Shown one piece after another: positions 1-64,000 of a stretch of DNA of 64,000 bases. Below the pieces are notes generated by a model. That model was not told the DNA's origin. It worked only from the letters and a program-made list of their open reading frames with translations, and searched no databases. Source of the stretch: an uncultured Muribaculaceae bacterium (GTDB lineage Bacteria > Bacteroidota > Bacteroidia > Bacteroidales > Muribaculaceae); assembly GCA_947525975.1 (NCBI GenBank), contig CANNVE010000013.1, positions 21,042 to 85,041 on the forward strand, in the 5' to 3' direction. The position numbers and the translations under genes are program-made. Each line of letters starts with the position of its first letter. Position 1 is the first letter of the stretch.

Positions 1-1319
1 TTGACGATTGATGCGTATTTATCCATGTCGGCCTTGGTCTGCATCTCGGTGCAGGCTATGAGCAGCATATCGTCGGCCACCTTCACGCCGGCGAAAATGC
101 CTTGGGCCAGGCAGGCGTCGATCACTCGGTCGGCAGTGATGCCGTCGCTCAGGCGCATCAGGAATTCGTAGGCGAAAGGCTTGTCGGGATATTGCAGGCT
201 CATCTTTCCTGTGGATTCCAGCTGCCCGGCCAGGTAATGGGCGCCGTCGATGCTGAGGGCGTTGACCTGCTTGAGACCTTCGGGGCCCATGAGCGAGAGG
301 TAGACGGTGGCGTAGAGAGCCATCAGACCCTGGTTTGAGCAGATGTTTGATGTGGCCTTCTCGCGGCGTATGTGCTGCTCGCGGGCTTGGAGCGTGAGCA
401 CGAACACTCGCTTTCCGTCGCGATCTTTGGTGGCGCCCACGATGCGGCCCGGCATCTTGCGTATCAGGGCCTTGGTGGTGCACATGTAGCCAAGGTAGGG
501 GCCTCCGTAGTTGAGGGGCATGCCGAGCGACTGGGCGTCGCCGACAGCGATGTCAGCTCCCCACTCTCCGGGAGTGCGCACTGCAGCGAGTGCGCTTGCC
601 GGACAGTTCATCACCAGCAGGGCCTTCTTTGAGTGGCAGAGGTCGGCGTATCCGGCGTAGTCCTCTACGATGCCGTAGTAGTTGGGGGCGGCCACGATGA
701 CTCCGGCTACGTCGCCCGCCTGCATCATTTCCTCAAATTCGGCGCGGGATGTCACGCCGTCTTTTTCGGGGATCACCTCAAGGGCTATCTTGTGATAGCG
801 GGCGTAGGTGCGGCACACGTCGGCCACGATGGGGTTGACGGTGGCAGAGATCAGCACGCGGTTTTTCTTGCGGGCGGCTGCCACGCACATCATCATGGCT
901 TCGGCAGTGGCCGTGGCGCCGTCGTACATCGAGGCGTTCGACACGTCGAGGCCCGTGAGGGCGGTCATCATCGATTGGTATTCGAAGATGTATTGCAGTG
1001 TGCCCTGCGATATTTCGGGCTGGTAGGGAGTGTAGGCTGTGAGAAATTCGCTGCGCGATGTGATGGCGCTGATCACTGCCGGCGAGTAGTGGTCGTAAAA
1101 TCCGGCTCCGCCGAAGCAAGTGAGGGTGCGGCAGTCATCGCGCAGAGAGGCGAAGAAATCGCGCACTTCCTTCTCGCTCATTTCAGCCGGCAGGTCATAG
1201 TCGCGCTTCAGGCGCAGTTCAGCCGGCACGTCGCAGTATAGGTCGTCGAGCGCCTTGGCGTGGCAAGCCTGCAGCATCTGCTCGATGTCCTGCTCTGTAT
1301 GTGGGAGATACCTGTGCAT
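1..1319 (-). CDS. gcvPA: Glycine dehydrogenase (decarboxylating) subunit 1, partial (3' end outside window)
   Basis: Reverse-strand translation from cat at 1317-1319 gives MHRYLPHTEQDIEQMLQ...FGGAGFYDHYSPAVISAITSRSEFLTAYTPYQPEISQGTLQYIFEYQSMM, a typical P-protein N-terminal half; adjacent to gcvH/gcvT; no stop before the window edge. Confidence 0.93.
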   Translation of the reverse strand, partial: MHRYLPHTEQDIEQMLQACHAKALDDLYCDVPAELRLKRDYDLPAEMSEKEVRDFFASLRDDCRTLTCFGGAGFYDHYSPAVISAITSRSEFLTAYTPYQPEISQGTLQYIFEYQSMMTALTGLDVSNASMYDGATATAEAMMMCVAAARKKNRVLISATVNPIVADVCRTYARYHKIALEVIPEKDGVTSRAEFEEMMQAGDVAGVIVAAPNYYGIVEDYAGYADLCHSKKALLVMNCPASALAAVRTPGEWGADIAVGDAQSLGMPLNYGGPYLGYMCTTKALIRKMPGRIVGATKDRDGKRVFVLTLQAREQHIRREKATSNICSNQGLMALYATVYLSLMGPEGLKQVNALSIDGAHYLAGQLESTGKMSLQYPDKPFAYEFLMRLSDGITADRVIDACLAQGIFAGVKVADDMLLIACTEMQTKADMDKYASIV

Positions 1320-1496
1320 CTATATTCAATTAGAAATGTTCATCAATTAGTAATGTGTAATTAGTAATTAGTAATGTTCCACAATTAGTAATTAGTAGTT
1401 GTTTCCAGGGAGGAAGTCATTTAACTACTAATTACTAATTGATAATTACTAATTGCATCCGTCTGTCACTGATTGCAAGGCCAAAGGCCTGAACAA

Positions 1497-1856
1497 TCAG
1501 TGACAGACGGATGCGTAGGCTTCTTCGTCGAGGAGTTCGTCGAGTTCGGCGGGGTTGGTCATCTCCACCTTGATGATCCAGTTGGCCAGGGGATCCTCGT
1601 TCACGAGGCGGGGATTGTCGATGAGGGCCTCGTTGATCTCGATCACTGCGCCCGATACGGGAGCGTAGAGGTCAGATGCTGCCTTCACTGACTCGATTGC
1701 GCCGAAGTCCTCGCCGGCCTCAACGTCGTCGCCCACTTCGGGCATGTCCACGTAGACCACGTTGCCGAGCTGAGCGGCTGCATAGGGAGAGATGCCTACA
1801 TAGGCGATGTTGCCCTCAACGCGGGCGTATTCGTGCGAAGAAAGATACTTTGTCAT
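1497..1856 (-). CDS. gcvH: Glycine cleavage system H protein
   Basis: 119 aa with lipoyl motif ESVKAASD; sits between gcvPA and gcvT. Confidence 0.95.
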   Translation of the reverse strand: MTKYLSSHEYARVEGNIAYVGISPYAAAQLGNVVYVDMPEVGDDVEAGEDFGAIESVKAASDLYAPVSGAVIEINEALIDNPRLVNEDPLANWIIKVEMTNPAELDELLDEEAYASVCH

Positions 1857-1899
1857 GATCGTAAGATTTTTATTTGTGTTTGTGATGTTTTTTCGGTTG

Positions 1900-2985
1900 T
1901 TATTTCTTGTAGTTGGGGGTGTAGAAGCGCTTTTTGACCACCACGGCGGGGAAGGTCTTCTTGCGCACCTTCACCTGCACTTCGGTGCCGAGCTTCGAGT
2001 AGGGAGTCTTCACCAGGGCGAATGCCAGATTCTTGTCAAGGGTGATCGAGTGGTATCCGGTGGTGATTTCGCCTATTGTCTCGCCTTCGGCGTTGAGCAC
2101 CTCGTATCCGTGGCGCGGGATGGCCTGGCCTTGCACTTCGAGGCCAACGAGCTTGTATTCGGTGCCTTCGGCCTTTTGCTTTGCGCAAGCCTCCTTGCCG
2201 ATGAATTCCGGCTTGTCGAGCTTCACGAACATGCCGAATCCGGCCATTATCGGCGATATTTCGGCTGTTAGCTCGTCGCCGTAGAGGGGCAGCCCGGCTT
2301 CAAAGCGCAGGGTGTCGCGGCATCCGAGGCCGCATGGCTGCACGCCGGCCTCCATCAGCTTGGTCCAGAGGCGGCGGGTGAGCATGTGAGAGGCGTAGAT
2401 CTCGAATCCGTCCTCGCCGGTGTATCCGGTGCGGCTCACTATCACGTCCTCGCCCTCAAGCTCTATGTCCTTGAATGTGTAGAATTCCAGGTCTGAAGCG
2501 TCGATGCCGAGCACGTCGAGCAGCGTCTTCTCGGCGTCGGGGCCCTGCACGGCGAGCTCGCCGTAGAGGCCGCTCAGATGATGCACGTGCACGTCGAAGT
2601 CCTTTGCGGCCTCGCGTATCCAGGCTATGTCCTTGTCGATGTTGGCTGCGTTGGGCACGAGGAAGAATTCCTTGTCGTTGCGCTTGTACACAAGCAGGTC
2701 GTCTACGCATCCTCCGTCAGGATACAGCATCATGCCGTAGTAGATCTTGTTGTCGGGAGCGCCGGTGAGATCGTTGGTGAATATGTGGTTGACGAATTTC
2801 TCGGCTTCATTGCCGGTGATCAAGGCCTCGCCCATGTGCGAAACATCGAATACGCCCACGGCATTGCGCACGGCGTTGTGCTCGGTGATGATGTCAGCGT
2901 ACTGTATCGGCATATCAAAGCCGCCGAAAGGGCTCATCATCGCGCCCTGCGCGATGTGCAGGTCATGCAGGCAAGTTGTTTTCAT
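1900..2985 (-). CDS. gcvT: Glycine cleavage system aminomethyltransferase T
   Basis: ORF 1900..3129 with likely start MKTTCLHDLHIAQGAMMSPFGGFDMPIQY at 2985; the start overlaps the upstream lplA stop (ATGA). Confidence 0.95.
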   Translation of the reverse strand: MKTTCLHDLHIAQGAMMSPFGGFDMPIQYADIITEHNAVRNAVGVFDVSHMGEALITGNEAEKFVNHIFTNDLTGAPDNKIYYGMMLYPDGGCVDDLLVYKRNDKEFFLVPNAANIDKDIAWIREAAKDFDVHVHHLSGLYGELAVQGPDAEKTLLDVLGIDASDLEFYTFKDIELEGEDVIVSRTGYTGEDGFEIYASHMLTRRLWTKLMEAGVQPCGLGCRDTLRFEAGLPLYGDELTAEISPIMAGFGMFVKLDKPEFIGKEACAKQKAEGTEYKLVGLEVQGQAIPRHGYEVLNAEGETIGEITTGYHSITLDKNLAFALVKTPYSKLGTEVQVKVRKKTFPAVVVKKRFYTPNYKK

Positions 2986-3983
2986 CTCTCTTGGTATTTT
3001 ATGTCTTGGTTTTTTGTCGCGGAAATGATCAGGTGGGCCAGATCGTGGGCTGTCAGGCCCGCTATGGCCTTGTTGATGCCTTCGAGAGCCGCTTCCAGCC
3101 TGTCGGCTTCGGGAGGCAGGCCGGCGCATCGGTCGAGTATCGGCGCTGTGTCGGCAGAATTGAAGAAGTCGCCCCTCAGCTCCACGCTGCGGATTAAGCC
3201 GTCAGCCACGCTCACCGCGGGGCGTATCGTGCCCACGCCCTCTATGCGTCGCCCGTGGAGGCCTTCGCAAAGGTCGAGCCGCAGCCATTGCGGGCTGTAG
3301 TATCCCTGCTCCATGGCTTCGATTTCGGCCACTTGGCCGGGAGTGAGGGCGATTTCGCCGTCGGTGATGTTTTCGATGAGGAATGACGCCAGCTGCTCTA
3401 CCCTCAGGCCGGGCAGATGCTCCGAGAGGGTGGTGATGTGGCTTTTCACCGATTTCACCTTGTGGGCCTCGAGTTTGCTGCGGTCGGGGGTGATGGCATT
3501 GAGCATATTTTCGAAATTCGTGCTCACGAGCATCGTGCTGTGGGCTATCGAGCGCTCCGGCAGCCGCAGGAATGCGCCGCCAGATACTTTGCGCCCGCCG
3601 ATGAGCACATCGTTGCGCCCCGAGGCTTCGGCCTCCACGCCGAGACGGCGGAGCGCCCGGGCCACCATGGCGGTGTATCCGCCAAAGGCGCGCTGCACAT
3701 CGGTGTCGGGCGATATGTAGCTCAGCATCAGATTGTCGAGGTCGGCGTATACGCATCCGCCTCCGCTCTTGCGCCTGACCACGTCGATGCCGCGCTCACG
3801 GCAATACGCCAGATCCACCTCCACGGGGATGTCCTGATGGCGGCCGCATATCACGGTGGGCTCCACGTTCCAGACGAAGAAATACTCGCCTGCGGGCAAT
3901 GCAGCGGCCACCCACTCCTCCATGGCAAGATAGAAGGGCAGGCGCCGGCGCGAAGTGCCGTCGGGCAATGCTACATGTATCAT
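2982..3983 (-). CDS. lplA: Lipoate--protein ligase family protein
   Basis: 333 aa with RRKSGGGCVYADLDNLMLSYI and GRNDVLIGGRKVSGGAF motifs; overlaps gcvT. Confidence 0.9.
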   Translation of the reverse strand: MIHVALPDGTSRRRLPFYLAMEEWVAAALPAGEYFFVWNVEPTVICGRHQDIPVEVDLAYCRERGIDVVRRKSGGGCVYADLDNLMLSYISPDTDVQRAFGGYTAMVARALRRLGVEAEASGRNDVLIGGRKVSGGAFLRLPERSIAHSTMLVSTNFENMLNAITPDRSKLEAHKVKSVKSHITTLSEHLPGLRVEQLASFLIENITDGEIALTPGQVAEIEAMEQGYYSPQWLRLDLCEGLHGRRIEGVGTIRPAVSVADGLIRSVELRGDFFNSADTAPILDRCAGLPPEADRLEAALEGINKAIAGLTAHDLAHLIISATKNQDIKYQER

Positions 3984-4183
3984 GCCCCAAAGTTAGCGAT
4001 AAATTTCGTCACTCCCAAAAAAAAACGGCCAAGCCCCCGCTTTTTGTCCGCCACCGGACTCGCCGCAGCGTGTCATCTGATTATTTCAGGGGAAAGTAAC
4101 AATGGGGGGGGGCAATATGTAACGAAATCATGGAGCATCAAGCCTCTAATTGCGCTGATATGGGCAAGCCCGCTCGCTGCGGG

Positions 4184-4306
4184 CTAATTATGGTTTGGTG
4201 AAAATATGTTAAATGGTGGTGTGGGCGCAAACAAAATGGGGCAGGAGATTGTCTTTATTGTACAAACAGCAGAAAGAAGCAAGGCAAAAAGAATTAGTTT
4301 TTTCAT
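4184..4306 (-). CDS. Small ORF with signal-peptide-like N-terminus (40 aa), possibly a remnant
   Basis: Reverse translation MKKLILFALLLSAVCTIKTISCPILFAPTPPFNIFSPNHN*; below the ORF track length cutoff; a GC hairpin overlaps and follows the stop. Confidence 0.3.
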   Translation of the reverse strand: MKKLILFALLLSAVCTIKTISCPILFAPTPPFNIFSPNHN

Positions 4307-4328
4307 AGGATTAGATTTTTAAGTTTAA

Positions 4329-4360
4329 ACGCAGCGGCTGTCGGGAGACAGCCGCTGCGT
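4329..4360. terminator. Strong hairpin downstream of POT transporter
   Basis: acgcagcggctgtc-ggga-gacagccgctgcgt, perfect 14-bp stem. Confidence 0.8.
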
Positions 4361-4427
4361 TGTGTTCTTGTGTCCGGCCCCACGCAGAGGTATCTGCATG
4401 GGGCCGGCGGTATGTGTCGGGAGCGTA

Positions 4428-5966
4428 TCAGGCTTGAGCCTGGGTCACGCGGTCAAGCCACTTGACCATCGAGAACATCACGCCCATAGAGATGAGGCAG
4501 ACTACGAGGAACACTGCCCAGCACTGCCACAGGGTCCATGCGTTGTACATCAGCGGGCCGATCCAGAGCAGCAGGTTGCCGAGGGCGGTGGCGCCAAGCC
4601 ATAGGCCTTGGCACAGGCCTTGCAGGTGCGCGGGTGCCACCTTGCTGACGAACGACAGGCCCAGGGGCGAGATGAAGAGCTCGGCCACGGTGAGGAAGAA
4701 ATAGAGCATGATCAGCACCCAGGGACCCGACAGCATAGATGCGGTCTCGGCCACGGGCATTTCGCGGAATTCGGTGCCCGAGGGGTATCCGTAGGCGTAT
4801 GACACAAGCGCCAGGAACAGGTAGGCCAGGGCGGCGAGGCCCATGCCGATGCCGATCTTTCGGGGGGTGGATATCTCGATGCCGCGCTTTGAAAGCGAGT
4901 TGAAGAGAAGCATCACCAGGGGGGTGAGCACGATCACGAAGAATGGATTGACTGACTGCCAGATCTCGGGCGCGATCGAAGATGTGTCTACGAAGTCGCG
5001 GGCGAAGAGCGAGAGCGAAGTGCCGTTCTGGTGGAACGAGAACCAGAAGAAGATCACCACGCCGAGCACGGCGAAGAGGGCGAGCATGCGCTGGGTGATT
5101 TCCTTGGCCTGCTTCGAGAGCTCGGCCTTTTCCTGGGCGGTGTAGGTCTTGGTTTCTTTCTTTTTCGATGCCGGGGTGGGGAGCTGCTTCTTGTAGAGCA
5201 GGAATATCACGAGCGAGATGAGCATGGCTGCCACCGACGCGATAAATGAGTAGTGGATGCCGGTGTTGAACACTTCGAGATATTGCGAGCAGAAAGCCGA
5301 GATGTCGGCGGCGGCGTCGCCTCCGGTCTCAGTGATGAGAGCGTAGAGGTTGTTCATGTTCTGCTCGTTCATGCTGTCGGTGGCGCTCAGGTATTCATGG
5401 CACAGGGCAGGGAGCTTGGCGTTGTAGGCGAGGTTGTGCACTCCGAGCCACCATGAGCGCAGCATCGGGGCCACGAAAGGAGCGATGAGGCCGCCGATGT
5501 TGATGAAGACGTAGAAAATCTGGAAGCCCGAGTCGCGCTTGCTCTGGTATTTGGGGTTGTCGTAGAGCTGGCCCACGATGGCCTGCAGGTTGCCTTTGAA
5601 GAGGCCGTTGCCGAATGCGATCAGGAAGAGGGCCACGCAGGTGAGCGGCAGAAGCCAGGAGATGTTGTCGCTTGTGGAGAGGATGGGCACCGAGAGCACG
5701 GCGTAGCCCGCAGTCATCACGATCAGGCCGCTGATGATGGTGCCCTTGTAGTTGCGCGTGAGGTCGGCGATCACGCCGCCTACGAGGCTCAGCAGGTAGA
5801 TGCCTGCGTAGAAGAATGAGTAGACGAGGGCGCTGGTCTCCTCCGAAAGGCCGAACTTTGAGCAAAGGAATAGCACAAGCACGGCGTTCATGATGTAGTA
5901 TCCGAAGCGCTCGCCCATATTGCTCAGGGCGGCGGGGATAAGGCCTTTGGGATGGTCTTTAAACAT
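4428..5966 (-). CDS. POT-family peptide MFS transporter
   Basis: Translation from MFKDHPKGLIPAALSNMGERFGYYIMNAVLVLFL...; multiple TM segments; NMGERFGYY motif. Confidence 0.9.
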   Translation of the reverse strand: MFKDHPKGLIPAALSNMGERFGYYIMNAVLVLFLCSKFGLSEETSALVYSFFYAGIYLLSLVGGVIADLTRNYKGTIISGLIVMTAGYAVLSVPILSTSDNISWLLPLTCVALFLIAFGNGLFKGNLQAIVGQLYDNPKYQSKRDSGFQIFYVFINIGGLIAPFVAPMLRSWWLGVHNLAYNAKLPALCHEYLSATDSMNEQNMNNLYALITETGGDAAADISAFCSQYLEVFNTGIHYSFIASVAAMLISLVIFLLYKKQLPTPASKKKETKTYTAQEKAELSKQAKEITQRMLALFAVLGVVIFFWFSFHQNGTSLSLFARDFVDTSSIAPEIWQSVNPFFVIVLTPLVMLLFNSLSKRGIEISTPRKIGIGMGLAALAYLFLALVSYAYGYPSGTEFREMPVAETASMLSGPWVLIMLYFFLTVAELFISPLGLSFVSKVAPAHLQGLCQGLWLGATALGNLLLWIGPLMYNAWTLWQCWAVFLVVCLISMGVMFSMVKWLDRVTQAQA

Positions 5967-6073
5967 AATAATTGGTGTATTGCGTAATTGGTTATTGATT
6001 GGCTTGTCGGCTGCATTTTCGCATTGGAGTGGTAAAGGTAGGCATTTTTTGCTGAAATCACAAAAAAAAGACT

Positions 6074-6081
6074 TAACTTTG
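6074..6081 (+). promoter_or_regulatory. Bacteroidetes -7 box (TAACTTTG) for panB
   Basis: Matches TAnnTTTG; 29 nt upstream of panB ATG. Confidence 0.6.
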
Positions 6082-6109
6082 CGATGTTTTATAGTAAAAC
6101 TCAAATAAA

Positions 6110-6931
6110 ATGTCGACAAACACAGTAGACAATACCCGCAAAGTCACCACTTCGCGCCTCATCGAGATGAAGCGCAGAGGAGAAAAGATAGCAATGCTCA
6201 CCGCCTATGACTACTCCATGGCCAAGCTCATCGACGAGGCCGGAATGGATGTGATCCTCGTGGGCGATTCGGCCTCTAACGTTATGGCCGGAAACATGAC
6301 CACCCTGCCGATGACCCTCGACCAGATGATATATCACGCCAAGAGCGTGATCAAGGGCACCACCCGCGCCCTTGTGGTCTGCGACATGCCTTTCGGCTCA
6401 TACCAGGGCAATCCCATCGAGGCTTTGGCATCGGCTGTGCGCATCATGAAGGAGAGCCATGCCGAGGCAGTGAAGATGGAGGGCGGAGCCGAAATCCGCG
6501 AGTCGATCGAGCGCATCCTCAGCGCCGGCATCCCCGTGATGGGGCATCTGGGCCTCACTCCGCAATCGATCAATAAATTCGGCACCTACGCCGTACGGGC
6601 CAAGGAAGAGGCCGAGGCCGAAAAGCTCATCGCCGACGCGCACATGCTCGAAGACCTCGGATGCTTCGGCCTGGTGCTCGAGAAGATTCCCGCCAAGCTG
6701 GCCGAGCGAGTGGCCTCTGAGCTATCGATTCCCGTGATCGGCATCGGCGCAGGAGGCGGCGTCGACGGCCAGGTGCTCGTGATGCACGACATGCTTGGCA
6801 TCAACAAAGGCTTCTCTCCCAAATTCCTGCGTCGCTATGCCGACCTCTCCACGGTGATCAACCAGGCCGTGGGCGCATACATCGACGACGTGAAGACGGG
6901 CGATTTCCCCAACGCCTCAGAGCAATACTGA
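6110..6931 (+). CDS. panB: 3-methyl-2-oxobutanoate hydroxymethyltransferase
   Basis: [65 protein letters not shown]. Confidence 0.96.
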
Positions 6932-6937
6932 AACTAC

Positions 6938-7018
6938 GGGCGCATCGCACCCAAAACAATGTGGGTGAGATGCGCCCCCCAAAACCGGTAGGGGCGCGAT
7001 AAATCGCGCCCGCCCAAT
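6938..7018. repeat. REP-like palindromic elements
   Basis: gggcgcatcgcacccaaaacaatgtgggtgagatgcgcccc followed by gggcgcgat-aa-atcgcgccc. Confidence 0.6.
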
Positions 7019-7047
7019 GAACAACATCAACATACAAAGGCAGACAA

Positions 7048-7503
7048 ATGAGAATCGTCATACAGCGCGTGCGTGAAGCCTCCGTCACGATCGGGGGAGA
7101 GCTGCATTCGGCCATCGGCCCCGGATTGATGGTGCTGGTGGGCGTGGAGCAGGGCGATACCATGGCCGACGTCGACTGGCTTGCCGCCAAGACGGCCGGC
7201 ATGCGCATATTCGATGACGCCAACGGCGTAATGAACATCGCCATCTCTGACCTGCCTGACCACAAGGTGCTTGCCGTAAGCCAGTTCACGCTCACCGCAA
7301 GCACGCGCAAGGGCAATCGCCCGAGCTATATCCGCGCAGCCGGCCATGACTTGGCCGTGCCGCTCTACGAGGCTTACTGCCTCAAACTCGAGCAGCTGCT
7401 CGACCGCCCCACGGCCCGGGGCGTTTTCGGGGCCGACATGCAGGTGGCGTTGACCAACGACGGGCCTGTCACTATTCTCGTTGACTCAAGGCTGCGGGAA
7501 TGA
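7048..7503 (+). CDS. dtd: D-aminoacyl-tRNA deacylase
   Basis: MRIVIQRVREASVTIGGELHSAIGPGLMVLVGVEQGD, TRKGNRPSY. Confidence 0.95.
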   Translation: MRIVIQRVREASVTIGGELHSAIGPGLMVLVGVEQGDTMADVDWLAAKTAGMRIFDDANGVMNIAISDLPDHKVLAVSQFTLTASTRKGNRPSYIRAAGHDLAVPLYEAYCLKLEQLLDRPTARGVFGADMQVALTNDGPVTILVDSRLRE

Positions 7504-7614
7504 ACACTTGGCCTCGCCAAGGCGTTTCAACACAATAGGCTGCGCGGCAATCTCCGCAAGCATCCGCAGCCCCGTCTTTCAGGAAATTTTGCTTGTGGAA
7601 CACATATCATTTAT

Positions 7615-9363
7615 ATGGCATCATTTGAAGAATTGGGCGTCAACGAACCCCTGCGACACGCCATCGAGGATCTTGGATTTGAGAATCCAATGCCCGTGCA
7701 AGAAAAAGTAATACCTGTGCTGCTCAACGGCGACCACGATGTGGTGGGCCTTGCCCAGACCGGCACGGGAAAGACCGCAGCGTTCGGCCTGCCCGTCATA
7801 CAGCGCATCGACCAGAGCCGTCGGGTGCCCCAGGCGCTGATTTTGGCTCCTACGCGCGAACTCTGCCTGCAGATTGCCGGCGACCTCGCCGACTTCTGCA
7901 AGTATTCTCCCAAGGTGGAGGTGCTTCCCGTCTACGGCGGCAGCTCGATCGAAAGCCAGATACGCCAGCTCAGGGCCGGCGTGCAGATCATCGTGGCCAC
8001 TCCCGGACGCCTGATCGACCTGATCAAGCGCGGCGTGGTCAAGCTCGAAGAGGTGCACACCGTGGTGCTCGACGAGGCCGACGAGATGCTCAACATGGGC
8101 TTCGTGGACTCTATCAACGAAATCCTCGAGCACGTGCCCACCGACCGCAAGATGCTGATGTTCTCGGCCACCATGCCCAAGGAAGTGGCCAAGATAGCCA
8201 GCAGATTCATGCATGACCCCGAGGAATACGTGATCGGCAACCGCAACGAAGGCGCGCAGAATGTCAAGCACATCTATTACATGGTTAATGCGCGCGACAA
8301 ATATCTGGCCCTTAAGCGCGTGGTCGACAACTCGCCCAGCATCTACGCCATCATATTCTGCCGCACAAGGCGCGACACGCAGGAAATAGCCGACCATCTG
8401 ATCGCCGACGGATACAACGCCGAGGCTCTGCACGGCGACCTGAGCCAGGCACAGCGCGACCTGGTGATGAAGAAATTCCGCGACCGCGTGCTTCCCATCC
8501 TCGTGGCCACCGACGTGGCTGCCCGAGGCCTTGATGTCGATGACCTCACCCATGTAATAAACTATGGCCTCCCCGAAGACACTTCGGTCTACACCCACCG
8601 CTCGGGCCGCACAGGCCGCGCCGGAAAGAACGGAGTGTCGATAGCCATCATCCACAGCCGCGAGAAAGGAAAGCTCAAGGAGATAGAGCGCATCATAGGC
8701 AAGCAATTCGAGCGCAAGGAGGTGCCCACCCCCGAGCACATCATCGAGAAGCAGCTCTATAGCCTGGCCGACCGCCTTGAGAAGGTGGAGGTGAAGGAGG
8801 AAGAGATCGAGAAATACTTCCGCGGAGTCAGCAAGAAACTGTCATGGCTGTCGAGCGACGACCTGCTGAAGCGTGTGCTTTCGCTGGAATTCAACCGCCT
8901 GCTCGAATACTACAAAGACGCCCCCAAGATCGACTTCATCGATGAGAAGCCCTCGAAAAGAGACAAGGGAGAGAAAGGCGGGAAGAAAGGAAAGAAGACG
9001 TTTGAGAACAGCGGCGACAAAGACCGCCGCACAGCCGAGCCCGGATGGGCGCGCATATACGTCAACGCCGGAAAGGCCGACGGATTTTTCGTGTCGAACC
9101 TCATCGAGACGCTCAACAAGAACGTGCCCGGACGCCGCGTCGACGTGGGCCGCATCGACCTGCTCCCCGCCTACACCCTCTTTGACATTCCCGAGGCTGA
9201 CGCCAAAAGAGTGGTTTCGGCCCTGAAGGGCGCGACATTCTTCGACAAGCGCCTCTTCAGCGAGGTTGCCGGCATCGACAAGGAATATGGCAGCGACGAG
9301 AAGCCCGCGCGCCGCACTCGCGCCGCAGCCTCGAAGAGCCGCCCACGCAAATTCAAACACTGA
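7615..9363 (+). CDS. DEAD/DEAH-box RNA helicase
   Basis: AQTGTGKTAAF, PTRELCLQ, VLDEADEML, SATMP, HRSGRTGRAGK; C-terminal DbpA-like RNA-binding region. Confidence 0.95.
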   Translation: MASFEELGVNEPLRHAIEDLGFENPMPVQEKVIPVLLNGDHDVVGLAQTGTGKTAAFGLPVIQRIDQSRRVPQALILAPTRELCLQIAGDLADFCKYSPKVEVLPVYGGSSIESQIRQLRAGVQIIVATPGRLIDLIKRGVVKLEEVHTVVLDEADEMLNMGFVDSINEILEHVPTDRKMLMFSATMPKEVAKIASRFMHDPEEYVIGNRNEGAQNVKHIYYMVNARDKYLALKRVVDNSPSIYAIIFCRTRRDTQEIADHLIADGYNAEALHGDLSQAQRDLVMKKFRDRVLPILVATDVAARGLDVDDLTHVINYGLPEDTSVYTHRSGRTGRAGKNGVSIAIIHSREKGKLKEIERIIGKQFERKEVPTPEHIIEKQLYSLADRLEKVEVKEEEIEKYFRGVSKKLSWLSSDDLLKRVLSLEFNRLLEYYKDAPKIDFIDEKPSKRDKGEKGGKKGKKTFENSGDKDRRTAEPGWARIYVNAGKADGFFVSNLIETLNKNVPGRRVDVGRIDLLPAYTLFDIPEADAKRVVSALKGATFFDKRLFSEVAGIDKEYGSDEKPARRTRAAASKSRPRKFKH

Positions 9364-9372
9364 TATATCAAA

Positions 9373-10008
9373 ATGAAATTGATCAGAATACTGGCCGTCA
9401 TCTGCCTTGCCCTTCCCCTTTTGGGGCGGGGGCAGGGCCTTTCGGCGCCTAAATGCCTGGCCGAAGCCCCGGAGGCTGTCATCCCGCTGATTGACAAGAA
9501 TACACGCCTCGACATGATCGACTATTTCATGGCCGGCCAGAGCAAAGCATCGGCCAACAAGGCGATGGGCTCATGCTCGATTGTGGAGATGAGCGACTCG
9601 TCGGTCACGTTCATGCTCACCGACAGCGTGCGCTGCCAGCTATTCGTGCTCAATCCTGACTCTGAAGCGCCCGTGATAGGCGTGATCACCACATACTCCG
9701 ATCCGATGCCTGACAGCTCGGTGGCTTTCTACAACACCCGCTGGCAAAAGCTGCCATCGGCATGGGCGCAACCGGGCCTTTCGGCTTGGCTCACCCCTGA
9801 GGGTGCGCGCTCCCGCGCGAAAGTCGAGGAGGAGGTCCCCTTCATATTGGCCACTTTCTCCTACAGCCCCTCGACCGGCAGGCTCGTGGCCACAAACCGC
9901 ACCGACCGCTATTTTGTCTCGTCTGACGCTCCTGGCTCGCTGGCTCTGCTCAAGCCCGAGCTCGCCTATGCATGGGACGGCAAGCGGTTCAAGCCCGTGT
10001 CGAAATGA
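9373..10008 (+). CDS. DUF3256-like secreted protein
   Basis: 211 aa with signal peptide; LIDKNTRLDMIDYFMAGQ motif as in the Bacteroidales DUF3256 family (from memory). Confidence 0.65.
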   Translation: MKLIRILAVICLALPLLGRGQGLSAPKCLAEAPEAVIPLIDKNTRLDMIDYFMAGQSKASANKAMGSCSIVEMSDSSVTFMLTDSVRCQLFVLNPDSEAPVIGVITTYSDPMPDSSVAFYNTRWQKLPSAWAQPGLSAWLTPEGARSRAKVEEEVPFILATFSYSPSTGRLVATNRTDRYFVSSDAPGSLALLKPELAYAWDGKRFKPVSK

Positions 10009-11312
10009 GCGGTGAGGCCCGGGCATACACTCTCTCGCAGATCACCCGGCGCCTGGCCGAGGTGGTGGCCGCTGACACACTGCTGCGCGGCGCATGGCTC
10101 GTGGCCGAAACCGTCGACGTGCGCGTCAGCGGAGGCCACTGCTATCTCGAGCTGATAGAGAAAGACGCTGCCGGCCGCCCCGTAGCCCGCTGCCGCGCCA
10201 CGATATGGGCCAATGTATTCAGAGGCTTGGCCGGGCAATTCTATGCCGCCACAGGGAGGCAGTTCGGCTCCGACCTCAAGGTGATGGTCTACGGAGCCGT
10301 CAATTACAGCCCTGTCTATGGCTTGTCAGTCAATATCAGCGCCATCAACCCGGCCTACACCATGGGCGATGCCATGCGCATGCGCAATGAGATGATAAAG
10401 CGCCTCACCGCTGAAGGCATAATCGACCTTAACCGCACTCTGCCGTGGCGCCTCTTCCCCCAGCGCATAGCCGTAATCTCGGCTCCCAACGCGGCCGGAT
10501 ACGGCGACTTCATCAATCAGCTGTATTCCAACCCTATGCGCCTGCGTTTCGCCACGCGCCTGTTTCCGGCGGTGATGCAGGGCGAGCGCACGGCTCCCTC
10601 CGTGATAACGGCTCTTGAGCGCGTTGCGGCCGAGCAGGAGCAGTGGGATTGCGTGGTGATCATACGTGGCGGAGGAGGCACCTCTGACCTGGCATCTTTT
10701 GACAACTACGACCTTGCCGCCAACATAGCCCAATTCCCCCTCCCTGTGATCATAGGCATCGGCCACGAGCGTGACATCACCCTGCTTGACTATGTGGCCA
10801 ATATGCGCGTGAAGACCCCCACAGCCGCCGCCGAATGGCTTATAGCCCGCGGCGCCGCTCTGCTTGGCGCGCTGCAGGCGATGGGAGCGGCGATGCTTCA
10901 GGCTGTCACCGACCGCATGGCTGGCTGCCACCGTCAGCTCGCTTTCTACAGCGGACAGCTGCCGGCTCTGGCAGGGGCCGTGATGGCAAAAACGCATAAG
11001 CGGCTTCAAGCCACCGAATCGGCGCTGACCATGCTGATCGACAGGCGCATTATGCCTGCCCGCTCCCGGCTCGACGCGATAGAGGCGCAGATGGCGCAGG
11101 CCTCGGTCCACGCACTGCAGAGAGAGAGGCAGCGCCTCGACGCCGCCGCAAGGCTGCTCGATGTCCTTTCGCCGGAAGCCACCCTCAGGCGCGGATACAC
11201 CATCACCCGCGTTGGCGGCCACGCTGTCTCATCGGTGGGCGACGTGTCCGCCGGATGCCAGATCGTCACGCAATTCGCCGACGGCGAAATTAAATCGACC
11301 ATCAGCGGATGA
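10005..11312 (+). CDS. xseA: Exodeoxyribonuclease VII large subunit
   Basis: VISAPNAAGYGDFINQL, DCVVIIRGGGGTSDLASFDNYDLA, GIGHERDITLLDYVA; start MSGEARAYTLSQITRRLAEVV. Confidence 0.95.
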   Translation: MSGEARAYTLSQITRRLAEVVAADTLLRGAWLVAETVDVRVSGGHCYLELIEKDAAGRPVARCRATIWANVFRGLAGQFYAATGRQFGSDLKVMVYGAVNYSPVYGLSVNISAINPAYTMGDAMRMRNEMIKRLTAEGIIDLNRTLPWRLFPQRIAVISAPNAAGYGDFINQLYSNPMRLRFATRLFPAVMQGERTAPSVITALERVAAEQEQWDCVVIIRGGGGTSDLASFDNYDLAANIAQFPLPVIIGIGHERDITLLDYVANMRVKTPTAAAEWLIARGAALLGALQAMGAAMLQAVTDRMAGCHRQLAFYSGQLPALAGAVMAKTHKRLQATESALTMLIDRRIMPARSRLDAIEAQMAQASVHALQRERQRLDAAARLLDVLSPEATLRRGYTITRVGGHAVSSVGDVSAGCQIVTQFADGEIKSTISG

Positions 11313-11346
11313 TGCGCGCCGGCTTCTTAATATTTAACCCTTAATC

Positions 11347-11550
11347 ATGAAAATCATGGATCTTCCCTACGAAAAGGCCCTTGCCGAACTCGAAGCCATA
11401 CTCAAAGACATGCAGAGCGACCAATGCGACATCGACAAGCTGGCCTCAATGACAAAGCGGGCCACAGAGCTGATAGCTGCCTGCCGGTCAAAGCTGACTG
11501 CCACAGAGGCTGAATTGCGCCAGATACTCTCATCGCTCGAAGAAGCATAA
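11347..11550 (+). CDS. xseB: Exodeoxyribonuclease VII small subunit
   Basis: 67 aa, YEKALAELEAILKDMQS..DIDKLASMTKRATELI; directly follows xseA. Confidence 0.93.
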   Translation: MKIMDLPYEKALAELEAILKDMQSDQCDIDKLASMTKRATELIAACRSKLTATEAELRQILSSLEEA

Positions 11551-11559
11551 CCGATAGAG

Positions 11560-12489
11560 GTGGAAAATATGGACAACATGGACAATAGCCTGAACATAGA
11601 AGACCTCGCCATCCTGCGCGACGTGGCCATTGACTTCGGCATGCTCGGAGACGACTACATCGTGGCCTATTTCAAGCCTGAAGCCATCGACAGGGAGATC
11701 CTGTCAGTGCCAACGAGCATCGCCGGCCTCACGTATTGCCTGCTGAAAAAAGGACACGCCACCATCAATATCGACTTCAAAGAGGTGGCCATGTCGCCCA
11801 ACTCCCTGATGGCCACCGACTCCAACTCGCGCTTCTCCTTAAAGTCGCTTGCCGCCCACGGCACAGAGGTATTCATGATGTGCTTCTCGAGCAAATTTCT
11901 CCATGACCTTAATTTCGACATGCACACCCTGAATCTGCACGAATTTGTCGACAACAGGCCCGACGCCATCATAAAGCTCACCGACTCGGAGGCCCAGCTC
12001 ATGGAGCATCTGGCCCTTGTGCTGCTGAAAAACGCCAAATACAATTCAGAGCCAACATTCTCGCTGCAGATAGCCCGCTCGGTGACGCAGGCGCTAATAT
12101 ACCAGCAGCTGCAGATATTCTCGTCGCGCAGGCCCAAAAGCATAGTAGGGAACGATACCCCCACAGGCTCGCGCCAGCTGGCCTACGTGCAGGAATTCAT
12201 GCGGCAGCTGCAGCTTCACCACAGCCACCACCGCGCGATTGCCTTCTATGCCGACAAGCTCTGCATATCACAGAAATACCTATCCCATGTGATCAAGGAA
12301 GCCACCGGGCGCTCCGCCACCGAGTGGATAGCCGAATACGTGGTGATGGAGGCCAAGAATCTGCTCCGATTCTCCAACAAAAACGTGCAGCAGGTGGCCT
12401 ACAGCCTGAATTTCCCCACCCAATCGTCATTCGGGAAATACTTCAAGCACGTCACCGGCATCTCCCCGAGCGAATTCCTCAAAGGCTGA
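11560..12489 (+). CDS. AraC-family transcriptional regulator
   Basis: C-terminal double HTH: CISQKYLSHVIKEATGRSATEWI...VAYSLNFPTQSSFGKYFKHVTGISPSEF. Confidence 0.88.
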   Translation: MENMDNMDNSLNIEDLAILRDVAIDFGMLGDDYIVAYFKPEAIDREILSVPTSIAGLTYCLLKKGHATINIDFKEVAMSPNSLMATDSNSRFSLKSLAAHGTEVFMMCFSSKFLHDLNFDMHTLNLHEFVDNRPDAIIKLTDSEAQLMEHLALVLLKNAKYNSEPTFSLQIARSVTQALIYQQLQIFSSRRPKSIVGNDTPTGSRQLAYVQEFMRQLQLHHSHHRAIAFYADKLCISQKYLSHVIKEATGRSATEWIAEYVVMEAKNLLRFSNKNVQQVAYSLNFPTQSSFGKYFKHVTGISPSEFLKG

Positions 12490-12500
12490 CCAGCCGCCCG

Positions 12501-14570
12501 TCAGCGGTTATCCCTCGACTCTTCATATCCGAGCGACGGATTATTGACGTTGACTCTGATGCCTTTCTTTCCGCCCATAAAGAACCATGTCACCTGCAAT
12601 TTTAATATCTGTGCGGGTGTAGTGTATCGCATGCTGACGAGGCGGTCTGACGTGCGTCGGTCTATTCGGCGACGTTGTTCAAAAGGCTTTAAGTCAACTC
12701 TCACCTGTAAAGTACGTTTGAGAAATGTCTTATAGGCTATCACATTGCATTGATACACAGTGTGCATCGTGCGGTCGTAAGATCGATAGGTCGGTTCAAT
12801 CCAGAATTCTGCGCCCAGGCCCCAATCACGGAAAGATATGGAGTTGAAGACAGAATAATATTGGTGGAGACGGGTCTTGTCGTATGTCACGCCTGATATT
12901 GTCTGATTTTCAGGTGAGAAACTCAATCTGGCAAAGGCTTTAATTGTCCATACACCAAAGAACTTACGCATGTATTCACCGCGCAAGGCATAATAATGGC
13001 TCGCACCGATGTTTATCGGTTTTGTGTATGTGACGTCCGGGTCAACCTCGTCGTTGAAAGACTGCCAAAGAATCTCGTTGCCCGTATAGCTATACGACGC
13101 CGAAAAGTTAAGGCTGCTGTTCCATAGACTGATGTTGGCGGTGAGATATTGATCTCTGGAGGCTTTCAGGTCTCGGTTGCCCACTGAGTAGGAATAAGGG
13201 TCGACCCAAGTTTTTTTCTCGGAGATTGCGTCGTAGGGCACATTGCCAAGGGTGTGCTTGTATGTAACCGATACTCTGTGTCGGCTGTTGTCGCCAAATG
13301 GCAGAGAAATTTGCAATGAGGGGTTTACGGCATTTTGGCTGTAAGTCTTTTCAGAGCCTACCTTAACTGAATTTTGCTGCCAATTGAGTGCGGCGTAATA
13401 TCGGAAACGCCATAAATTGCCCTGCATAGATGCGTAAGGTTGTGGAGTCTGTGCAGTAACCTTTGTGCGGGAGATAATTCCATCGGGGATTTCTGACGAA
13501 GATTGGTCTTGCTCTATATGCACTCTTCGGTATGTGAAACCGGTATTAAATCGGTGTTTTTTACCAAACGGATGTTCGAAGTCGGCGTTGATCTCATACA
13601 GGTTTGAATTGCCATTTTGTAATAGATCGTTGATGGGAGAGTTGAAAAATAGTTGTCGCATTTCGGCATGGCGATTCATCCAGTCGGCGCTGACCTGAAG
13701 TTGGTCGCCCTTCTTGCTCAAAGTACCGGTATAAGTGGCCGAAACCACATTGGATGATTGGTGTCCGGGTTGCCGCATCATCAGAGATTTGCTGCCTGAA
13801 GAAAAGTCGGATGACTTATTCTTGTTGTATGCTGTGCGCCAACTCACGCCAAGACTGTGCGAGGCATTGATATCGTAGTTGAGTGATAATGTGTTAGTGA
13901 AGTTGCCCTGCCGTTTGTTTTGGCGAACTTTCTCATTTGATTCCTCATTGCCTGATACAAGGCTTTCGATTCGTTGTTCAGACCATTCGTCATAGTCCAT
14001 TCCAAATAGATACGGAGCTTCATAAATGTCGAGTCTGCCCACTTTGGCAAATACCGAACCGCCAAGAAAAGCATTGTATATACCCTGGCGTCTGCCATAC
14101 GCGCTCCCGGCATATGCGTTTCCATAATATCCATTGTTGTGTAGTGGCTTTAACTTGATGGCGATAGAGCCTCCAGCAGAGTTGGTTATGTTCTTTGCGG
14201 CTCCTGAATACTTAACCTCTACCGACTCTATCATTTCAGCCGACAGACGCTCTAATTCAGAGCGGTCATATATTTTGCGGCCATTGACGGTGATTTCGCT
14301 GGCTGTCAACCCGTTGATCTTTATGTTTCCTTGTTCCACCGATACGTTGGGTAGATAATTGAGCACGTCGGTTGTACTTTTGGCTGTGACTATTTCCTGA
14401 CCTGCAAGCCTCACCCGATATCCTGTGGCTGTATTGACAATAGATGACGCCGATACCACTACATCATTCAGTTCTACAGCCATGGTGGAGTCCGCTGCTT
14501 CAGTTTGAGCAGTTGCATTCAATGCCCCTCCCCAAACGGCAATCACCACTAAAATAAGATATTTATACAT
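12501..14570 (-). CDS. TonB-dependent-receptor-like outer membrane beta-barrel protein
   Basis: 689 aa; signal peptide, plug domain (LNDVVVSASSI..TTDVLNYLPNVSVEQGNIKINGLTASEITVNGRKI), barrel. Confidence 0.85.
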   Translation of the reverse strand: MYKYLILVVIAVWGGALNATAQTEAADSTMAVELNDVVVSASSIVNTATGYRVRLAGQEIVTAKSTTDVLNYLPNVSVEQGNIKINGLTASEITVNGRKIYDRSELERLSAEMIESVEVKYSGAAKNITNSAGGSIAIKLKPLHNNGYYGNAYAGSAYGRRQGIYNAFLGGSVFAKVGRLDIYEAPYLFGMDYDEWSEQRIESLVSGNEESNEKVRQNKRQGNFTNTLSLNYDINASHSLGVSWRTAYNKNKSSDFSSGSKSLMMRQPGHQSSNVVSATYTGTLSKKGDQLQVSADWMNRHAEMRQLFFNSPINDLLQNGNSNLYEINADFEHPFGKKHRFNTGFTYRRVHIEQDQSSSEIPDGIISRTKVTAQTPQPYASMQGNLWRFRYYAALNWQQNSVKVGSEKTYSQNAVNPSLQISLPFGDNSRHRVSVTYKHTLGNVPYDAISEKKTWVDPYSYSVGNRDLKASRDQYLTANISLWNSSLNFSASYSYTGNEILWQSFNDEVDPDVTYTKPINIGASHYYALRGEYMRKFFGVWTIKAFARLSFSPENQTISGVTYDKTRLHQYYSVFNSISFRDWGLGAEFWIEPTYRSYDRTMHTVYQCNVIAYKTFLKRTLQVRVDLKPFEQRRRIDRRTSDRLVSMRYTTPAQILKLQVTWFFMGGKKGIRVNVNNPSLGYEESRDNR

Positions 14571-14582
14571 AATGAAGTTCCA

Positions 14583-15902
14583 TTATTTACTTGTGAGCAG
14601 TTGATGATATACCTCTATCCCCGTAAGAATTTGAAATATATTTTTCATGTTGTTAACTGCTTTTATTGGATTTATTCCTATTGGACATTTCTCAAATCTG
14701 CATTCAAGCCTGGCCTGAGAGCAAGAGGGGCATATAGGCAATAGCCTGCATTGTCGGCATATATTGCCATACGATGTGCCTTTAATGGTTTTTGATTCGT
14801 CTCGTTCTTTTTCGATGAGACAACCATCTTCATTTAATTTTCCAATACTATTAGTTGTATTGAAATCCCTTGCGGTACATCGATATGCGTTTCCATCATA
14901 ATTTATTACAATATTATTTCTGAAATCCGCGTAACATACTTTGAGAGAGTGTCCGGAATCCTTATGGAAATTTGAGTTTATTGAATAGTTCGTCTCAATT
15001 TCATTTATCAACTTCTTCCATAATGTACCAAGTTCTTCGTCATTCTTTTCTTGCCAAATTCTTTGAAATAAAAAACGTAGATTGTTATAATGATGAAAAT
15101 CCTTGAAGTCAGCAATTACTTCCTTGAATGAAGCTATAGTTTCTTTATTGTAATTGCATCTCACAACGACATTAAATCCCATCTCAATAGCTTTCTTTGC
15201 GTTTTGTACGCTCTTGTCGTAGCAACTAATATGGTTGCCAAGATGTTTGACTTTGTTGTGGAATTCACGTGATCCGTCAAAAGCAATTTGAATGTTGACA
15301 TCAGGTGAAAACTTCTTTAAATCAATGAGGGTTTTGTCTGTAAGAAGAATCCCATTGGTGGTTATTGTAAGTGAAAGTTTGGTTGAAGTGAGTTTGCATG
15401 AATCATAAATATGTGCTATGATGGGTTTGACTACTTCCTTATATCTAAGCATGGGTTCTCCACCGAAAAAGGAAAGTCTGAGTTTTTTTACATTACGGCT
15501 TTTTAGGGTATTAGAGATGAATGTAATCGTGTTTTTTATTGTTTCTTCAGACATTACACTTTGGGCGTGTCTTTTCTCATAACAATACCAGCACCTTAAG
15601 TTGCAATCAAGGGTAGGGTTTATCGTTATGGTCAGATTGTCAAAAGAGTTGTACTCTTTGATTATCTTTTCTACACATTTGTTGATGTCGTCATCTATAT
15701 CTTTAACAAGGTATTCTTCTGAAACGAGAGCATCATAAAAATCAGGATGTATCTCCCTCAAATCATCGATATTGGTTTCATGAAGTTTGAAAATATCGGC
15801 AAGTTCTTTCTCTATCTGTATCCATTTAAGGGTCATGCAATTAAACAGATAAGAGTACCCATCCTTACCTTCAAATAATTCGGTATAACGACTTAATTTC
15901 AT
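14583..15902 (-). CDS. Radical SAM/SPASM peptide maturase
   Basis: 439 aa; TLDCNLRCWYCYE (CxxxCxxC), FFGGEPMLRY, C-terminal Cys cluster CRQCRLLPICPSCSQARLECRFEKCPIG. Confidence 0.9.
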   Translation of the reverse strand: MKLSRYTELFEGKDGYSYLFNCMTLKWIQIEKELADIFKLHETNIDDLREIHPDFYDALVSEEYLVKDIDDDINKCVEKIIKEYNSFDNLTITINPTLDCNLRCWYCYEKRHAQSVMSEETIKNTITFISNTLKSRNVKKLRLSFFGGEPMLRYKEVVKPIIAHIYDSCKLTSTKLSLTITTNGILLTDKTLIDLKKFSPDVNIQIAFDGSREFHNKVKHLGNHISCYDKSVQNAKKAIEMGFNVVVRCNYNKETIASFKEVIADFKDFHHYNNLRFLFQRIWQEKNDEELGTLWKKLINEIETNYSINSNFHKDSGHSLKVCYADFRNNIVINYDGNAYRCTARDFNTTNSIGKLNEDGCLIEKERDESKTIKGTSYGNICRQCRLLPICPSCSQARLECRFEKCPIGINPIKAVNNMKNIFQILTGIEVYHQLLTSK

Positions 15903-15937
15903 GTTTATTGGTTATGTCTATAGATGTGCTTGAATGC

Positions 15938-15974
15938 CCTCCCTTGCTTTTTGTTAAAAACAATGCAAGGGAGG
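15938..15974 (-). terminator. Hairpin between RiPP precursor and rSAM (attenuator or RNA-processing site)
   Basis: cctcccttgc / gcaagggagg, perfect 10-bp stem with T/A-rich loop. Confidence 0.5.
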
Positions 15975-15989
15975 ACTGTTGATGTGTAG

Positions 15990-16241
15990 TTACGGTTTTG
16001 GCTCAGGGAAGACGGGACAGTCGAGGTTGTATTCAGTTTTGGTGTCGCTTCCGCATGTTTCACAACTGCAGTTGACGTTAGATATTTCATCGTCATTATT
16101 GCCGATGCCGCTTCCCCCTTTGTTGCAGTTTATGTTGGTTATTTTCGCATAGACAGTGCCTATGCCCCTTATTGATTGTAGCGAGAAGCCTCCTCGAAGT
16201 TTTCCCGCGTCATCAACAGTGAGTTTCTGAATCGTGCTCAT
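15990..16241 (-). CDS. Candidate RiPP precursor, GG-leader, Cys-rich core (83 aa)
   Basis: MSTIQKLTVDDAGKLRGGFSLQSIRGIG...NINCNKGGSGIG...NVNCSCETCGSDTKTEYNLDCPVFPEPKP; LRGG leader motif; adjacent to rSAM/SPASM enzyme. Confidence 0.78.
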   Translation of the reverse strand: MSTIQKLTVDDAGKLRGGFSLQSIRGIGTVYAKITNINCNKGGSGIGNNDDEISNVNCSCETCGSDTKTEYNLDCPVFPEPKP

Positions 16242-16423
16242 TTGCTGTAGTTTTTATTGGTTAAGTACACTTACGCGGTACCACTAACGACATTCCCTCA
16301 AGCGGTAGTTTCCGGATACAGTTCACTATTGGAATGTTTGTTTATATTGCGTCGACTGCAAATCTGTGTTTGGGCTGAATGATAGGTTGTGGTGGTGTAT
16401 TTGCTGTTATTGATGTTTTTGGG

Positions 16424-16431
16424 CAAAGATA
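16424..16431 (-). promoter_or_regulatory. -7 box (TATCTTTG on minus) for RiPP operon
   Basis: plus-strand caaagata, AT-rich intergenic region upstream of the precursor. Confidence 0.5.
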
Positions 16432-16711
16432 ATACGTTTGTTTTTAATTTCCAAAAAAAAATAAGTTATAAATTTATGTTATTTGGTGAAATTATGTTTC
16501 GATTTTGATGTTTTATTACCGCGCCTGTTTGTTAATTGTTAGTATTGTAAAGTGTACTGTCCGGGATTGTGTGTTTGGGATGAGTTGGAGTGAGGCCGTG
16601 TTGAGCCCTTGATGACGCTATTGTTAGGGCGGTTTAGGGCTGGGTTGGGGCGGTTGTTTTGGGGGTCGATAAAAAAACGTCTAAATAGAGAGGTTTTTTA
16701 AATATTTTCGC

Positions 16712-16719
16712 TATCTTTG
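16712..16719 (+). promoter_or_regulatory. -7 box TATCTTTG for TPR lipoprotein
   Basis: TAnnTTTG match, 47 nt upstream of ATG. Confidence 0.6.
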
Positions 16720-16765
16720 CCAAAAATAGTGCAGCTAACGTAGTATAACCCTTAATAAACCCATC

Positions 16766-18448
16766 ATGAATCAAAAGCTCGGTCTGGTAGTTGCCCTTGG
16801 CGCTGCCGTTCTATTCTCATCATGCGGTAAGAAGCTCGGCCAGTTCAGCGCCGATTACTTCAACACTAATCCCACTCCCCTTGAGGTTGTTGGCGAGAAA
16901 GTGCCCGCTACAGTCACCGGTAACATCCCCGCAAAGTTCTTCGTAAAGGACGCTACCGTGACAGTGACCCCCTACCTCGTATACAACGGCACCGAGGCCG
17001 CCTCGCAGTCATACACCTTCCAGGGTGAGAAAGTGCGCGGCAATGCCCCTGTGATCAGCTATAACAACGGCGGCACAGTCACCATCCCCGTTTCATTCAA
17101 CTACGTGCCCGAAATGGCCAAGAGCCAGCTTGAGCTCGCGTTCACCGTCAACCAGGGCAGCAAGCAGTATGTCCTCCCCCGCGTGGCTGTAGGATACGGC
17201 GTGGTAGGCACAGCAGCTCTCGCCAACGCCAAGAACGTGACCCCCTCGATCACCCCCGACAAGTACCAGCGCATCATCAACGAGAAGTATGCCGCTGACA
17301 TCATGTTCCTCATCAATCAGGCCAACATCCGCAGCAACCAGCTCAACACCGATGCAATGCAGGAGCTCTGGAGCCAGATCCAGAAGACCAACGAGGCCAA
17401 GAATCTTGAGCTCGCCGAGGTCAACATCGAGTCATACGCTTCGCCCGACGGCGCATACGACTTCAACTACAAGCTCGCAGGCCAGCGCGAAGACAACACC
17501 GACGCTTACGTGAAGAAGCAGCTCCAGCAGGCTAAGATCACCGAATTCAACAACCTCACATCGCAGTTCACCGCCGAAGACTGGGAAGGCTTCAAGAAAC
17601 TCATCGAGAAGAGCAACATCCAGGACAAGGACCTCATCCTCAACGTGCTCAACATGTACAAGGATCCCGAGGAGCGCGAGCAGCAGATACGCAATCTCTC
17701 AAGCGTATTCGAGGAACTTGCCGACAACATCCTGCCCCAGCTCCGCTACTCTCGCATCACCGCTTCGGTCAACATCATCGGCAAGAGCGATGAAGAGCTC
17801 ATCAACCTGGCCAAGACCAACCCCATCGCCCTCAACGTAGACGAGATCCTCTATGCGGCTACCCTCACGAAGGACATGAACCAGAAGATGCAGATCTACA
17901 AGTCGGCTACAGCCCTCTTCCCGAAGGACTACCGCACCTGGAACAACCTCGGCATGGTGCAGTACCAGACCGGCAAATACAACGACGCAAAGGCTTCGTT
18001 CGCAAAGGCAAACTCTATCCAGAAGAATCCTGAGTCGAACATGAACCTCGCCCTCATCGATATGCTCGACGGCAACTACAAAAACGCCAACCAGCTCCTC
18101 GGCTCTGCCGCCGGCGCAAGCAACCTCAACGAAGCCCTGGGCACATACTACCTGAAGATGGGCGACAACGCCGCTGCTGCACGCGCTTTCGGCGATGCCA
18201 AGACTAACAACGCTGCCCTCGCCCAGATCCTCACCAAGGACTACAGCAAGGCTCGCAACACCCTCGCATCTATCGAGACTCCCGACGCAACATCATTCTA
18301 TCTGATGGCTGTGCTCGCTGCCCGCACCAACAACGAGGCAGGCGTGCTCGATAACCTCCGCAAGGCTGTCAAGTTCAATCCCGCCATGGCTGCCCAGGCC
18401 GCTTCTGACCTGGAGTTCGCAAACTTCAACATCAGCAGCATCCGCTGA
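16766..18448 (+). CDS. TPR-containing lipoprotein
   Basis: 560 aa; lipobox FSSCGKK; TPR-like YRTWNNLGMVQYQTGKYNDAKASFAKA. Confidence 0.8.
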   Translation: MNQKLGLVVALGAAVLFSSCGKKLGQFSADYFNTNPTPLEVVGEKVPATVTGNIPAKFFVKDATVTVTPYLVYNGTEAASQSYTFQGEKVRGNAPVISYNNGGTVTIPVSFNYVPEMAKSQLELAFTVNQGSKQYVLPRVAVGYGVVGTAALANAKNVTPSITPDKYQRIINEKYAADIMFLINQANIRSNQLNTDAMQELWSQIQKTNEAKNLELAEVNIESYASPDGAYDFNYKLAGQREDNTDAYVKKQLQQAKITEFNNLTSQFTAEDWEGFKKLIEKSNIQDKDLILNVLNMYKDPEEREQQIRNLSSVFEELADNILPQLRYSRITASVNIIGKSDEELINLAKTNPIALNVDEILYAATLTKDMNQKMQIYKSATALFPKDYRTWNNLGMVQYQTGKYNDAKASFAKANSIQKNPESNMNLALIDMLDGNYKNANQLLGSAAGASNLNEALGTYYLKMGDNAAAARAFGDAKTNNAALAQILTKDYSKARNTLASIETPDATSFYLMAVLAARTNNEAGVLDNLRKAVKFNPAMAAQAASDLEFANFNISSIR

Positions 18449-18468
18449 TACGCGTCTGACGCGATAAA

Positions 18469-18515
18469 CCACAAAAAAAAGCTGTCTAAACTCGTTTAGA
18501 CAGCTTTTTTTGTGG
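18469..18515 (+). terminator. Intrinsic terminator
   Basis: ccacaaaaaaaagctgtctaaa-ctcg-tttagacagctttttttgtgg. Confidence 0.88.
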
Positions 18516-18704
18516 CGTTGAGTATCTTAAAGAGGAGGTGCGTTTCTCCGAAACGCACGGGCCAATCCCCATGGATGGGCGATTTCAGTAACGCCAACCC
18601 CTGCCAAATAACAAGGATTATCAGTCCCAATTTCGTTAAGAAGCCCGCTCACCGCGGGCTTCATGGATGTTTATAAAGCTTAAGGAGTGCGGATTGCCTC
18701 CTCT

Positions 18705-21700
18705 TTAGTTTCCTGTTGCTACTGTGCTCCTGTCATTGATGCTCAATGTCACGGGGCCTATAAGGCCTGATTCAAGCAGTGGCGAATCCTCTGTGTAGTG
18801 TTTCCATGGGAGGAAGAGCACTCGCTCTCTTTGGTCGGGCTCGCTGTCGGTGTACCATTGCGGGAATGACTTCAACCGGCCATATTCATCATATTCATAT
18901 AGTTCGGGCAGATGCTCGTCGCCAATGATGCGGTTTGGATAGAGGTTTGTCACCTTGACCACAAGGTCGTTTTCGCCTTCCTTCAGATAGTCAGTGATGT
19001 CGAGTGCGAAGGGTGCTTTCCAGATTGTGACGGGCTCGCTGCCGTTGACTGACACCTCGGCGATGTTTTCCACACGTCCCAGATTGAGCATGACTCTGCT
19101 CCCATCGGCGGGCTGATGCAGGCTGAAGCTCCTGGTGTAGGTGGCTGTGCCTGCGAAGTGGCGCACGTCAAAGTCTTCGTGCTTGTGCAGCGATTCCAAA
19201 GCGGGCATGTTGATGGAGCCGTTGATTTTGCTCCATGACGGGAATGTCACGCTCCATTCCGCCGACAAGTCTTTCAGTGGCTCGCCGATTATCGCGGGCG
19301 CAGGAAGCCCTCCGGCCAAGATGCTGTCTATTTCATTGGCCGATATGGCGTAGGCGTATGCTTGGGGCAGAGTAGCGTCACCTTCAAATCCGGCTATGAA
19401 TTGTTCCTCGGCCATTGCGACATCGATCGCAGGGATGCAATCATAGCTTGATTTGATGCCTTTTGCAGCGAACTTGCCGTTGACGAAGAGTTCAGGCACG
19501 CCTTCGTCATAGCGCAGCAATACGTGTGTCCATCCCTCGATAGGTTCATTGTATTCAAGCACCCTTTTGTTGCCTGCGTTCCGCTCATGCACGAATATTC
19601 CGTTCTGTCCCATCGCTATGCCCACAAAGGCTGTGTTGCCTCGGCCTTGCGGAGGAAACAATATGAATCCGCGGTTGGCAGCGGCGAATGTTTCGGGCTT
19701 TGCCCATAGAGAGATAGAGAAAGTGGAGCCTAAGCTGTCTGTGACGCTGTATGGCCTCTTCCCGCTTTCTGTGATGATGGTGGCCGGTTCGGGCGATACC
19801 TCTCTTATACCCGGAGCCGGAGAGTCGTCAGGCTTGAACACCAGGAATATCGACCCTGATTCCGGAAGATCTATATTTACGTATTCCGAAGAGCCATTAT
19901 CGTCCCAGTCTATTGTGGTGTCGGTATCCCCGGTCTCCGCATCCCAAAGATAGGGGCGCTTGCCGCTCAGGCGGCATTTCACAGTCAGCCTTTCCGGACG
20001 CCGACGATGGTTTGAGATGAAATATACGTCAGAATCTCCTGATTTCTTGTGTATGAAATGTATCTGTGCGTCGAGGTTTTGTGACACAAATTCGAAATCA
20101 GGAGCAAGAGACAGAGCCTCAGGCAGGTCAGAAAAAGACACTCCTCTATATATTTTTCCTTCGCCCAAGGTATCGCTGCCCCATAGCAGGGCTGCCAGCC
20201 TCTTCGACTCCTTGTCCTTTTCTGCGTCAAGGCCGGGATGGCCTGCGGGCATCTCCCCTTGAAGCACAATAGAGATGCCTTGGCGGGTGAGATCGATCAG
20301 CTTTTGCAGCAGTTCGGGTGTCATGCGGCGGATGTCGGGCACCACCAGGGCCCGGTAGCGCATGCCGTTGGGCAGAGTCAGAAGTCCGTCGTCAGCTGAC
20401 AGGCGCTTCAGCACCCCTTCTTTGTCTATTGCGTCCCAGCGGTATCCATAGGGCAAGGAAGATGTATAGTTGGTGATTGCCGAGGATATACCCTCGTCTT
20501 TTAGTATCAGGAAGTCAGTCACGGTGTGACCTTGCTGCAGCATGTATGAGCATCGTGATACGTATGTGTTGAAGTCGGAGAAATGAGAAGCCCACGTCGA
20601 CGTGCGGTCGAGGTGAGTGCCGAATGGCCCCATAGTCATGATGTTTCCCGGCTGGTCGGCAGTGTAAGGCTGATGCGTGGTGGCATGGTATACGAATCGG
20701 TTGACGCCAGCCGTCATTATATAATCGCCGAGGGCTTTCATGCCATATGGATGCTCGGTGAATTTGCTGTTGAACGGCGTGCCTGTATAGCATTCGCAGG
20801 CCACTATGGGTTTGTCCCATACGTGGGCTGACGATGCTGCCATGTAGGTGGTCATGATATTTCCGTATATGTAGTGCGTCCAGAATTCGCTCATCGGTAC
20901 ATCCTGGCATGCCGCCATCTCAAGGCTTTCGAAATTGCCGTCGCCGTATGCCTCGCCGGCGTATTTGAGGCCTCGGTCGGCCATGCGCTCGGCGAAATAC
21001 CGCGCATAGTTGTCAATGAACATGTCAGCCTGGGTGCGTCTCAGGTCCCATAGGAATCGTTCGCTGTCATCAACGCTTTCCACTATTCGTCCGGTGGCTG
21101 TCAGAATCCAGGGTGATATGTCGTATCCGCGTTTCTCCTTGAAGTATGAAGGCAATTCTTCTGTCCAGTTTTGCTTTCCGGCCTCCCAGCTGTCGATGGC
21201 GAGCCCGTCGAATGTGCTGCCGCACCAAGGCTTCAGCTCATCGAGCAGTGGAGTCAGAAACAAGTCGAAGTGGGCATCGAGGCCTGCTTTGCTCAGCTTG
21301 TCGCAGTCAAGACCTCGACCCGCGTCTGGCGCCGCCGCCACGGTCTCGCCGGTGGTGGTGTATCCGATCCTGACTATGGTCCAACGGCCTTTGGGCGCTT
21401 TCCATCTTATCTTGCCGTCAGGCCCCATTTTGTCGGTGATGTCAATGACCCGGTCTGGATCGATGGTAAAGGCCTTGTCGGCTGATTGCTTGCTGTCGAC
21501 AAGGGGGATGGCTTGGTTCACGCTTCCGTTTTTTGGAGCGTAATTCTCTATGCGCGGCTCTCCGTGAAATGATGCCTCGGCCAAGTTGGTGCCACGGTTG
21601 GTGGTCAGCCTGAAGAAAGACGCGGTGACCGGCTCGAATGTCATTGTGCCCGGGACATCGAGCTCCCTCAGGGGGCCGTTGGTAAATCTGCCGATTGGGG

Positions 21701-22499
21701 AGAAATTGACGCCATCGGCCGATGCTTCGACCGTTATGACCGGGGCATAGTCTCGCGGGCCGTCATGGGGGTCGAGCGGCAGTTCTCTTTTGCCTCGGTA
21801 CATGGTGGCGGCTCTGGCTGTAAATGGCTTTTTCAGTTCGAAGGTCACAGATTGGCCTCCCTCCAGCCTTAGCTCTGTGCTCAGGTCAAGGTCGGTGAAT
21901 ATGCTTCCGTCTATTCTATCGCCGCCTACAGAGACTGACTTAATCAAGTCGGAGAAATCTGTGTCATCGCCGGGGACTGACGGATACGCCAGGACATATG
22001 CGTCCCGGTAAAAACCGAGTTTCGATATTGGCTGTGGCATATCGGTCTTTATCTCGCCGTTGCCTGATGACTCTATGTGCTTATCGCTCCATACGAGTTG
22101 CTTCATGGATTTTTCCGCCGGAATCCACGGCCCTCCCGTGCCGCTGTATCCGGGGGAATTATGCATATACAGCTTCAGCCCCAGCCTTTCCGCCTCTTTC
22201 ATGGCGTGGATGATGGCGTCATGCCATTGAGGGGAATTATAGTCGACGCCTCCTTTTGGGATGCCCACTCCTGCTTCGAATATCATTGCGGCTCCGTAGT
22301 TGGCGCGTTTCATGTATTCGAGGTCGAGGGTGATTCCGTGTTTTGAGATATTGCCGTTCATCCATTCCCAATAGGTGTTGGGGCGGGCCTGAAGCGGTGG
22401 ATTATTGAAGTCATCCGATGATATTTGAGCCACATTCACCTGTGAGAGGCATAGACTTATGGTGAGGATTGTCGTCCTGAGTGCTTTTTCCGGTTTCAT
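18705..22499 (-). CDS. Large glycoside hydrolase (GH106 alpha-L-rhamnosidase-like) with LamG-like insert
   Basis: 1264 aa; signal peptide, PPLQARPNTYWEWMNGNISKHGITLDLEYMKRANYGAAMIFEAG, LYMHNSPGYSGTGGPW; LamG-like FSISLWAKPETF..GWTHVLLRYDEGVPELFVNGK. Confidence 0.75.
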   Translation of the reverse strand: MKPEKALRTTILTISLCLSQVNVAQISSDDFNNPPLQARPNTYWEWMNGNISKHGITLDLEYMKRANYGAAMIFEAGVGIPKGGVDYNSPQWHDAIIHAMKEAERLGLKLYMHNSPGYSGTGGPWIPAEKSMKQLVWSDKHIESSGNGEIKTDMPQPISKLGFYRDAYVLAYPSVPGDDTDFSDLIKSVSVGGDRIDGSIFTDLDLSTELRLEGGQSVTFELKKPFTARAATMYRGKRELPLDPHDGPRDYAPVITVEASADGVNFSPIGRFTNGPLRELDVPGTMTFEPVTASFFRLTTNRGTNLAEASFHGEPRIENYAPKNGSVNQAIPLVDSKQSADKAFTIDPDRVIDITDKMGPDGKIRWKAPKGRWTIVRIGYTTTGETVAAAPDAGRGLDCDKLSKAGLDAHFDLFLTPLLDELKPWCGSTFDGLAIDSWEAGKQNWTEELPSYFKEKRGYDISPWILTATGRIVESVDDSERFLWDLRRTQADMFIDNYARYFAERMADRGLKYAGEAYGDGNFESLEMAACQDVPMSEFWTHYIYGNIMTTYMAASSAHVWDKPIVACECYTGTPFNSKFTEHPYGMKALGDYIMTAGVNRFVYHATTHQPYTADQPGNIMTMGPFGTHLDRTSTWASHFSDFNTYVSRCSYMLQQGHTVTDFLILKDEGISSAITNYTSSLPYGYRWDAIDKEGVLKRLSADDGLLTLPNGMRYRALVVPDIRRMTPELLQKLIDLTRQGISIVLQGEMPAGHPGLDAEKDKESKRLAALLWGSDTLGEGKIYRGVSFSDLPEALSLAPDFEFVSQNLDAQIHFIHKKSGDSDVYFISNHRRRPERLTVKCRLSGKRPYLWDAETGDTDTTIDWDDNGSSEYVNIDLPESGSIFLVFKPDDSPAPGIREVSPEPATIITESGKRPYSVTDSLGSTFSISLWAKPETFAAANRGFILFPPQGRGNTAFVGIAMGQNGIFVHERNAGNKRVLEYNEPIEGWTHVLLRYDEGVPELFVNGKFAAKGIKSSYDCIPAIDVAMAEEQFIAGFEGDATLPQAYAYAISANEIDSILAGGLPAPAIIGEPLKDLSAEWSVTFPSWSKINGSINMPALESLHKHEDFDVRHFAGTATYTRSFSLHQPADGSRVMLNLGRVENIAEVSVNGSEPVTIWKAPFALDITDYLKEGENDLVVKVTNLYPNRIIGDEHLPELYEYDEYGRLKSFPQWYTDSEPDQRERVLFLPWKHYTEDSPLLESGLIGPVTLSINDRSTVATGN

Positions 22500-22501
22500 T
22501 G

Positions 22502-24565
22502 TTATCTTATGACGATCTTGCGGGTTGAGGAGCCTTGGCGCATGATGTAGATGCCGGGCGTGAGGTTTTCGGGGTCAACCTTCAGGCCTTGCAGGGTGAA
22601 GTATTCAGCCTCGGCGGTCTCGTCGGCGGTGACAGAGCCTATGCCTGCGGTGTCGGGCGTGCGCACGGTTATTGTGTTGGACGATGATCCGAATACGATC
22701 TGGGTGGGATTGCTGTATAAGTATACGGGCACCACATATATCTGGTATTCCTTTCCGGGCTTCAGGTCGGTGACGCTTGCCGTTGTCTTTGTGCCTACAG
22801 TGCGCCCTCTGCTGTATCTGCCGGTGTAGCTTCCGTCGATGGCCTCCACGTGCAGCTCATAGCGCGAGACATCGGGAAGAGCGTTCCACGACACGGTCAC
22901 GGAGGTAGAGGTGATATCCTCGGGAGCGGCCTCATTGAGCACGAATGTGCCGTTGTATTCCGAGTTTCCGACCTTGAATGTGATCTGTCCGTCGGTCTCG
23001 GCTATGTCCGCGATGGGCACATTGAGCCTTGTTCCGGCCCATGTGACCATGCCGGGCCTTGTGTTGCCGTTGAACGCTGTCACGCCCGATGTGCCGGGGA
23101 ATGCGTCGCCGGCGCGGCTCGATTCGCTTTGGGTGCCGTCGGCCTCCTCGATATCGATGTATTGGTGTGAGGGGTCATTGTTTGCTTCGTTGAGGTTCCA
23201 TACCTCTTCGTCATAGTCGATGTGCCACACGAGCATGCCGTGGCCGGGGATGTATGAGTCCCAGCCCGAGCGCTGACGATTCTCCAGCAGGAAGAATTCG
23301 TTGGGGTCGGTAGTGGGTATCAGGTAGGCCTCGTTGGTGTCGAGTATGTGGCCCAGACTGTAGGATGCCCCTTCAGAGGTGAGCACCGTAGGCTTGCACC
23401 ATCCGAGGGCGTTTCGCTCGAAAGCGCCGTAGGCCGGAGGTGTGCGGCTGTTGTTGTTGTATGGCCCCTGGTCCATCACGCACCATGTGCCCGGGGTGAA
23501 AGCCCCGGTGTAGTCGGTGGCGTATATGTCAGGGAGGCCCATGACGTGGCTGAATTCGTGCACGAATGTGCCTATGCCGTCGGGGCCCGAGCTGAACCAC
23601 TCGTTGGAGCAGGCGTAGTTGGCCAGCTGCACGCCGTCGAACACGTAAGGCTTGCCGCCCGCGTAGCGCACATCCCACGAATGCGGCCACACGCTGTTGG
23701 CGCCGCCGCCGGAGGCTTCGCCGCCTCCGGCGTAGAACACGTATACGTTGTCGATCAGCCCGTCGCCGTCGCGGTCATATTGCGAGAAGTCGACTGTGGC
23801 GTCGAGCTGCTGGCAGGCCTCGATGGCCATTTTCTCGGGAGCCTTGTCGTCGCCCCTATAGTCATTGCCGCCGTAGTACGATCGGTTTTGGCTCAAGGTG
23901 ATGGGGCCGTATACGTCGAAATCGGGCAGGAACTGTCCGTTGGAGTTGTCGATGAAGAAATCGCGGGCACTGCCCGTGCCTTTGTAGTCGCTGAAACCTT
24001 TCTCGTTGAGCAGGCGGCTGAAATAATCGTATGGGTCATTCAGCGTGAATTTAGTGTCTTTGTATTGCACCAGCACCACAAGGCCTTTCTGCTTGCCGGT
24101 GGCCGGGAAGTGATTGCCGGGAAACAGGCCCTTGCCGTAGCTCGGGTTCGATCCGTCGGCTTTGGCCGGCGCGCTCTGGCGCTGAACCTGGGGGATGGCT
24201 GCCCGCTCGGCGAATTTTGATGCTTTTGACATCTTGCGCATGGTGACTTCCACTCCGGCCATGTCCACATTGGCCAGGAACTGCCGGTCGGCATCAGTGC
24301 GCAGGTCGGGCCGCTTGGCCAGGAGGTCAGAGCGCACTATCCGGCCATCGGAGGCGACATTGCCGTAGTATAGTGCGTCATTGTCATTTACAAGCAGGTA
24401 TCCGTCTTCCGACAGATAGCAGTGGGCGCGCTCATCGCCACGCAGCATCACGGTTATCTGCGATCCGTCAGGCTGCGTGAATGTCATTGGGCGGTGCAGT
24501 GCTGGCACAGCCATTGCCGTGGCCGCGAACGCGGCTAAGGCGGTGATTGTGGAGAGTATTCTCAT
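22502..24565 (-). CDS. M6-family secreted metalloprotease with FnIII and T9SS-type tail
   Basis: HEFSHVMGLPDIY zinc motif; FnIII-like TSTSVTVSWNALPDVSRYELHV; C-terminal LTPGIYIMRQGSSTRKIVIR. Confidence 0.85.
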   Translation of the reverse strand: MRILSTITALAAFAATAMAVPALHRPMTFTQPDGSQITVMLRGDERAHCYLSEDGYLLVNDNDALYYGNVASDGRIVRSDLLAKRPDLRTDADRQFLANVDMAGVEVTMRKMSKASKFAERAAIPQVQRQSAPAKADGSNPSYGKGLFPGNHFPATGKQKGLVVLVQYKDTKFTLNDPYDYFSRLLNEKGFSDYKGTGSARDFFIDNSNGQFLPDFDVYGPITLSQNRSYYGGNDYRGDDKAPEKMAIEACQQLDATVDFSQYDRDGDGLIDNVYVFYAGGGEASGGGANSVWPHSWDVRYAGGKPYVFDGVQLANYACSNEWFSSGPDGIGTFVHEFSHVMGLPDIYATDYTGAFTPGTWCVMDQGPYNNNSRTPPAYGAFERNALGWCKPTVLTSEGASYSLGHILDTNEAYLIPTTDPNEFFLLENRQRSGWDSYIPGHGMLVWHIDYDEEVWNLNEANNDPSHQYIDIEEADGTQSESSRAGDAFPGTSGVTAFNGNTRPGMVTWAGTRLNVPIADIAETDGQITFKVGNSEYNGTFVLNEAAPEDITSTSVTVSWNALPDVSRYELHVEAIDGSYTGRYSRGRTVGTKTTASVTDLKPGKEYQIYVVPVYLYSNPTQIVFGSSSNTITVRTPDTAGIGSVTADETAEAEYFTLQGLKVDPENLTPGIYIMRQGSSTRKIVIR

Positions 24566-24701
24566 CAGATATGTGATATGATTGCTGAAATTTGTGGGGG
24601 CCGCTCTCTAACAGCGGCTCATGAAATGGCAAAGTTAAGAAAAAAGAATAATATTACAATAAAATAGTAAACAATTGTGGTGTGGAGTGGGGGATTTGCA
24701 T

Positions 24702-24709
24702 TACCTTTG
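24702..24709 (+). promoter_or_regulatory. -7 box TACCTTTG
   Basis: TAnnTTTG, about 20 nt upstream of the ATG at 24729. Confidence 0.55.
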
Positions 24710-24728
24710 CACGTATAATGCAAACAAG

Positions 24729-27700
24729 ATGATCAGAAGACTTATTATAAGCGTGGCGGCCTCGGCTATGTGTGCGACGGCGGCCACCGCCGGAATCAAT
24801 GGCGTCGATGCAGGCGGAAGCCTTGAGCGGGCACGGGCCATGTACGCCGACGGAAATTTCGTGGGATGCGTCGACGAGGTCGATGCGGCGTTTTCGCGCA
24901 TGATGGCTCCTGACCTGGAGCAGGAGGCGCTGTTGCTCAAAGCCAAGGCCAGCGTGCGCCTCGACAGGGCTATCGCCGCTACGATGCTCGAGAAATTCCT
25001 GGCTGACTACCCTGCTTCGCCCCGCAGGGCCGAAGCGCTTATGGCTCTTGCCGACTGCAGTTATGGCCCGGGTTATCCGCAGGATTATCGCCGCGCCCTC
25101 GACATATATGATTCTATCGATCCGGGTCTGCTCCCCTACGCCGAGCAGTGCGATCTGGCCTACCGGCAGGCGTTCTGCCTGATGGAGATAGCCCAGGGCG
25201 TCGATGAACGGCAGGCCAAGGCTCTCTACGAAAGGGCTGACCGCTGCCTTGACACCCTGCTCGGAACTCCGGCCTACGGACGCGCCGCGCAGTTCTACAA
25301 AGGATACATAGCCTATGCCCTTGGCGATTATGCCCGCGCCGAGTCGATGCTCGCGCCTTTGCGCGATTTCGAGGCTCCGTGCTCTATGGCCGACTTCTAT
25401 CTGGCCCAGATGGCGTATCTGCGCGGCGACTGGCAGAAGGCGCTGTCTATGGGCAAGAGTCTGCTCAAGCGCCCGGGCATCCCGGAGCAATACGCCAACG
25501 AAGCCATGCGCCTGACGGGCGAGAGCGCATACCGCACCGGCGATGACGATCAGGCCCGCAAATATCTGGCTCTGTATGCCTCGTCGGCCCATGCCCCGCA
25601 GCCATCGGCCCTCTACATACTGGGTCTCTACGCCTATCAGGATGGCGATTACAGCCGGGTGCCGGGGCTGATGACTCCGGCCACAGGCCTTGACGACGCC
25701 ATGGGGCAGAGCGCCTACCTCTACATAGGCCAGGCTTTGATGAAGGAGGGAGACTACGACGGCGCGGTGATGGCCCTGGGCGAGGCCAAGGACATGACGT
25801 TTGACCCCGCCGTGCAGGAGACCGCCCACTATAATTTCGCCGTGGCTTCGCTCCAAGGCGGAAAGGTCCCCTTCGGTAATGCCGTCTCGTCGTTTGAAGA
25901 CTTCATGAGGGCCTTCCCCGACAGCCGGTACGCTTCAGAGGCCCAGCGATATGTGATCGACTCATATTTAAGCGCCGGAAACTACGCCGGAGCCGTAGAG
26001 AGCATCAATTCGATGCCCCGCCCCACTGCCGACACTCAGAAGGCAAAGCTGATGGCCCTCTACCATCTCGGCGCGCAGGCCCTCGACAGGGGCAATGCCG
26101 CCCGGGCCGTCGATTGCCTGTCGCAGGCAAAGGCTTTGGCAAAATATGACGCAGCCGCAGCCCGCGAGGCCACCCTGCTGCTTGGCGAGGCTCAATACAG
26201 GGAAGGCAAATACGGCCAGGCAGCCAAATCGGCTCAGGAATACCTGAATGCCGCTCCTAAGGGCGCGGCCAACCGCGCCGTGGCGGAGTTTGACCTCGGA
26301 TACGCGCTTTTCGCACAGAAGAAATACGCCAAGGCGGCCACTGCTTTCAGCCGCGCTGCCGACAGCGGCCAGCTCCCCGCGCCCGTCAGGGCTGATGCCG
26401 CCTGCCGTCTCGGCGACTGCGGGTACTATCAAAAAGACTTCACGGCGGCCTCGCAGGCCTACGACCGGGCATACTCGCTCAATCCGGCAGTGGGCGATTA
26501 CGCCTTGCTGCAGAAAGCCCTCATGGAGGGATACAGGCGCAATCACCGATCGAAGATATCCTACATTGAGCGCCTGCAGCAGGAATTCCCGAAGTCGACA
26601 TACATCCCCGACGCGCTGCTCGAAATGACCGAAAGCTACATACAGCTCGGCGACAACGCAGGCGCAATAGCCACATACCGAAAGCTCGTAGACAAATATC
26701 CCGGCACTTCGCAGGGACGCCAGGGATACCTGCAGATGGCCCTGACCATGCTTAATTCAGGCGACCGCAAAGGCGCGGTCGAAGCCTACAAGGATGTTGT
26801 GCGTCTCTATCCCACAAGCGACGAGGCTGCCCAGGGAGCCGAGGCCCTGAAGCGCATAGCCGCCGATGACGGATGGCTATCCGCATACGCCGACTTCATC
26901 AACTCGGTGCCCGGCGCGCCAAGGTTCGATGCTTCAGAGGCAGAAGAACTTGAATACGAATCGGCCGAGAAAGCCTTCATCACAGCCGGAATCACATCGA
27001 GGCTTGAGGCCTTCGTCGACCGATACGCCGGCGGAGCATACCGAGCCAAGGCGCTCAGCTATCTGCTGCAGCATGCCGACAAGGTGAATGACGATGATGC
27101 GGCCTACCGGTGGGCCTCGGCTCTGATCGAGGGATACCCTGACAACGGGCTCGCTCTCGAGGCATACGCCGCCAAAGCCATGATCGACCAGCGGCGCGGC
27201 AAGTCATCCCTGGCTCTTGAGACATGGCGTGACCTCGAGAAGAGAGCATCGACTCCCTATTACATCGACATGGCCCGCATGGGCGTGGCGCGCAATGCCA
27301 TGGCTGTCTCTGAATATGGAGCAGCGGCTGATGCCGCCCGCTCTCTCATGGCGTCGTCGGCCATCGACCGGGCGGCGCTCACAGAGGCCACCTACATCCT
27401 TGGCGACGCGCTCTCGCATCAAGGCGACGCCGACGGCGCGCGCCAGGCGTGGATGCTGGGCGCCGATGATCTCAACGACCTCTACGGCATGCGTTGCGCC
27501 TTCGCCCTCGCGCAGCAGAGCTTCGATTCCGGCGACCTCGACCGCGCGGAGACCGAAGCGAAGGCTGTGGCCAATTCTGATTCGCAGCATGCCTATTGGG
27601 TGGCCCGGGCCTTCATCCTGCTCAGTGACATCTACGCCCGCCAGGGCAATGAATACAAGGCGCAGCAATACCTCAAGTCGCTGCGCGACAACTATCCCGG

Positions 27701-27743
27701 CACAGAGGCTGACATATTTGAGATGATCTCGACACGCCTCTGA
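24729..27743 (+). CDS. Large TPR-repeat periplasmic/secreted protein
   Basis: Starts MIRRLIISVAASAMCATAATAG; many TPR motifs. Confidence 0.85.
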   Translation: MIRRLIISVAASAMCATAATAGINGVDAGGSLERARAMYADGNFVGCVDEVDAAFSRMMAPDLEQEALLLKAKASVRLDRAIAATMLEKFLADYPASPRRAEALMALADCSYGPGYPQDYRRALDIYDSIDPGLLPYAEQCDLAYRQAFCLMEIAQGVDERQAKALYERADRCLDTLLGTPAYGRAAQFYKGYIAYALGDYARAESMLAPLRDFEAPCSMADFYLAQMAYLRGDWQKALSMGKSLLKRPGIPEQYANEAMRLTGESAYRTGDDDQARKYLALYASSAHAPQPSALYILGLYAYQDGDYSRVPGLMTPATGLDDAMGQSAYLYIGQALMKEGDYDGAVMALGEAKDMTFDPAVQETAHYNFAVASLQGGKVPFGNAVSSFEDFMRAFPDSRYASEAQRYVIDSYLSAGNYAGAVESINSMPRPTADTQKAKLMALYHLGAQALDRGNAARAVDCLSQAKALAKYDAAAAREATLLLGEAQYREGKYGQAAKSAQEYLNAAPKGAANRAVAEFDLGYALFAQKKYAKAATAFSRAADSGQLPAPVRADAACRLGDCGYYQKDFTAASQAYDRAYSLNPAVGDYALLQKALMEGYRRNHRSKISYIERLQQEFPKSTYIPDALLEMTESYIQLGDNAGAIATYRKLVDKYPGTSQGRQGYLQMALTMLNSGDRKGAVEAYKDVVRLYPTSDEAAQGAEALKRIAADDGWLSAYADFINSVPGAPRFDASEAEELEYESAEKAFITAGITSRLEAFVDRYAGGAYRAKALSYLLQHADKVNDDDAAYRWASALIEGYPDNGLALEAYAAKAMIDQRRGKSSLALETWRDLEKRASTPYYIDMARMGVARNAMAVSEYGAAADAARSLMASSAIDRAALTEATYILGDALSHQGDADGARQAWMLGADDLNDLYGMRCAFALAQQSFDSGDLDRAETEAKAVANSDSQHAYWVARAFILLSDIYARQGNEYKAQQYLKSLRDNYPGTEADIFEMISTRL

Positions 27744-27786
27744 AATGCCAATTTATCAATAACACACCTTCGCGCTAAAGACTACA

Positions 27787-29487
27787 ATGACATCATACAC
27801 CAACATTTCCAGATTAAAGATAGCTATAGCCGTCTGCGCCGTCTGCGCGGGCGCCCGGGCACAAGATCTGTCGACGGAAATCACCGTTGACCGCATCGTA
27901 GAGCCGTCGCAGCGCCAGGCTCTGCGTCCGGCCCTCATGCCGCAGTTGCTGTCGCCTCAGCTGCAGGCTGGCTTCCCGAGAGCCGCTGAATGGATGCAGC
28001 CCGGCGAGATCACCCCCTTGCTCACACGCCTCGGAGCCGCCCGGTGGCAGGATTCGGTGGCCCATATCCCATATCGCGGATATATCAGCGGAGGATATTT
28101 CCCCTCGCTCAACTTCGGCGTCGATGCCGGATACCGGTTCATCGACAAGCCCAAATCGTGGCTCGGAGGCTCATTCCAGTATCATGGCATCGACTACAGC
28201 CGCGAGGGATATGACCTCAACAGCCAGGATGCGCGCCTGGCCGTGGACGGCGGCTTCAGGCCCAATTCGTTCTCTGTGCTGAATGCTTCGCTCGGCTACC
28301 GGTATGACCGCGAGCAAGTGCCGTTTTTCGAATCGGGCGCGGCCGACAAGTACTATTACACACAGACTGCCAATGACTTCGGCGCATCGGTGGATTGGCT
28401 CTCCCAGCCTGGGCGCATATCTTATGACATAGGCCTTGGCGTGAGCAATTTCAGTTTCACCGAGGCATCGCCGACCGAATTTGCTGCATCACTCAATCCC
28501 CTCTCGCAGACCTTGGTGGAGTTTCGGGTTGGGGCCGGCCTCTGCTCCGAGTCGGCTCCGGCAGCCCCTGCCATAGCCATGCCGCGCAGATACGGCGTAG
28601 ACATCGACGGCGCATATCTCCACACCAACAATGGCGTAGGCACCCTCGGCCTCTATCACGTGAGGCCCTATGCGAGATTTGGTCGCAACGACTTCAAGGG
28701 ACGCGCGGGCTTCAACCTCTCGATATCCTCCGGCAGCGGGTCGTCACTGCAGTTCGCTCCCGAGCTTGACCTTGCCTATGCCCCGGCCGACAAGCCCTTC
28801 GCCGCGAGCCTTGGCCTGACGGGCGGCAAGCAGTTCAACACCATGCGCGGCCTCTTCGCCATCGACCCCTACGCAAGCCCCATAGCCTCTTACGGCTTCA
28901 GCCGTGTGCTGATGGATCTGGAGGCGTCGATAGTTGTCGGCCCCGTGGCCGGATTCGAGCTTGAGGCCTTCGGGGCATTCGCCCTTCCGCGCGAATGGCT
29001 CATGCCGGCCACCACTCCGCGCAGCACCTACGGAGGCACCGTGTTCGCCTCCGTCAACGCCGAGTCATCGCGCATCGGCGCCCGCATCAAATACAGCTAC
29101 CGCCACTACTTCTCCATCGGCGCATCGGCAGAGTGCGCCCACAGCGAGGACGGCCTCATGAGCTGGTACCGCTGGCGTGACAGCGCCAAATATGTCTTCT
29201 CGGCCTGGGCCGACACCCACCCTATCGACGGCCTCGAGATCGGACTGCGCTGGGATCTGCGCCGATGCCGCAGCATCCTTGCTGTCAGCGACTTTGAAGA
29301 CCCCTGGGCCGAAGCCGGGCGCTTTGACCTCGGAAATGCCTCGTGCATCACAGCTAAGGCCTCCTACCGCATCACTCCCCAGCTCACGGCCTTCATCAAC
29401 GCCGAAATCCACAACAAGCACCTCCTCATAAGCGCCCTGCCTGCCCCCACGCTCACCGGCCTGGCAGGCGTCAGCTTCAAATTCTGA
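27787..29487 (+). CDS. Outer membrane beta-barrel protein (TPR partner)
   Basis: 566 aa with signal peptide and alternating amphipathic strands, C-terminal aromatic VSFKF; immediately follows the TPR gene. Confidence 0.65.
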   Translation: MTSYTNISRLKIAIAVCAVCAGARAQDLSTEITVDRIVEPSQRQALRPALMPQLLSPQLQAGFPRAAEWMQPGEITPLLTRLGAARWQDSVAHIPYRGYISGGYFPSLNFGVDAGYRFIDKPKSWLGGSFQYHGIDYSREGYDLNSQDARLAVDGGFRPNSFSVLNASLGYRYDREQVPFFESGAADKYYYTQTANDFGASVDWLSQPGRISYDIGLGVSNFSFTEASPTEFAASLNPLSQTLVEFRVGAGLCSESAPAAPAIAMPRRYGVDIDGAYLHTNNGVGTLGLYHVRPYARFGRNDFKGRAGFNLSISSGSGSSLQFAPELDLAYAPADKPFAASLGLTGGKQFNTMRGLFAIDPYASPIASYGFSRVLMDLEASIVVGPVAGFELEAFGAFALPREWLMPATTPRSTYGGTVFASVNAESSRIGARIKYSYRHYFSIGASAECAHSEDGLMSWYRWRDSAKYVFSAWADTHPIDGLEIGLRWDLRRCRSILAVSDFEDPWAEAGRFDLGNASCITAKASYRITPQLTAFINAEIHNKHLLISALPAPTLTGLAGVSFKF

Positions 29488-29565
29488 ACCGCATCAAGCC
29501 TCATGGAGGGGCGATTTCAAAAATCGCCCGATAACACCAACCTTCGGCCCAAATAACACGGATTG

Positions 29566-29740
29566 ACACAGATCCACACGGATTAACACGGATTTTTTTT
29601 CATTCAGCGGAAGCCCTTGGGGGCGATTGCCTCCACGAGCTTCCGCAGGAAGCCGATTTATAGTAACCGGGCATGCCGAAGCGCAGCGCAGGCATGCCCG
29701 GCTTTGCCTGCAACAGTGCTCGGCATCCGGAGGAAGCCGA
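29566..29740. repeat. Dispersed repeat copy 1
   Basis: cacagatccacacggattaacacggatt ... ccgggcatgcc gaagcgcagcgca ggcatgcccgg ctttgcctgcaacagtgctcggcatcc. Confidence 0.85.
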
Positions 29741-29878
29741 TTGTGACTTTTTCGGCTTTCTCCGAATGCCGAGCACTCCTTGTGGGATGCAACCCCGCAT
29801 GACATCGCTTCACTTCGTCATACGGGGTTAATATAATTCGGCATCCTTCCGGATGCCCCACCGCACACCAAAGGGCTA

Positions 29879-30058
29879 TATCACAGACCCTCACGGATTA
29901 GCACGGTTTATTTCATTTAGTGGCAGCCCATGGGCGCGATTACCGCCCGTGGGCTTCCGCAGGAAGCCGATTTAAAGTAACCGGGCATGCCGAAGCGAAG
30001 CGCAGGCATGCCCGGCTTTGCCTGCAACAGTGCTCGGCATCCTTCCGGATGCCCCACC
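29879..30058. repeat. Dispersed repeat copy 2
   Basis: atcacagaccctcacggattagcacgg ... ccgggcatgcc gaagcgaagcgca ggcatgcccgg ctttgcctgcaacagtgctcggcatcc. Confidence 0.85.
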
Positions 30059-30332
30059 GCACACCAAAGGCTATGCTATGAGGCGGGCGCGATAAATCGC
30101 GCCCCTACCGTTGGGTTACATGGTGTGCATTTGATTGGGTTGGCGGATTTGATGGTAAAATTGGTCTTTTTCACCAATTTATCAATGGATTTGTGTTTTT
30201 GGTTTGGAATATTGAAGTTTTTTTTTAATATTGCAGTCGTATTTATGCTATTGGCCATTATTGAGCCCGTATATATCTACAGTAACGCTATAACTCACTT
30301 ATAATATAACCTTAAATCAATCATTTAACACA

Positions 30333-31871
30333 ATGGGTTTATCAACAGAAATTAAAAAGTTACTGCTTATGGCTCTAATGGCAGCGTCGATGGCTGCGTG
30401 TTCTCCTTCGTCAAAGGGAGGCGATGCCAACAACGAAACACAGAATAAAATTAAGCTCGGTGTCGCTGACATCGAGGTGGTATGTCATGGCGATGTGCCC
30501 GCTGACCTCTCCGCTGTAGTCGGGGTGAGTTCAATATTTGACAGGACATTCACGTCGGAGGAGACGCAATTGAGCGAATCCGGCGCGGGCAGGCTCGCCG
30601 GGCAGATAGAGATAGAGACGCCCCGTGCAATCGCTGCATTTATGCTTATGGGCGATGCTGACAGATACGCTATGGGATATGTGGAACTGTCGCAGGAGAC
30701 GCCGCTTGTGATTGATGTGACATTCGCCGACGGGAAAGCCGTGAAGGCGGTGAAGTCAAACGAAGATGGCGTTAACGCCAATCCGCTGATGCTTTCGCCC
30801 GACGACAAAGACATGATGCTGACCGATGCGGCATACATAGCGGCCAGTCCGGGATATTGGAACAAGGAAAAACAGCCGCGCCTATATGTGGAAGATTGCG
30901 CTGATGCCGGAAAGGCTATTGAGAAGTTTGATGAATTCAGGGCATACGTCATCGACCAGGCTCTGCACGGCAGGGAGGTGCCCGCCGCATTTGACGGCTG
31001 GTTTCTGACGCATCTCAACAATATGATTTACGGAGACTATTACCTTGGATACCGCGAATTTATTGAAAATGAGGGCGCGGAACTGCCGATTGAATTTTTC
31101 CGTTTTCTCAACGACATTGACTTCAATTGGCTGCTGACCCACGATGTGGTCACCGGGCCCAACTACATGATGCGCAAAATGCTGTCAAGCCCCAACCTCG
31201 GGCTGAAGCCGATAGGGGAGATGCCCGTGGCTGAATGGCAGGCGCAGACAAAGGCAAGCCTCGGCAGGGTGATGGACGATGTGCCTCAGCTGCTGCTCGA
31301 CATGCTTTCGGCCACTTCCTACGCCGAGCAGCTCAATGCCAACAAGCCGCTGTCGGAAGCGCAGATTGAGAATATCAAGGCCGGATACGGCGATGACCTC
31401 GGCAAGCTTCTGCTCATCAAGAATGAAAGGCTTGTGAGCGACCTGAACACCGAGGTGGACATGGCCGACCTTTCGGGCGAGGAATTCATGCTGCAGCGAT
31501 ACATCGACGAGAATTTCGCCGGACTCCCCGTGGTGGTGGACACATGGAACACATGGTGCATGCCCTGCATGGAGGCACACAAGAATGTGGAGCCGCTGCG
31601 CGAGCTGCCGGAGAGCGAGGGAGTGGTGTTCCTGTATGTGAGCGACGTGACATCGCCCTTGGCCGAGTGGCAGCGCCATGCCCCGCACATAGGCGGAAAG
31701 CACGTGCGCATCAGCGAGGCGTCGCGCGACGCGATGGGCAAGACCTACGATCTGAAGGCCTTCCCCTCCTACCTGTTCTTCGACGCCGACCATAAGCTGA
31801 ACCGCACGGTCACAGCCTATCCCGGCGACAAGAAATTCCTGCAATACATCAAGGAGGTCAATCCGCAGTGA
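30333..31871 (+). CDS. Lipoprotein with C-terminal TlpA/thioredoxin-like domain
   Basis: Lipobox MAACSPSS; VVVDTWNTWCMPCMEAHKNVEPLREL; AFPSYLFFD. Confidence 0.88.
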   Translation: MGLSTEIKKLLLMALMAASMAACSPSSKGGDANNETQNKIKLGVADIEVVCHGDVPADLSAVVGVSSIFDRTFTSEETQLSESGAGRLAGQIEIETPRAIAAFMLMGDADRYAMGYVELSQETPLVIDVTFADGKAVKAVKSNEDGVNANPLMLSPDDKDMMLTDAAYIAASPGYWNKEKQPRLYVEDCADAGKAIEKFDEFRAYVIDQALHGREVPAAFDGWFLTHLNNMIYGDYYLGYREFIENEGAELPIEFFRFLNDIDFNWLLTHDVVTGPNYMMRKMLSSPNLGLKPIGEMPVAEWQAQTKASLGRVMDDVPQLLLDMLSATSYAEQLNANKPLSEAQIENIKAGYGDDLGKLLLIKNERLVSDLNTEVDMADLSGEEFMLQRYIDENFAGLPVVVDTWNTWCMPCMEAHKNVEPLRELPESEGVVFLYVSDVTSPLAEWQRHAPHIGGKHVRISEASRDAMGKTYDLKAFPSYLFFDADHKLNRTVTAYPGDKKFLQYIKEVNPQ

Positions 31872-31935
31872 GCAAGGAAGGGCGATTGAAAAATCGCCCG
31901 ATAACGCCACCCCTCGGCCCAGGAAGACGGATTGT

Positions 31936-32171
31936 CACAGATCCACACGGATTAACACGGATTTTTTTTCATTTATCGGCAGCCCATGGGGAGAGATTAC
32001 CGCCCGAGGGCTTCCGTAGGAAGCCGATTTATAGTAACCGGGCATGCCGAAGCGAAGCGCAGGCATGCCCGGCTTGCATGCAACAGCGCCCGGCATCCAG
32101 AGGAAGCCGAAAGAATCACAATGGACTTCAGCTAAATGAAATTAATCCGTGTTAATCCGTGTGGATCTGTG
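31936..32171. mobile_element. MITE-like element with perfect 28-bp terminal inverted repeats (repeat copy 3)
   Basis: 31936-31963 cacagatccacacggattaacacggatt and 32144-32171 aatccgtgttaatccgtgtggatctgtg; internal ccgggcatgcc palindrome. Confidence 0.6.
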
Positions 32172-32282
32172 ATAATCCGTGTTTTGGATCATTGGCTGGC
32201 TTTATCCGACGATTCCATGTGATAATGGAGGTGGAAATTAGCTAAATGTTGTTTAAATGGCGGGTTTTAGGGTGAAAAAAGC

Positions 32283-32290
32283 TATATTTG
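32283..32290 (+). promoter_or_regulatory. -7 box TATATTTG
   Basis: TAnnTTTG about 30 nt upstream of the ATG at 32320. Confidence 0.5.
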
Positions 32291-32319
32291 CTTATTATTC
32301 ATTTTACACGCACTGAAAA

Positions 32320-32697
32320 ATGACCGACGAAGACAAGAAACGCCTGGCGGCTGACACTGACGGCCTCGCGGCATACGAATACATCGCCAACCACATAGAG
32401 GACGGTCTCGACGATATCGACGCTGTCATCGAATATATGGCCAAGGCCGACACCACCGGCCAGATCATGGCGAGCACGGCCAAATATCTCCACGCCATAG
32501 ACCATGACCGCTTTGAAAAGCAGATACAGGCGCTGGTGGAGGCCACTATCGGCAGGGACCGCGAGCACAGATACCTGGCCGACATACTCATCGGCATCTA
32601 CGGGCCTGACTATGAGCAGCGCGCCGAGGAGCTGATCGAGACCGACAATAACTTCCGACGCATCTACAAGCGCCTTTATCCCAACAATCCCATCTGA
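32320..32697 (+). CDS. Hypothetical protein (125 aa, soluble, acidic)
   Basis: Intact ORF with promoter box; co-directional with ppi. Confidence 0.75.
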   Translation: MTDEDKKRLAADTDGLAAYEYIANHIEDGLDDIDAVIEYMAKADTTGQIMASTAKYLHAIDHDRFEKQIQALVEATIGRDREHRYLADILIGIYGPDYEQRAEELIETDNNFRRIYKRLYPNNPI

Positions 32698-32713
32698 CAC
32701 CCTATAGCTAACT

Positions 32714-33568
32714 ATGATAAAAAAGTTTTTTATGGCGTGCGGCGCGGCCCTATGCCTTGCTGCATGCAGCAATAGCGCCGCAGGCTCATCAGCAGCCTCT
32801 GCCGCCGCCGACTCAACTACAATAGAAATGGCAACAGACACAGCATCAGTAAAAGTCGAGGTGAAGACCACGCTCGGCGACTTCACCGTGCTGCTCTACG
32901 GCGATACGCCCGGGCACCGCGACAACTTCGTAAAGCACGTCAACGAGAATTTCTATGACAGCCTCCTCTTCCACCGCGTGATAGAGGGCTTCATGGTGCA
33001 GGCCGGAGACCCCGACTCAAAGAATGCCCGTCCCGGGCAGATGCTCGGATCGGGAGACCCGGGTTACACCCTCCCCGCCGAGATCGTGTATCCCAAGCAC
33101 TTCCACAAGCGCGGAGCGCTTGCCGCAGCGCGCACCGGCGACCAGGTGAATCCCGAGCGCCGCTCTTCAGGCTCACAATTCTATGTGGTCACCGGCGAGA
33201 AGCTCACCGAAGATCAGATGAAGAATATGCAGATATCGATGGCATTCAACGAGCTTGCCCGCCAGCATATGGATGAAGTGCGCCGCTTGATGCAAACCCA
33301 GGACCGCGCCGGCCTGCAGAAGCTCGAAGACCAGATCAAGGCCGAGGCCATGAAGCAGGCCGAGGAGGGAAAATCGCCCGTGACGGCTGAGATGATCGAG
33401 GCTTACACCACAGTGGGCGGCACTCCGCACCTCGACGGCCAGTACACGGTGTTCGGCGAGGTGATCTCGGGAATGGACACCATCGACAAGATCGAAAAAG
33501 TACGCACCGGCCAGGCTGACCGCCCCGTGGAGGATGTGCGCATACTCTCAATGAAAGTGATTGACTGA
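32714..33568 (+). CDS. Cyclophilin-type peptidylprolyl isomerase lipoprotein
   Basis: Lipobox CLAACSNS; FHRVIEGFMVQAGDP, GSQFYVVTGEKL, YTVFGEVISGMDTIDKI. Confidence 0.93.
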   Translation: MIKKFFMACGAALCLAACSNSAAGSSAASAAADSTTIEMATDTASVKVEVKTTLGDFTVLLYGDTPGHRDNFVKHVNENFYDSLLFHRVIEGFMVQAGDPDSKNARPGQMLGSGDPGYTLPAEIVYPKHFHKRGALAAARTGDQVNPERRSSGSQFYVVTGEKLTEDQMKNMQISMAFNELARQHMDEVRRLMQTQDRAGLQKLEDQIKAEAMKQAEEGKSPVTAEMIEAYTTVGGTPHLDGQYTVFGEVISGMDTIDKIEKVRTGQADRPVEDVRILSMKVID

Positions 33569-33575
33569 AAAAAGG

Positions 33576-34826
33576 ATGATTCCTTACTCTACATTTACGC
33601 TTGAAAACGGATTGCGGGTCGTGCATAGTCACGACCCGCAATCGGCTATGTGCGCCGTGGTGGTGCTTTACGACACCGGCGGGCGCGACGAATCGCCCGA
33701 GCTCACGGGCATGGCCCATCTGTTTGAGCACCTGATGTTCGGCGGCTCGGCCAATGTTCCTGACTTCGACTCCACCCTTGAGATGGCCGGAGGCAACAGC
33801 AACGCCGCCACGAGCAATGACTTCACCATATTTTATGACCAGCTGCCGGTGCAGAATGTGGAGACGGCCCTCTATCTGGAGAGCGACCGCATGCTGGCCC
33901 TGGCATTCAGCGACAAGGCTCTTGAGGTGCAGAGGCAGGTGGTGATAGAGGAGTTCAAGGAAGTGTGCCTCAACCGCCCCTACGGCAAGGTGTCGCACGC
34001 GCTGCGGCCTCTGCTGTATAAAGACCATCCATACCGCTGGCCGGTGATCGGCATAGAGCCGGGCCACATAGCCAAGGTGTGCCAGGACGACGTGCGCTCA
34101 TGGCACCGCGCCCACTACGCGCCCGAAAATGCGATACTCTGCATCGTGGGCAACCTCAGCCTCGAAAGGGTGGAGGAACTGGCCCGGAAATGGTTCGGGC
34201 CGATACCCTGCCGTTCTGTGCCCGTGCGCGATCTGCCCGATGACCCGTGGCCCCTGCAGGAGCGCCGCGCGGTGATCACCGACAATGTGCCTCAGACCCT
34301 GGTGTCGATAGCCTACCGCATGGACCGATACGGCACCCCCGGCTATTACGCGGCTGACGCCATCACCGACATCCTATCGGCCGGAAAGAGCTCGAGGCTC
34401 TATCAGCGGCTTGTGCTCGGCACAGACCTGTTCACGGGCGCTGACGCCTCGATCACCGGATCGGAGGAGTCGGGATATCTGATATTGCAGGGGCAATTGG
34501 CGCGGGAGGACGACGAGGCGTTGGAGCAGGCCATAACCATGCTGCAGGAGCAGGCCCGCGAACTGGCACAGGAAGGCAATGTGAGCGCATATGAGCTCGA
34601 GCGCACCAAAAACCGCTATGAGAGCACCTTCACGATGGAAAATGTGGGGCTTATATTCCGCGCCCAGAATCTGGCCATGGCCGTATACCACGGCGAGGAC
34701 ATCAACGGCATAGTGGCCCGTTACCGCTCAATCACCGCCGGCGAGATAGCGTCAACGGCCCGGCGCCTCTTCATCGACCACGCCCCTGGCATAGTCATCT
34801 GCCGCCCCACTCCAAAAGAGCCGTGA
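33576..34826 (+). CDS. M16-family (insulinase-like) peptidase
   Basis: MAHLFEHLMFGGS (HxxEH), start MIPYSTFTLENGLRVVHSHDP. Confidence 0.93.
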   Translation: MIPYSTFTLENGLRVVHSHDPQSAMCAVVVLYDTGGRDESPELTGMAHLFEHLMFGGSANVPDFDSTLEMAGGNSNAATSNDFTIFYDQLPVQNVETALYLESDRMLALAFSDKALEVQRQVVIEEFKEVCLNRPYGKVSHALRPLLYKDHPYRWPVIGIEPGHIAKVCQDDVRSWHRAHYAPENAILCIVGNLSLERVEELARKWFGPIPCRSVPVRDLPDDPWPLQERRAVITDNVPQTLVSIAYRMDRYGTPGYYAADAITDILSAGKSSRLYQRLVLGTDLFTGADASITGSEESGYLILQGQLAREDDEALEQAITMLQEQARELAQEGNVSAYELERTKNRYESTFTMENVGLIFRAQNLAMAVYHGEDINGIVARYRSITAGEIASTARRLFIDHAPGIVICRPTPKEP

Positions 34827-34849
34827 AGCAGGAAGATGCTTGACGATTG

Positions 34850-34888
34850 GAATAGAAACCGTGGTTTCCACAACCGTGGTTTCTATTC
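34850..34888. terminator. Hairpin downstream of M16 peptidase
   Basis: gaatagaaacc / ggtttctattc 11-bp stem with internal gtgg/ccac. Confidence 0.5.
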
Positions 34889-35023
34889 GCAAAAATAGTA
34901 AATTATCCAGACTGTGACAAATAAATCAGAAAAAAGAAACCGTTGACATAGCCCTCCGCATCAAGCCGCCAAGCCGAGGGCATAATGGTATGGGGAGGTG
35001 GAGATGTTTTTTGGGGGGAGGGG

Positions 35024-35593
35024 TCAGCGGATGTCGATTAGCTTGTGGGTTTGGAGCGAAAGGTGCCAATGGGGGTGAGCCTTGATGTATTCGATGGTTT
35101 CGCGGGTGTTGAGGCCCGAGCAAGGCTGAAGGCATAGCCTCTTGGCATTGAAATGCGAGGCGATGGACTCGACGTCCTGTCCCTGGTACACGATCTTGAG
35201 CTCATCCACTCGCTGTATGCCCCAGGGGGCATCCTTGGGCGAGCAAGTGACCCAATCGATGTTTGCCGGCACGGGCAGCGAGCCGTTGGTCTCTATCTGC
35301 ACGTAATATCCGGCGCGGTGCAGGGCGTCGACAAAGGCTTCGTCGATCTGCATGGCGGGCTCGCCGCCGGTGACCACGGCGTGCATGGGCGTGTGGTCGG
35401 GCGCTCCGGCCTCGCGCCGGGTCCGGGCCATCTCTTCGATAATTTCCGATGTGGTCATCTCGCTGTAGGCGGCGAAGTCAGTGTCGCAGAAAGCGCACTT
35501 GCGGTTGCAGCCGCTCAGCCTCACGAATACGGCCGGTGTGCCGGTGTGCAGTCCCTCGCCTTGCAGCGAGTAGAATATTTCATTGACGCGCAT
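35024..35593 (-). CDS. queE: 7-carboxy-7-deazaguanine synthase
   Basis: MRVNEIFYSLQGEGLHTGTPAVFVRLSGCNRKCAFCDTDF; TGGEPAMQ. Confidence 0.94.
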   Translation of the reverse strand: MRVNEIFYSLQGEGLHTGTPAVFVRLSGCNRKCAFCDTDFAAYSEMTTSEIIEEMARTRREAGAPDHTPMHAVVTGGEPAMQIDEAFVDALHRAGYYVQIETNGSLPVPANIDWVTCSPKDAPWGIQRVDELKIVYQGQDVESIASHFNAKRLCLQPCSGLNTRETIEYIKAHPHWHLSLQTHKLIDIR

Positions 35594-35604
35594 GACCGTG
35601 ACGA

Positions 35605-35934
35605 TTAGATTTCGTATGCTGCTGTGTTGCCCTCCGATTCCTGCACGTCGACCCGATAGCAGTTGGGCACTTGCTCGCATATCCAGCGGGCGAGATTCTC
35701 GGCTGTGGGGTTGAAAGGCACCACGTCGTTGAGGTATGCGTGGTCGAGGCGGTCCATCACAGCCGTCTTGATGTGGGTAAAGTCTGTGACCATGCCGTTG
35801 CTGTCGAGCTTTTCGGCCCGGCAGTGCACGGTGATGATCCAGTTGTGTCCGTGCAGATTTGTGCATTTGCTCGGATAGTCGAGCTCAAGGCGGTGGCTCG
35901 CCGATATTTCGATGCGCTTTGTGACGTAGTACAT
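35605..35934 (-). CDS. queD: 6-carboxytetrahydropterin synthase
   Basis: ISASHRL..CTNLHGHNWII; LDHAYLND; adjacent to queE. Confidence 0.94.
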   Translation of the reverse strand: MYYVTKRIEISASHRLELDYPSKCTNLHGHNWIITVHCRAEKLDSNGMVTDFTHIKTAVMDRLDHAYLNDVVPFNPTAENLARWICEQVPNCYRVDVQESEGNTAAYEI

Positions 35935-35951
35935 TGTGCGTTTCAGGGGTG

Positions 35952-37430
35952 TTAGTCGTTGGGGGTATGAGTCGGTTGGGGGTCAGCTGTGCGGCTTTCC
36001 TTCCATTTGTCGAGGCCGGCAGGCTCTATGCCTTTCTCGCGGGCCATGTCGAGGACAAAGGCGAGGCATCCGTCTGCGCTGTTTTCGATGTCGCAGTCTT
36101 TTGCGGCCTTGGTCATGGCCTGCATGAAGCAGCCCACTTCCTTGCCCTGCGGCAGTGAGAATATCGCCATTATGTCAAATCCGTCGAGAGCCGGGCGGAA
36201 TTTGCTGTCTTCGTCTTTTGCCTTGATGTCGAGGAATTTGCGGTCGACAATGTCAAAATTCTCGAGAAACCGCTGTTTCTTGGCTATGTTTTTTGAGGTG
36301 ATGTCGGCGCGGGCCAGCGTCATCAGGTCGGTGAGGTCTTCCTCGGCGTAATTGATGAGTCGGCGCACGGCGCTGTCGGTCACTTCGTCCTCCACGAGGG
36401 CTATCGGACGCATGTGCAGCTCCACGAGTTTCTGCACATATTTCATCTCCTGTCCCAGGGGCAGCTTAAGCCTGCGGAATATGGCGGGCACCATTTTCGA
36501 GCCCACGAAGTTGTGGTTGTGGAATGTCCAGCCTATCTGCTGGTCCCATCTCTTTGTCACGGGCTTGGCTATGTCATGGAGCAGGGCTGCCCATCGCAGC
36601 CATATATTGTCGGTCTTCTCCGCCACGTTGTCGAGCACTTGCAGCGTGTGGTAGAAATTGTCTTTGTGTCCGCGGCCGTTGACCACCTCCACGCCTTTCA
36701 TGGCCGCGAGCTCGGGGAATATCAGCCTGAGCAGGCCGGTGCGCAGGAGCAGGTCCCATCCTGTCGACGGCTTGGGCGATGCCATGATCTTCTGCAGCTC
36801 GGTGGTGATGCGCTCCACGGTGATGATGCTGATGCGCTCGGCGTTGCGCGCTATCGAATCGAGCGTGTCGGGGTATATGTCAAAACCGAGCTGAGTGGCG
36901 AAGCGTATGGCGCGCATCATGCGCAGGGGGTCGTCGCTGAATGTGATGTCAGGGTCGAGGGGTGTGCGTATGATGCGGTCGCATATGTCGTCGACTCCGC
37001 CGTAAAGGTCTATCAGTGAGCCGTAGGAGTCGGGGTTGAGGCTGATGGCCATGGCGTTGATGGTGAAGTCGCGGCGGGCTATGTCGTCTTCGAGGGTGCC
37101 ATCCTCCACGATCGGATTGCGGGAATCGCGGTTGTATGACTCTTTGCGCGCCCCTACGAATTCGAGCTCCACGTCGCGGTGCTTCACCTGCGCGGTGCCG
37201 TAGTTGCGGTAGACGGCGAGGTGCGATTTGCGGCCCAGGGCCTTGTGCACGGCCTCGGCCAGCTCTATGCCGGAGCCGACGGTGACGAAGTCATAGTCTT
37301 TGTTGTGGCGGCGCAGGATGGCGTCGCGCACGTATCCGCCCACCACGTAGCATTCGCGTCCGAGCGAGCGGGCGCAATCGCCCACTTTCTTGAACACGGG
37401 GTCTTGTATCAGATGGCTCAGGTCGGTCAT
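35952..37430 (-). CDS. CCA tRNA nucleotidyltransferase / HD domain protein
   Basis: YVVGGYVRDAILRRHNKDYDFV; RRDFTINAMAI; DPLRMMRAIRFA; HDIAKP. Confidence 0.93.
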   Translation of the reverse strand: MTDLSHLIQDPVFKKVGDCARSLGRECYVVGGYVRDAILRRHNKDYDFVTVGSGIELAEAVHKALGRKSHLAVYRNYGTAQVKHRDVELEFVGARKESYNRDSRNPIVEDGTLEDDIARRDFTINAMAISLNPDSYGSLIDLYGGVDDICDRIIRTPLDPDITFSDDPLRMMRAIRFATQLGFDIYPDTLDSIARNAERISIITVERITTELQKIMASPKPSTGWDLLLRTGLLRLIFPELAAMKGVEVVNGRGHKDNFYHTLQVLDNVAEKTDNIWLRWAALLHDIAKPVTKRWDQQIGWTFHNHNFVGSKMVPAIFRRLKLPLGQEMKYVQKLVELHMRPIALVEDEVTDSAVRRLINYAEEDLTDLMTLARADITSKNIAKKQRFLENFDIVDRKFLDIKAKDEDSKFRPALDGFDIMAIFSLPQGKEVGCFMQAMTKAAKDCDIENSADGCLAFVLDMAREKGIEPAGLDKWKESRTADPQPTHTPND

Positions 37431-38611
37431 TTGTCAAGGGCGATTAGGTCCTCGGGAGCGTTGGTGATGCACGTCATGCCCGATTCGGTCACGATATATG
37501 TGTTCTCTATGCCTACGGCTCCGGTGCCGGGAATCACGAATTTTGGCTCTAAGGCTATGGCGTTGCCTTCGGCCAGTATGTCGCGCGAGCGTGGGGCTAT
37601 CACCGGAAGCTCGTTGATCTCGATGCCCACTCCGTGGCCCACGAATCCGGCGTGCTGGCGGTGGCCCATGAAGTAGTCTGCGAGGCCGGCTTCGGCGGCC
37701 ATCTGCTCTGCTTTCTCATATAGAGCCTTTGCCTCAACGCCGGGCGCGCCCATCTGCTGCAGGGCGTGGCAGATGTCGATCGACACCTGATGGGCATAGC
37801 GCGCTCTCTCGTCGATAGAGCCTAAGGAGAATGTGCGTGTCATGTCGGTCATGTATCCTGTGTAGTTGCCGTTGACGTCGACCATCACGCTCATGCCGGG
37901 GCGTATGGGTGTGCCGTTGGCTCCCACCGGCAGGGATGGGTCCATGCCGGCTCCGCCCATGGCGAAATCGTAGGGCGAGGGCGCGTCGGCGTTGTCGCCG
38001 GCAAGCACATTGCCCATGAATAGCTCCATGTCTTCGCCTTGCACCCTGAATTGCCCCAGACAGCCTTCGAGGCGCGATGTGCGCTCGATCTCTATCTGCA
38101 GCTCATAGTCTGACATGCCCGGCTCATACATGCGCGGCACTTGCCTGTAGACGCGCTCCTGCTTCAGCCCCGACATGCGCATCTTCTCGATTTCGAAAGG
38201 TGTCTTGCAAGAGCGGGCCATAGCCATCGCTGCCGACAGGTCGGCAGGGGCGCGGCCAATGGCTTTGGCAAGGCGCTCGGCCATGTTGTAGCTGAGGCGG
38301 CCAAGTTCAAGCCCCACGGTTTGAGGCAGTTCGACGCCTCTCACCTGCAGCTCGCCGGGTATGCCCTCGGGCTTGCGGATTGAGATGGCGGTGTCAGCAA
38401 GCAGGTGCACGGGGCGCTTCACGAAATATATAGGCGCATCGGCCCCTGCCAGGATCAGGGCGAAGCCGCTGTAGACTCTGCCTGTGAGGTAGTAGAGCGA
38501 CGCGTTTGACGATATAAGGGCGGCTTCGATGCCTTGCTGCAGCATGGCCGCCTTTATCTTTTCTATCCTTATTTGCTGCTCCTTGGCGGAGATCAACACG
38601 AGATTTTCCAT
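37427..38611 (-). CDS. M24-family Xaa-Pro aminopeptidase
   Basis: Starts MENLVLISAKEQQIRIEKIK; MVDVNGNYTGYMTDMTRTF; GHRQHAGFVGHGVGIEINELP. Confidence 0.92.
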   Translation of the reverse strand: MENLVLISAKEQQIRIEKIKAAMLQQGIEAALISSNASLYYLTGRVYSGFALILAGADAPIYFVKRPVHLLADTAISIRKPEGIPGELQVRGVELPQTVGLELGRLSYNMAERLAKAIGRAPADLSAAMAMARSCKTPFEIEKMRMSGLKQERVYRQVPRMYEPGMSDYELQIEIERTSRLEGCLGQFRVQGEDMELFMGNVLAGDNADAPSPYDFAMGGAGMDPSLPVGANGTPIRPGMSVMVDVNGNYTGYMTDMTRTFSLGSIDERARYAHQVSIDICHALQQMGAPGVEAKALYEKAEQMAAEAGLADYFMGHRQHAGFVGHGVGIEINELPVIAPRSRDILAEGNAIALEPKFVIPGTGAVGIENTYIVTESGMTCITNAPEDLIALDK

Positions 38612-38616
38612 AAATA

Positions 38617-39129
38617 TCAGTGTTTCAGATTTGTGCGCATCACCACTATGCCTACCTGCTCTATTCCGGGCAACGTGTCTGCCCTCATGATGTGGCGCAG
38701 GCGCAGTGTGGTGCTGTCTTGAAGATGCACGCCGCGCAGCAGCGTGTCGGCGTATTGCAAGCCCACCCCTATGCCGTGGCCGCGCCATCGGCCGAAGTCA
38801 TCGGCGAGCACGAGGTTGAAGGTGTCGGCGCGGAGGCTGTCGGCGGGTGTCGGGTATGAGAGCTCGAGCCATAGATTGGAGTACTCGTAATTGGCTGTGT
38901 GGCGCACCACTACGGCCACGTCAGACGTTGCCGTCGAGTCTATGTCGTAGGCGAGGGTGTCGGCGTATCTCCATCCGTCTTCGCCGAGATTCCAGTATCT
39001 GCTTGTCTCGTCGGCTGAGCCGCAGGCAGCGGTCAGCATCAGAGCGCCGGCGGCGCAGACGGCTATTGCCCTTGATCGGGCTTTGGGGCCTGGCGCTCTG
39101 CGTCGGGCTGCGGGTTGCCTTTGTTCCAT
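38617..39129 (-). CDS. gldH: Gliding motility lipoprotein GldH
   Basis: Lipobox MLTAACGS; NYEYSNLWLELSYPTP; RHIMRADTLPGIEQVGI. Confidence 0.85.
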   Translation of the reverse strand: MEQRQPAARRRAPGPKARSRAIAVCAAGALMLTAACGSADETSRYWNLGEDGWRYADTLAYDIDSTATSDVAVVVRHTANYEYSNLWLELSYPTPADSLRADTFNLVLADDFGRWRGHGIGVGLQYADTLLRGVHLQDSTTLRLRHIMRADTLPGIEQVGIVVMRTNLKH

Positions 39130-40616
39130 TGACGCTGTTTTTTTGGTCTGCGGTTTTGCTGACGGCTCTGGTCTGCGCCTTCGGCGGGCTGTTGGGCGCC
39201 TTCGGGCCTGTCGGCGCGCGGTTGGCGTGGCTGTCTGTCGCCCCTGGCATCGCGTCTGCCCTGTCGGCCATCTTGTTTGCCGTCGGCGTTCCTCCTTGGC
39301 TTTTCAGCGGCGTTTCCTGCTCCTTCGCCCTCTGCTTTGGGCTGGGCGTCGGGGCGGCGCGGCTTCTGCTTTTTCTTCTTTTTCTTGTCGAAGCGGGTGA
39401 GGTCGGCGTCGAGGATGTCGTGCGAAGTGCGCTTTTCGGCCTGGCTCTGGTCGGCCTGCGGGTTGAGCGATTCGGGCTTGATTCCCTGCTGGTTGAGAGA
39501 TATTATCTCGAAAGCCCTCTCGGCCGAAATGGTGACGAGGTTGGCGGCAATCGACTTGTCGGTGGAGTATGTGATCTCGCGCTTGAAGATGTCGGTTTTG
39601 AAGTGGAAATACGTATTGTCGAGGGTCTCGAGCCGGGTGTCCTTCGTGGGCAGCTTTTTCAGGCTTTCTACGTATGTGTCGACCTCGAAGTTGAGGCAGC
39701 ATTTGAGCTTGGCGCACTGGCCCGCGAGTTTCTGCGGATTGAGCGAGATGTCCTGGAATCGGGCAGCCGATGTGGCCACGGTGACGAAGTTTGACATCCA
39801 CGAAGAGCAGCACAGCGGTCTTCCGCAGGGGCCGATGCCGCCAATGCGGCCGGCTTCCTGGCGGGCGCCGATCTGCTTCATCTCGATGCGCACCTTGAAG
39901 GTCTCGGCCAGCACCTTGATGAGCTGGCGGAAGTCGACTCTCTCGTCGGCGATGTAGTAGAATATGGCTCTGTTGCCGTCGCCCTGGTATTCGACATCGC
40001 CGATCTTCATGTTGAGGTGCAGGCTCTCGGCGATCTTTCGGGCGCGGATCATGGTGTCGGTCTCCTTTGCGCAAGCCTCCTCGTATTTTTCGAGGTCAGC
40101 GGGCTTGGCCAGGCGGAACACCCGCTTGAATTCAGTGCCCGGCCTGATATTGGCCTTGCGCATCTGCATTTCCACGAGTTCGCCCACGAGGCTCACCTTT
40201 CCGATGTCATGGCCGGGCATGGCCTCCACTGCCACCATGTCGCCGATTTTCAGCGGCAGGTGGGTTGGATTTTTGTAGTATCCCTTGCGGGTGTTCTTGA
40301 ACTGCACCTCCACCATCTCGCTGTCGGCGTATCCGCCGGGGATGTCGCCGAGCCAGTTGTAGCAGTGCATCTTGCCGCGGGGGCATTTCACTTTGTCGCC
40401 CTTGCGGTGCGATATGGCCGAGATGGTCTCGCCTCCGGGGCGCTCGTCCTCTGCGGGGATGTCCTCGATGGGCACCTCCTGCTCCGAAAGGTCGCGGACG
40501 GGCTTGGCGTGAGGCGCTTCGGCAGCAGGCTCTCCTGCGGGAGCTGCTGCAGGGGGCGCGGCGTTCTCTTCCCGGGCGGGAATCTGCCCGCCCTCCAATG
40601 GCTGAATTGACTCCAT
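39063..40616 (-). CDS. ricT: PSP1/RicT-domain protein with long basic disordered tail
   Basis: GRPLCCSSWMSNFVTV; QNPQKLAGQCAKLKCCLNFEVDTY; tail KKKKKQKPRRPDAQPK... Confidence 0.9.
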   Translation of the reverse strand: MESIQPLEGGQIPAREENAAPPAAAPAGEPAAEAPHAKPVRDLSEQEVPIEDIPAEDERPGGETISAISHRKGDKVKCPRGKMHCYNWLGDIPGGYADSEMVEVQFKNTRKGYYKNPTHLPLKIGDMVAVEAMPGHDIGKVSLVGELVEMQMRKANIRPGTEFKRVFRLAKPADLEKYEEACAKETDTMIRARKIAESLHLNMKIGDVEYQGDGNRAIFYYIADERVDFRQLIKVLAETFKVRIEMKQIGARQEAGRIGGIGPCGRPLCCSSWMSNFVTVATSAARFQDISLNPQKLAGQCAKLKCCLNFEVDTYVESLKKLPTKDTRLETLDNTYFHFKTDIFKREITYSTDKSIAANLVTISAERAFEIISLNQQGIKPESLNPQADQSQAEKRTSHDILDADLTRFDKKKKKKQKPRRPDAQPKAEGEGAGNAAEKPRRNADGKQDGRQGRRDARGDRQPRQPRADRPEGAQQPAEGADQSRQQNRRPKKQRQWNKGNPQPDAERQAPKPDQGQ

Positions 40617-40625
40617 CGCTGATGC

Positions 40626-42173
40626 TTACTTGGCGAAGCTGACGGCTCGGGTTTCGCGGATGACGGTGATTTTCACCTGTCCGGGATATGTCATTTCGTC
40701 CTGGATGCGGCGTGCTATCTCGGTAGAGAGCTTTTCGGTGTCGTTGTCGTCGATCTTGTCAGCGCCTACGATCACGCGCAGCTCGCGGCCTGCCTGTATG
40801 GCGTATGTCTTGATCACGCCGGGGTAGGAGAGTGCCAGCTGCTCCAGGTCGTTGAGGCGCTTGATGTAGGCCTCCACGATTTCGCGGCGAGCGCCGGGGC
40901 GGGCGCCGGAGATGGCGTCGCACACCTGCACGATGGGAGCGAGCAGTGTGGTCTGCTCCACCTCGTCGTGGTGCGATCCGATGGCGTTGCATATATCGGG
41001 CTTCTCCTTGTATTTCTCGGCGAGCTTCATGCCCAGGATAGCGTGCGGCAATTCGGGCTCTTCGTCGGGCACCTTGCCGATGTCATGCAGCAGGCCTGCG
41101 CGGCGAGCCTTCTTGGGGTTGAGGCCGAGCTCCGACGCCATGATGGCGCAGAGGTTGGCTGTCTCGCGGCTGTGCTGCAGCAGGTTCTGGCCGTAGCTTG
41201 AGCGATATTTCATCTTGCCCACCAGGCGTATCAGGTCGGGGTGCAGGCCGTGGATGCCGAGATCGATGGCCGTGCGCTTGCCGGTCTCGATGATTTCCTC
41301 CTCAACTTGCTTGCGCACCTTGGCCACAACCTCCTCGATGCGGGCGGGGTGTATGCGGCCGTCGGCCACGAGTTGGTGCAGGGCCAGGCGGGCTATCTCG
41401 CGACGCACGGGGTCGAAGCCGGAGAGCACGATGGCCTCGGGGGTGTCATCGACGATGATCTCGATGCCTGTGGCGGCCTCGAGGGCGCGTATGTTGCGGC
41501 CTTCGCGGCCTATGATGCGACCCTTGATTTCGTCGCTGTCGATGTGGAAGACAGTGACGCTGTTCTCGATGGCGGTCTCGGTGGCCACGCGCTGTATGCT
41601 CTGCACCACGATGCGCTTAGCCTCCTTGTTGGCAGTCATCTTGGCCTCGTCCATTATGTCGTTGATGTATGACTGGGCTGCGGTCTTGGCCTCGTCCTTT
41701 AGCGAGCTGATGAGCTTCTCCTTGGCCTCCTCGCTTGAGAGACCTGAAATCTTCTCAAGCTCCTTGCGGGCCTGCGATTCGATCTTGTCGAGTTCGTTGC
41801 GGCGGGCTTCAAGCTTCTGCTGCTCAGCGTCTACTTTGTTTTTCAGGCTGTCGATCTCGTTGCGTGCGCGTGCGTTTTCGCTCTGCATCTGGTTGAGCTG
41901 CAGCTCGCGCTGCTTCTGCTTGGCCTCCAGGCTCTGTATCTTCGACATGCGCTGGTTGGCGTTCTTTTCGGCCTCGGAGGTTATTTTCAGGGCTTGCTCC
42001 CTGCCTTCGAGTATTTTTGACTTTTTCAGGTCTTCGGCCTCGCGCTCGGCGTCATTCACTATGAGGCGCGCGCGGCTCGTGGCGTTTTTGCGCTGCATCA
42101 TCAAAGTGCACCACACGGCAATTCCGGCTGCCACTATGGCGATGGCTACGTAGATGATTATCGATAGTATCAT
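40626..42173 (-). CDS. rny: Ribonuclease Y
   Basis: N-terminal TM, coiled coil, KH ([19 protein letters not shown]), HD ([21 protein letters not shown]). Confidence 0.96.
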
Positions 42174-42242
42174 ATCTCGGATTTTTGTTAGATGTTTGTG
42201 ATTTTAATCTGTTGTTATTGAAAAATTTGATACGATGTCATA

Positions 42243-42384
42243 AAAACAAAAAGCGCACTCTGCCGACGTTGGCGAGGCCAACGCGAGGTGAGTGCGGGGT
42301 GATAAAGAGAAATTGCTTAATCCGGGGCGTCTCCGAGGCAGGCTCTGCCGCCAGCGGGGCTTATACGATCTTGGAGGGCCTTTG
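42243..42384 (-). ncRNA. Candidate structured RNA between zapA and rny (possible 6S/ssrS)
   Basis: Long GC-rich self-complementary stretch ending in hairpin cgcactc..gttggc-ctc-gccaac..gagtgcg plus T-rich tract (plus-strand aaaaacaaaaag). Confidence 0.4.
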
Positions 42385-42675
42385 TCACTTGATGTCGAGC
42401 AGGAGGCGGTCGAGGGCCTTTTCGGCGTTGGTGAGGCCTTCTTCGTCGGCTTTCATCTTCTCGGCCAGGTCGTAGTATACCTGGGCGTATCTGAATGCTA
42501 CCATCGCGAGCACTTCTCGGGGTGACAGGTCTTTAAAAGTTTCGCGCCATTGCGCATAGAGGAGGTTCACGTCCTTCTCCACTTTCCTCACGCTTGCCTC
42601 CTTGTCCCTCTGGACATGCAGGTCGAGCGGAGCGGCGTCGGCTATGTGGATTGTGATATGTTGTTTGTCAGTCAT
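42385..42675 (-). CDS. zapA: Cell division protein ZapA
   Basis: MTDKQHITIHIADAAPLDLHVQRDKEASVRKVEKDVNLLYAQWRE...; upstream of rny. Confidence 0.8.
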   Translation of the reverse strand: MTDKQHITIHIADAAPLDLHVQRDKEASVRKVEKDVNLLYAQWRETFKDLSPREVLAMVAFRYAQVYYDLAEKMKADEEGLTNAEKALDRLLLDIK

Positions 42676-42688
42676 AATCAGCGATGCA

Positions 42689-42982
42689 TCAGTCAGAGAG
42701 ATCAGCGATGCAGCGGTCAATTTCCCGCACAATTCCGGAGATTATGGCTCGAGTCTCTTCGATCTGGTCTCGGTCAGGCGAAATCACGGCGGCTGTGCGC
42801 AGATACTCTGCCTCTTGCCTTATGAGCCTCAGCTCCCGGTCGCGCGCTTCAAGCTCAGCCTGCAGCGACGCTATTTTCGCGTCGGCCTCTTCCTTCAATT
42901 TCTGCAGGGCTTCATATCTTTGGGCCAAAAGATTGGCTTTGGCTATGATCCTTGCGTAAATATCCTGATCCTCAAAGGCCAT
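42689..42982 (-). CDS. Small coiled-coil protein (ZapB-like position)
   Basis: 97 aa with heptad-like coiled coil; operon with zapA. Confidence 0.65.
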   Translation of the reverse strand: MAFEDQDIYARIIAKANLLAQRYEALQKLKEEADAKIASLQAELEARDRELRLIRQEAEYLRTAAVISPDRDQIEETRAIISGIVREIDRCIADLSD

Positions 42983-43061
42983 AAATCCGTTGTTTTTGCA
43001 AATTTACAAAAAATAATCGTAAAAACAAATATGCCCTCTCCTTTTTTCGGATTTTATGCTA

Positions 43062-43259
43062 AAAGTGAACCTCGCCCCATAGCATATGGCTCCCTCAATA
43101 CAGGAGCACAGCAGCAGGAGTTCATGTGCAAGTGGAGGAGGTTGTCGCAGAACCACTCTCCAATCCCAGTGAAAACCTAAAGACAGGAGCACAGGAGCAA
43201 CAGGAGTTCATGTGTTTGGGTGGAGGTGCGTCTTTTTGAGGCGAACGGGCCAACTTGCA
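43062..43259. repeat. Long direct repeat, left copy (with tandem sub-repeats)
   Basis: aaaagtgaacctcgccccatagcatatggctccctcaatacaggagcacag ... cctaaagacaggagcacaggagcaacaggagttcatgtgtttgggtggaggtgcgtct. Confidence 0.85.
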
Positions 43260-43342
43260 CACATAGATTTATAGGCAATTATTCATAAAATTGCATAAAA
43301 ACTTCTGTTCCTACTGTGCTCCTGTCTCGATGCTTCACGATC

Positions 43343-43670
43343 CCTGGCTGTTTGAGTCAAATACATTGTTGCTCTTGTAGGTGGTGATGGGGTATGGGAC
43401 CTCTGATTGTGGGATATGTCTTGCGGTGCCCTTTCCGAATAGCCCGAGGCCAAACGTTGGGTCTGCGCAGATCTGGAGGTCGAGGTCCTGCGTGAGTCAG
43501 AGCCTGTATCCTATCCTGATTGGGAGTGTCAGATAATACGGCTTATATTCTGAATCGTGTATCGTGAGTCCGGCGTTGTGCAGATTGACATATCCCCCTA
43601 TGTATTTGTCACCACATGGTTGTGACCCGATTTTTAAGGCGGCTTAGGCCATCCATCTGCTGTTGATGTC
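43343..43670 (-). pseudogene. Remnant of outer-membrane/porin-like protein with in-frame stop
   Basis: Reverse frame reads ALKIGSQPCGDKYIGGYVNLHNAGLTIHDSEYKPYYLTLPIRIGYRL*LTQDLDLQICADPTFGLGLFGKGTARHIPQSEVPYPITTYKSNNVFDSNSQGS*; TGA at 43499-43497. Confidence 0.5.
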
Positions 43671-43855
43671 GCAAGCGGCTGACCGAGCCAGTCAAGATGC
43701 GGCAGCAGTTCGGCGAGGGTTAGAGGTGTTATTTCAAAAAAAGGTCTTGCCTTTTTTTGAGAAGATAAGAGCCGTTATCCTAACGACCCACAACTTTTGC
43801 GTAGTAGGTGATGATGTAGAAGTATGGTAGCGCCCTCTGTGCGGAAAAGACAATG

Positions 43856-44944
43856 TTATCGATCTTCATTTACGGAATGAGGGAAGCTTTTTCCTTTATT
43901 CTCCCATTTCTCTCTTAATTGCTTCATTTTTCGCTGCCATGAATTTATCTCACTTTTGCTTGCATTCCTATTGCCGGCAAATGCTTGAGACAACATACTG
44001 TCATATTTTGAATAAGTTGATTTGTCCGAATTATAGGAGCGTTGCTCCGACATATTATATTTGTTGTCATTTTGATTATTAATACCATTCGCCTTATTAT
44101 GACCGGCATCAGTAAGGTTGTTATTCACAGAATTTACGCCTATAGCATTGATGTCCTCACCCTGAGATAAACCTTGAAGTTCATTTGAAAGACTCGCCAA
44201 TGTACTAGCCCAATCTTCCATAGAACCTAATGCTTTTTTCCATGCTGCATTCCATTCTGATTTTGATTGATTTACATATGAAGCGTATTCCTTGGAGGAA
44301 GATATAAAAGTGCTTGTATCTCCATCGACTTTCTCTGTAAACCAATTTCCATCAGTTTCTATGTAAGTACAAATTCCATCACGCTGTCCTTGTAAAAACT
44401 GTGATACTAAAAAATCACCGTTAACAAAGAATATAGCACCAAAGCCATATGGCAAATCTGAAGAAAATTCACCGATGTAATAAAAATCTTCTGTTTTTAC
44501 GTCTGAAAAGTACTTAATTGCAGAGACGACACTATCTCCGTAGTTCTCTATGGGAACATCATTTTCAAATTTACCTTCATATATAGGCTCCCCTTCGTAA
44601 TTATAGCAAATCCCTTTTCCGTGTTTTATTCCATTCTTGAATTTTCCAACATAAAATGTTGCGCCTGGGCAATTAGAAATTGTTTCACCTTTAGGGGCCA
44701 ATAACATTCCAGAACCATTATAAACCTTATCTTTAAAATTTCCAATATATAAACTGCCATCTTTGCCTTGATAGAGTCCGGCGCCTGAAATTTTCCCTTT
44801 AACTTTTTGTGCAACAAAAAAACCGTTTTTGGACTTTTCAGTAATATGAGTAGTAGTCGAAGAAATAGGAAGAGGATAATCAAAAATCTGTGCCTGCATA
44901 AGAAGGCACAGATTTATGAAAGCGTATAGTATTACGTATCTCAT
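43856..44944 (-). CDS. MORN-repeat protein (secreted)
   Basis: YQGKDGSLYIGNFKDKVYNGSGML, FYVGKFKNGIKHGKGICYNYEGEPIYEGKFEND; signal peptide. Confidence 0.8.
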   Translation of the reverse strand: MRYVILYAFINLCLLMQAQIFDYPLPISSTTTHITEKSKNGFFVAQKVKGKISGAGLYQGKDGSLYIGNFKDKVYNGSGMLLAPKGETISNCPGATFYVGKFKNGIKHGKGICYNYEGEPIYEGKFENDVPIENYGDSVVSAIKYFSDVKTEDFYYIGEFSSDLPYGFGAIFFVNGDFLVSQFLQGQRDGICTYIETDGNWFTEKVDGDTSTFISSSKEYASYVNQSKSEWNAAWKKALGSMEDWASTLASLSNELQGLSQGEDINAIGVNSVNNNLTDAGHNKANGINNQNDNKYNMSEQRSYNSDKSTYSKYDSMLSQAFAGNRNASKSEINSWQRKMKQLREKWENKGKSFPHSVNEDR

Positions 44945-45405
44945 AGTGCAAAATTCACATCACCGAGATTTTCCCATTTCTGAAGCCACTTAGAAGATTT
45001 TTTTTCTGAGACTTCTTTGATTTGCATATCATGTATGCCCTTGCTTGTTAGTTCAAGGAAGTAAGTGTCCCCGTCAGTGATATCAAGCGAAATCTCGCCT
45101 TTATATGTATTTACATTACCATTCTTAGGTACAGTGTATAGCATAGTGCCTGTTAATAGGATTTGCCCCTCGCCCTCTATTACAATTTTGTGATAGCAAC
45201 CATTGCGTTTGATCATGGATCCGCCTCCATATACGTCCATTGTTTTGTTTACCGAGCCATTTAGCTCACATACATCTGCCCCATTGATGGCAATTGTAGT
45301 ATCAGTGTTATACATGCTCTTTAAGAAAACATACACTGTACTTTCAGCTTTTACGCTGATAATGATAGCCATAAAGGCAATCACCAAGGAAATAAACCTC
45401 TTCAT
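44941..45405 (-). CDS. Small secreted hypothetical protein, operon partner of MORN protein
   Basis: 154 aa; MKRFISLVIAFMAIIISVKAES signal peptide; ATGA overlap with MORN gene. Confidence 0.75.
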   Translation of the reverse strand: MKRFISLVIAFMAIIISVKAESTVYVFLKSMYNTDTTIAINGADVCELNGSVNKTMDVYGGGSMIKRNGCYHKIVIEGEGQILLTGTMLYTVPKNGNVNTYKGEISLDITDGDTYFLELTSKGIHDMQIKEVSEKKSSKWLQKWENLGDVNFAL

Positions 45406-45736
45406 ACAAATTCATTATGAGTCAGTCCGGCTCATGGTTGAATTATAAAAGCGTGGACTGAATTGCCACACTTTAGAAGATGGTCGTAGGAAACCAAAAG
45501 ATGAAGATGTAGGAATAGCAGCCCACGCTATGCGTGAGAACCGCTTGCTCCCTTGCATCTTTAGAAAATTTCCTACGTTTTCTTCTACAAGTAAAAGCAA
45601 TACGCTTCTTGTTAATCGTATGTATTTGTCACTCCGAGGAATGACGTTGCAAATTTAGAAAAAAGAATTAAATATTCAAAAAAATAGTGGGAATAATTTC
45701 GATAAGAAGACGATAAAAAGAGATTTGGAATTGAAA

Positions 45737-45870
45737 AGTGAGCCACGCCCCAAAGCCTATGGCACCCTAAAGACAGGAGCACAGGAGCAACAGGAGTTCA
45801 TGTGTTTGGGTGGAGGTGCGTCTCTCTGAAGCGCACGGGCCAATCTCAAACAACCTTGATCGGCGCTAAT
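45737..45870. repeat. Long direct repeat, right copy
   Basis: aaaagtgagccacgccccaaagcctatggcaccctaaagacaggagcacaggagcaacaggagttcatgtgtttgggtggaggtgcgtct. Confidence 0.85.
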
Positions 45871-45906
45871 CCCTTGTCAAACCTCTTTGAAGTTTATGTA
45901 AAAAGA

Positions 45907-45935
45907 GACGGGCCATCGCTTGGCGATGGCCCGTC
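45907..45935 (-). terminator. Intrinsic terminator
   Basis: gacgggccatcgc-ttg-gcgatggcccgtc perfect 13-bp stem flanked by T/A runs. Confidence 0.85.
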
Positions 45936-45963
45936 CTTTTATCGTTGCGTTGTGGAGTGTCGA

Positions 45964-46170
45964 TTATTCAACAACCTCAGCGGCAGCAGCAACTACAGTG
46001 TCAGCAGCGGCAGCAGCGCTGTCGGCAACTTCTTCTGCAGCAACTTCAACTACTTCTTCTACTGCGGGAGCCTCTTCAACAGCAGCCTCGGCGTTCTCAG
46101 CCTTGTTGCCACCGCAAGCTACCATAGAAGCTGCGAATGCAACCATTGCAAGGTAAACTAACTTTTTCAT
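45964..46170 (-). CDS. Small Ala/Val/Glu-rich lipoprotein
   Basis: MKKLVYLAMVAFAASMVACGGNKAENAEAAVEEAPAVEEVVEVAAEEVADSAAAAADTVVAAAAEVVE; promoter box (plus caaagtta 46225-46232). Confidence 0.8.
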   Translation of the reverse strand: MKKLVYLAMVAFAASMVACGGNKAENAEAAVEEAPAVEEVVEVAAEEVADSAAAAADTVVAAAAEVVE

Positions 46171-46383
46171 TTCAAAAAAGATTAAATTGTAAAACAAATA
46201 TTTATTTTAGCTTCAAAAACGATGCAAAGTTACAGCTTTATCTGAAATCCACAAAAGAAATTTGCACTTTTTTCACACTCAAAGATTAAACCTTTTGGAT
46301 AGCGCTGTAAATCAATGCGTTGTGGAGTGTTAAATATTGCAATGATTTTGAGTCATCGAGTCGATTTGGGGCTTTGAGTCGGC

Positions 46384-48153
46384 TCAGCGCACAAATATCT
46401 TCTCGGCTTTCTGGCCTTGGCGGCGTATGTAGATGCCGGGGGCGAGGTTGTCGCCGTCTACGCGCATGCCCTGCAGGGTGTAGTGCTCTACGGGCGCGCC
46501 GGCGCTGTCGCTTTCGATCGATATGGCCGATGATGTCTTGAGGTCGGCGGGCATGGCGAATTTGGTCAGTGCCAGCGACCATCCGGCGGCTTTCTCTGTG
46601 GTGATGGAGCCGATGTTGTAGGCATTGTTGCCGCGGGCCGAAATGTATGCGTAGTTCGACTCCGGGTCGTGGGCTATGACCTGGCAGGTGGGGACTCCGC
46701 CTCCGGTGATCAGGCTCCAGGCGTTGCCCACGTTGGCTTCGAGGGTCTGCGCGTCGTATTCGCGCAGGAACACGCCTACGCTGGCGTTCATCACATAGCC
46801 GAATGCGTAGATCTTGTCGGTGTGGTCAGGGCTCTGGAGTATCTTGAAGTATCCCTGTATGCCGGTCTTGGCTGCCGCCGGCGTGAACTCGGCTGCGCGC
46901 GATGTGGTGGCCGAGATCCAGGAGCCGTCGGCGGCGTCCATCTTGATGATCAGGCCTTCGCGGGTGCTCTTGGTGGCGGAGGCCACGGTGTTGGCTGTGT
47001 TGGCGGGGTCGGTGTATTTGCCGTTGAATTGGGCTGCGAACCAGAGGTTGCCTCCGCACACGGTGAGGCCGCAATTCTGCACCACCGACGCTCCCTGCAC
47101 TCCCTCGGCATTAAGCGTCTTTATCCAGCGGGCGTTGAGGTCGGTGTCAAGCATGGCGAAGAAGGGAGTCTGCAGCGAGCCGCAAGCGGCGCTTTTGCCA
47201 CCCAGTTCCACTTCCGAGCCATCGGCTCCACGGGCGCCTCCCTGCACGTAGATCGCTCCGTCGGCCCATTCCATGGCCATGATCTCCGTCTGATGCAGCC
47301 CGTCGTTGCCGATGGCGTTGGCCAGGTATGCGCCGTCGGTGTCATATTTGGCTATGAAAAGGTTGCCGCCGGTGCCTTGGGTGCCGTCGCCGTTGAATGT
47401 GGCCACGTTTCTGGGGGCGAGGGTCACGCCCTCGTCAAGGGCTAATGGCATGATGTATCGGCCTGCGATATAGATATTGTCTTCGGCGTCGATGACGAGA
47501 GCCTTGAGGTGCACGCCGTCGGTCACATGGCCCTTGCTGACGGCTCCGGGCATGATTGCGGCGTCGGGCACATCCTCGGCCTTGAGATATTTGTGCCATA
47601 CGCGCTCGCCGTTGGAGTTGAATTTGGCCAGCAATATTCCGTAGGGGCCATAATTTGACTCATAATCTACGGTGCCGCCGAATTCCACTTTTTGCCCTGC
47701 CGCGTCTATGAAGTTCATCTGCTCATTGATCTTGAGATAACTGTGGCGCACCTTGGCTGCTATCACCACATTGCCTTTTGAGTCTACGCCCATCGCGCCG
47801 GCGTTGGCCGCATAATCTCCCCGGTCGGAGTGTGCCACCCATTTCTTGGTGCCGTCAGGGTTAGTGGCCAAGAGGCACAGGCTGTTGTCCTGCGAGTTTC
47901 CGAGGCTTGTGTCGTAGGGCGATCCGGTGCATACCGCCTCGCCGTTGTAGAATACGTCGGCATTGCCTTCTCCGCTGACTGTGCCTGCCGACACGAGCCA
48001 GTAGGCTGTGCCGTCGGCGGTGCATGCCACGGCGTTGGCCTGATTGTTCTTTACGGTGTGGAGCACGTTGCCCCACTGTGCTGCCGGAGCCTCTGTCTGG
48101 GCCATGGCCGAGATAGAGAGGGCGCAGAAAAGGGTGAGTATAGATTTCTTCAT
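46384..48153 (-). CDS. Secreted repeat (SBBP/propeller-like) protein with T9SS-type tail
   Basis: 589 aa; signal peptide; C-terminal YTLQGMRVDGDNLAPGIYIRRQGQKAEKIFVR. Confidence 0.7.
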   Translation of the reverse strand: MKKSILTLFCALSISAMAQTEAPAAQWGNVLHTVKNNQANAVACTADGTAYWLVSAGTVSGEGNADVFYNGEAVCTGSPYDTSLGNSQDNSLCLLATNPDGTKKWVAHSDRGDYAANAGAMGVDSKGNVVIAAKVRHSYLKINEQMNFIDAAGQKVEFGGTVDYESNYGPYGILLAKFNSNGERVWHKYLKAEDVPDAAIMPGAVSKGHVTDGVHLKALVIDAEDNIYIAGRYIMPLALDEGVTLAPRNVATFNGDGTQGTGGNLFIAKYDTDGAYLANAIGNDGLHQTEIMAMEWADGAIYVQGGARGADGSEVELGGKSAACGSLQTPFFAMLDTDLNARWIKTLNAEGVQGASVVQNCGLTVCGGNLWFAAQFNGKYTDPANTANTVASATKSTREGLIIKMDAADGSWISATTSRAAEFTPAAAKTGIQGYFKILQSPDHTDKIYAFGYVMNASVGVFLREYDAQTLEANVGNAWSLITGGGVPTCQVIAHDPESNYAYISARGNNAYNIGSITTEKAAGWSLALTKFAMPADLKTSSAISIESDSAGAPVEHYTLQGMRVDGDNLAPGIYIRRQGQKAEKIFVR

Positions 48154-48283
48154 AAACTTAAATGTTGGGTTAGGTTCTGATTTTTACGATTGCAAAATTA
48201 CGGCAACTATTTTTTGCTAAAAATACTCAATTGTCAGTATTAATTAAGCTTAGGGCGGGAGCTTGGAATATAAAAATAATTGT

Positions 48284-48291
48284 TATATTTG
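48284..48291 (+). promoter_or_regulatory. -7 box TATATTTG
   Basis: TAnnTTTG, 25 nt upstream of ATG 48317. Confidence 0.5.
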
Positions 48292-48316
48292 CAAAGTCGT
48301 AAAAAATAGACCGCAC

Positions 48317-50638
48317 ATGAAACACGCCATAGCCTTAGCGGCGCTCGCCGGCGCCATCAGCGCCAACGCTGCCGGAATCGTAAGCACCGGAGCCTACACA
48401 TGGAGCAATGACTCGATCATACAGGGGCAATACTGTGCCTACGCCCCCGCGCCTGACCATATTATATCTACCTACAGCGCCCAGCCGCATTTCTTCATGC
48501 CAGTGGAGAAAGAGTGGAGGCTGCGCAACGACATCAGCATGTATCCGCGCCTCAACAGCGGCAACACGCTGCTCGACGCCGTCTACAACATGGGCCTCGA
48601 CGAGATGGTGAACGCCGTTGAGCCTGACACCACCCTGCGCACCGGAAAGGAATGGGCCGGAGTGTGGACGCGCGACGTCAGCTATTCGATAATCCTGTCG
48701 ATGGCCTACATGCAGCCTCGCGCCTCGGAGGTGTCTCTGCGGCGCAAAGTAGATGCCGCCGGGCGCATAGTGCAGGATACCGGCAGCGGCGGTGCGTGGC
48801 CCGTCAGCACCGACCGCATGATATGGGCGGTGGCCGCCTATGAACTGTATCTGGTCAACGGCGACCGCGGCTGGCTCGAATTCGCGTATCCGGTGATAAA
48901 GCGCTCGATGGAGGACGACCTGCTTGTGGCATACACCAACTATGGCGACAACGTGCGTCAGCCCGACGCTCTTCCGTCGCCGGGCCTTGTCAGAGGCGAG
49001 ACGTCATTTATTGATTGGCGCGAGCAGAGCTATCCCAAGTGGATGCAGACCGCCGACATATACGAATCCCAGGCCATGGGCACCAACATGGTCCATGCCA
49101 TAGCCCTGCGCGTGCTCGCCAAGATGGCCCGCGACCTTGGCCTTAACGCTGACGTCGACCGCTGGACAGAGCTGGCCGACTCCCTGGCCGCCAACATCAA
49201 CCGGGCTTTCTGGATGCCATCGGAGGGATACTACGGAATGTACCTCTACGGGCGTGACTTCATGACTCTAAACCGCCGAGCCGAGACCCTGGGCGAGTCA
49301 TTGTCGATATTGTATGACATAGCCTCGCCCGATCGCCAGCGGGCCATCACCGAGAGCAATCCCACCACGCCTTTCGGCGCGCCGATATTCTATCCGCAGA
49401 TAGCCGACATGCCGGCCTACCACAACAATGCCCTGTGGCCCTGGGTGGCCTCGATGTGGGCCCTGGCCAACGCCAAGGTCGGAAATGAGGACGGCACGAT
49501 GCAGGCCATAGGCTCCATAGTGCGCCCGGCGGCTCTCTTCGCCACCAATAAGGAAAATCTGAACCTCGACAACGGCGACATCGCCACCGAGCTCAATTCG
49601 TCCAACATGCTATGGTGCCTTTCGGGCAATCTGGCGCTGACCTACCGCATACTCTTCGGCATACACTTCACCGAAGACGGCCTCATGTTCAAGCCATTCG
49701 TGCCCCAGGCTTTGGCCGGCTCCCGCACTCTCGAAAACTTCCCCTACCGAGGAGCGCGGCTCAACATAAAGGTGAGCGGATACGGATCGAGGATACGCTC
49801 ATTCCGCCTCAACGGAGTGGAGTCGGAGCCTCTGTTGCCGCCCACCATCAAGGGCATCAACACCATAGAGATAGAGATGGACGACGTGCCCATGCAGGCC
49901 ATGAAGGTCAATAATGTCCCCAACCTCAAGGCTCCGCTCACGCCGATAGCCTCGCTGCGCCATGACCCATATTACGACGAGCCAAATGCTCCGGCCGACA
50001 ATCTGCTGGCATGGCGCCCGATAGAATACATCGATCATTATCTCGTGCTGCGCAACGGGCGCGAGGTGATGCGCACCACGTCGACCGAATTCCCGGCCAC
50101 TGTGCCGGGGTCATATCAGGTGGTGGGGGTGGCCTCCGACGGCACGCGGTCATTCGCCTCTGAGCCTGTGTCTAATTTGCCCGCCTTCTCGGTGGAGATG
50201 CCCGGCGAGTCGGCATCGTTGTCCTCCCATGAGGTCAGCTATCAGCCCCGCGCCGGGGTGGTGGGATACCGTGGCAAGGGATTCAGGGAGATCGACCATT
50301 CGACCAAGCCTATCTCTTTCGACATCAAGGTGCCGCGTCCGGGCGTATACGCCATAGACCTTACATACGCCAACGGCAACGGGCCTGTCAACACCGAAAA
50401 TAAATGCGCCATACGCACGATATTCATCGACGGGCAGCGCGCCGGCGCGGTGGTGATGCCTCATAGGGGCGTGGGCAACTGGAGCGATTGGGGGCGCACC
50501 AATGCCGTTCAAGCCCGTCTGTCGGCAGGCGAGCACACAGTCTCTATCGAATACCTCCCCGAAAACGAAAACATGAACCTCTCCACAAATCACGCCCTCG
50601 TGGACCGCGCCACGGTCACATACTTGGGCGAAAGATGA
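48317..50638 (+). CDS. Secreted six-hairpin-type glycoside hydrolase
   Basis: Start MKHAIALAALAGAISANAAG; WAGVWTRDVSYSIILSMAYM, RGETSFIDWREQSYP, YHNNALWPWVASMWA. Confidence 0.75.
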   Translation: MKHAIALAALAGAISANAAGIVSTGAYTWSNDSIIQGQYCAYAPAPDHIISTYSAQPHFFMPVEKEWRLRNDISMYPRLNSGNTLLDAVYNMGLDEMVNAVEPDTTLRTGKEWAGVWTRDVSYSIILSMAYMQPRASEVSLRRKVDAAGRIVQDTGSGGAWPVSTDRMIWAVAAYELYLVNGDRGWLEFAYPVIKRSMEDDLLVAYTNYGDNVRQPDALPSPGLVRGETSFIDWREQSYPKWMQTADIYESQAMGTNMVHAIALRVLAKMARDLGLNADVDRWTELADSLAANINRAFWMPSEGYYGMYLYGRDFMTLNRRAETLGESLSILYDIASPDRQRAITESNPTTPFGAPIFYPQIADMPAYHNNALWPWVASMWALANAKVGNEDGTMQAIGSIVRPAALFATNKENLNLDNGDIATELNSSNMLWCLSGNLALTYRILFGIHFTEDGLMFKPFVPQALAGSRTLENFPYRGARLNIKVSGYGSRIRSFRLNGVESEPLLPPTIKGINTIEIEMDDVPMQAMKVNNVPNLKAPLTPIASLRHDPYYDEPNAPADNLLAWRPIEYIDHYLVLRNGREVMRTTSTEFPATVPGSYQVVGVASDGTRSFASEPVSNLPAFSVEMPGESASLSSHEVSYQPRAGVVGYRGKGFREIDHSTKPISFDIKVPRPGVYAIDLTYANGNGPVNTENKCAIRTIFIDGQRAGAVVMPHRGVGNWSDWGRTNAVQARLSAGEHTVSIEYLPENENMNLSTNHALVDRATVTYLGER

Positions 50639-50751
50639 CCGCATGAATGCCGCCGCCCTGCGTTTTCGCTGCGGGGCGGCGGCATTAAGTTAAAATATGC
50701 AAATAATAAATATTTTTTTGGCAAAATCATTGACAAGTCAGAAAAAATGCC

Positions 50752-50830
50752 TACCTTTGCATAGTTTTTCATGGTATTAGATTTAAGGTAAGAAGATTAT
50801 TCGTCGTGATGACGGATAATTTTTTTTATG
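50752..50830 (+). ncRNA. Candidate short independent RNA: promoter box plus terminator
   Basis: TACCTTTG at 50752-50759, then hairpin attattcgtc-gtgat-gacggataat followed by tttttttt; hpt has its own TAACTTTG at 50957-50964. Confidence 0.4.
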
Positions 50831-50956
50831 CCCACGCTTCAAAACACTCCTCGTGCATCGGTATATGACGTTGGTTTGCAGAAAGGAAGGATGCCTGTGC
50901 CTGATGTCGCGCCAAAAAAAATGCGGGCAAATGGCGATGCGCATTGATTTTATTTG

Positions 50957-50964
50957 TAACTTTG
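50957..50964 (+). promoter_or_regulatory. -7 box TAACTTTG for hpt
   Basis: TAnnTTTG 22 nt upstream of hpt ATG. Confidence 0.55.
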
Positions 50965-50986
50965 TGACATATATTTCGCGAAAATC

Positions 50987-51532
50987 ATGAAAAAAGAAGT
51001 CGAATATAAGGGACTCAAATTTGAGCCTTACATCACACAAGAGCAAATCAACGCTCGCGTACAGGAACTGGCCGCGCAGATCAGCAAGGATTGCGATGGC
51101 AAAGAGCCTCTCTTCCTATGTGTCCTCACCGGCGCATTTCCGTTTGCAAGCGATCTCTTCCGCGCTGTCGACATCGACGCGGAGATCTCATTCATCAGGC
51201 TGCAGAGTTATCAGGGCATGAGCACCACGGGCGTGGTCAAGCAGGTGATGGGCCTCGGAGAGGAGATCAAGGGCCGCAATGTGGTGATTGTCGAAGACAT
51301 CATCGACACAGGCCATACCATGCACAATCTCATCGCCACTGTCAAGGAGAAAGGAGCCGCCGACATCAAGATCGCCACTCTGCTGTTCAAGCCGTCGGCC
51401 CTGTGCCGCCCCGTGAAGCCTGATTATGTCGGCTTTGAGATTCCCACGAAATTCATAATAGGATACGGGCTCGATATCGACGGCAAAGCCCGCAACCTGC
51501 AGGACATCTATGTGCTGAAGGACGATAAATAA
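50987..51532 (+). CDS. hpt: Hypoxanthine phosphoribosyltransferase
   Basis: [21 protein letters not shown] motif; [19 protein letters not shown]. Confidence 0.94.
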
Positions 51533-51561
51533 AGTCAGAACCATAAGTTTACAAGGAAATC

Positions 51562-52140
51562 ATGCATAATATAGTGATATTTGGCGGCCCCGGCAGCGGC
51601 AAGGGCACGCAGAGCGTAAAGATCGCCGACAAATACGGCCTTTTCCACATATCTACAGGCGATGTGCTGCGCGACCACATAGCCCGCCGCACAGACATCG
51701 GCAAGGTGGCCGACAGCTACATCAGCCAGGGCGCCCTCATCCCCGACCGCCTGATGATCAAGATCCTTGAAGATCTGCTCGTCAGCCGCAAGGAAGAGAC
51801 GAAGCATGGCGTGATATTCGACGGCTTCCCCCGCACACTGCCCCAGGCCGAAGAGCTTGACAAGCTCGTGGAGAGCGTAGGAGCCAAGATTGCAGCGGTG
51901 GTGGGCCTTGAGGTGCCCGACGAGGAGCTTGCGGCCCGCATGATCAGACGCGGCATCGACTCCGGCCGCAGCGACGACAACGAGCAAGCCATCCGGCATC
52001 GTCTCGCTGTCTATCACAAGCAGACACAGCCCCTGCAGGAATATTACGCCGCCAGCGGCAGATACCACGCTATCAAGGGCGTAGGCACGATCGAGGAGAT
52101 ATTTGACAGCATCTGCGCGGTCATCGACGCCTCTAAATGA
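51562..52140 (+). CDS. adk: Adenylate kinase
   Basis: GGPGSGKGTQSVKIADKYGLFHISTGDVLRDHI; DGFPRTLPQAEEL. Confidence 0.96.
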   Translation: MHNIVIFGGPGSGKGTQSVKIADKYGLFHISTGDVLRDHIARRTDIGKVADSYISQGALIPDRLMIKILEDLLVSRKEETKHGVIFDGFPRTLPQAEELDKLVESVGAKIAAVVGLEVPDEELAARMIRRGIDSGRSDDNEQAIRHRLAVYHKQTQPLQEYYAASGRYHAIKGVGTIEEIFDSICAVIDASK

Positions 52141-52230
52141 CAAAATGCACATTTTTTTCTGAAAAAAGATTGATAATATTTTGTCGTTTCGGAAAAAGAT
52201 TGTAACTTTGCACTGCAAAAGCGACACATG

Positions 52231-52304
<74 letters not shown>

Positions 52305-52310
52305 CCCTCC

Positions 52311-52340
52311 CAAGGGCATCACTTTTAAGTGATGCCCTTT
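52311..52340 (+). terminator. Terminator after tRNA-His
   Basis: aagggcatcac-ttttaa-gtgatgcccttttt. Confidence 0.8.
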
Positions 52341-52370
52341 TTGATTATGATATCCCATTAAACTTAAGCA

Positions 52371-53129
52371 ATGATAGATGCCGACCTGAAGCGGATGCTG
52401 CTCGAGGAGGCGGCCCGCATCGACAGCCCTGAATTCATAGGCGAGGATCCGGTGCAGTTTCCCCGCATGTTTGACGATGCGCGCGACATAGAGATCGCGT
52501 CGCTGCTGTGCGCCACCATAGCCTGGGGCAACCGCAAGATGATATGCAACAGCTGCCGCAAGATGCTCTCGCTGATGGATATGCAGCCCTACAAATACAC
52601 GATGGACGAAGGCTATGAAGACCTCCCCGATGGCAACATCCACCGCACATTCTTCGCCAAAAACCTGCGCCACTACCTGCGCGGGCTGCGGGCCATATAT
52701 TCGCGATTCGGGTCGTTGCAGGCGTTTGCGAAGGCCGAAGACATAGCCTCCGACCGATTCCCTGCCTGGAAGTTCGTGGCAGGCATCAACCGCGAGCTGT
52801 GCGCGGCAAATGACGGCGTGGCCGACAGCCGGTGCCTGCCGCAGAGCATCGAGACCACGGCGCTCAAGCGCGTGAACATGGCCCTGCGCTGGCTTGTGCG
52901 CAAAGACGGCATCGTAGATCTCGGCATATGGGATGTGATCACCCCCGCGCAGCTCTACATACCTCTCGATGTGCACGTGGCCGACACCTCGCGCAATCTC
53001 GGATTGCTCACGCGCCGGTCAAACGACCGCCGCGCCGTCGACGAGCTCACCGCCGCGCTGCGGGAGGTGAAGCCCGACGATCCGGTCTATCTCGATTACG
53101 CCCTCTTCGGCATTGGCATGAAGCTGTGA
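52371..53129 (+). CDS. TIGR02757/DUF2400 family protein
   Basis: 252 aa; ARDIEIASLLCATIAWGNRKMI; LDVHVADTSRNLGLLTRRSNDRRAVDEL. Confidence 0.85.
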   Translation: MIDADLKRMLLEEAARIDSPEFIGEDPVQFPRMFDDARDIEIASLLCATIAWGNRKMICNSCRKMLSLMDMQPYKYTMDEGYEDLPDGNIHRTFFAKNLRHYLRGLRAIYSRFGSLQAFAKAEDIASDRFPAWKFVAGINRELCAANDGVADSRCLPQSIETTALKRVNMALRWLVRKDGIVDLGIWDVITPAQLYIPLDVHVADTSRNLGLLTRRSNDRRAVDELTAALREVKPDDPVYLDYALFGIGMKL

Positions 53130-53203
53130 GCATCCCTTCCCGTCCGGCTCCGCTGACGCGCGATTACTGAAATCTGGGTATTTCGCCTCTCGGAGATGTG
53201 TGG

Positions 53204-53211
53204 TAATTTTG
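53204..53211 (+). promoter_or_regulatory. -7 box TAATTTTG
   Basis: TAnnTTTG 25 nt upstream of the probable ATG at 53236. Confidence 0.5.
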
Positions 53212-53235
53212 CGCCGGAATTATCACAATAGGTAC

Positions 53236-56025
53236 ATGCTCTCACCCAACATACACATCAGAAACACAATCATAGCGCTGATCCTCGCCATGCTGCCGCT
53301 GTGCGCGATGGCGGCATCGCGCCTGACGATACGCATCACCGAGAAAGACAGCGGCGAAGCGGTGGATTACGCCCTGTGCACCTTGCGCTCCGAAAAGTCG
53401 AAGACCGCGAAAAGCGTGATCTCTGACAGCAATGGCTGTGCGGTATTTGACAGCGTTGCACCCGGCGATTATACTGTGGAGGTGAGCTACATGGCCCACG
53501 CCTACAAGAAAAAGATTGCGGTGGGCGACGCCGGCGAGCAAACCGTGAAAATGCGGGTGGCCATAGACCCCAACACGCTAAAAGAGGTGGTGATCACCGC
53601 GAAAGAGGGCGGTCAGATGACCTCGTCGTCGGTGATCGGACGCGACGCCATCAGTCATATCCAGCCATCGAGTTTCGCCGATCTGCTCGAGCTTATTCCC
53701 GGCGGATCTGCCGCCGACCCCAAATTCGGCTCGGCGCAGACGATACGCCTCCGCGAGGCCGATCCCGTGGCGTCATATTCAACGTCGTCGCTCGGCACGC
53801 AATTCATGGTCGATGGCGTGCCCATAAGCAATGACGCCAATCTGCAGAAGACTCCCGTATCCTCGAGCATCGGCAACTCATTCACGAGCGAAGGCGTGGA
53901 CATGCGCACCCTCTCTACCGACAATGTGGAGAAGGTGGAGATCGTGAGGGGCATTCCTTCGGTGGAATACGGCGACCTCACCAGCGGGCTGGTGAAAATA
54001 GAGCGCAGGCGAGGCGGCAACAATATCTACGCCCGCTTCAAGGCCGATATGTCGAGCAAGCTGTTCTCGCTCGGAAAGGGGTTTGAATGGGGTGCGGGCA
54101 CCCCCGGGCGTTTCACGCTCAATGCCGACCTGAGCTATCTCGATGCCGCCAACGACCCGCGCAACACGCGCCAGAATTATAAGCGCCTCACCGGCAGCCT
54201 GCGCGGGCAGAAGCAATTCGGAGATCCTTCGGGATATTCTTTCCGCATAGGCGCATCGGTCGACTACACCGGCAGTTTTGACAACATCAAGGCCGACCGC
54301 GACCTCAATGATGGCAAGGGAGGCCCGATAGAAACGTACAAATCAACCTATAACCGCTTTGCGGCGTCGCTCGACTTCAAGATGCAGTCAGGCTTGGCGA
54401 GATTTTTCCGCTCGCTTGACCTGACGGCCTCATTCACAGCCGAAAACGATCTCATCGACCGCTGGAGAATCGTGGAGCTGGGCATGGACACTCCCGTGTG
54501 CACCGCCACAACGCCCGGGCGCCATGACGCCACAATAGTGCCTTACGCCTACGAAAGCACCCTCACCGTGGAGGGAAAGCCGGTTTATGCATACGCCAAC
54601 CTTGTCAGCAATTGGGGTTTGGAGCCAGGCAATCATGACGTGGGGTTCAAGATCGGCGCCAACTGGTCGATGTCGAAAAACAACGGGCGAGGCTCTGTCT
54701 TTGATCTCACGCGTCCATTCACGGTGGATATGAACGTCAGGCCGCGAGTATTCAAGGATATCCCTGCGATCAACCAAGGCCACATATTCGCCGAGAACAA
54801 TACGTTGCTGCGGCTGGGCGCCGTGACGGCCAGGCTGATGGCCGGAGTCAGAGCCATGACCCTGCTGGGCCTCGACCGCAGATACAAGCTGGCAGGGAGC
54901 TGGAAATTTGACCCGCGCATCAACGTGCGGCTGGAGATGCCCGGCATTGAATTGGGCGGCGCGCCTCTGAAAACGTCCTTCGCGGCGGGGTGGGGGCGTC
55001 ACACCAAGTTCCCCACAGCCGAGCAGCTTTACCCTGACCCCGTGTGGTACGATATTAATGAGATGAACTATTGGCCTGCCGACCCGGCTATGCGAAAGGT
55101 TGTGGCCAATGTCTATCGGACCGACCTTACCAACTTCGACCTCGACGCCGCCCGCAACGAGAAATGCGAAATCACCCTTGACCTATCCTGGAAGGGATAC
55201 ATGCTTTCGGCCACCGTATTCAGGGAAGACATGACTTCAGGATTCCGCAACAGCAATCTTCCCTACATCTATGCCTATCGCAACTACGATATCACCGGCA
55301 TCGATCAGTCGGCTCTCGGAGGCTTGCCGCCAAAGCTCGAAGACGTGCCTTACACCGACGAGGCGATGATCGTGGCCCACAATCACGTCAACAATGGCAG
55401 CCGCACGCTCAAGACCGGAGTGGAATTCACGTTGGCCACTCCGCGCTATAAGTCGATCGCCACGAGATTCAGCGTGAGCGGCGCTTACTTCCGCACGCGC
55501 TATCGCAATAGCCAGCCTGAATATTACAAGCCTTCGGCGTCGATCGGCGGCAAAGCCTATCCGTATATCGGATATTACGCCGACACTGACAATTACCTGC
55601 GGGAAAGATTCAATACCAACTTCAATACCGACACCCAGGTGCCGCGCTTCGGCCTGATTTTCTCCACTTCGTTTCAGTGCATGTGGTTCACCGGGGCGCA
55701 ATCGCAATGGCGCGATCCCAAGCCCCTTGAGTATCTCGACAGTCAGGGCAACCGGTATGCGTTCACAGACGAATGCCTTGAAAATGGCGTGCTTCAGATG
55801 CTGGTGCGCTCATACAATCAAGCGTCATACCGCTATAATCGTGTGCCTTTCTGCATGAATATCAATCTTAAGGTGTCGAAGACCCTTTATGGCGACCGCA
55901 TCGCTCTCGCCCTCTTCGCCAACAAGCTCCTCGATGTCTCTCCCTCTTATTATTCGGCTCTCGGCGTGAAAGTGCGCCGTGAGGTCAATCCTTATTTCGG
56001 AATGGAATTGAACTTCAAGATATGA
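53236..56025 (+). CDS. TonB-dependent receptor with carboxypeptidase-regulatory-like N-terminus
   Basis: LKEVVITAKEGGQ..ADLLELIPGGSA; VEKVEIVRGIPSVEYGDLTSGLVKIERRRG; barrel C-term GMELNFKI. Confidence 0.92.
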   Translation: MLSPNIHIRNTIIALILAMLPLCAMAASRLTIRITEKDSGEAVDYALCTLRSEKSKTAKSVISDSNGCAVFDSVAPGDYTVEVSYMAHAYKKKIAVGDAGEQTVKMRVAIDPNTLKEVVITAKEGGQMTSSSVIGRDAISHIQPSSFADLLELIPGGSAADPKFGSAQTIRLREADPVASYSTSSLGTQFMVDGVPISNDANLQKTPVSSSIGNSFTSEGVDMRTLSTDNVEKVEIVRGIPSVEYGDLTSGLVKIERRRGGNNIYARFKADMSSKLFSLGKGFEWGAGTPGRFTLNADLSYLDAANDPRNTRQNYKRLTGSLRGQKQFGDPSGYSFRIGASVDYTGSFDNIKADRDLNDGKGGPIETYKSTYNRFAASLDFKMQSGLARFFRSLDLTASFTAENDLIDRWRIVELGMDTPVCTATTPGRHDATIVPYAYESTLTVEGKPVYAYANLVSNWGLEPGNHDVGFKIGANWSMSKNNGRGSVFDLTRPFTVDMNVRPRVFKDIPAINQGHIFAENNTLLRLGAVTARLMAGVRAMTLLGLDRRYKLAGSWKFDPRINVRLEMPGIELGGAPLKTSFAAGWGRHTKFPTAEQLYPDPVWYDINEMNYWPADPAMRKVVANVYRTDLTNFDLDAARNEKCEITLDLSWKGYMLSATVFREDMTSGFRNSNLPYIYAYRNYDITGIDQSALGGLPPKLEDVPYTDEAMIVAHNHVNNGSRTLKTGVEFTLATPRYKSIATRFSVSGAYFRTRYRNSQPEYYKPSASIGGKAYPYIGYYADTDNYLRERFNTNFNTDTQVPRFGLIFSTSFQCMWFTGAQSQWRDPKPLEYLDSQGNRYAFTDECLENGVLQMLVRSYNQASYRYNRVPFCMNINLKVSKTLYGDRIALALFANKLLDVSPSYYSALGVKVRREVNPYFGMELNFKI

Positions 56026-56426
56026 AACTCGTGAAATACATCTGTGTCTGCGTCCTTTGTTTTATGGCCGCTATCCCTTTCGCCGCCTGCAGCGATGACC
56101 CCGCCGATCTTTTCTGCGAGGTGGAGATGCTTCTTGCCGCCGAGGATGGAAGTCTCATGGAGATCGTGCGCCCCGACAACGGACAGCCCACCACATTCCT
56201 GCGCGACGTGAACAACAAGCGCGTCTACCCGATACCCACTTTCGTCAACAACCGCGCATCTATCCGCGTGGAAAAAGGGGTGTATGTGATGGCTTTCGAT
56301 GCAGAGGCCGTCATGCCCGGCGGCGCGATCAGACGTGTGCGCATGATGGGACACTCCGTGATGCACGACGCTATGATATTCAATCGGCCCAAAGTGACAA
56401 TAACCCTCGATGTGTACTTCCTATGA
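56022..56426 (+). CDS. Small lipoprotein of unknown function
   Basis: Lipobox FAACSDD; start overlaps TBDR stop (ATGA). Confidence 0.8.
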   Translation: MKLVKYICVCVLCFMAAIPFAACSDDPADLFCEVEMLLAAEDGSLMEIVRPDNGQPTTFLRDVNNKRVYPIPTFVNNRASIRVEKGVYVMAFDAEAVMPGGAIRRVRMMGHSVMHDAMIFNRPKVTITLDVYFL

Positions 56427-57955
56427 AGCATCTGACAGTCCTTATCTTTCTGGCCGCCGCCCAATGCTCGCGGGCATTCTCCGTGGAGGCAGACAGCGTG
56501 GCCGACATAAGCAGCCGCTCGGCGTCGGCCATGTCGCTCGTCCACCGCGCCACAGCCCCTTTCTATCAGGCTTCGGACGCCGATATGTTCTACGAACGCT
56601 CCTACTCTCTTAATGACATCAGCGCCGCCTACATATACCGCCACGAAAAAGAGGCCGAAAGGCCTTGGAATGGTGATGGCTTATCCAATGGCGTCTTTGA
56701 AGCGCGGGCTTACCTGCGGTTGGGAAAAAAGTCGATGGCCACGGCAGGCGCCGGATACGAAAACGGCAAGGTGCGCGGCGTGAGGTGGAATTCCACCGCT
56801 GATTATGCTCTGCTCTATCCCTATGTGGTGGCAGACAGCCTCGGCGGCGACCTGCAGCGCGAGCAATACCACTTCTATGGAGGTTTCGCTTCGCGGGCGG
56901 GCAGATTCGTATACGGCCTGGGCGCGAGGTACCGCGCTGTGCACCAATACCGCGACTATGATCCGCGCCCGCGCAATATGGCCACTGACCTGTCGGTCTC
57001 GGTCTCAGGAAATATGCGCGTCGGAGGCCATTCCCTCGGATTGGGCGCAGATGTGCGTTTCTACAAGCAGGTGATGGATGTGGCCTATTACAGCCAGTCG
57101 GGAGCCAACTCTACGCAATTCCACTTCACGGGCCTTGGACACACCTATGGCCGAATCGACGGCGTATCATATACCGAGACGCGTCACAAGGGCTTTGGAT
57201 ACGGAGCCTCGGCATCATATCTGCCGGTGGGCAGGAACGGCTTCATGGCTGAAGGCTCGTTTGAATTCCTGCGCATGAACCGGCAGATACATGAGTTCAA
57301 CGAGGCTCCGCTCACCACCCTCCGCACCTACGCCGCCGAGGTGCGCGCAGGCTATCAATTCCGCCAAGGCAGCGTGACGCACATGCCTTATGTGCAGGCT
57401 GCATGGCAGCGCCGGCGCGGATTTGAGGCCATCGTCGACAATGGGTACCTTGGCGAATTCAAGATTATCGGCAGGCATGAGAAATACCACCTCAATGCCT
57501 TCGCGTCAAGGGCGGCTTGGCTGATTTCGGCCGGCAAAGGGCGCTGGGCTATTGAGGCCGAACCGTCTGTGGGGCTTGTGGCCGAGAAGGAGGAATATGT
57601 GGAGCCTTATTCAAAGTTGGAAAGGCTGGCGGTAGAGCCGTCGCTGCATCTGCAGGCCATGCTCAATTCCGGCAAATGGCTTTTCGTGGCCGCCATCAAC
57701 GCCAGAGGACGCATTTCGGCGGGAAAGAAATTCCGCATAAACCCCAAGCATATACAAGAAGACCTGTACGCCTACGAACTCAGCCGCTTTGACCGCGCCA
57801 ATGCCTCCGCTTGCGATCTTAGCCCGTCCATCACGCTCCAGCGCACCCTTGGCAGCCTTGGCGCGATATACGGGCGGATGGCCTACACCGAGCGCATACA
57901 CAGTTATGGCCCATGCAGAGGCCTGTCCGTATCCATCGGATGGAGATTCTTCTGA
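56423..57955 (+). CDS. Outer membrane beta-barrel protein (DUF6850-like)
   Basis: 510 aa; signal peptide; repeated amphipathic strands; terminal VSIGWRFF; overlaps the previous gene by 4 nt. Confidence 0.7.
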   Translation: MKHLTVLIFLAAAQCSRAFSVEADSVADISSRSASAMSLVHRATAPFYQASDADMFYERSYSLNDISAAYIYRHEKEAERPWNGDGLSNGVFEARAYLRLGKKSMATAGAGYENGKVRGVRWNSTADYALLYPYVVADSLGGDLQREQYHFYGGFASRAGRFVYGLGARYRAVHQYRDYDPRPRNMATDLSVSVSGNMRVGGHSLGLGADVRFYKQVMDVAYYSQSGANSTQFHFTGLGHTYGRIDGVSYTETRHKGFGYGASASYLPVGRNGFMAEGSFEFLRMNRQIHEFNEAPLTTLRTYAAEVRAGYQFRQGSVTHMPYVQAAWQRRRGFEAIVDNGYLGEFKIIGRHEKYHLNAFASRAAWLISAGKGRWAIEAEPSVGLVAEKEEYVEPYSKLERLAVEPSLHLQAMLNSGKWLFVAAINARGRISAGKKFRINPKHIQEDLYAYELSRFDRANASACDLSPSITLQRTLGSLGAIYGRMAYTERIHSYGPCRGLSVSIGWRFF

Positions 57956-57988
57956 AAAATCAATTTCTAAAATTTATATTAAACCATC

Positions 57989-59521
57989 ATGAAAGGTATC
58001 TGCAAAGCATTCTTAGGGGCTTTCGCCCTGCTGGCGGCGTCTTGCTCTGACGACCAGCCTGACAACATTGATGTCTCCATCCCCGGCGATGACAGCGCAT
58101 CCGAATTGAAAATCGACGTGCTCGGCGGTAGCGCCGCAATCACGTTCGACGCCTCAGGCGACTGGATCGCGGAGGTGTCCTCCGGCTCATGGCTTACCGT
58201 GTCGCCTGCATCGGGCAGCGCCGGAAAAGGCACCGTCACCGTCACAGCCGAGCCTTTTGACGTATACAGCCAGCCCAATGGCTCGCGCATCGGCTACATC
58301 ACCCTCGCCTGCGGCTCATTCTCCAAGAGCATCGCCATAGTGCAGAGCGATCCGGCTGCCGCTGAAGATAAAGACAGGACGGAAGCGGCTAAAGTGCGTC
58401 GCAGAGGCGGTGAGCTCACCTTTGAAGTTCCCTCCCACGCCATCGGATACACCGTAGAGGTGGCCGAGTCATGGATTTCGGTCGCAAACCGTGAGACAGG
58501 CTCTTTCACACTCAAAATTGACGAGAACATGACCGCCGAGAGCCGCAGGGCTGAGGTGAAGGTGCTCTCCGCCGGCGGCGATGCCGAGCTCATAAAGCTC
58601 GACGTGGAGCAAAGCTGGCGCGACATAGAGCCGGGCGAAATACTCATTGAGGAGATCTATTTCACCGGCACACCCCTTCCCTCGACAGGAAAGCCCAATT
58701 CCAAAAATACAGACCAATACTTTCTGCTCACCAACAACACTGACGAGCTCCTCTATGCCGACCGCCTCCTGATCATTGAGTCAAAGAATGCAAACGCGGG
58801 AGCCACGTGGAAGGAATTTAAGGAGCCTATCATCAACGAATATTGCGAAGCCGGCGCTGTATTCTGCGTTCCTGGCACCGGCACGGACGTGCCTCTGGAG
58901 CCGGGAGAGTCATTGCTGATCGCATCCAACGGCATAAACTATAAGGAAGGATATAGCGCGGGAAGCGCAGGCTCAAAGGTGGAGATGAACCCTGATGGAA
59001 TTGACCTTTCAAAGGCCGATTTTGAATGGTTCACCAAAACGACCAACAGCGTGATAGACATCGACGTGCCTGAGGTGGATAACCTTGACGTATGGTTCTG
59101 CTACACCCTTTCCATCTGGATCCTGCATGACAGAGGCTTCCAAAGCTACGCCATCGCGCAGGCGCCTGTCACCGTCACGGGCGAGACATTTTCGACTGAC
59201 TATAACTGGGCCGGCGCCGAATACATCAACCATACCCTCGCCGGAGATTTCGACATGACGCTTACGCAAGCCTACAAAGTGCCCAATGATTGGGTGATAG
59301 ACGCTGTGGCATGCACGGTGCCCTCTATCAATCAGGTGCGCCAGTTCTCAGAAAAGCTTGATGCCGGCTGGACATACGCATCTCCTCAAAACATAGATAA
59401 GGACGACCAGCGATATGGCCACAGCGTGCGCCGCAAGCGGGGCGATGATGGAAAGTTGATCGACACGAATAACTCAAGCAACGACTTCATCCCCAACGCC
59501 ATCCCCTCGCTCAGGCAATAG
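57989..59521 (+). CDS. BACON-domain / DUF4876-like lipoprotein
   Basis: Lipobox LAASCSDD; DASGDWIAEVSSGSWLTVSPASGSAGKGTVTVTAEP (BACON-like); IEEIYFTGTPLPSTGKPNSKNTDQYFLLTNN. Confidence 0.75.
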   Translation: MKGICKAFLGAFALLAASCSDDQPDNIDVSIPGDDSASELKIDVLGGSAAITFDASGDWIAEVSSGSWLTVSPASGSAGKGTVTVTAEPFDVYSQPNGSRIGYITLACGSFSKSIAIVQSDPAAAEDKDRTEAAKVRRRGGELTFEVPSHAIGYTVEVAESWISVANRETGSFTLKIDENMTAESRRAEVKVLSAGGDAELIKLDVEQSWRDIEPGEILIEEIYFTGTPLPSTGKPNSKNTDQYFLLTNNTDELLYADRLLIIESKNANAGATWKEFKEPIINEYCEAGAVFCVPGTGTDVPLEPGESLLIASNGINYKEGYSAGSAGSKVEMNPDGIDLSKADFEWFTKTTNSVIDIDVPEVDNLDVWFCYTLSIWILHDRGFQSYAIAQAPVTVTGETFSTDYNWAGAEYINHTLAGDFDMTLTQAYKVPNDWVIDAVACTVPSINQVRQFSEKLDAGWTYASPQNIDKDDQRYGHSVRRKRGDDGKLIDTNNSSNDFIPNAIPSLRQ

Positions 59522-59617
59522 CCATATAACTAAGCGTTAGTTTGAGCCTGCGGTGGGCGGGCGTGGTTGAGGTTTTGCCTCCTCGCACCGCTCGCCGCAG
59601 GCTTATCCATGGCGGCT

Positions 59618-59641
59618 CATGGATCGGCTATCGCTTTTCGC
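59618..59641. repeat. 24-bp direct repeat, left copy (duplicated lpxB 3' end)
   Basis: catggatcggctatcgcttttcgc, identical to 60400-60423. Confidence 0.9.
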
Positions 59642-60032
59642 AAATAAGAGATTCTATCTTTAACAACAGGGTCTCTGTTGGTCCAACCAAAGGTGCCACT
59701 TGAGATTCATCCCAATCAAATAGATCGTCATAATCCCCGGTATTGCGCATATTGAACAATGTAGAGATAAGGGAGCCGTCTTTTTTCGATAAAATATCTG
59801 TTTTGACAAATTCCTTCATCATGATTTGTATGACACCGCTATGAGTGCGGGCAGAGTATCCTTTTGATAGCAAAATGGCACTGCAAATATGAAAAATGGC
59901 GTAATATAATCGGTTCACGGCCAAGTTCCAATGCTTTAGGCGTGCAACATCTACGGCCTCTTTAAGTACGGCCTTTGACTTATTGATTCTGTATGATACA
60001 AGAGCGCTGCGCTCTTCATCGCTCAACCCCAT
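59628..60032 (-). CDS. HEPN-domain protein of HEPN/MNT pair
   Basis: 134 aa; KHWNLAVNRLYYAIFHICSAILLSKGYSARTHSGVI...; overlaps upstream MNT gene by 10 nt. Confidence 0.85.
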   Translation of the reverse strand: MGLSDEERSALVSYRINKSKAVLKEAVDVARLKHWNLAVNRLYYAIFHICSAILLSKGYSARTHSGVIQIMMKEFVKTDILSKKDGSLISTLFNMRNTGDYDDLFDWDESQVAPLVGPTETLLLKIESLICEKR

Positions 60033-60346
60033 ATTTTTATCTTTTCGTTTGTCACGTTCTTGTAAAATGGTGTGAAATTACGCTCTTGCCATTCGGAGTC
60101 AGTATAAAGGACTGGATTGATTTCAATGCCAAGTTCCGCGCCAAGCATATAGAAGGGCATAGATAGGTTTCCACGGTCATTGATGTCAAGGCGCCCTTCA
60201 CGATTGAGAAGTATGAGCAAATCCCAATCTGATTGATGTGAGTAGGTGCCTCGAGCCTGGGAGCCAAAGATGAATACAGAGGCATCTTTTGGCATAATCT
60301 TTTCCAAAAGATCCTTTATGTTTCTGATAATATCTTCTCTCTTCAT
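60023..60346 (-). CDS. MNT-type minimal nucleotidyltransferase
   Basis: 107 aa; FIFGSQARGTYSHQSDWDLLILL (GSX10DXD). Confidence 0.9.
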   Translation of the reverse strand: MKREDIIRNIKDLLEKIMPKDASVFIFGSQARGTYSHQSDWDLLILLNREGRLDINDRGNLSMPFYMLGAELGIEINPVLYTDSEWQERNFTPFYKNVTNEKIKIWG

Positions 60347-60399
60347 ACTGAATCGGTCTGTGTGAAATTGTAGTTTTTTATTATAAAAACAATAAAGGG

Positions 60400-60423
60400 C
60401 ATGGATCGGCTATCGCTTTTCGC
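60400..60423. repeat. 24-bp direct repeat, right copy (native lpxB 3' end)
   Basis: catggatcggctatcgcttttcgc spanning the lpxB stop. Confidence 0.9.
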
Positions 60424-61528
60424 GCAATAGGATTTCGGCGGCGGTGTCGGGGGCGGATTGCGTGCCGAGAATGGCGCGCATATCGGCGTAATCGTCGAGC
60501 ATGCGGCGGCGCGGCTCGCGGTCGGGGAGGAGCTTGCCCAGCTCGGCGGCACATGAATCGGCGGTGCACAGGTGCAGCAGCATTTCCGGTATGATCTGTC
60601 GGCCCGCTATTAGGTTGGGGAGAGTCACGAAGTCGATTTTCAGCACCTTGCGCATGAGGCGGAAGAAGAGTTTTGAGCCGTTGTGGCGGAACATGGCCAC
60701 CTGCGGCACTCCGGCCAGGGCTGTCTCAAGGGTGGCTGTGCCTGATGTGACCAATGCCGCCCGGGCATTGGCGAGAAGCCCGTAGGTCTGGTCGAATACC
60801 ACCGGGAGATTGGAGAATTGCTTGTAGAAATCGGGGTCGACTCCGGGCGCGCCGGCCACCACGCCCCTGTATTGCGGAAATTGGCGCATGGCTTCGGCCA
60901 TGATGGGCATATTCACGCGTATCTCGCTCAGCCGGCTGCCCGGCAGAAGGGCTATGATAGGCTTGTCCTGCAAGCGGTTGGCCTTGATGAAGTCCTCGCG
61001 TGAGGGCGCGCCGGCCATGTAGCGGTCCACCTCAAGCACTGACGGATTGCCCACGTAGTCGACCGTCATGCCGTGCTTGGCGTAGAAATCCACCTCAAAC
61101 GGGAATATGCACAGCACTTTGTCTACGATTTTGCGAATCTTCTTCACCCGCCATTCCTTCCAGGCCCATACCTTTGGCGGGATGTAATAGTGCACGGGGA
61201 TGCCCAGCTTGCGGGCGAAATCGCCCATGCGCAGGTTGAAGCTCGGGTAGTCGATGAGGATGAGGCAGTCGGGGGCTGAATCCTTTATCGCCTGCTTGGC
61301 CACCTTGAAATTGCGGCGTATGGCACCGGCATGGCGCAGGATCTCGGTGAAACCCATGAAAGCCATGTCGCGGTAGTGTATCACAGGCTCGGCGCCGGCG
61401 GCCTGAGACATCAGGTCGCCGCCGAGAAATGTGAACTGCGCCTGCGGATCGCGCTCCTTGAGGCTGCGTATGAGGTCGGCGGCATGGAGGTCGCCCGATG
61501 CCTCGCCGGCGATAAGGAAGTATTTCAT
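60410..61528 (-). CDS. lpxB: Lipid-A-disaccharide synthase
   Basis: MKYFLIAGEASGDLHAADLI; FLGGDLMSQAAGAEPVIHYRDMAFMGFTEIL; ALLPGSRLSEI. Confidence 0.96.
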   Translation of the reverse strand: MKYFLIAGEASGDLHAADLIRSLKERDPQAQFTFLGGDLMSQAAGAEPVIHYRDMAFMGFTEILRHAGAIRRNFKVAKQAIKDSAPDCLILIDYPSFNLRMGDFARKLGIPVHYYIPPKVWAWKEWRVKKIRKIVDKVLCIFPFEVDFYAKHGMTVDYVGNPSVLEVDRYMAGAPSREDFIKANRLQDKPIIALLPGSRLSEIRVNMPIMAEAMRQFPQYRGVVAGAPGVDPDFYKQFSNLPVVFDQTYGLLANARAALVTSGTATLETALAGVPQVAMFRHNGSKLFFRLMRKVLKIDFVTLPNLIAGRQIIPEMLLHLCTADSCAAELGKLLPDREPRRRMLDDYADMRAILGTQSAPDTAAEILLREKR

Positions 61529-63399
61529 TTCTTGTCGAGTTCTTCGCGCAGAGTCTTTACGAATTTTGAGTGGTTGCGCAAGTCGTTGCGCAGCGAGATG
61601 TTGCCTTTGCGGTCAACGAGTATGTACGACGGAATGCCGTCGATGCCGTATTTTTCGCGCAGGGCGTCGTATTGGGCTCGGCTCTGGCGGTAGTGTATGC
61701 CTTTGATATTGGGTATCTGCGAGTAGTAGGCCACCTTGCCCGATGTCTCGTCGGCGATGTATATCCACACCAGGTCTTCATCGGCGAGTTCACCGCTCTT
61801 CAGGGGCTCGTTCTGCGCGATGGCGTTCTGGCAGGGGCCGCACCATGTGTTCCACACGTCGATTATCACCACCTTTCCGGCATGCTCGGCAGTGATGGCC
61901 TTTATGGCCTCTTCGGCGGGTAGGGCGGGCATCTGGCGCGCGATGTTCAGGTCGAGGCCTTCGAGTTTCTTTAGCGTGGCTGCGTTGGTGTCCTTTATGG
62001 CTTGGGCGTAGAGAGGCATGCCGCAGTCGTCGATCCTTTGCTGGTCATAATCGTCGATTTCGCCGTTCTCGGCCTTGCGCCATAGTTTTTCGGCCACGTA
62101 TATCGCCTTCAGGCGCGGAGATTCTACGCCCATGCCCTCCCAGTCGATATCAGACGCGAGGTCGTGTTCGCCGGATGTATAAATGTAGTCATATTTGTCG
62201 CTGCCGAGGTCGAAAGCCTTGGCAATCGCCACATAGTGCATGGGATCGAGATGTGGCACCGAATCTGCGGGTACGGGAACGCTCCACTCTTTGATGCCGT
62301 GGGCGTCGTGGTATGTGCTCTTGATCTGCATGTCGAAGTTGGCTATGTAGAAGAGCCATCGGTCGGCGTTCTGCTTGTCAAGTGCCTTCTTCACCGATTC
62401 GGGCGCGTCAAGGCCTGCGATCTTGTATTTGTACTTGTAGTAGTTTTTCAGCACCGTGGCCACATATTCATCGGCAGTCATGGTGTAGTCGGGCTTCTTT
62501 TCTTTGTAGATCCCGGCATTCTCCAACCAATCTTTATAGGGCTTAAGCGCCTCCCGTTCGGCTGAATATTGGCCGTTGTAGTATACTGACTGCACGCTGG
62601 GCCATGGGGTGCCCGGGGCGGCTCTGTGGGTGTGGCGGTTGATGATGCCGGATGTGCTCGGGTCCACGTAAATGTCGAGTTTTTCGCCGGGGGCAATCAT
62701 GTGATGGCCTCCATCGAAGCTGCGGCCATTTTGCACCACAAATATTTGCGCAGGGCCGTACTGAGTGAACGTCCACGGCTTTGACTGCATCGTCTCCTTG
62801 TCGAATGTGAGTTCGTGGGCAGTCTGGCGGCCAACGGTCTGATTGATAATCGCCATGTATCCGCCATCGACAGCCTCTTCCGGGCCGAGGAGGTGGAATG
62901 TGAGCGATGTCTCGGCTATTTCCGCATCGGTGCGCGGAGTGGATGTGGCCTCGGAAAGCCCGGCGGGCAGTCCCTCGGGGAGGGCGCCGTCTTTTTTAGT
63001 GCCGGTCAGGTCTATATCCCAGATATTCCAGCTAGAGTGTGTATTTTCGGTGAATGTGATGGCAGGAGTCTCGGCGGGGACGGGTTCGAAGCCGAGTCTG
63101 ACTGTGGCCTCTCCGCTTTCGGGCAGGTAGAATTCCTTTCCGGGCTCAATGCCGTCGGCCCAGCGCATGGCGTAGTCCTTGCCGTCGGCCTTGATGATGC
63201 ACTCTTTGGCGAATTTCACCCACCACCCCGGGCGGTATTTTATGTGGAATGTAACTATGGTGGCTGTGTCGGTGAGCTCTACGGCCGAGATGTCGAGGTT
63301 GTCGGTGTTTGTGCCGCCATACCATGGCATCTCCACGGTTTTAGCCTGCGAGGCGAGCGATGCCGCGGCGATGAGCATAAGGCTGATTGATTTTTTCAT
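61525..63399 (-). CDS. TlpA-like thioredoxin-domain secreted protein
   Basis: Start MKKSISLMLIAAASLASQAKT; VVIIDVWNTWCGPCQNAIAQNEPL; GIPSYILVDRKGN. Confidence 0.9.
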   Translation of the reverse strand: MKKSISLMLIAAASLASQAKTVEMPWYGGTNTDNLDISAVELTDTATIVTFHIKYRPGWWVKFAKECIIKADGKDYAMRWADGIEPGKEFYLPESGEATVRLGFEPVPAETPAITFTENTHSSWNIWDIDLTGTKKDGALPEGLPAGLSEATSTPRTDAEIAETSLTFHLLGPEEAVDGGYMAIINQTVGRQTAHELTFDKETMQSKPWTFTQYGPAQIFVVQNGRSFDGGHHMIAPGEKLDIYVDPSTSGIINRHTHRAAPGTPWPSVQSVYYNGQYSAEREALKPYKDWLENAGIYKEKKPDYTMTADEYVATVLKNYYKYKYKIAGLDAPESVKKALDKQNADRWLFYIANFDMQIKSTYHDAHGIKEWSVPVPADSVPHLDPMHYVAIAKAFDLGSDKYDYIYTSGEHDLASDIDWEGMGVESPRLKAIYVAEKLWRKAENGEIDDYDQQRIDDCGMPLYAQAIKDTNAATLKKLEGLDLNIARQMPALPAEEAIKAITAEHAGKVVIIDVWNTWCGPCQNAIAQNEPLKSGELADEDLVWIYIADETSGKVAYYSQIPNIKGIHYRQSRAQYDALREKYGIDGIPSYILVDRKGNISLRNDLRNHSKFVKTLREELDKK

Positions 63400-63413
63400 A
63401 GTGTATGTCTGTT

Positions 63414-63854
63414 TTATCTTTTGTCGTGGAAGAATGATTGCATCAGGCGGCGGCATTCGTCGGCCATGACGCCATACGTCACGGTGGATCTCGGGTGGAA
63501 TGGCTGGCGGGAGCAGAATGTGGAGTATCCTCGCTTTTCGTCGGCGCATCCGATTACCACGCGGCTCACTTGCGCCCAGGCGATGGCTCCGGCGCACATC
63601 AGGCATGGCTCTACGGTGACGTAGAGTGTGCATCCGCGCAGGTATTTGCCGCCGATGGTCTCGGCGGCGGCGGTGATGGCCTGCATCTCGGCGTGGGCGG
63701 TTACGTCGGCCAGGCGCTCGGTGAGATTGTGCCCCCGGCCTATGATGCGCCCGTCGGCGTCGACGACCACTGCCCCGATTGGTATCTCTCCCTCTTCGGC
63801 GGCCTGGCGGCCCTGCGCAAGCGCGGCGAGCATATGTTTCTCGTCGTCAGTCAA
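63414..63854 (-). CDS. tadA: Nucleoside deaminase (tRNA-specific adenosine deaminase-like)
   Basis: TAHAEMQAI; VTVEPCLMCAGAIAWAQVSRVVIG. Confidence 0.88.
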   Translation of the reverse strand: MTDDEKHMLAALAQGRQAAEEGEIPIGAVVVDADGRIIGRGHNLTERLADVTAHAEMQAITAAAETIGGKYLRGCTLYVTVEPCLMCAGAIAWAQVSRVVIGCADEKRGYSTFCSRQPFHPRSTVTYGVMADECRRLMQSFFHDKR

Positions 63855-63936
63855 TTTTCATCAGATTAGTAATCACGACAAAATTACTCACAAATAATCA
63901 AAAATACAAACAAATAAAAGTTAAAAAGATTCATTT

Positions 63937-64000
63937 AGACAGGGTACAGGAGAGACAGTAGGCTTGGCGTAGGGGTTTAGACAGGAGCACAGTAGGGACA
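63937..64000. repeat. Copies of dispersed GACAGGAGCACAG repeat (runs off window)
   Basis: tttagacagggtacaggagagacagtagg ... tttagacaggagcacagtagggaca. Confidence 0.7.

Follow-up and report, generated by a model that had tools for sequence, protein, structure and literature searches.

A radical SAM RiPP cassette from a Muribaculaceae bacterium with a predicted Asn-x-x-Cys thioether pattern and a TonB-type barrel

The 64,000-nucleotide stretch of DNA analysed here (the window), from an uncultured Muribaculaceae bacterium, holds on its minus strand a three-gene locus that is a real RiPP cassette, made of genes for a Cys-rich precursor, a radical SAM (rSAM)/SPASM maturase and a TonB-type barrel, and its subfamily is uncharacterised. 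Peptide systems of this sort form a widespread family, to which the locus belongs. The best overall explanation, to which a probability of about 0.6 can be given, is a RiPP carrying several thioether rings, with its exporter encoded elsewhere and with a TonB-dependent barrel that co-evolves with the enzyme. That the system is an rSAM RiPP can be held with high confidence and, going by its sequence, the cassette is probably functional. The features of the locus are the following:

16455–16452 and 16431–16424, minus strand: candidate Bacteroidota-type promoter (−33 TTTG and −7 TATCTTTG, respectively), a consensus match only
15990–16241, minus strand: precursor gene, 83 aa (ORF reading; conserved in 10/10 clade members)
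16241–16188, minus strand: leader codons, with the GGF junction after residue 18 (conserved in the clade)
16125–16136, minus strand: core motif N36-I-N-C39, predicted thioether pair 1
16068–16079, minus strand: core motif N55-V-N-C58, predicted thioether pair 2
16062–16073, minus strand: core motif N57-C-S-C60, predicted thioether pair 3
16053–16055, minus strand: Cys63, lacking an Asn three residues before it and predicted to be a free thiol or to serve otherwise (present in all clade members)
16017–16028, minus strand: core motif N72-L-D-C75, predicted thioether pair 4 (absent from most relatives)
15936–15976, minus strand: hairpin in the precursor–rSAM gap (−25.6 kcal/mol, z −6.7)
14583–15902, minus strand: rSAM/SPASM maturase gene, 439 aa (Pfam PF04055; AlphaFold2 model; Foldseek)
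15633–15902, minus strand: predicted RRE-like (PqqD-like) N-terminal domain, rSAM residues 1–90 (model secondary structure, assigned by topology)
15582–15605, minus strand: cluster motif C100-x3-C104-x2-C107 of the rSAM enzyme (99–100% conserved, 77 relatives)
14685–14936, minus strand: SPASM cysteines C323-x13-G-x4-C342 ... C382-x2-C385-x5-C391-x2-C394-x11-C406 (99–100% conserved)
12501–14570, minus strand: TonB-type barrel gene, 689 aa (ORF reading; Pfam)

The order of transcription is candidate promoter, precursor, an 87-nt gap with the hairpin, rSAM and barrel, the last gene starting 12 nt past the rSAM stop. An operon of precursor, rSAM/SPASM enzyme and TonB-type barrel had been proposed in a preliminary description, and its coordinates and quoted sequences were found correct when the ORFs were re-read. 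That description did not mention the N-x-x-C spacing, the co-evolution of the barrel, the hairpin shared by related loci or the two paralogous cassettes, all dealt with below. An AraC-type regulator gene is convergent with the barrel gene, and a TPR gene lies on the other side of the cassette in the opposite strand. The promoter candidate is a strict match to TTTG-N20-TATCTTTG, located 190–214 nt 5′ of the precursor ATG. Scans for sigma-70 promoters and intrinsic terminators gave matches not above the shuffled background, and an Rfam scan of the operon gave chance-level matches only, the best of which identified the hairpin with an unrelated miRNA. Long stems were also found in the precursor–rSAM gap of five related loci (L061–L064 and L002; z −4.7 to −7.9), with unrelated sequences; in L025 the stem was less pronounced (z −2.9), and in L066 it fell short of significance (z −1.6). 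The conservation of structure but not of sequence is consistent with a partial terminator or an mRNA-stabilising element, which in either case might raise the precursor over the enzyme.

Concerning the enzyme, the Pfam Radical_SAM match reached 56.6 bits against a cutoff of 29.5, and the SPASM match was sub-threshold (16.3 against 21.5); the seven SPASM cysteines are 99–100% conserved over 77 relatives. The AlphaFold2 model, built with 49 sequences, had a pLDDT of 90 and a pTM of 0.89. Its residues 1–90 run beta-beta-beta-alpha-alpha-alpha, as in RRE domains, and a leader-binding RRE-like domain is thus predicted from the model at the N-terminus. The best Foldseek match, over the whole chain, was CteB (5why/5wgg; E 1e-17), followed by anSME, SuiB, TigE and ChlB, and CteB was also the best PDB match when sequence profiles were used. 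The CteA/CteB system (SCIFF ranthipeptide) has in common with the present one the succession of RRE-like, rSAM and SPASM parts with two auxiliary clusters, but the core and the acceptor pattern differ, and the SCIFF maturase model TIGR03974 gave 78 bits against a cutoff of 425. The top NCBIfam models, CefB, NF038107 (Cys-every-fifth maturase), TIGR04280 (geopeptide maturase) and TIGR04463, whose substrates are Cys-rich to judge by their names, scored 111–126 bits against cutoffs of 400–600 (CefB, 126 against 600; geopeptide, 112 against 400), and PapB gave 91 against 340. Because every curated family scored far under its cutoff, the enzyme is placed in an unnamed maturase subfamily.

A tree of the enzyme with 77 relatives, built by a quick method with SH-aLRT support, placed it in a set of four sequences (support 99) nested in a set of ten (support 97), from Muribaculaceae-like, Rikenellaceae and Bacteroidaceae genomes; rSAM genes of low G+C are common in this clade of ten. 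A Cys-rich ORF with a GGF or GGY leader lies directly upstream of the rSAM gene in all ten members, so that the conservation of the precursor among relatives, on which the preliminary description had staked its reading, was borne out by the neighbourhood survey. Residues G17, G18, C39, N55, C58 and C63 are invariant (10/10), and the core has the five Cys already noticed, at positions 39, 58, 60, 63 and 75. Just one precursor-type ORF occurs in the window, against 0.1 in locally shuffled windows. A profile built from the clade precursors recovered the second copy in the same genome and the same relatives (E 1e-20 to 1e-25, a partly circular result). The leader cannot be longer than 18 residues, since a stop lies only 4 codons 5′ of the precursor ATG (open frame, 87 codons). 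This length had been pointed out as short; the number holds, but the shortness was overstated, as the relatives have leaders of 20–27 aa and 18 is the short end of the distribution. The resemblance to the TIGR04149 precursors did not survive the HMM search: LxGG leader end and Bacteroidales origin are shared, but no NCBIfam RiPP model matched this or the other scanned Bacteroidales precursors at E ≤ 1, and membership of TIGR04149 was rejected on that ground. A search of the genome with TIGR04149 also gave no match, though no control matched either.

The clade cores share the consensus N-x-N-C ... N-x-N-C-x-C-x-x-C. With Cys held fixed and the remaining core residues permuted, Asn occupied position −3 of Cys in 27 of 43 cases against 4.3 expected, a count reached in 0 of 2000 shuffles. 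A second peak appeared at −1 (19 against 5.5 expected), Asn at −5 was weakly enriched (P 0.013), and the remaining tested positions were at background. Counted as motifs, nine cores contained 25 N-x-x-C, compared to a mean of 4.2 and a maximum of 13 in 20,000 shuffles, and the window core contained four; all these shuffle statistics ignore kinship, although core lengths and flanking residues are strongly divergent among the sequences. The same peaks were seen in sister-clade cores, with Asn at −3 in 56/95, within a more repetitive pattern, and the −3 peak was weaker (37/108) in a hand-picked set of more distant precursors, one of them without GG junction. Some Cys lack Asn at −3, and the predicted pairs 2 (55–58) and 3 (57–60) overlap.

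The streptococcal enzyme NxxcB links the C-beta of NxxcA Asn20 to the sulfur of Cys23 in a beta-thioether (PMC8326336, PMC13361665). Since the N-x-x-C pattern has the same spacing as Asn20–Cys23, rings 36–39, 55–58, 57–60 and 72–75 are predicted, and by analogy the C-beta of Asn is the most likely attachment site. The pattern speaks indirectly for a ranthipeptide, in which the Cys sulfur is bonded to a C-beta or C-gamma. From these patterns it is likely that the system forms thioethers, and the odds are slightly better than even that they are Asn-to-Cys rings at N-x-x-C. What is likened here is the core spacing, with a proposed rSAM-made thioether, and not the enzyme sequence; unlike NxxcA/NxxcB, the present systems have two to four motifs, a Cys-rich core, a GG leader, a Bacteroidota host and a TonB barrel.

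The maturation pathway would then be as follows. The N-terminal RRE-like domain would bind the 18-residue leader, and the enzyme, using SAM and three iron-sulfur clusters, would abstract hydrogen from Asn residues, each of which would then be linked to the thiol of the Cys at position +3. Up to four four-residue thioether rings would result (Asn36–Cys39, Asn55–Cys58, Asn57–Cys60 and Asn72–Cys75), with Cys63 left over. The leader would be cut off after Gly-Gly, the peptide would be exported by a C39-peptidase ABC transporter encoded elsewhere, and, at the outer membrane, the co-transcribed TonB-dependent barrel would handle the mature product.

Concerning export, a C39-peptidase ABC transporter gene was found in three of the seven clade loci with enough flank (L084, L087 and L025, the last from Phocaeicola), and there was none in the window cassette and none local in L082, L085 and L024. 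The genome itself has two such transporters, one in C8, inside a paralogous rSAM cassette, and another in C26, and we infer that the window peptide shares one of them. The C26 locus (TPR, two barrels and the C39 transporter) was considered as an rSAM cassette and rejected, with no rSAM match and no convincing GG precursor. The paralogous cassettes of this genome are two, on C41 and C8.

The barrel matched Pfam OMP_b-brl_3 (PF14905) with 131.8 bits against a cutoff of 27, together with the TonB plug PF07715, and its N-terminus is TonB-box-like; it thus has the plug and beta-barrel of TonB-dependent transporters. Its model is a plugged barrel (pLDDT 70) with fold matches to ChuA, Cir, OprC and other TonB-dependent importers. 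In all nine clade loci with enough flank a barrel of the same type adjoins the rSAM gene, six times downstream and three upstream, and it can be noted that the genome has about 20 such barrel genes, with about 4% of positions within 2 kb of one. The nearest relatives of the window barrel are the barrels beside the three nearest rSAM enzymes, and similarity to the window barrel ran in parallel with similarity to the window rSAM (rho 0.87; 11 loci, not independent). Co-evolution of barrel and enzyme is the best reading of these sequence comparisons. Because the model resembles TonB-dependent importers, recognition or uptake is by analogy a more likely role than export.

The cassette was probably acquired, as judged from its composition and distribution. 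The AT-richness on which the preliminary description had based the same suggestion is clear: G+C is 35–47% at the cassette and about 57% around it, and GC3 is 0.34 for rSAM and 0.50 for the barrel against 0.75–0.78 for the flanking araC, xseA and TPR genes. The nearest sister genome, G411, has xseA and TPR genes 80% and 90% identical, respectively, but no rSAM homologue. In G411, araC joins a gene matching window positions 60410–61528, which places the cassette at the edge of an inversion. Among 49 congeneric genomes, only 10 have an rSAM of the same type.

Several other interpretations were weighed. It is practically negligible that the enzyme is a sulfatase maturase and the small ORF spurious: anSME does figure among the Foldseek matches of the model, but the score with TIGR03942 was 59.2 bits against a cutoff of 349, an RRE-like N-terminal domain is predicted, and a conserved, Cys-rich ORF with a GG leader, found next to the enzyme gene throughout the clade, contradicts that reading. 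The anSME identity, seen by the preliminary description as a threat to its proposal, was thus rejected. A different crosslink within the same cassette, either a sactipeptide-type C-alpha thioether or a CteB-type gamma-thioether, at Asn or at other residues, seems rather unlikely but carries some weight. The closest solved structure, CteB, makes a Cys–Thr gamma-thioether (PMC8326336), the enzyme scores similarly with many maturase families, and the motif would also accommodate alpha- or gamma-linked thioethers or some different reaction of the same residues. Nevertheless, the Asn peak is sharp at −3, with the second at −1, and −3 is the spacing of the beta-linking NxxcB, while no Thr partner is conserved in the clade. 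That the cassette is partly decayed, with the exporter lost and peptide release ended, is quite unlikely. The operon does lack the C39 transporter present in L084, L087 and L025, and the cassette sits at an inversion breakpoint; yet no damage is seen in the three ORFs, the catalytic motifs, the promoter or the hairpin, L082, L085 and L024 likewise have no local transporter, and the genome has C39 transporters elsewhere.

The function of the peptide may be approached in two ways, both tentative and equally so. In one, the secreted peptide would be recaptured by its own TonB-dependent receptor, for metal scavenging or self-signalling, rather than acting as a bacteriocin. The transporter fold of the barrel, its start 12 nt downstream of the rSAM stop and its co-variation with the enzyme speak for this, but such barrels could serve export or self-protection instead, PMC10352776 notes Bacteroidales clusters that have an OMP and a C39 transporter but no MFP, and the operon has no metal-handling gene. 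In the other, the product would be an antibacterial RiPP, with the barrel as immunity or entry factor; the patchy, acquired distribution and the highly variable cores are usual for bacteriocins, but there is no immunity-like gene, and the conservation of the barrel as a type is compatible with uptake too.

With regard to earlier work, the cassette is of a known kind. Fernandez-Cantos et al. (2023; PMC10352776) described in silico Bacteroidales clusters (BGC1–8) with rSAM enzymes, GG-leader precursors, C39 transporters (PCAT) and/or OMPs, some with LanC-like, GT and TPR genes; gamma-thioethers are proposed there for one cluster, and no experimental chemistry is reported. The preliminary description had called the core and chemistry undescribed. 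As far as the open literature goes this stands for the core and the subfamily, but not for the kind of cluster, which was already catalogued. New here is an uncharacterised variant: the N-x-N-C clade and the barrel co-variation are not among the features described in the consulted sections of the catalogue. In a 2026 rumen survey, ranthipeptides were nearly absent from Bacteroidota by the SCIFF rule TIGR03973 (PMC13289728); as that rule was the one used, families like the present one would escape it.

Among the RiPP loci predicted in Bacteroidales, a dominant gut order, those with an rSAM enzyme are the most frequent, and the catalogue consulted is purely in silico. It seems improbable that there is a Bacteroidales-wide RiPP class in which one enzyme makes several Asn–Cys beta-thioether rings on N-x-N-C repeats and the peptide is taken back or sensed by a co-evolving TonB-dependent receptor dedicated to it. 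With three genes, a precise prediction of the residues to be linked and a candidate receptor, the locus lends itself to testing. If the prediction is true, the Asn–Cys beta-thioether chemistry of streptococci would also be present in Bacteroidota, and there would be a handle on peptide action at the outer membrane.

Relative to contigs C11/C17 (loci L094, L095) of G411, the nearest sister genome, the ~49 kb segment at 12490-61528 of the window appears to be inverted. In G411, araC (window 11560-12489) neighbours the equivalent of the gene located at window 60410-61528, and the TPR gene also shows a local flip between both genomes. The GH106 gene at window 18705-22499 had no counterpart in G411 C11/C17, and the HEPN-domain protein encoded close to the second breakpoint likewise lacked a match within the part of G411 used for the comparison. 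Another AT-rich patch (GC 35-46%) occupies window 43000-46000, where a MORN-repeat protein is accompanied by a 154-aa ORF without any Pfam match.

43856-44944, MORN-repeat protein, inside the AT-rich patch
59628-60032, minus strand, HEPN-domain protein (PF05168)

Two more rSAM RiPP cassettes are held by the same genome, L082 on contig C41 and L083 on contig C8. Each has a TPR gene upstream and encodes a small protein of 127-136 aa with a signal-like N-terminus, for which no family match was obtained; L083 encodes, in addition, a C39 transporter. Another locus of this genome, L104, displays the same accessory set as the rSAM cassettes, with rSAM absent and no precursor recognised.

C26:2716-9723, L104, TPR gene with a pair of OMP_b-brl_3 barrels plus a C39 transporter

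RiPP-type cassettes (rSAM 32% identical) are also borne by a Flammeovirga plasmid (L117) and a Rhizosphaericola plasmid (L118). One cassette of this pair comprises a barrel, a precursor, rSAM and a C39 transporter; the other contains five tandem precursors, rSAM and a C39 transporter, and its plasmid is mobilizable.

Concerning the sister rSAM clade, the rSAM gene is preceded by a protein family represented in L088, with equivalents in L027-L037, L090 and L091.

L088:6609-9008, plus strand, protein encoded before rSAM

In this L088 protein, the one member scanned, GT2 glycosyltransferase domains were found, together with a LanC-like region of sub-threshold score. The sister-clade precursors are encoded 3′ of the rSAM gene, frequently with Thr/Pro-rich tails. 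The products of the sister clade are possibly glycosylated Cys-rich RiPPs.

Follow-up and report, generated by a model that had tools for sequence, protein, structure and literature searches.

A 24-bp direct repeat at the 3' end of lpxB in the window (the whole 64,000-nucleotide stretch of DNA that was analyzed) probably marks the insertion of a type VII-like HEPN/MNT cassette of ~760 bp that left a 24-bp target duplication, and the cassette is probably one of a recurrent kind of insertion in this family that lacks a recombinase, has no fixed ends and leaves duplications of variable length. We give this reading a probability of about 0.6. What was observed directly is that the repeats exist, that the insertions recur, that several sites are empty in relatives and that the cassettes have no ends in common. 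Tiny addictive gene pairs appear to enter genomes without a recombinase of their own. The entry of stand-alone toxin-antitoxin genes into chromosomes without a mobile element is poorly understood and, since the repeats mark exact insertion points, one bacterial family gives many sequence-resolved events. Two questions thereby become testable: does addiction itself guard inserts with flanking repeats against deletion, and does a shared enzyme take part?

The two copies of the 24-mer (CATGGATCGGCTATCGCTTTTCGC) in the window are exact, are repeated with a period of 782 bp and bracket only the MNT and HEPN genes, as a first-pass annotation of this DNA had reported (Table 1). The two genes overlap by 10 bp and run in the same direction as lpxB. 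The reading frames were also as described in that annotation: lpxB ends in ..LLREKR* and HEPN in ..LICEKR*, the last four residues of HEPN being encoded by the repeat. The GC content between the repeats was 40.4% vs. 60.6% for lpxB, in agreement with the AT richness attributed earlier to the cassette. The cassette carries no recombinase, again as annotated; the interval between the repeats contains just two genes, and a search of the contig revealed no tyrosine recombinase.

When three mismatches were allowed, the 24-mer matched only the same two sites in the window (0 expected from 100 shuffles) and only these two sites in the whole genome (2.9 Mb), which excludes the common dispersed repeat that the annotation had named as grounds for rejecting its proposal. 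The annotation had also proposed a search for the 24-mer around other small cassettes; no further copy was present in the window's own genome and none, with up to two mismatches, in 396 other genomes of the family (397 were searched including its own). No exact match to the 24-mer was found in viral contigs, no relative of the cassette DNA in plasmids and no relative of the HEPN protein in phages.

Table 1. Positions of the repeat copies, cassette genes and neighboring features in the window.
Feature	Position	Strand	Basis or remark
Distal 24-bp direct repeat copy	59618..59641	.	Exact match; gives HEPN last codons and stop
Proximal 24-bp direct repeat copy	60400..60423	.	Exact match; contains lpxB last codons and stop
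MNT nucleotidyltransferase, predicted antitoxin, 107 aa	60023..60346	-	PF01909 E=1.8e-9; motif GSX10DXD
HEPN protein, predicted toxin, 134 aa	59628..60032	-	PF05168 E=2.8e-12; RX6H motif
AT-rich leader, 53 bp, proximal repeat to MNT start; putative promoter	60347..60399	-	Sequence
lpxB, target gene; proximal repeat in its 3' end	60410..61528	-	PF02684 E=9e-75
Hairpin, distal repeat and unique flank; interpreted as the original lpxB downstream DNA	59605..59624	-	Folding
DUF4876/BACON-domain gene, convergent neighbor	57989..59521	+	PF16215; also adjoins lpxB in the empty G204 locus

By Pfam matches and catalytic motifs, the pair consists of adjacent HEPN (RX4-6H) and minimal nucleotidyltransferase (GSX10DXD) genes, as do the type VII HepT/MntA systems (PMC7641770, PMC2701414). 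In type VII systems the toxin is an RNase neutralized by adenylylation; the window genes are a predicted toxin and antitoxin. The MNT scored 27.5 bits against the NCBIfam MntA equivalog, below the cut-off of 60, and may at best be a distant relative of that model. PADLOC linked the MNT to candidate defence families PDC-S09 and PDC-M05A and, weakly, the HEPN to PDC-M05B (window 59628-60346).

The distal repeat copy takes part in a hairpin (ATCCATG-AGCCGC-CATGGAT) in which it is paired with unique flanking DNA, which suggests that the 24 bp derive from the target and not from the cassette. Among HEPN homologues, the tails vary directly past a conserved ..KIxxLI. The hairpin and the varied tails fit duplicated target DNA that completes the HEPN 3' end.

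The nearest relative compared was a sibling species (G204) with an lpxB 79% identical to that of the window. Its DUF4876 gene and lpxB are adjacent, with no cassette between them, so the annotated insertion of just two genes at the lpxB 3' end stands, and an empty site was found between the same two neighbors, although without the single 24-mer copy that the proposed check looked for. The lpxB of G204 ends in ..LLVE* and lacks the 24-mer; because of this divergence, G204 confirms the insertion yet not which copy is older. The annotation had called the lpxB-side copy native: it does hold the lpxB end, but nativeness is not readable from the sibling.

Eighty-six HEPN/MNT pairs, made up of a first set of relatives and a second set of further loci with the window included, were compared, and exact direct repeats of at least 16 bp flanked 17 of them, with a different sequence at each site. 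Beyond the window, the exact repeats of the first set measured 64 bp (L044), 44 bp (L049), 31 bp (L059), 53 bp (L060), 43 bp (L069), 16 bp (L073), 43 bp (L074) and 18 bp (L076), and those of the second set 45 bp (L138), 63 bp (L149), 45 bp (L154), 37 bp (L158), 16 bp (L160), 76 bp (L166), 60 bp (L177) and 44 bp (L179). The longest near-exact block was 112 bp at 99% (L149). With gapped alignment at E ≤ 1e-6, 19 of the 86 pairs were flanked vs. 1 of 509 mismatched control pairs; at E ≤ 0.01 the counts were 24 of 86 vs. 12 of 509, and most HEPN/MNT pairs had no flanking repeat detectable by the gapped test. At 3061 positions of the same spacing, taken from the window and the earlier-collected loci, only these cassettes were surrounded by repeats that reached 16 bp or more, except for one 17-bp case. 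None of 87 ordinary genes had flanking repeats, a control that is imperfect because these were mostly conserved genes. Clear flanking repeats were found in 2 of 23 HEPN/MNT pairs from other Bacteroidota. Many of the comparison genomes were drafts.

Where identified, the repeats were pieces of the landing site. The 3' end of a gene was the target in the window (lpxB), at L069 (a porin, PF14121) and at L149, and the 3' part of a tRNA-Ser was the target at L049; the related cassette L053 follows a tRNA-Ser that is intact. Promoter-like sequences were targets at L060, L073, L074 and L158, a terminator-like sequence at L059 and the first codons of the downstream gene at L076. Cassette-free relatives of L069 in two species and of L149 in one species have the target once, and it occurs twice around the insert at both loci. 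The window's own genome contains a second HEPN/MNT pair from a different branch (L158, G000:C1:194912-195316), which sits before an aminotransferase gene, with 37 bp of that gene's promoter region duplicated exactly; the sibling species carries the promoter once, ahead of the same aminotransferase gene, and its DNA further upstream differs. Both neighbors were left intact by the duplication at L069, L149 and L158. Twice, in the window and at L076, the repeat itself encodes the final HEPN codons with the stop. No empty site spanning the repeat was found for L076, where the matches of relatives start at or after the gene start and the upstream DNA differs.

Similar cassettes were found in different surroundings. 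L071 and L073 were 97% identical at the DNA level, L051 and L057 86%, and L053 and L055 81%, and in each case the similarity was limited to approximately the two genes and short flanks. In the 17 cases with exact repeats, the first matched MNT base lay 29 to 144 bp from the repeat, and the offset between the HEPN stop and the other repeat was -18 to +130 bp. A search for a conserved cassette end in these 17 cases revealed no shared motif and about 0 bits of information at both ends. The repeats enclosed only two genes in one case after another; their periods were 782-1004 bp, and no remaining element DNA was recognized. The first-pass annotation had compared the insertion to the site-specific events of integrative elements, a comparison that found no support in that form: sister cassettes lie in unrelated targets, have differing exact repeats of 16-76 bp and share no common terminal sequence. 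L041 and L042 contain the same HEPN/MNT block (89% over 1.1 kb) in rearranged surroundings, and ~170 bp are common to the left end of the cassette and a neighboring block.

Flanking repeats were also present around other cargos. ParE/YoeB-type toxin loci, which were defined by the toxin alone and searched over a wider span than HEPN/MNT, had repeats of at least 17 bp in 5 of 30 cases. Repeats of 28-86 bp flanked 6 of 28 DUF1016 nuclease genes, and no repeats flanked any of the three DUF1016 genes in the genome to which the window belongs. The porin 3' end of L069, where one species has a HEPN/MNT pair, is occupied in other species by a DUF1016 nuclease gene (L083, L106), and the duplicated segments of the two cargos are closely alike. 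A gene for a DUF1016/YhcG PDDEXK nuclease occupies the porin 3' end in L083, L106, L081 and L092, and in L083 and L106 it is flanked by the duplicated porin 3' end, with copies matching within each species. The presence of two cargos at the porin 3' end hints at a target preference. The HEPN/MNT pairs, YoeB-type pairs and DUF1016 nucleases, as small solitary genes of addiction or defence, could form a common class of recombinase-less mobile cassettes of these bacteria, with one shared insertion process, target duplications of tens to ~100 bp and landing sites that are used repeatedly, the porin 3' end among them, a proposal that we put forward tentatively. In L082 (G268), an insert of ~420 bp with no obvious gene lies between the porin 3' end and its usual neighbor. 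In L251, a DUF1016 gene is duplicated in tandem (period, 1.35 kb).

A single fixed att site accounts less well than a long target duplication for the differing repeats and for the HEPN stop supplied by the repeat. Such a duplication would be produced by illegitimate insertion based on replication or repair. Copying may leave the target, run through the cassette and re-enter upstream of the exit point (template switching), or a widely staggered break may be filled in; either route would yield variable duplications and no fixed ends. The duplication would be tolerated because both neighboring genes stay whole, and the cassette may persist because a cell that lost it exactly, by deletion between the repeats, would be left without the antitoxin gene and be harmed. 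Weighing against a long target duplication are the use of the porin 3' end by two cargos, the status of gene and tRNA 3' ends as typical integrase targets, the predominance of pairs with no repeat and the original target, which was not seen directly in the sibling.

Gene-3'-end targets and the shared porin site make recombination by an enzyme acting in trans the main rival, albeit an unlikely one. The enzyme would be a tyrosine recombinase resident in the cell, such as the integrase of an ICE or phage, or XerCD in the manner of pdif modules, and would generate the repeats as attL and attR, with the cassette carrying a copy of the target as its attachment site. Targets include protein-gene 3' ends and the tRNA-Ser 3' part, the two unrelated cargos at the porin 3' end have nearly the same boundaries, and the window's own genome has seven tyrosine-recombinase loci above the cut-off; yet the window's contig has none (no PF00589 match), promoters and a gene 5' end are targets as well, the repeats differ at every site with exact lengths of 16-76 bp, and the cassette ends have no motif in common. 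It is quite improbable that cassette DNA, perhaps circular, crosses over at a short promoter-like, terminator-like or gene-end sequence common to donor and target, which would then be what the repeats represent. The left junction of L071 and L073 does lie at a promoter-like CTAACTTTGCC present at both sites, but this would require a donor that shares its stretch with each of the different targets, and gene-specific coding 3' ends of 43 and 112 bp are hard to explain by such a crossover.

The resemblance of repeats at gene and tRNA 3' ends to attL and attR would also be consistent with larger integrative elements that have lost all of their interior save for the addictive pair. The repeated finding of just two genes between the repeats, with no recognizable leftover element DNA over periods of 782-1004 bp, makes this very improbable. 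Chance matches or dispersed intergenic repeats can hardly account for the data, as none were expected in shuffles, the window 24-mer is unique, the sibling site is empty and the ordinary genes lacked flanking repeats. Dispersed repeats do occur in these genomes (e.g., window 29519-32113), and the flanking repeats of L179 and L138 look as if they are possibly of this sort; dispersal within the genome was checked for the window 24-mer only.

Insertion with long target duplication, the reading preferred here, was reportedly described for restriction-modification systems by Nobusato in 2000 and Furuta in 2010. Restriction-modification units have long, variable target duplications and move unlinked to any mobile element (reviewed in PMC3874152; also PMC3031569). 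The cassettes resemble them in being addictive units without a mobility gene, in having long target duplications that vary from case to case (exact at 16-76 bp, near-exact to 112 bp) and in having been detected by comparing related genomes. They differ in that the duplications are mostly 16-76 bp exact and that HEPN/MNT genes, and apparently also YoeB-type and DUF1016 ones, make up the cargo. The window cassette has HEPN and nucleotidyltransferase domains only, and because the cargo is toxin-antitoxin and not restriction-modification, we propose that the process works like long-target-duplication insertion. HEPN/MNT mobility is known, and a survey from 2009 notes recent insertions with no mention of direct repeats (PMC2701414).

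The pdif/dif modules of Acinetobacter plasmids are likewise small, have short flanking sites, lack their own recombinase and, in some cases, contain toxin-antitoxin genes. Unlike pdif, which are conserved Xer sites, each repeat in this study is another target sequence, and no conserved site was common to the cassettes. Some targets match those of tyrosine-recombinase genomic islands, being gene or tRNA 3' ends whose function is preserved by duplication; in contrast to such islands, the cassettes have no integrase, ~1 kb or less lies between the repeats, and promoters and a gene 5' end are used.

Elsewhere in the window (29519-32113), long imperfect copies of an intergenic repeat (cacagatccacacggattaacacgg..) enclose a gene for a TlpA/thioredoxin-like lipoprotein (30333-31871), and the repeat is also found in inverted orientation at ~32133-32175.
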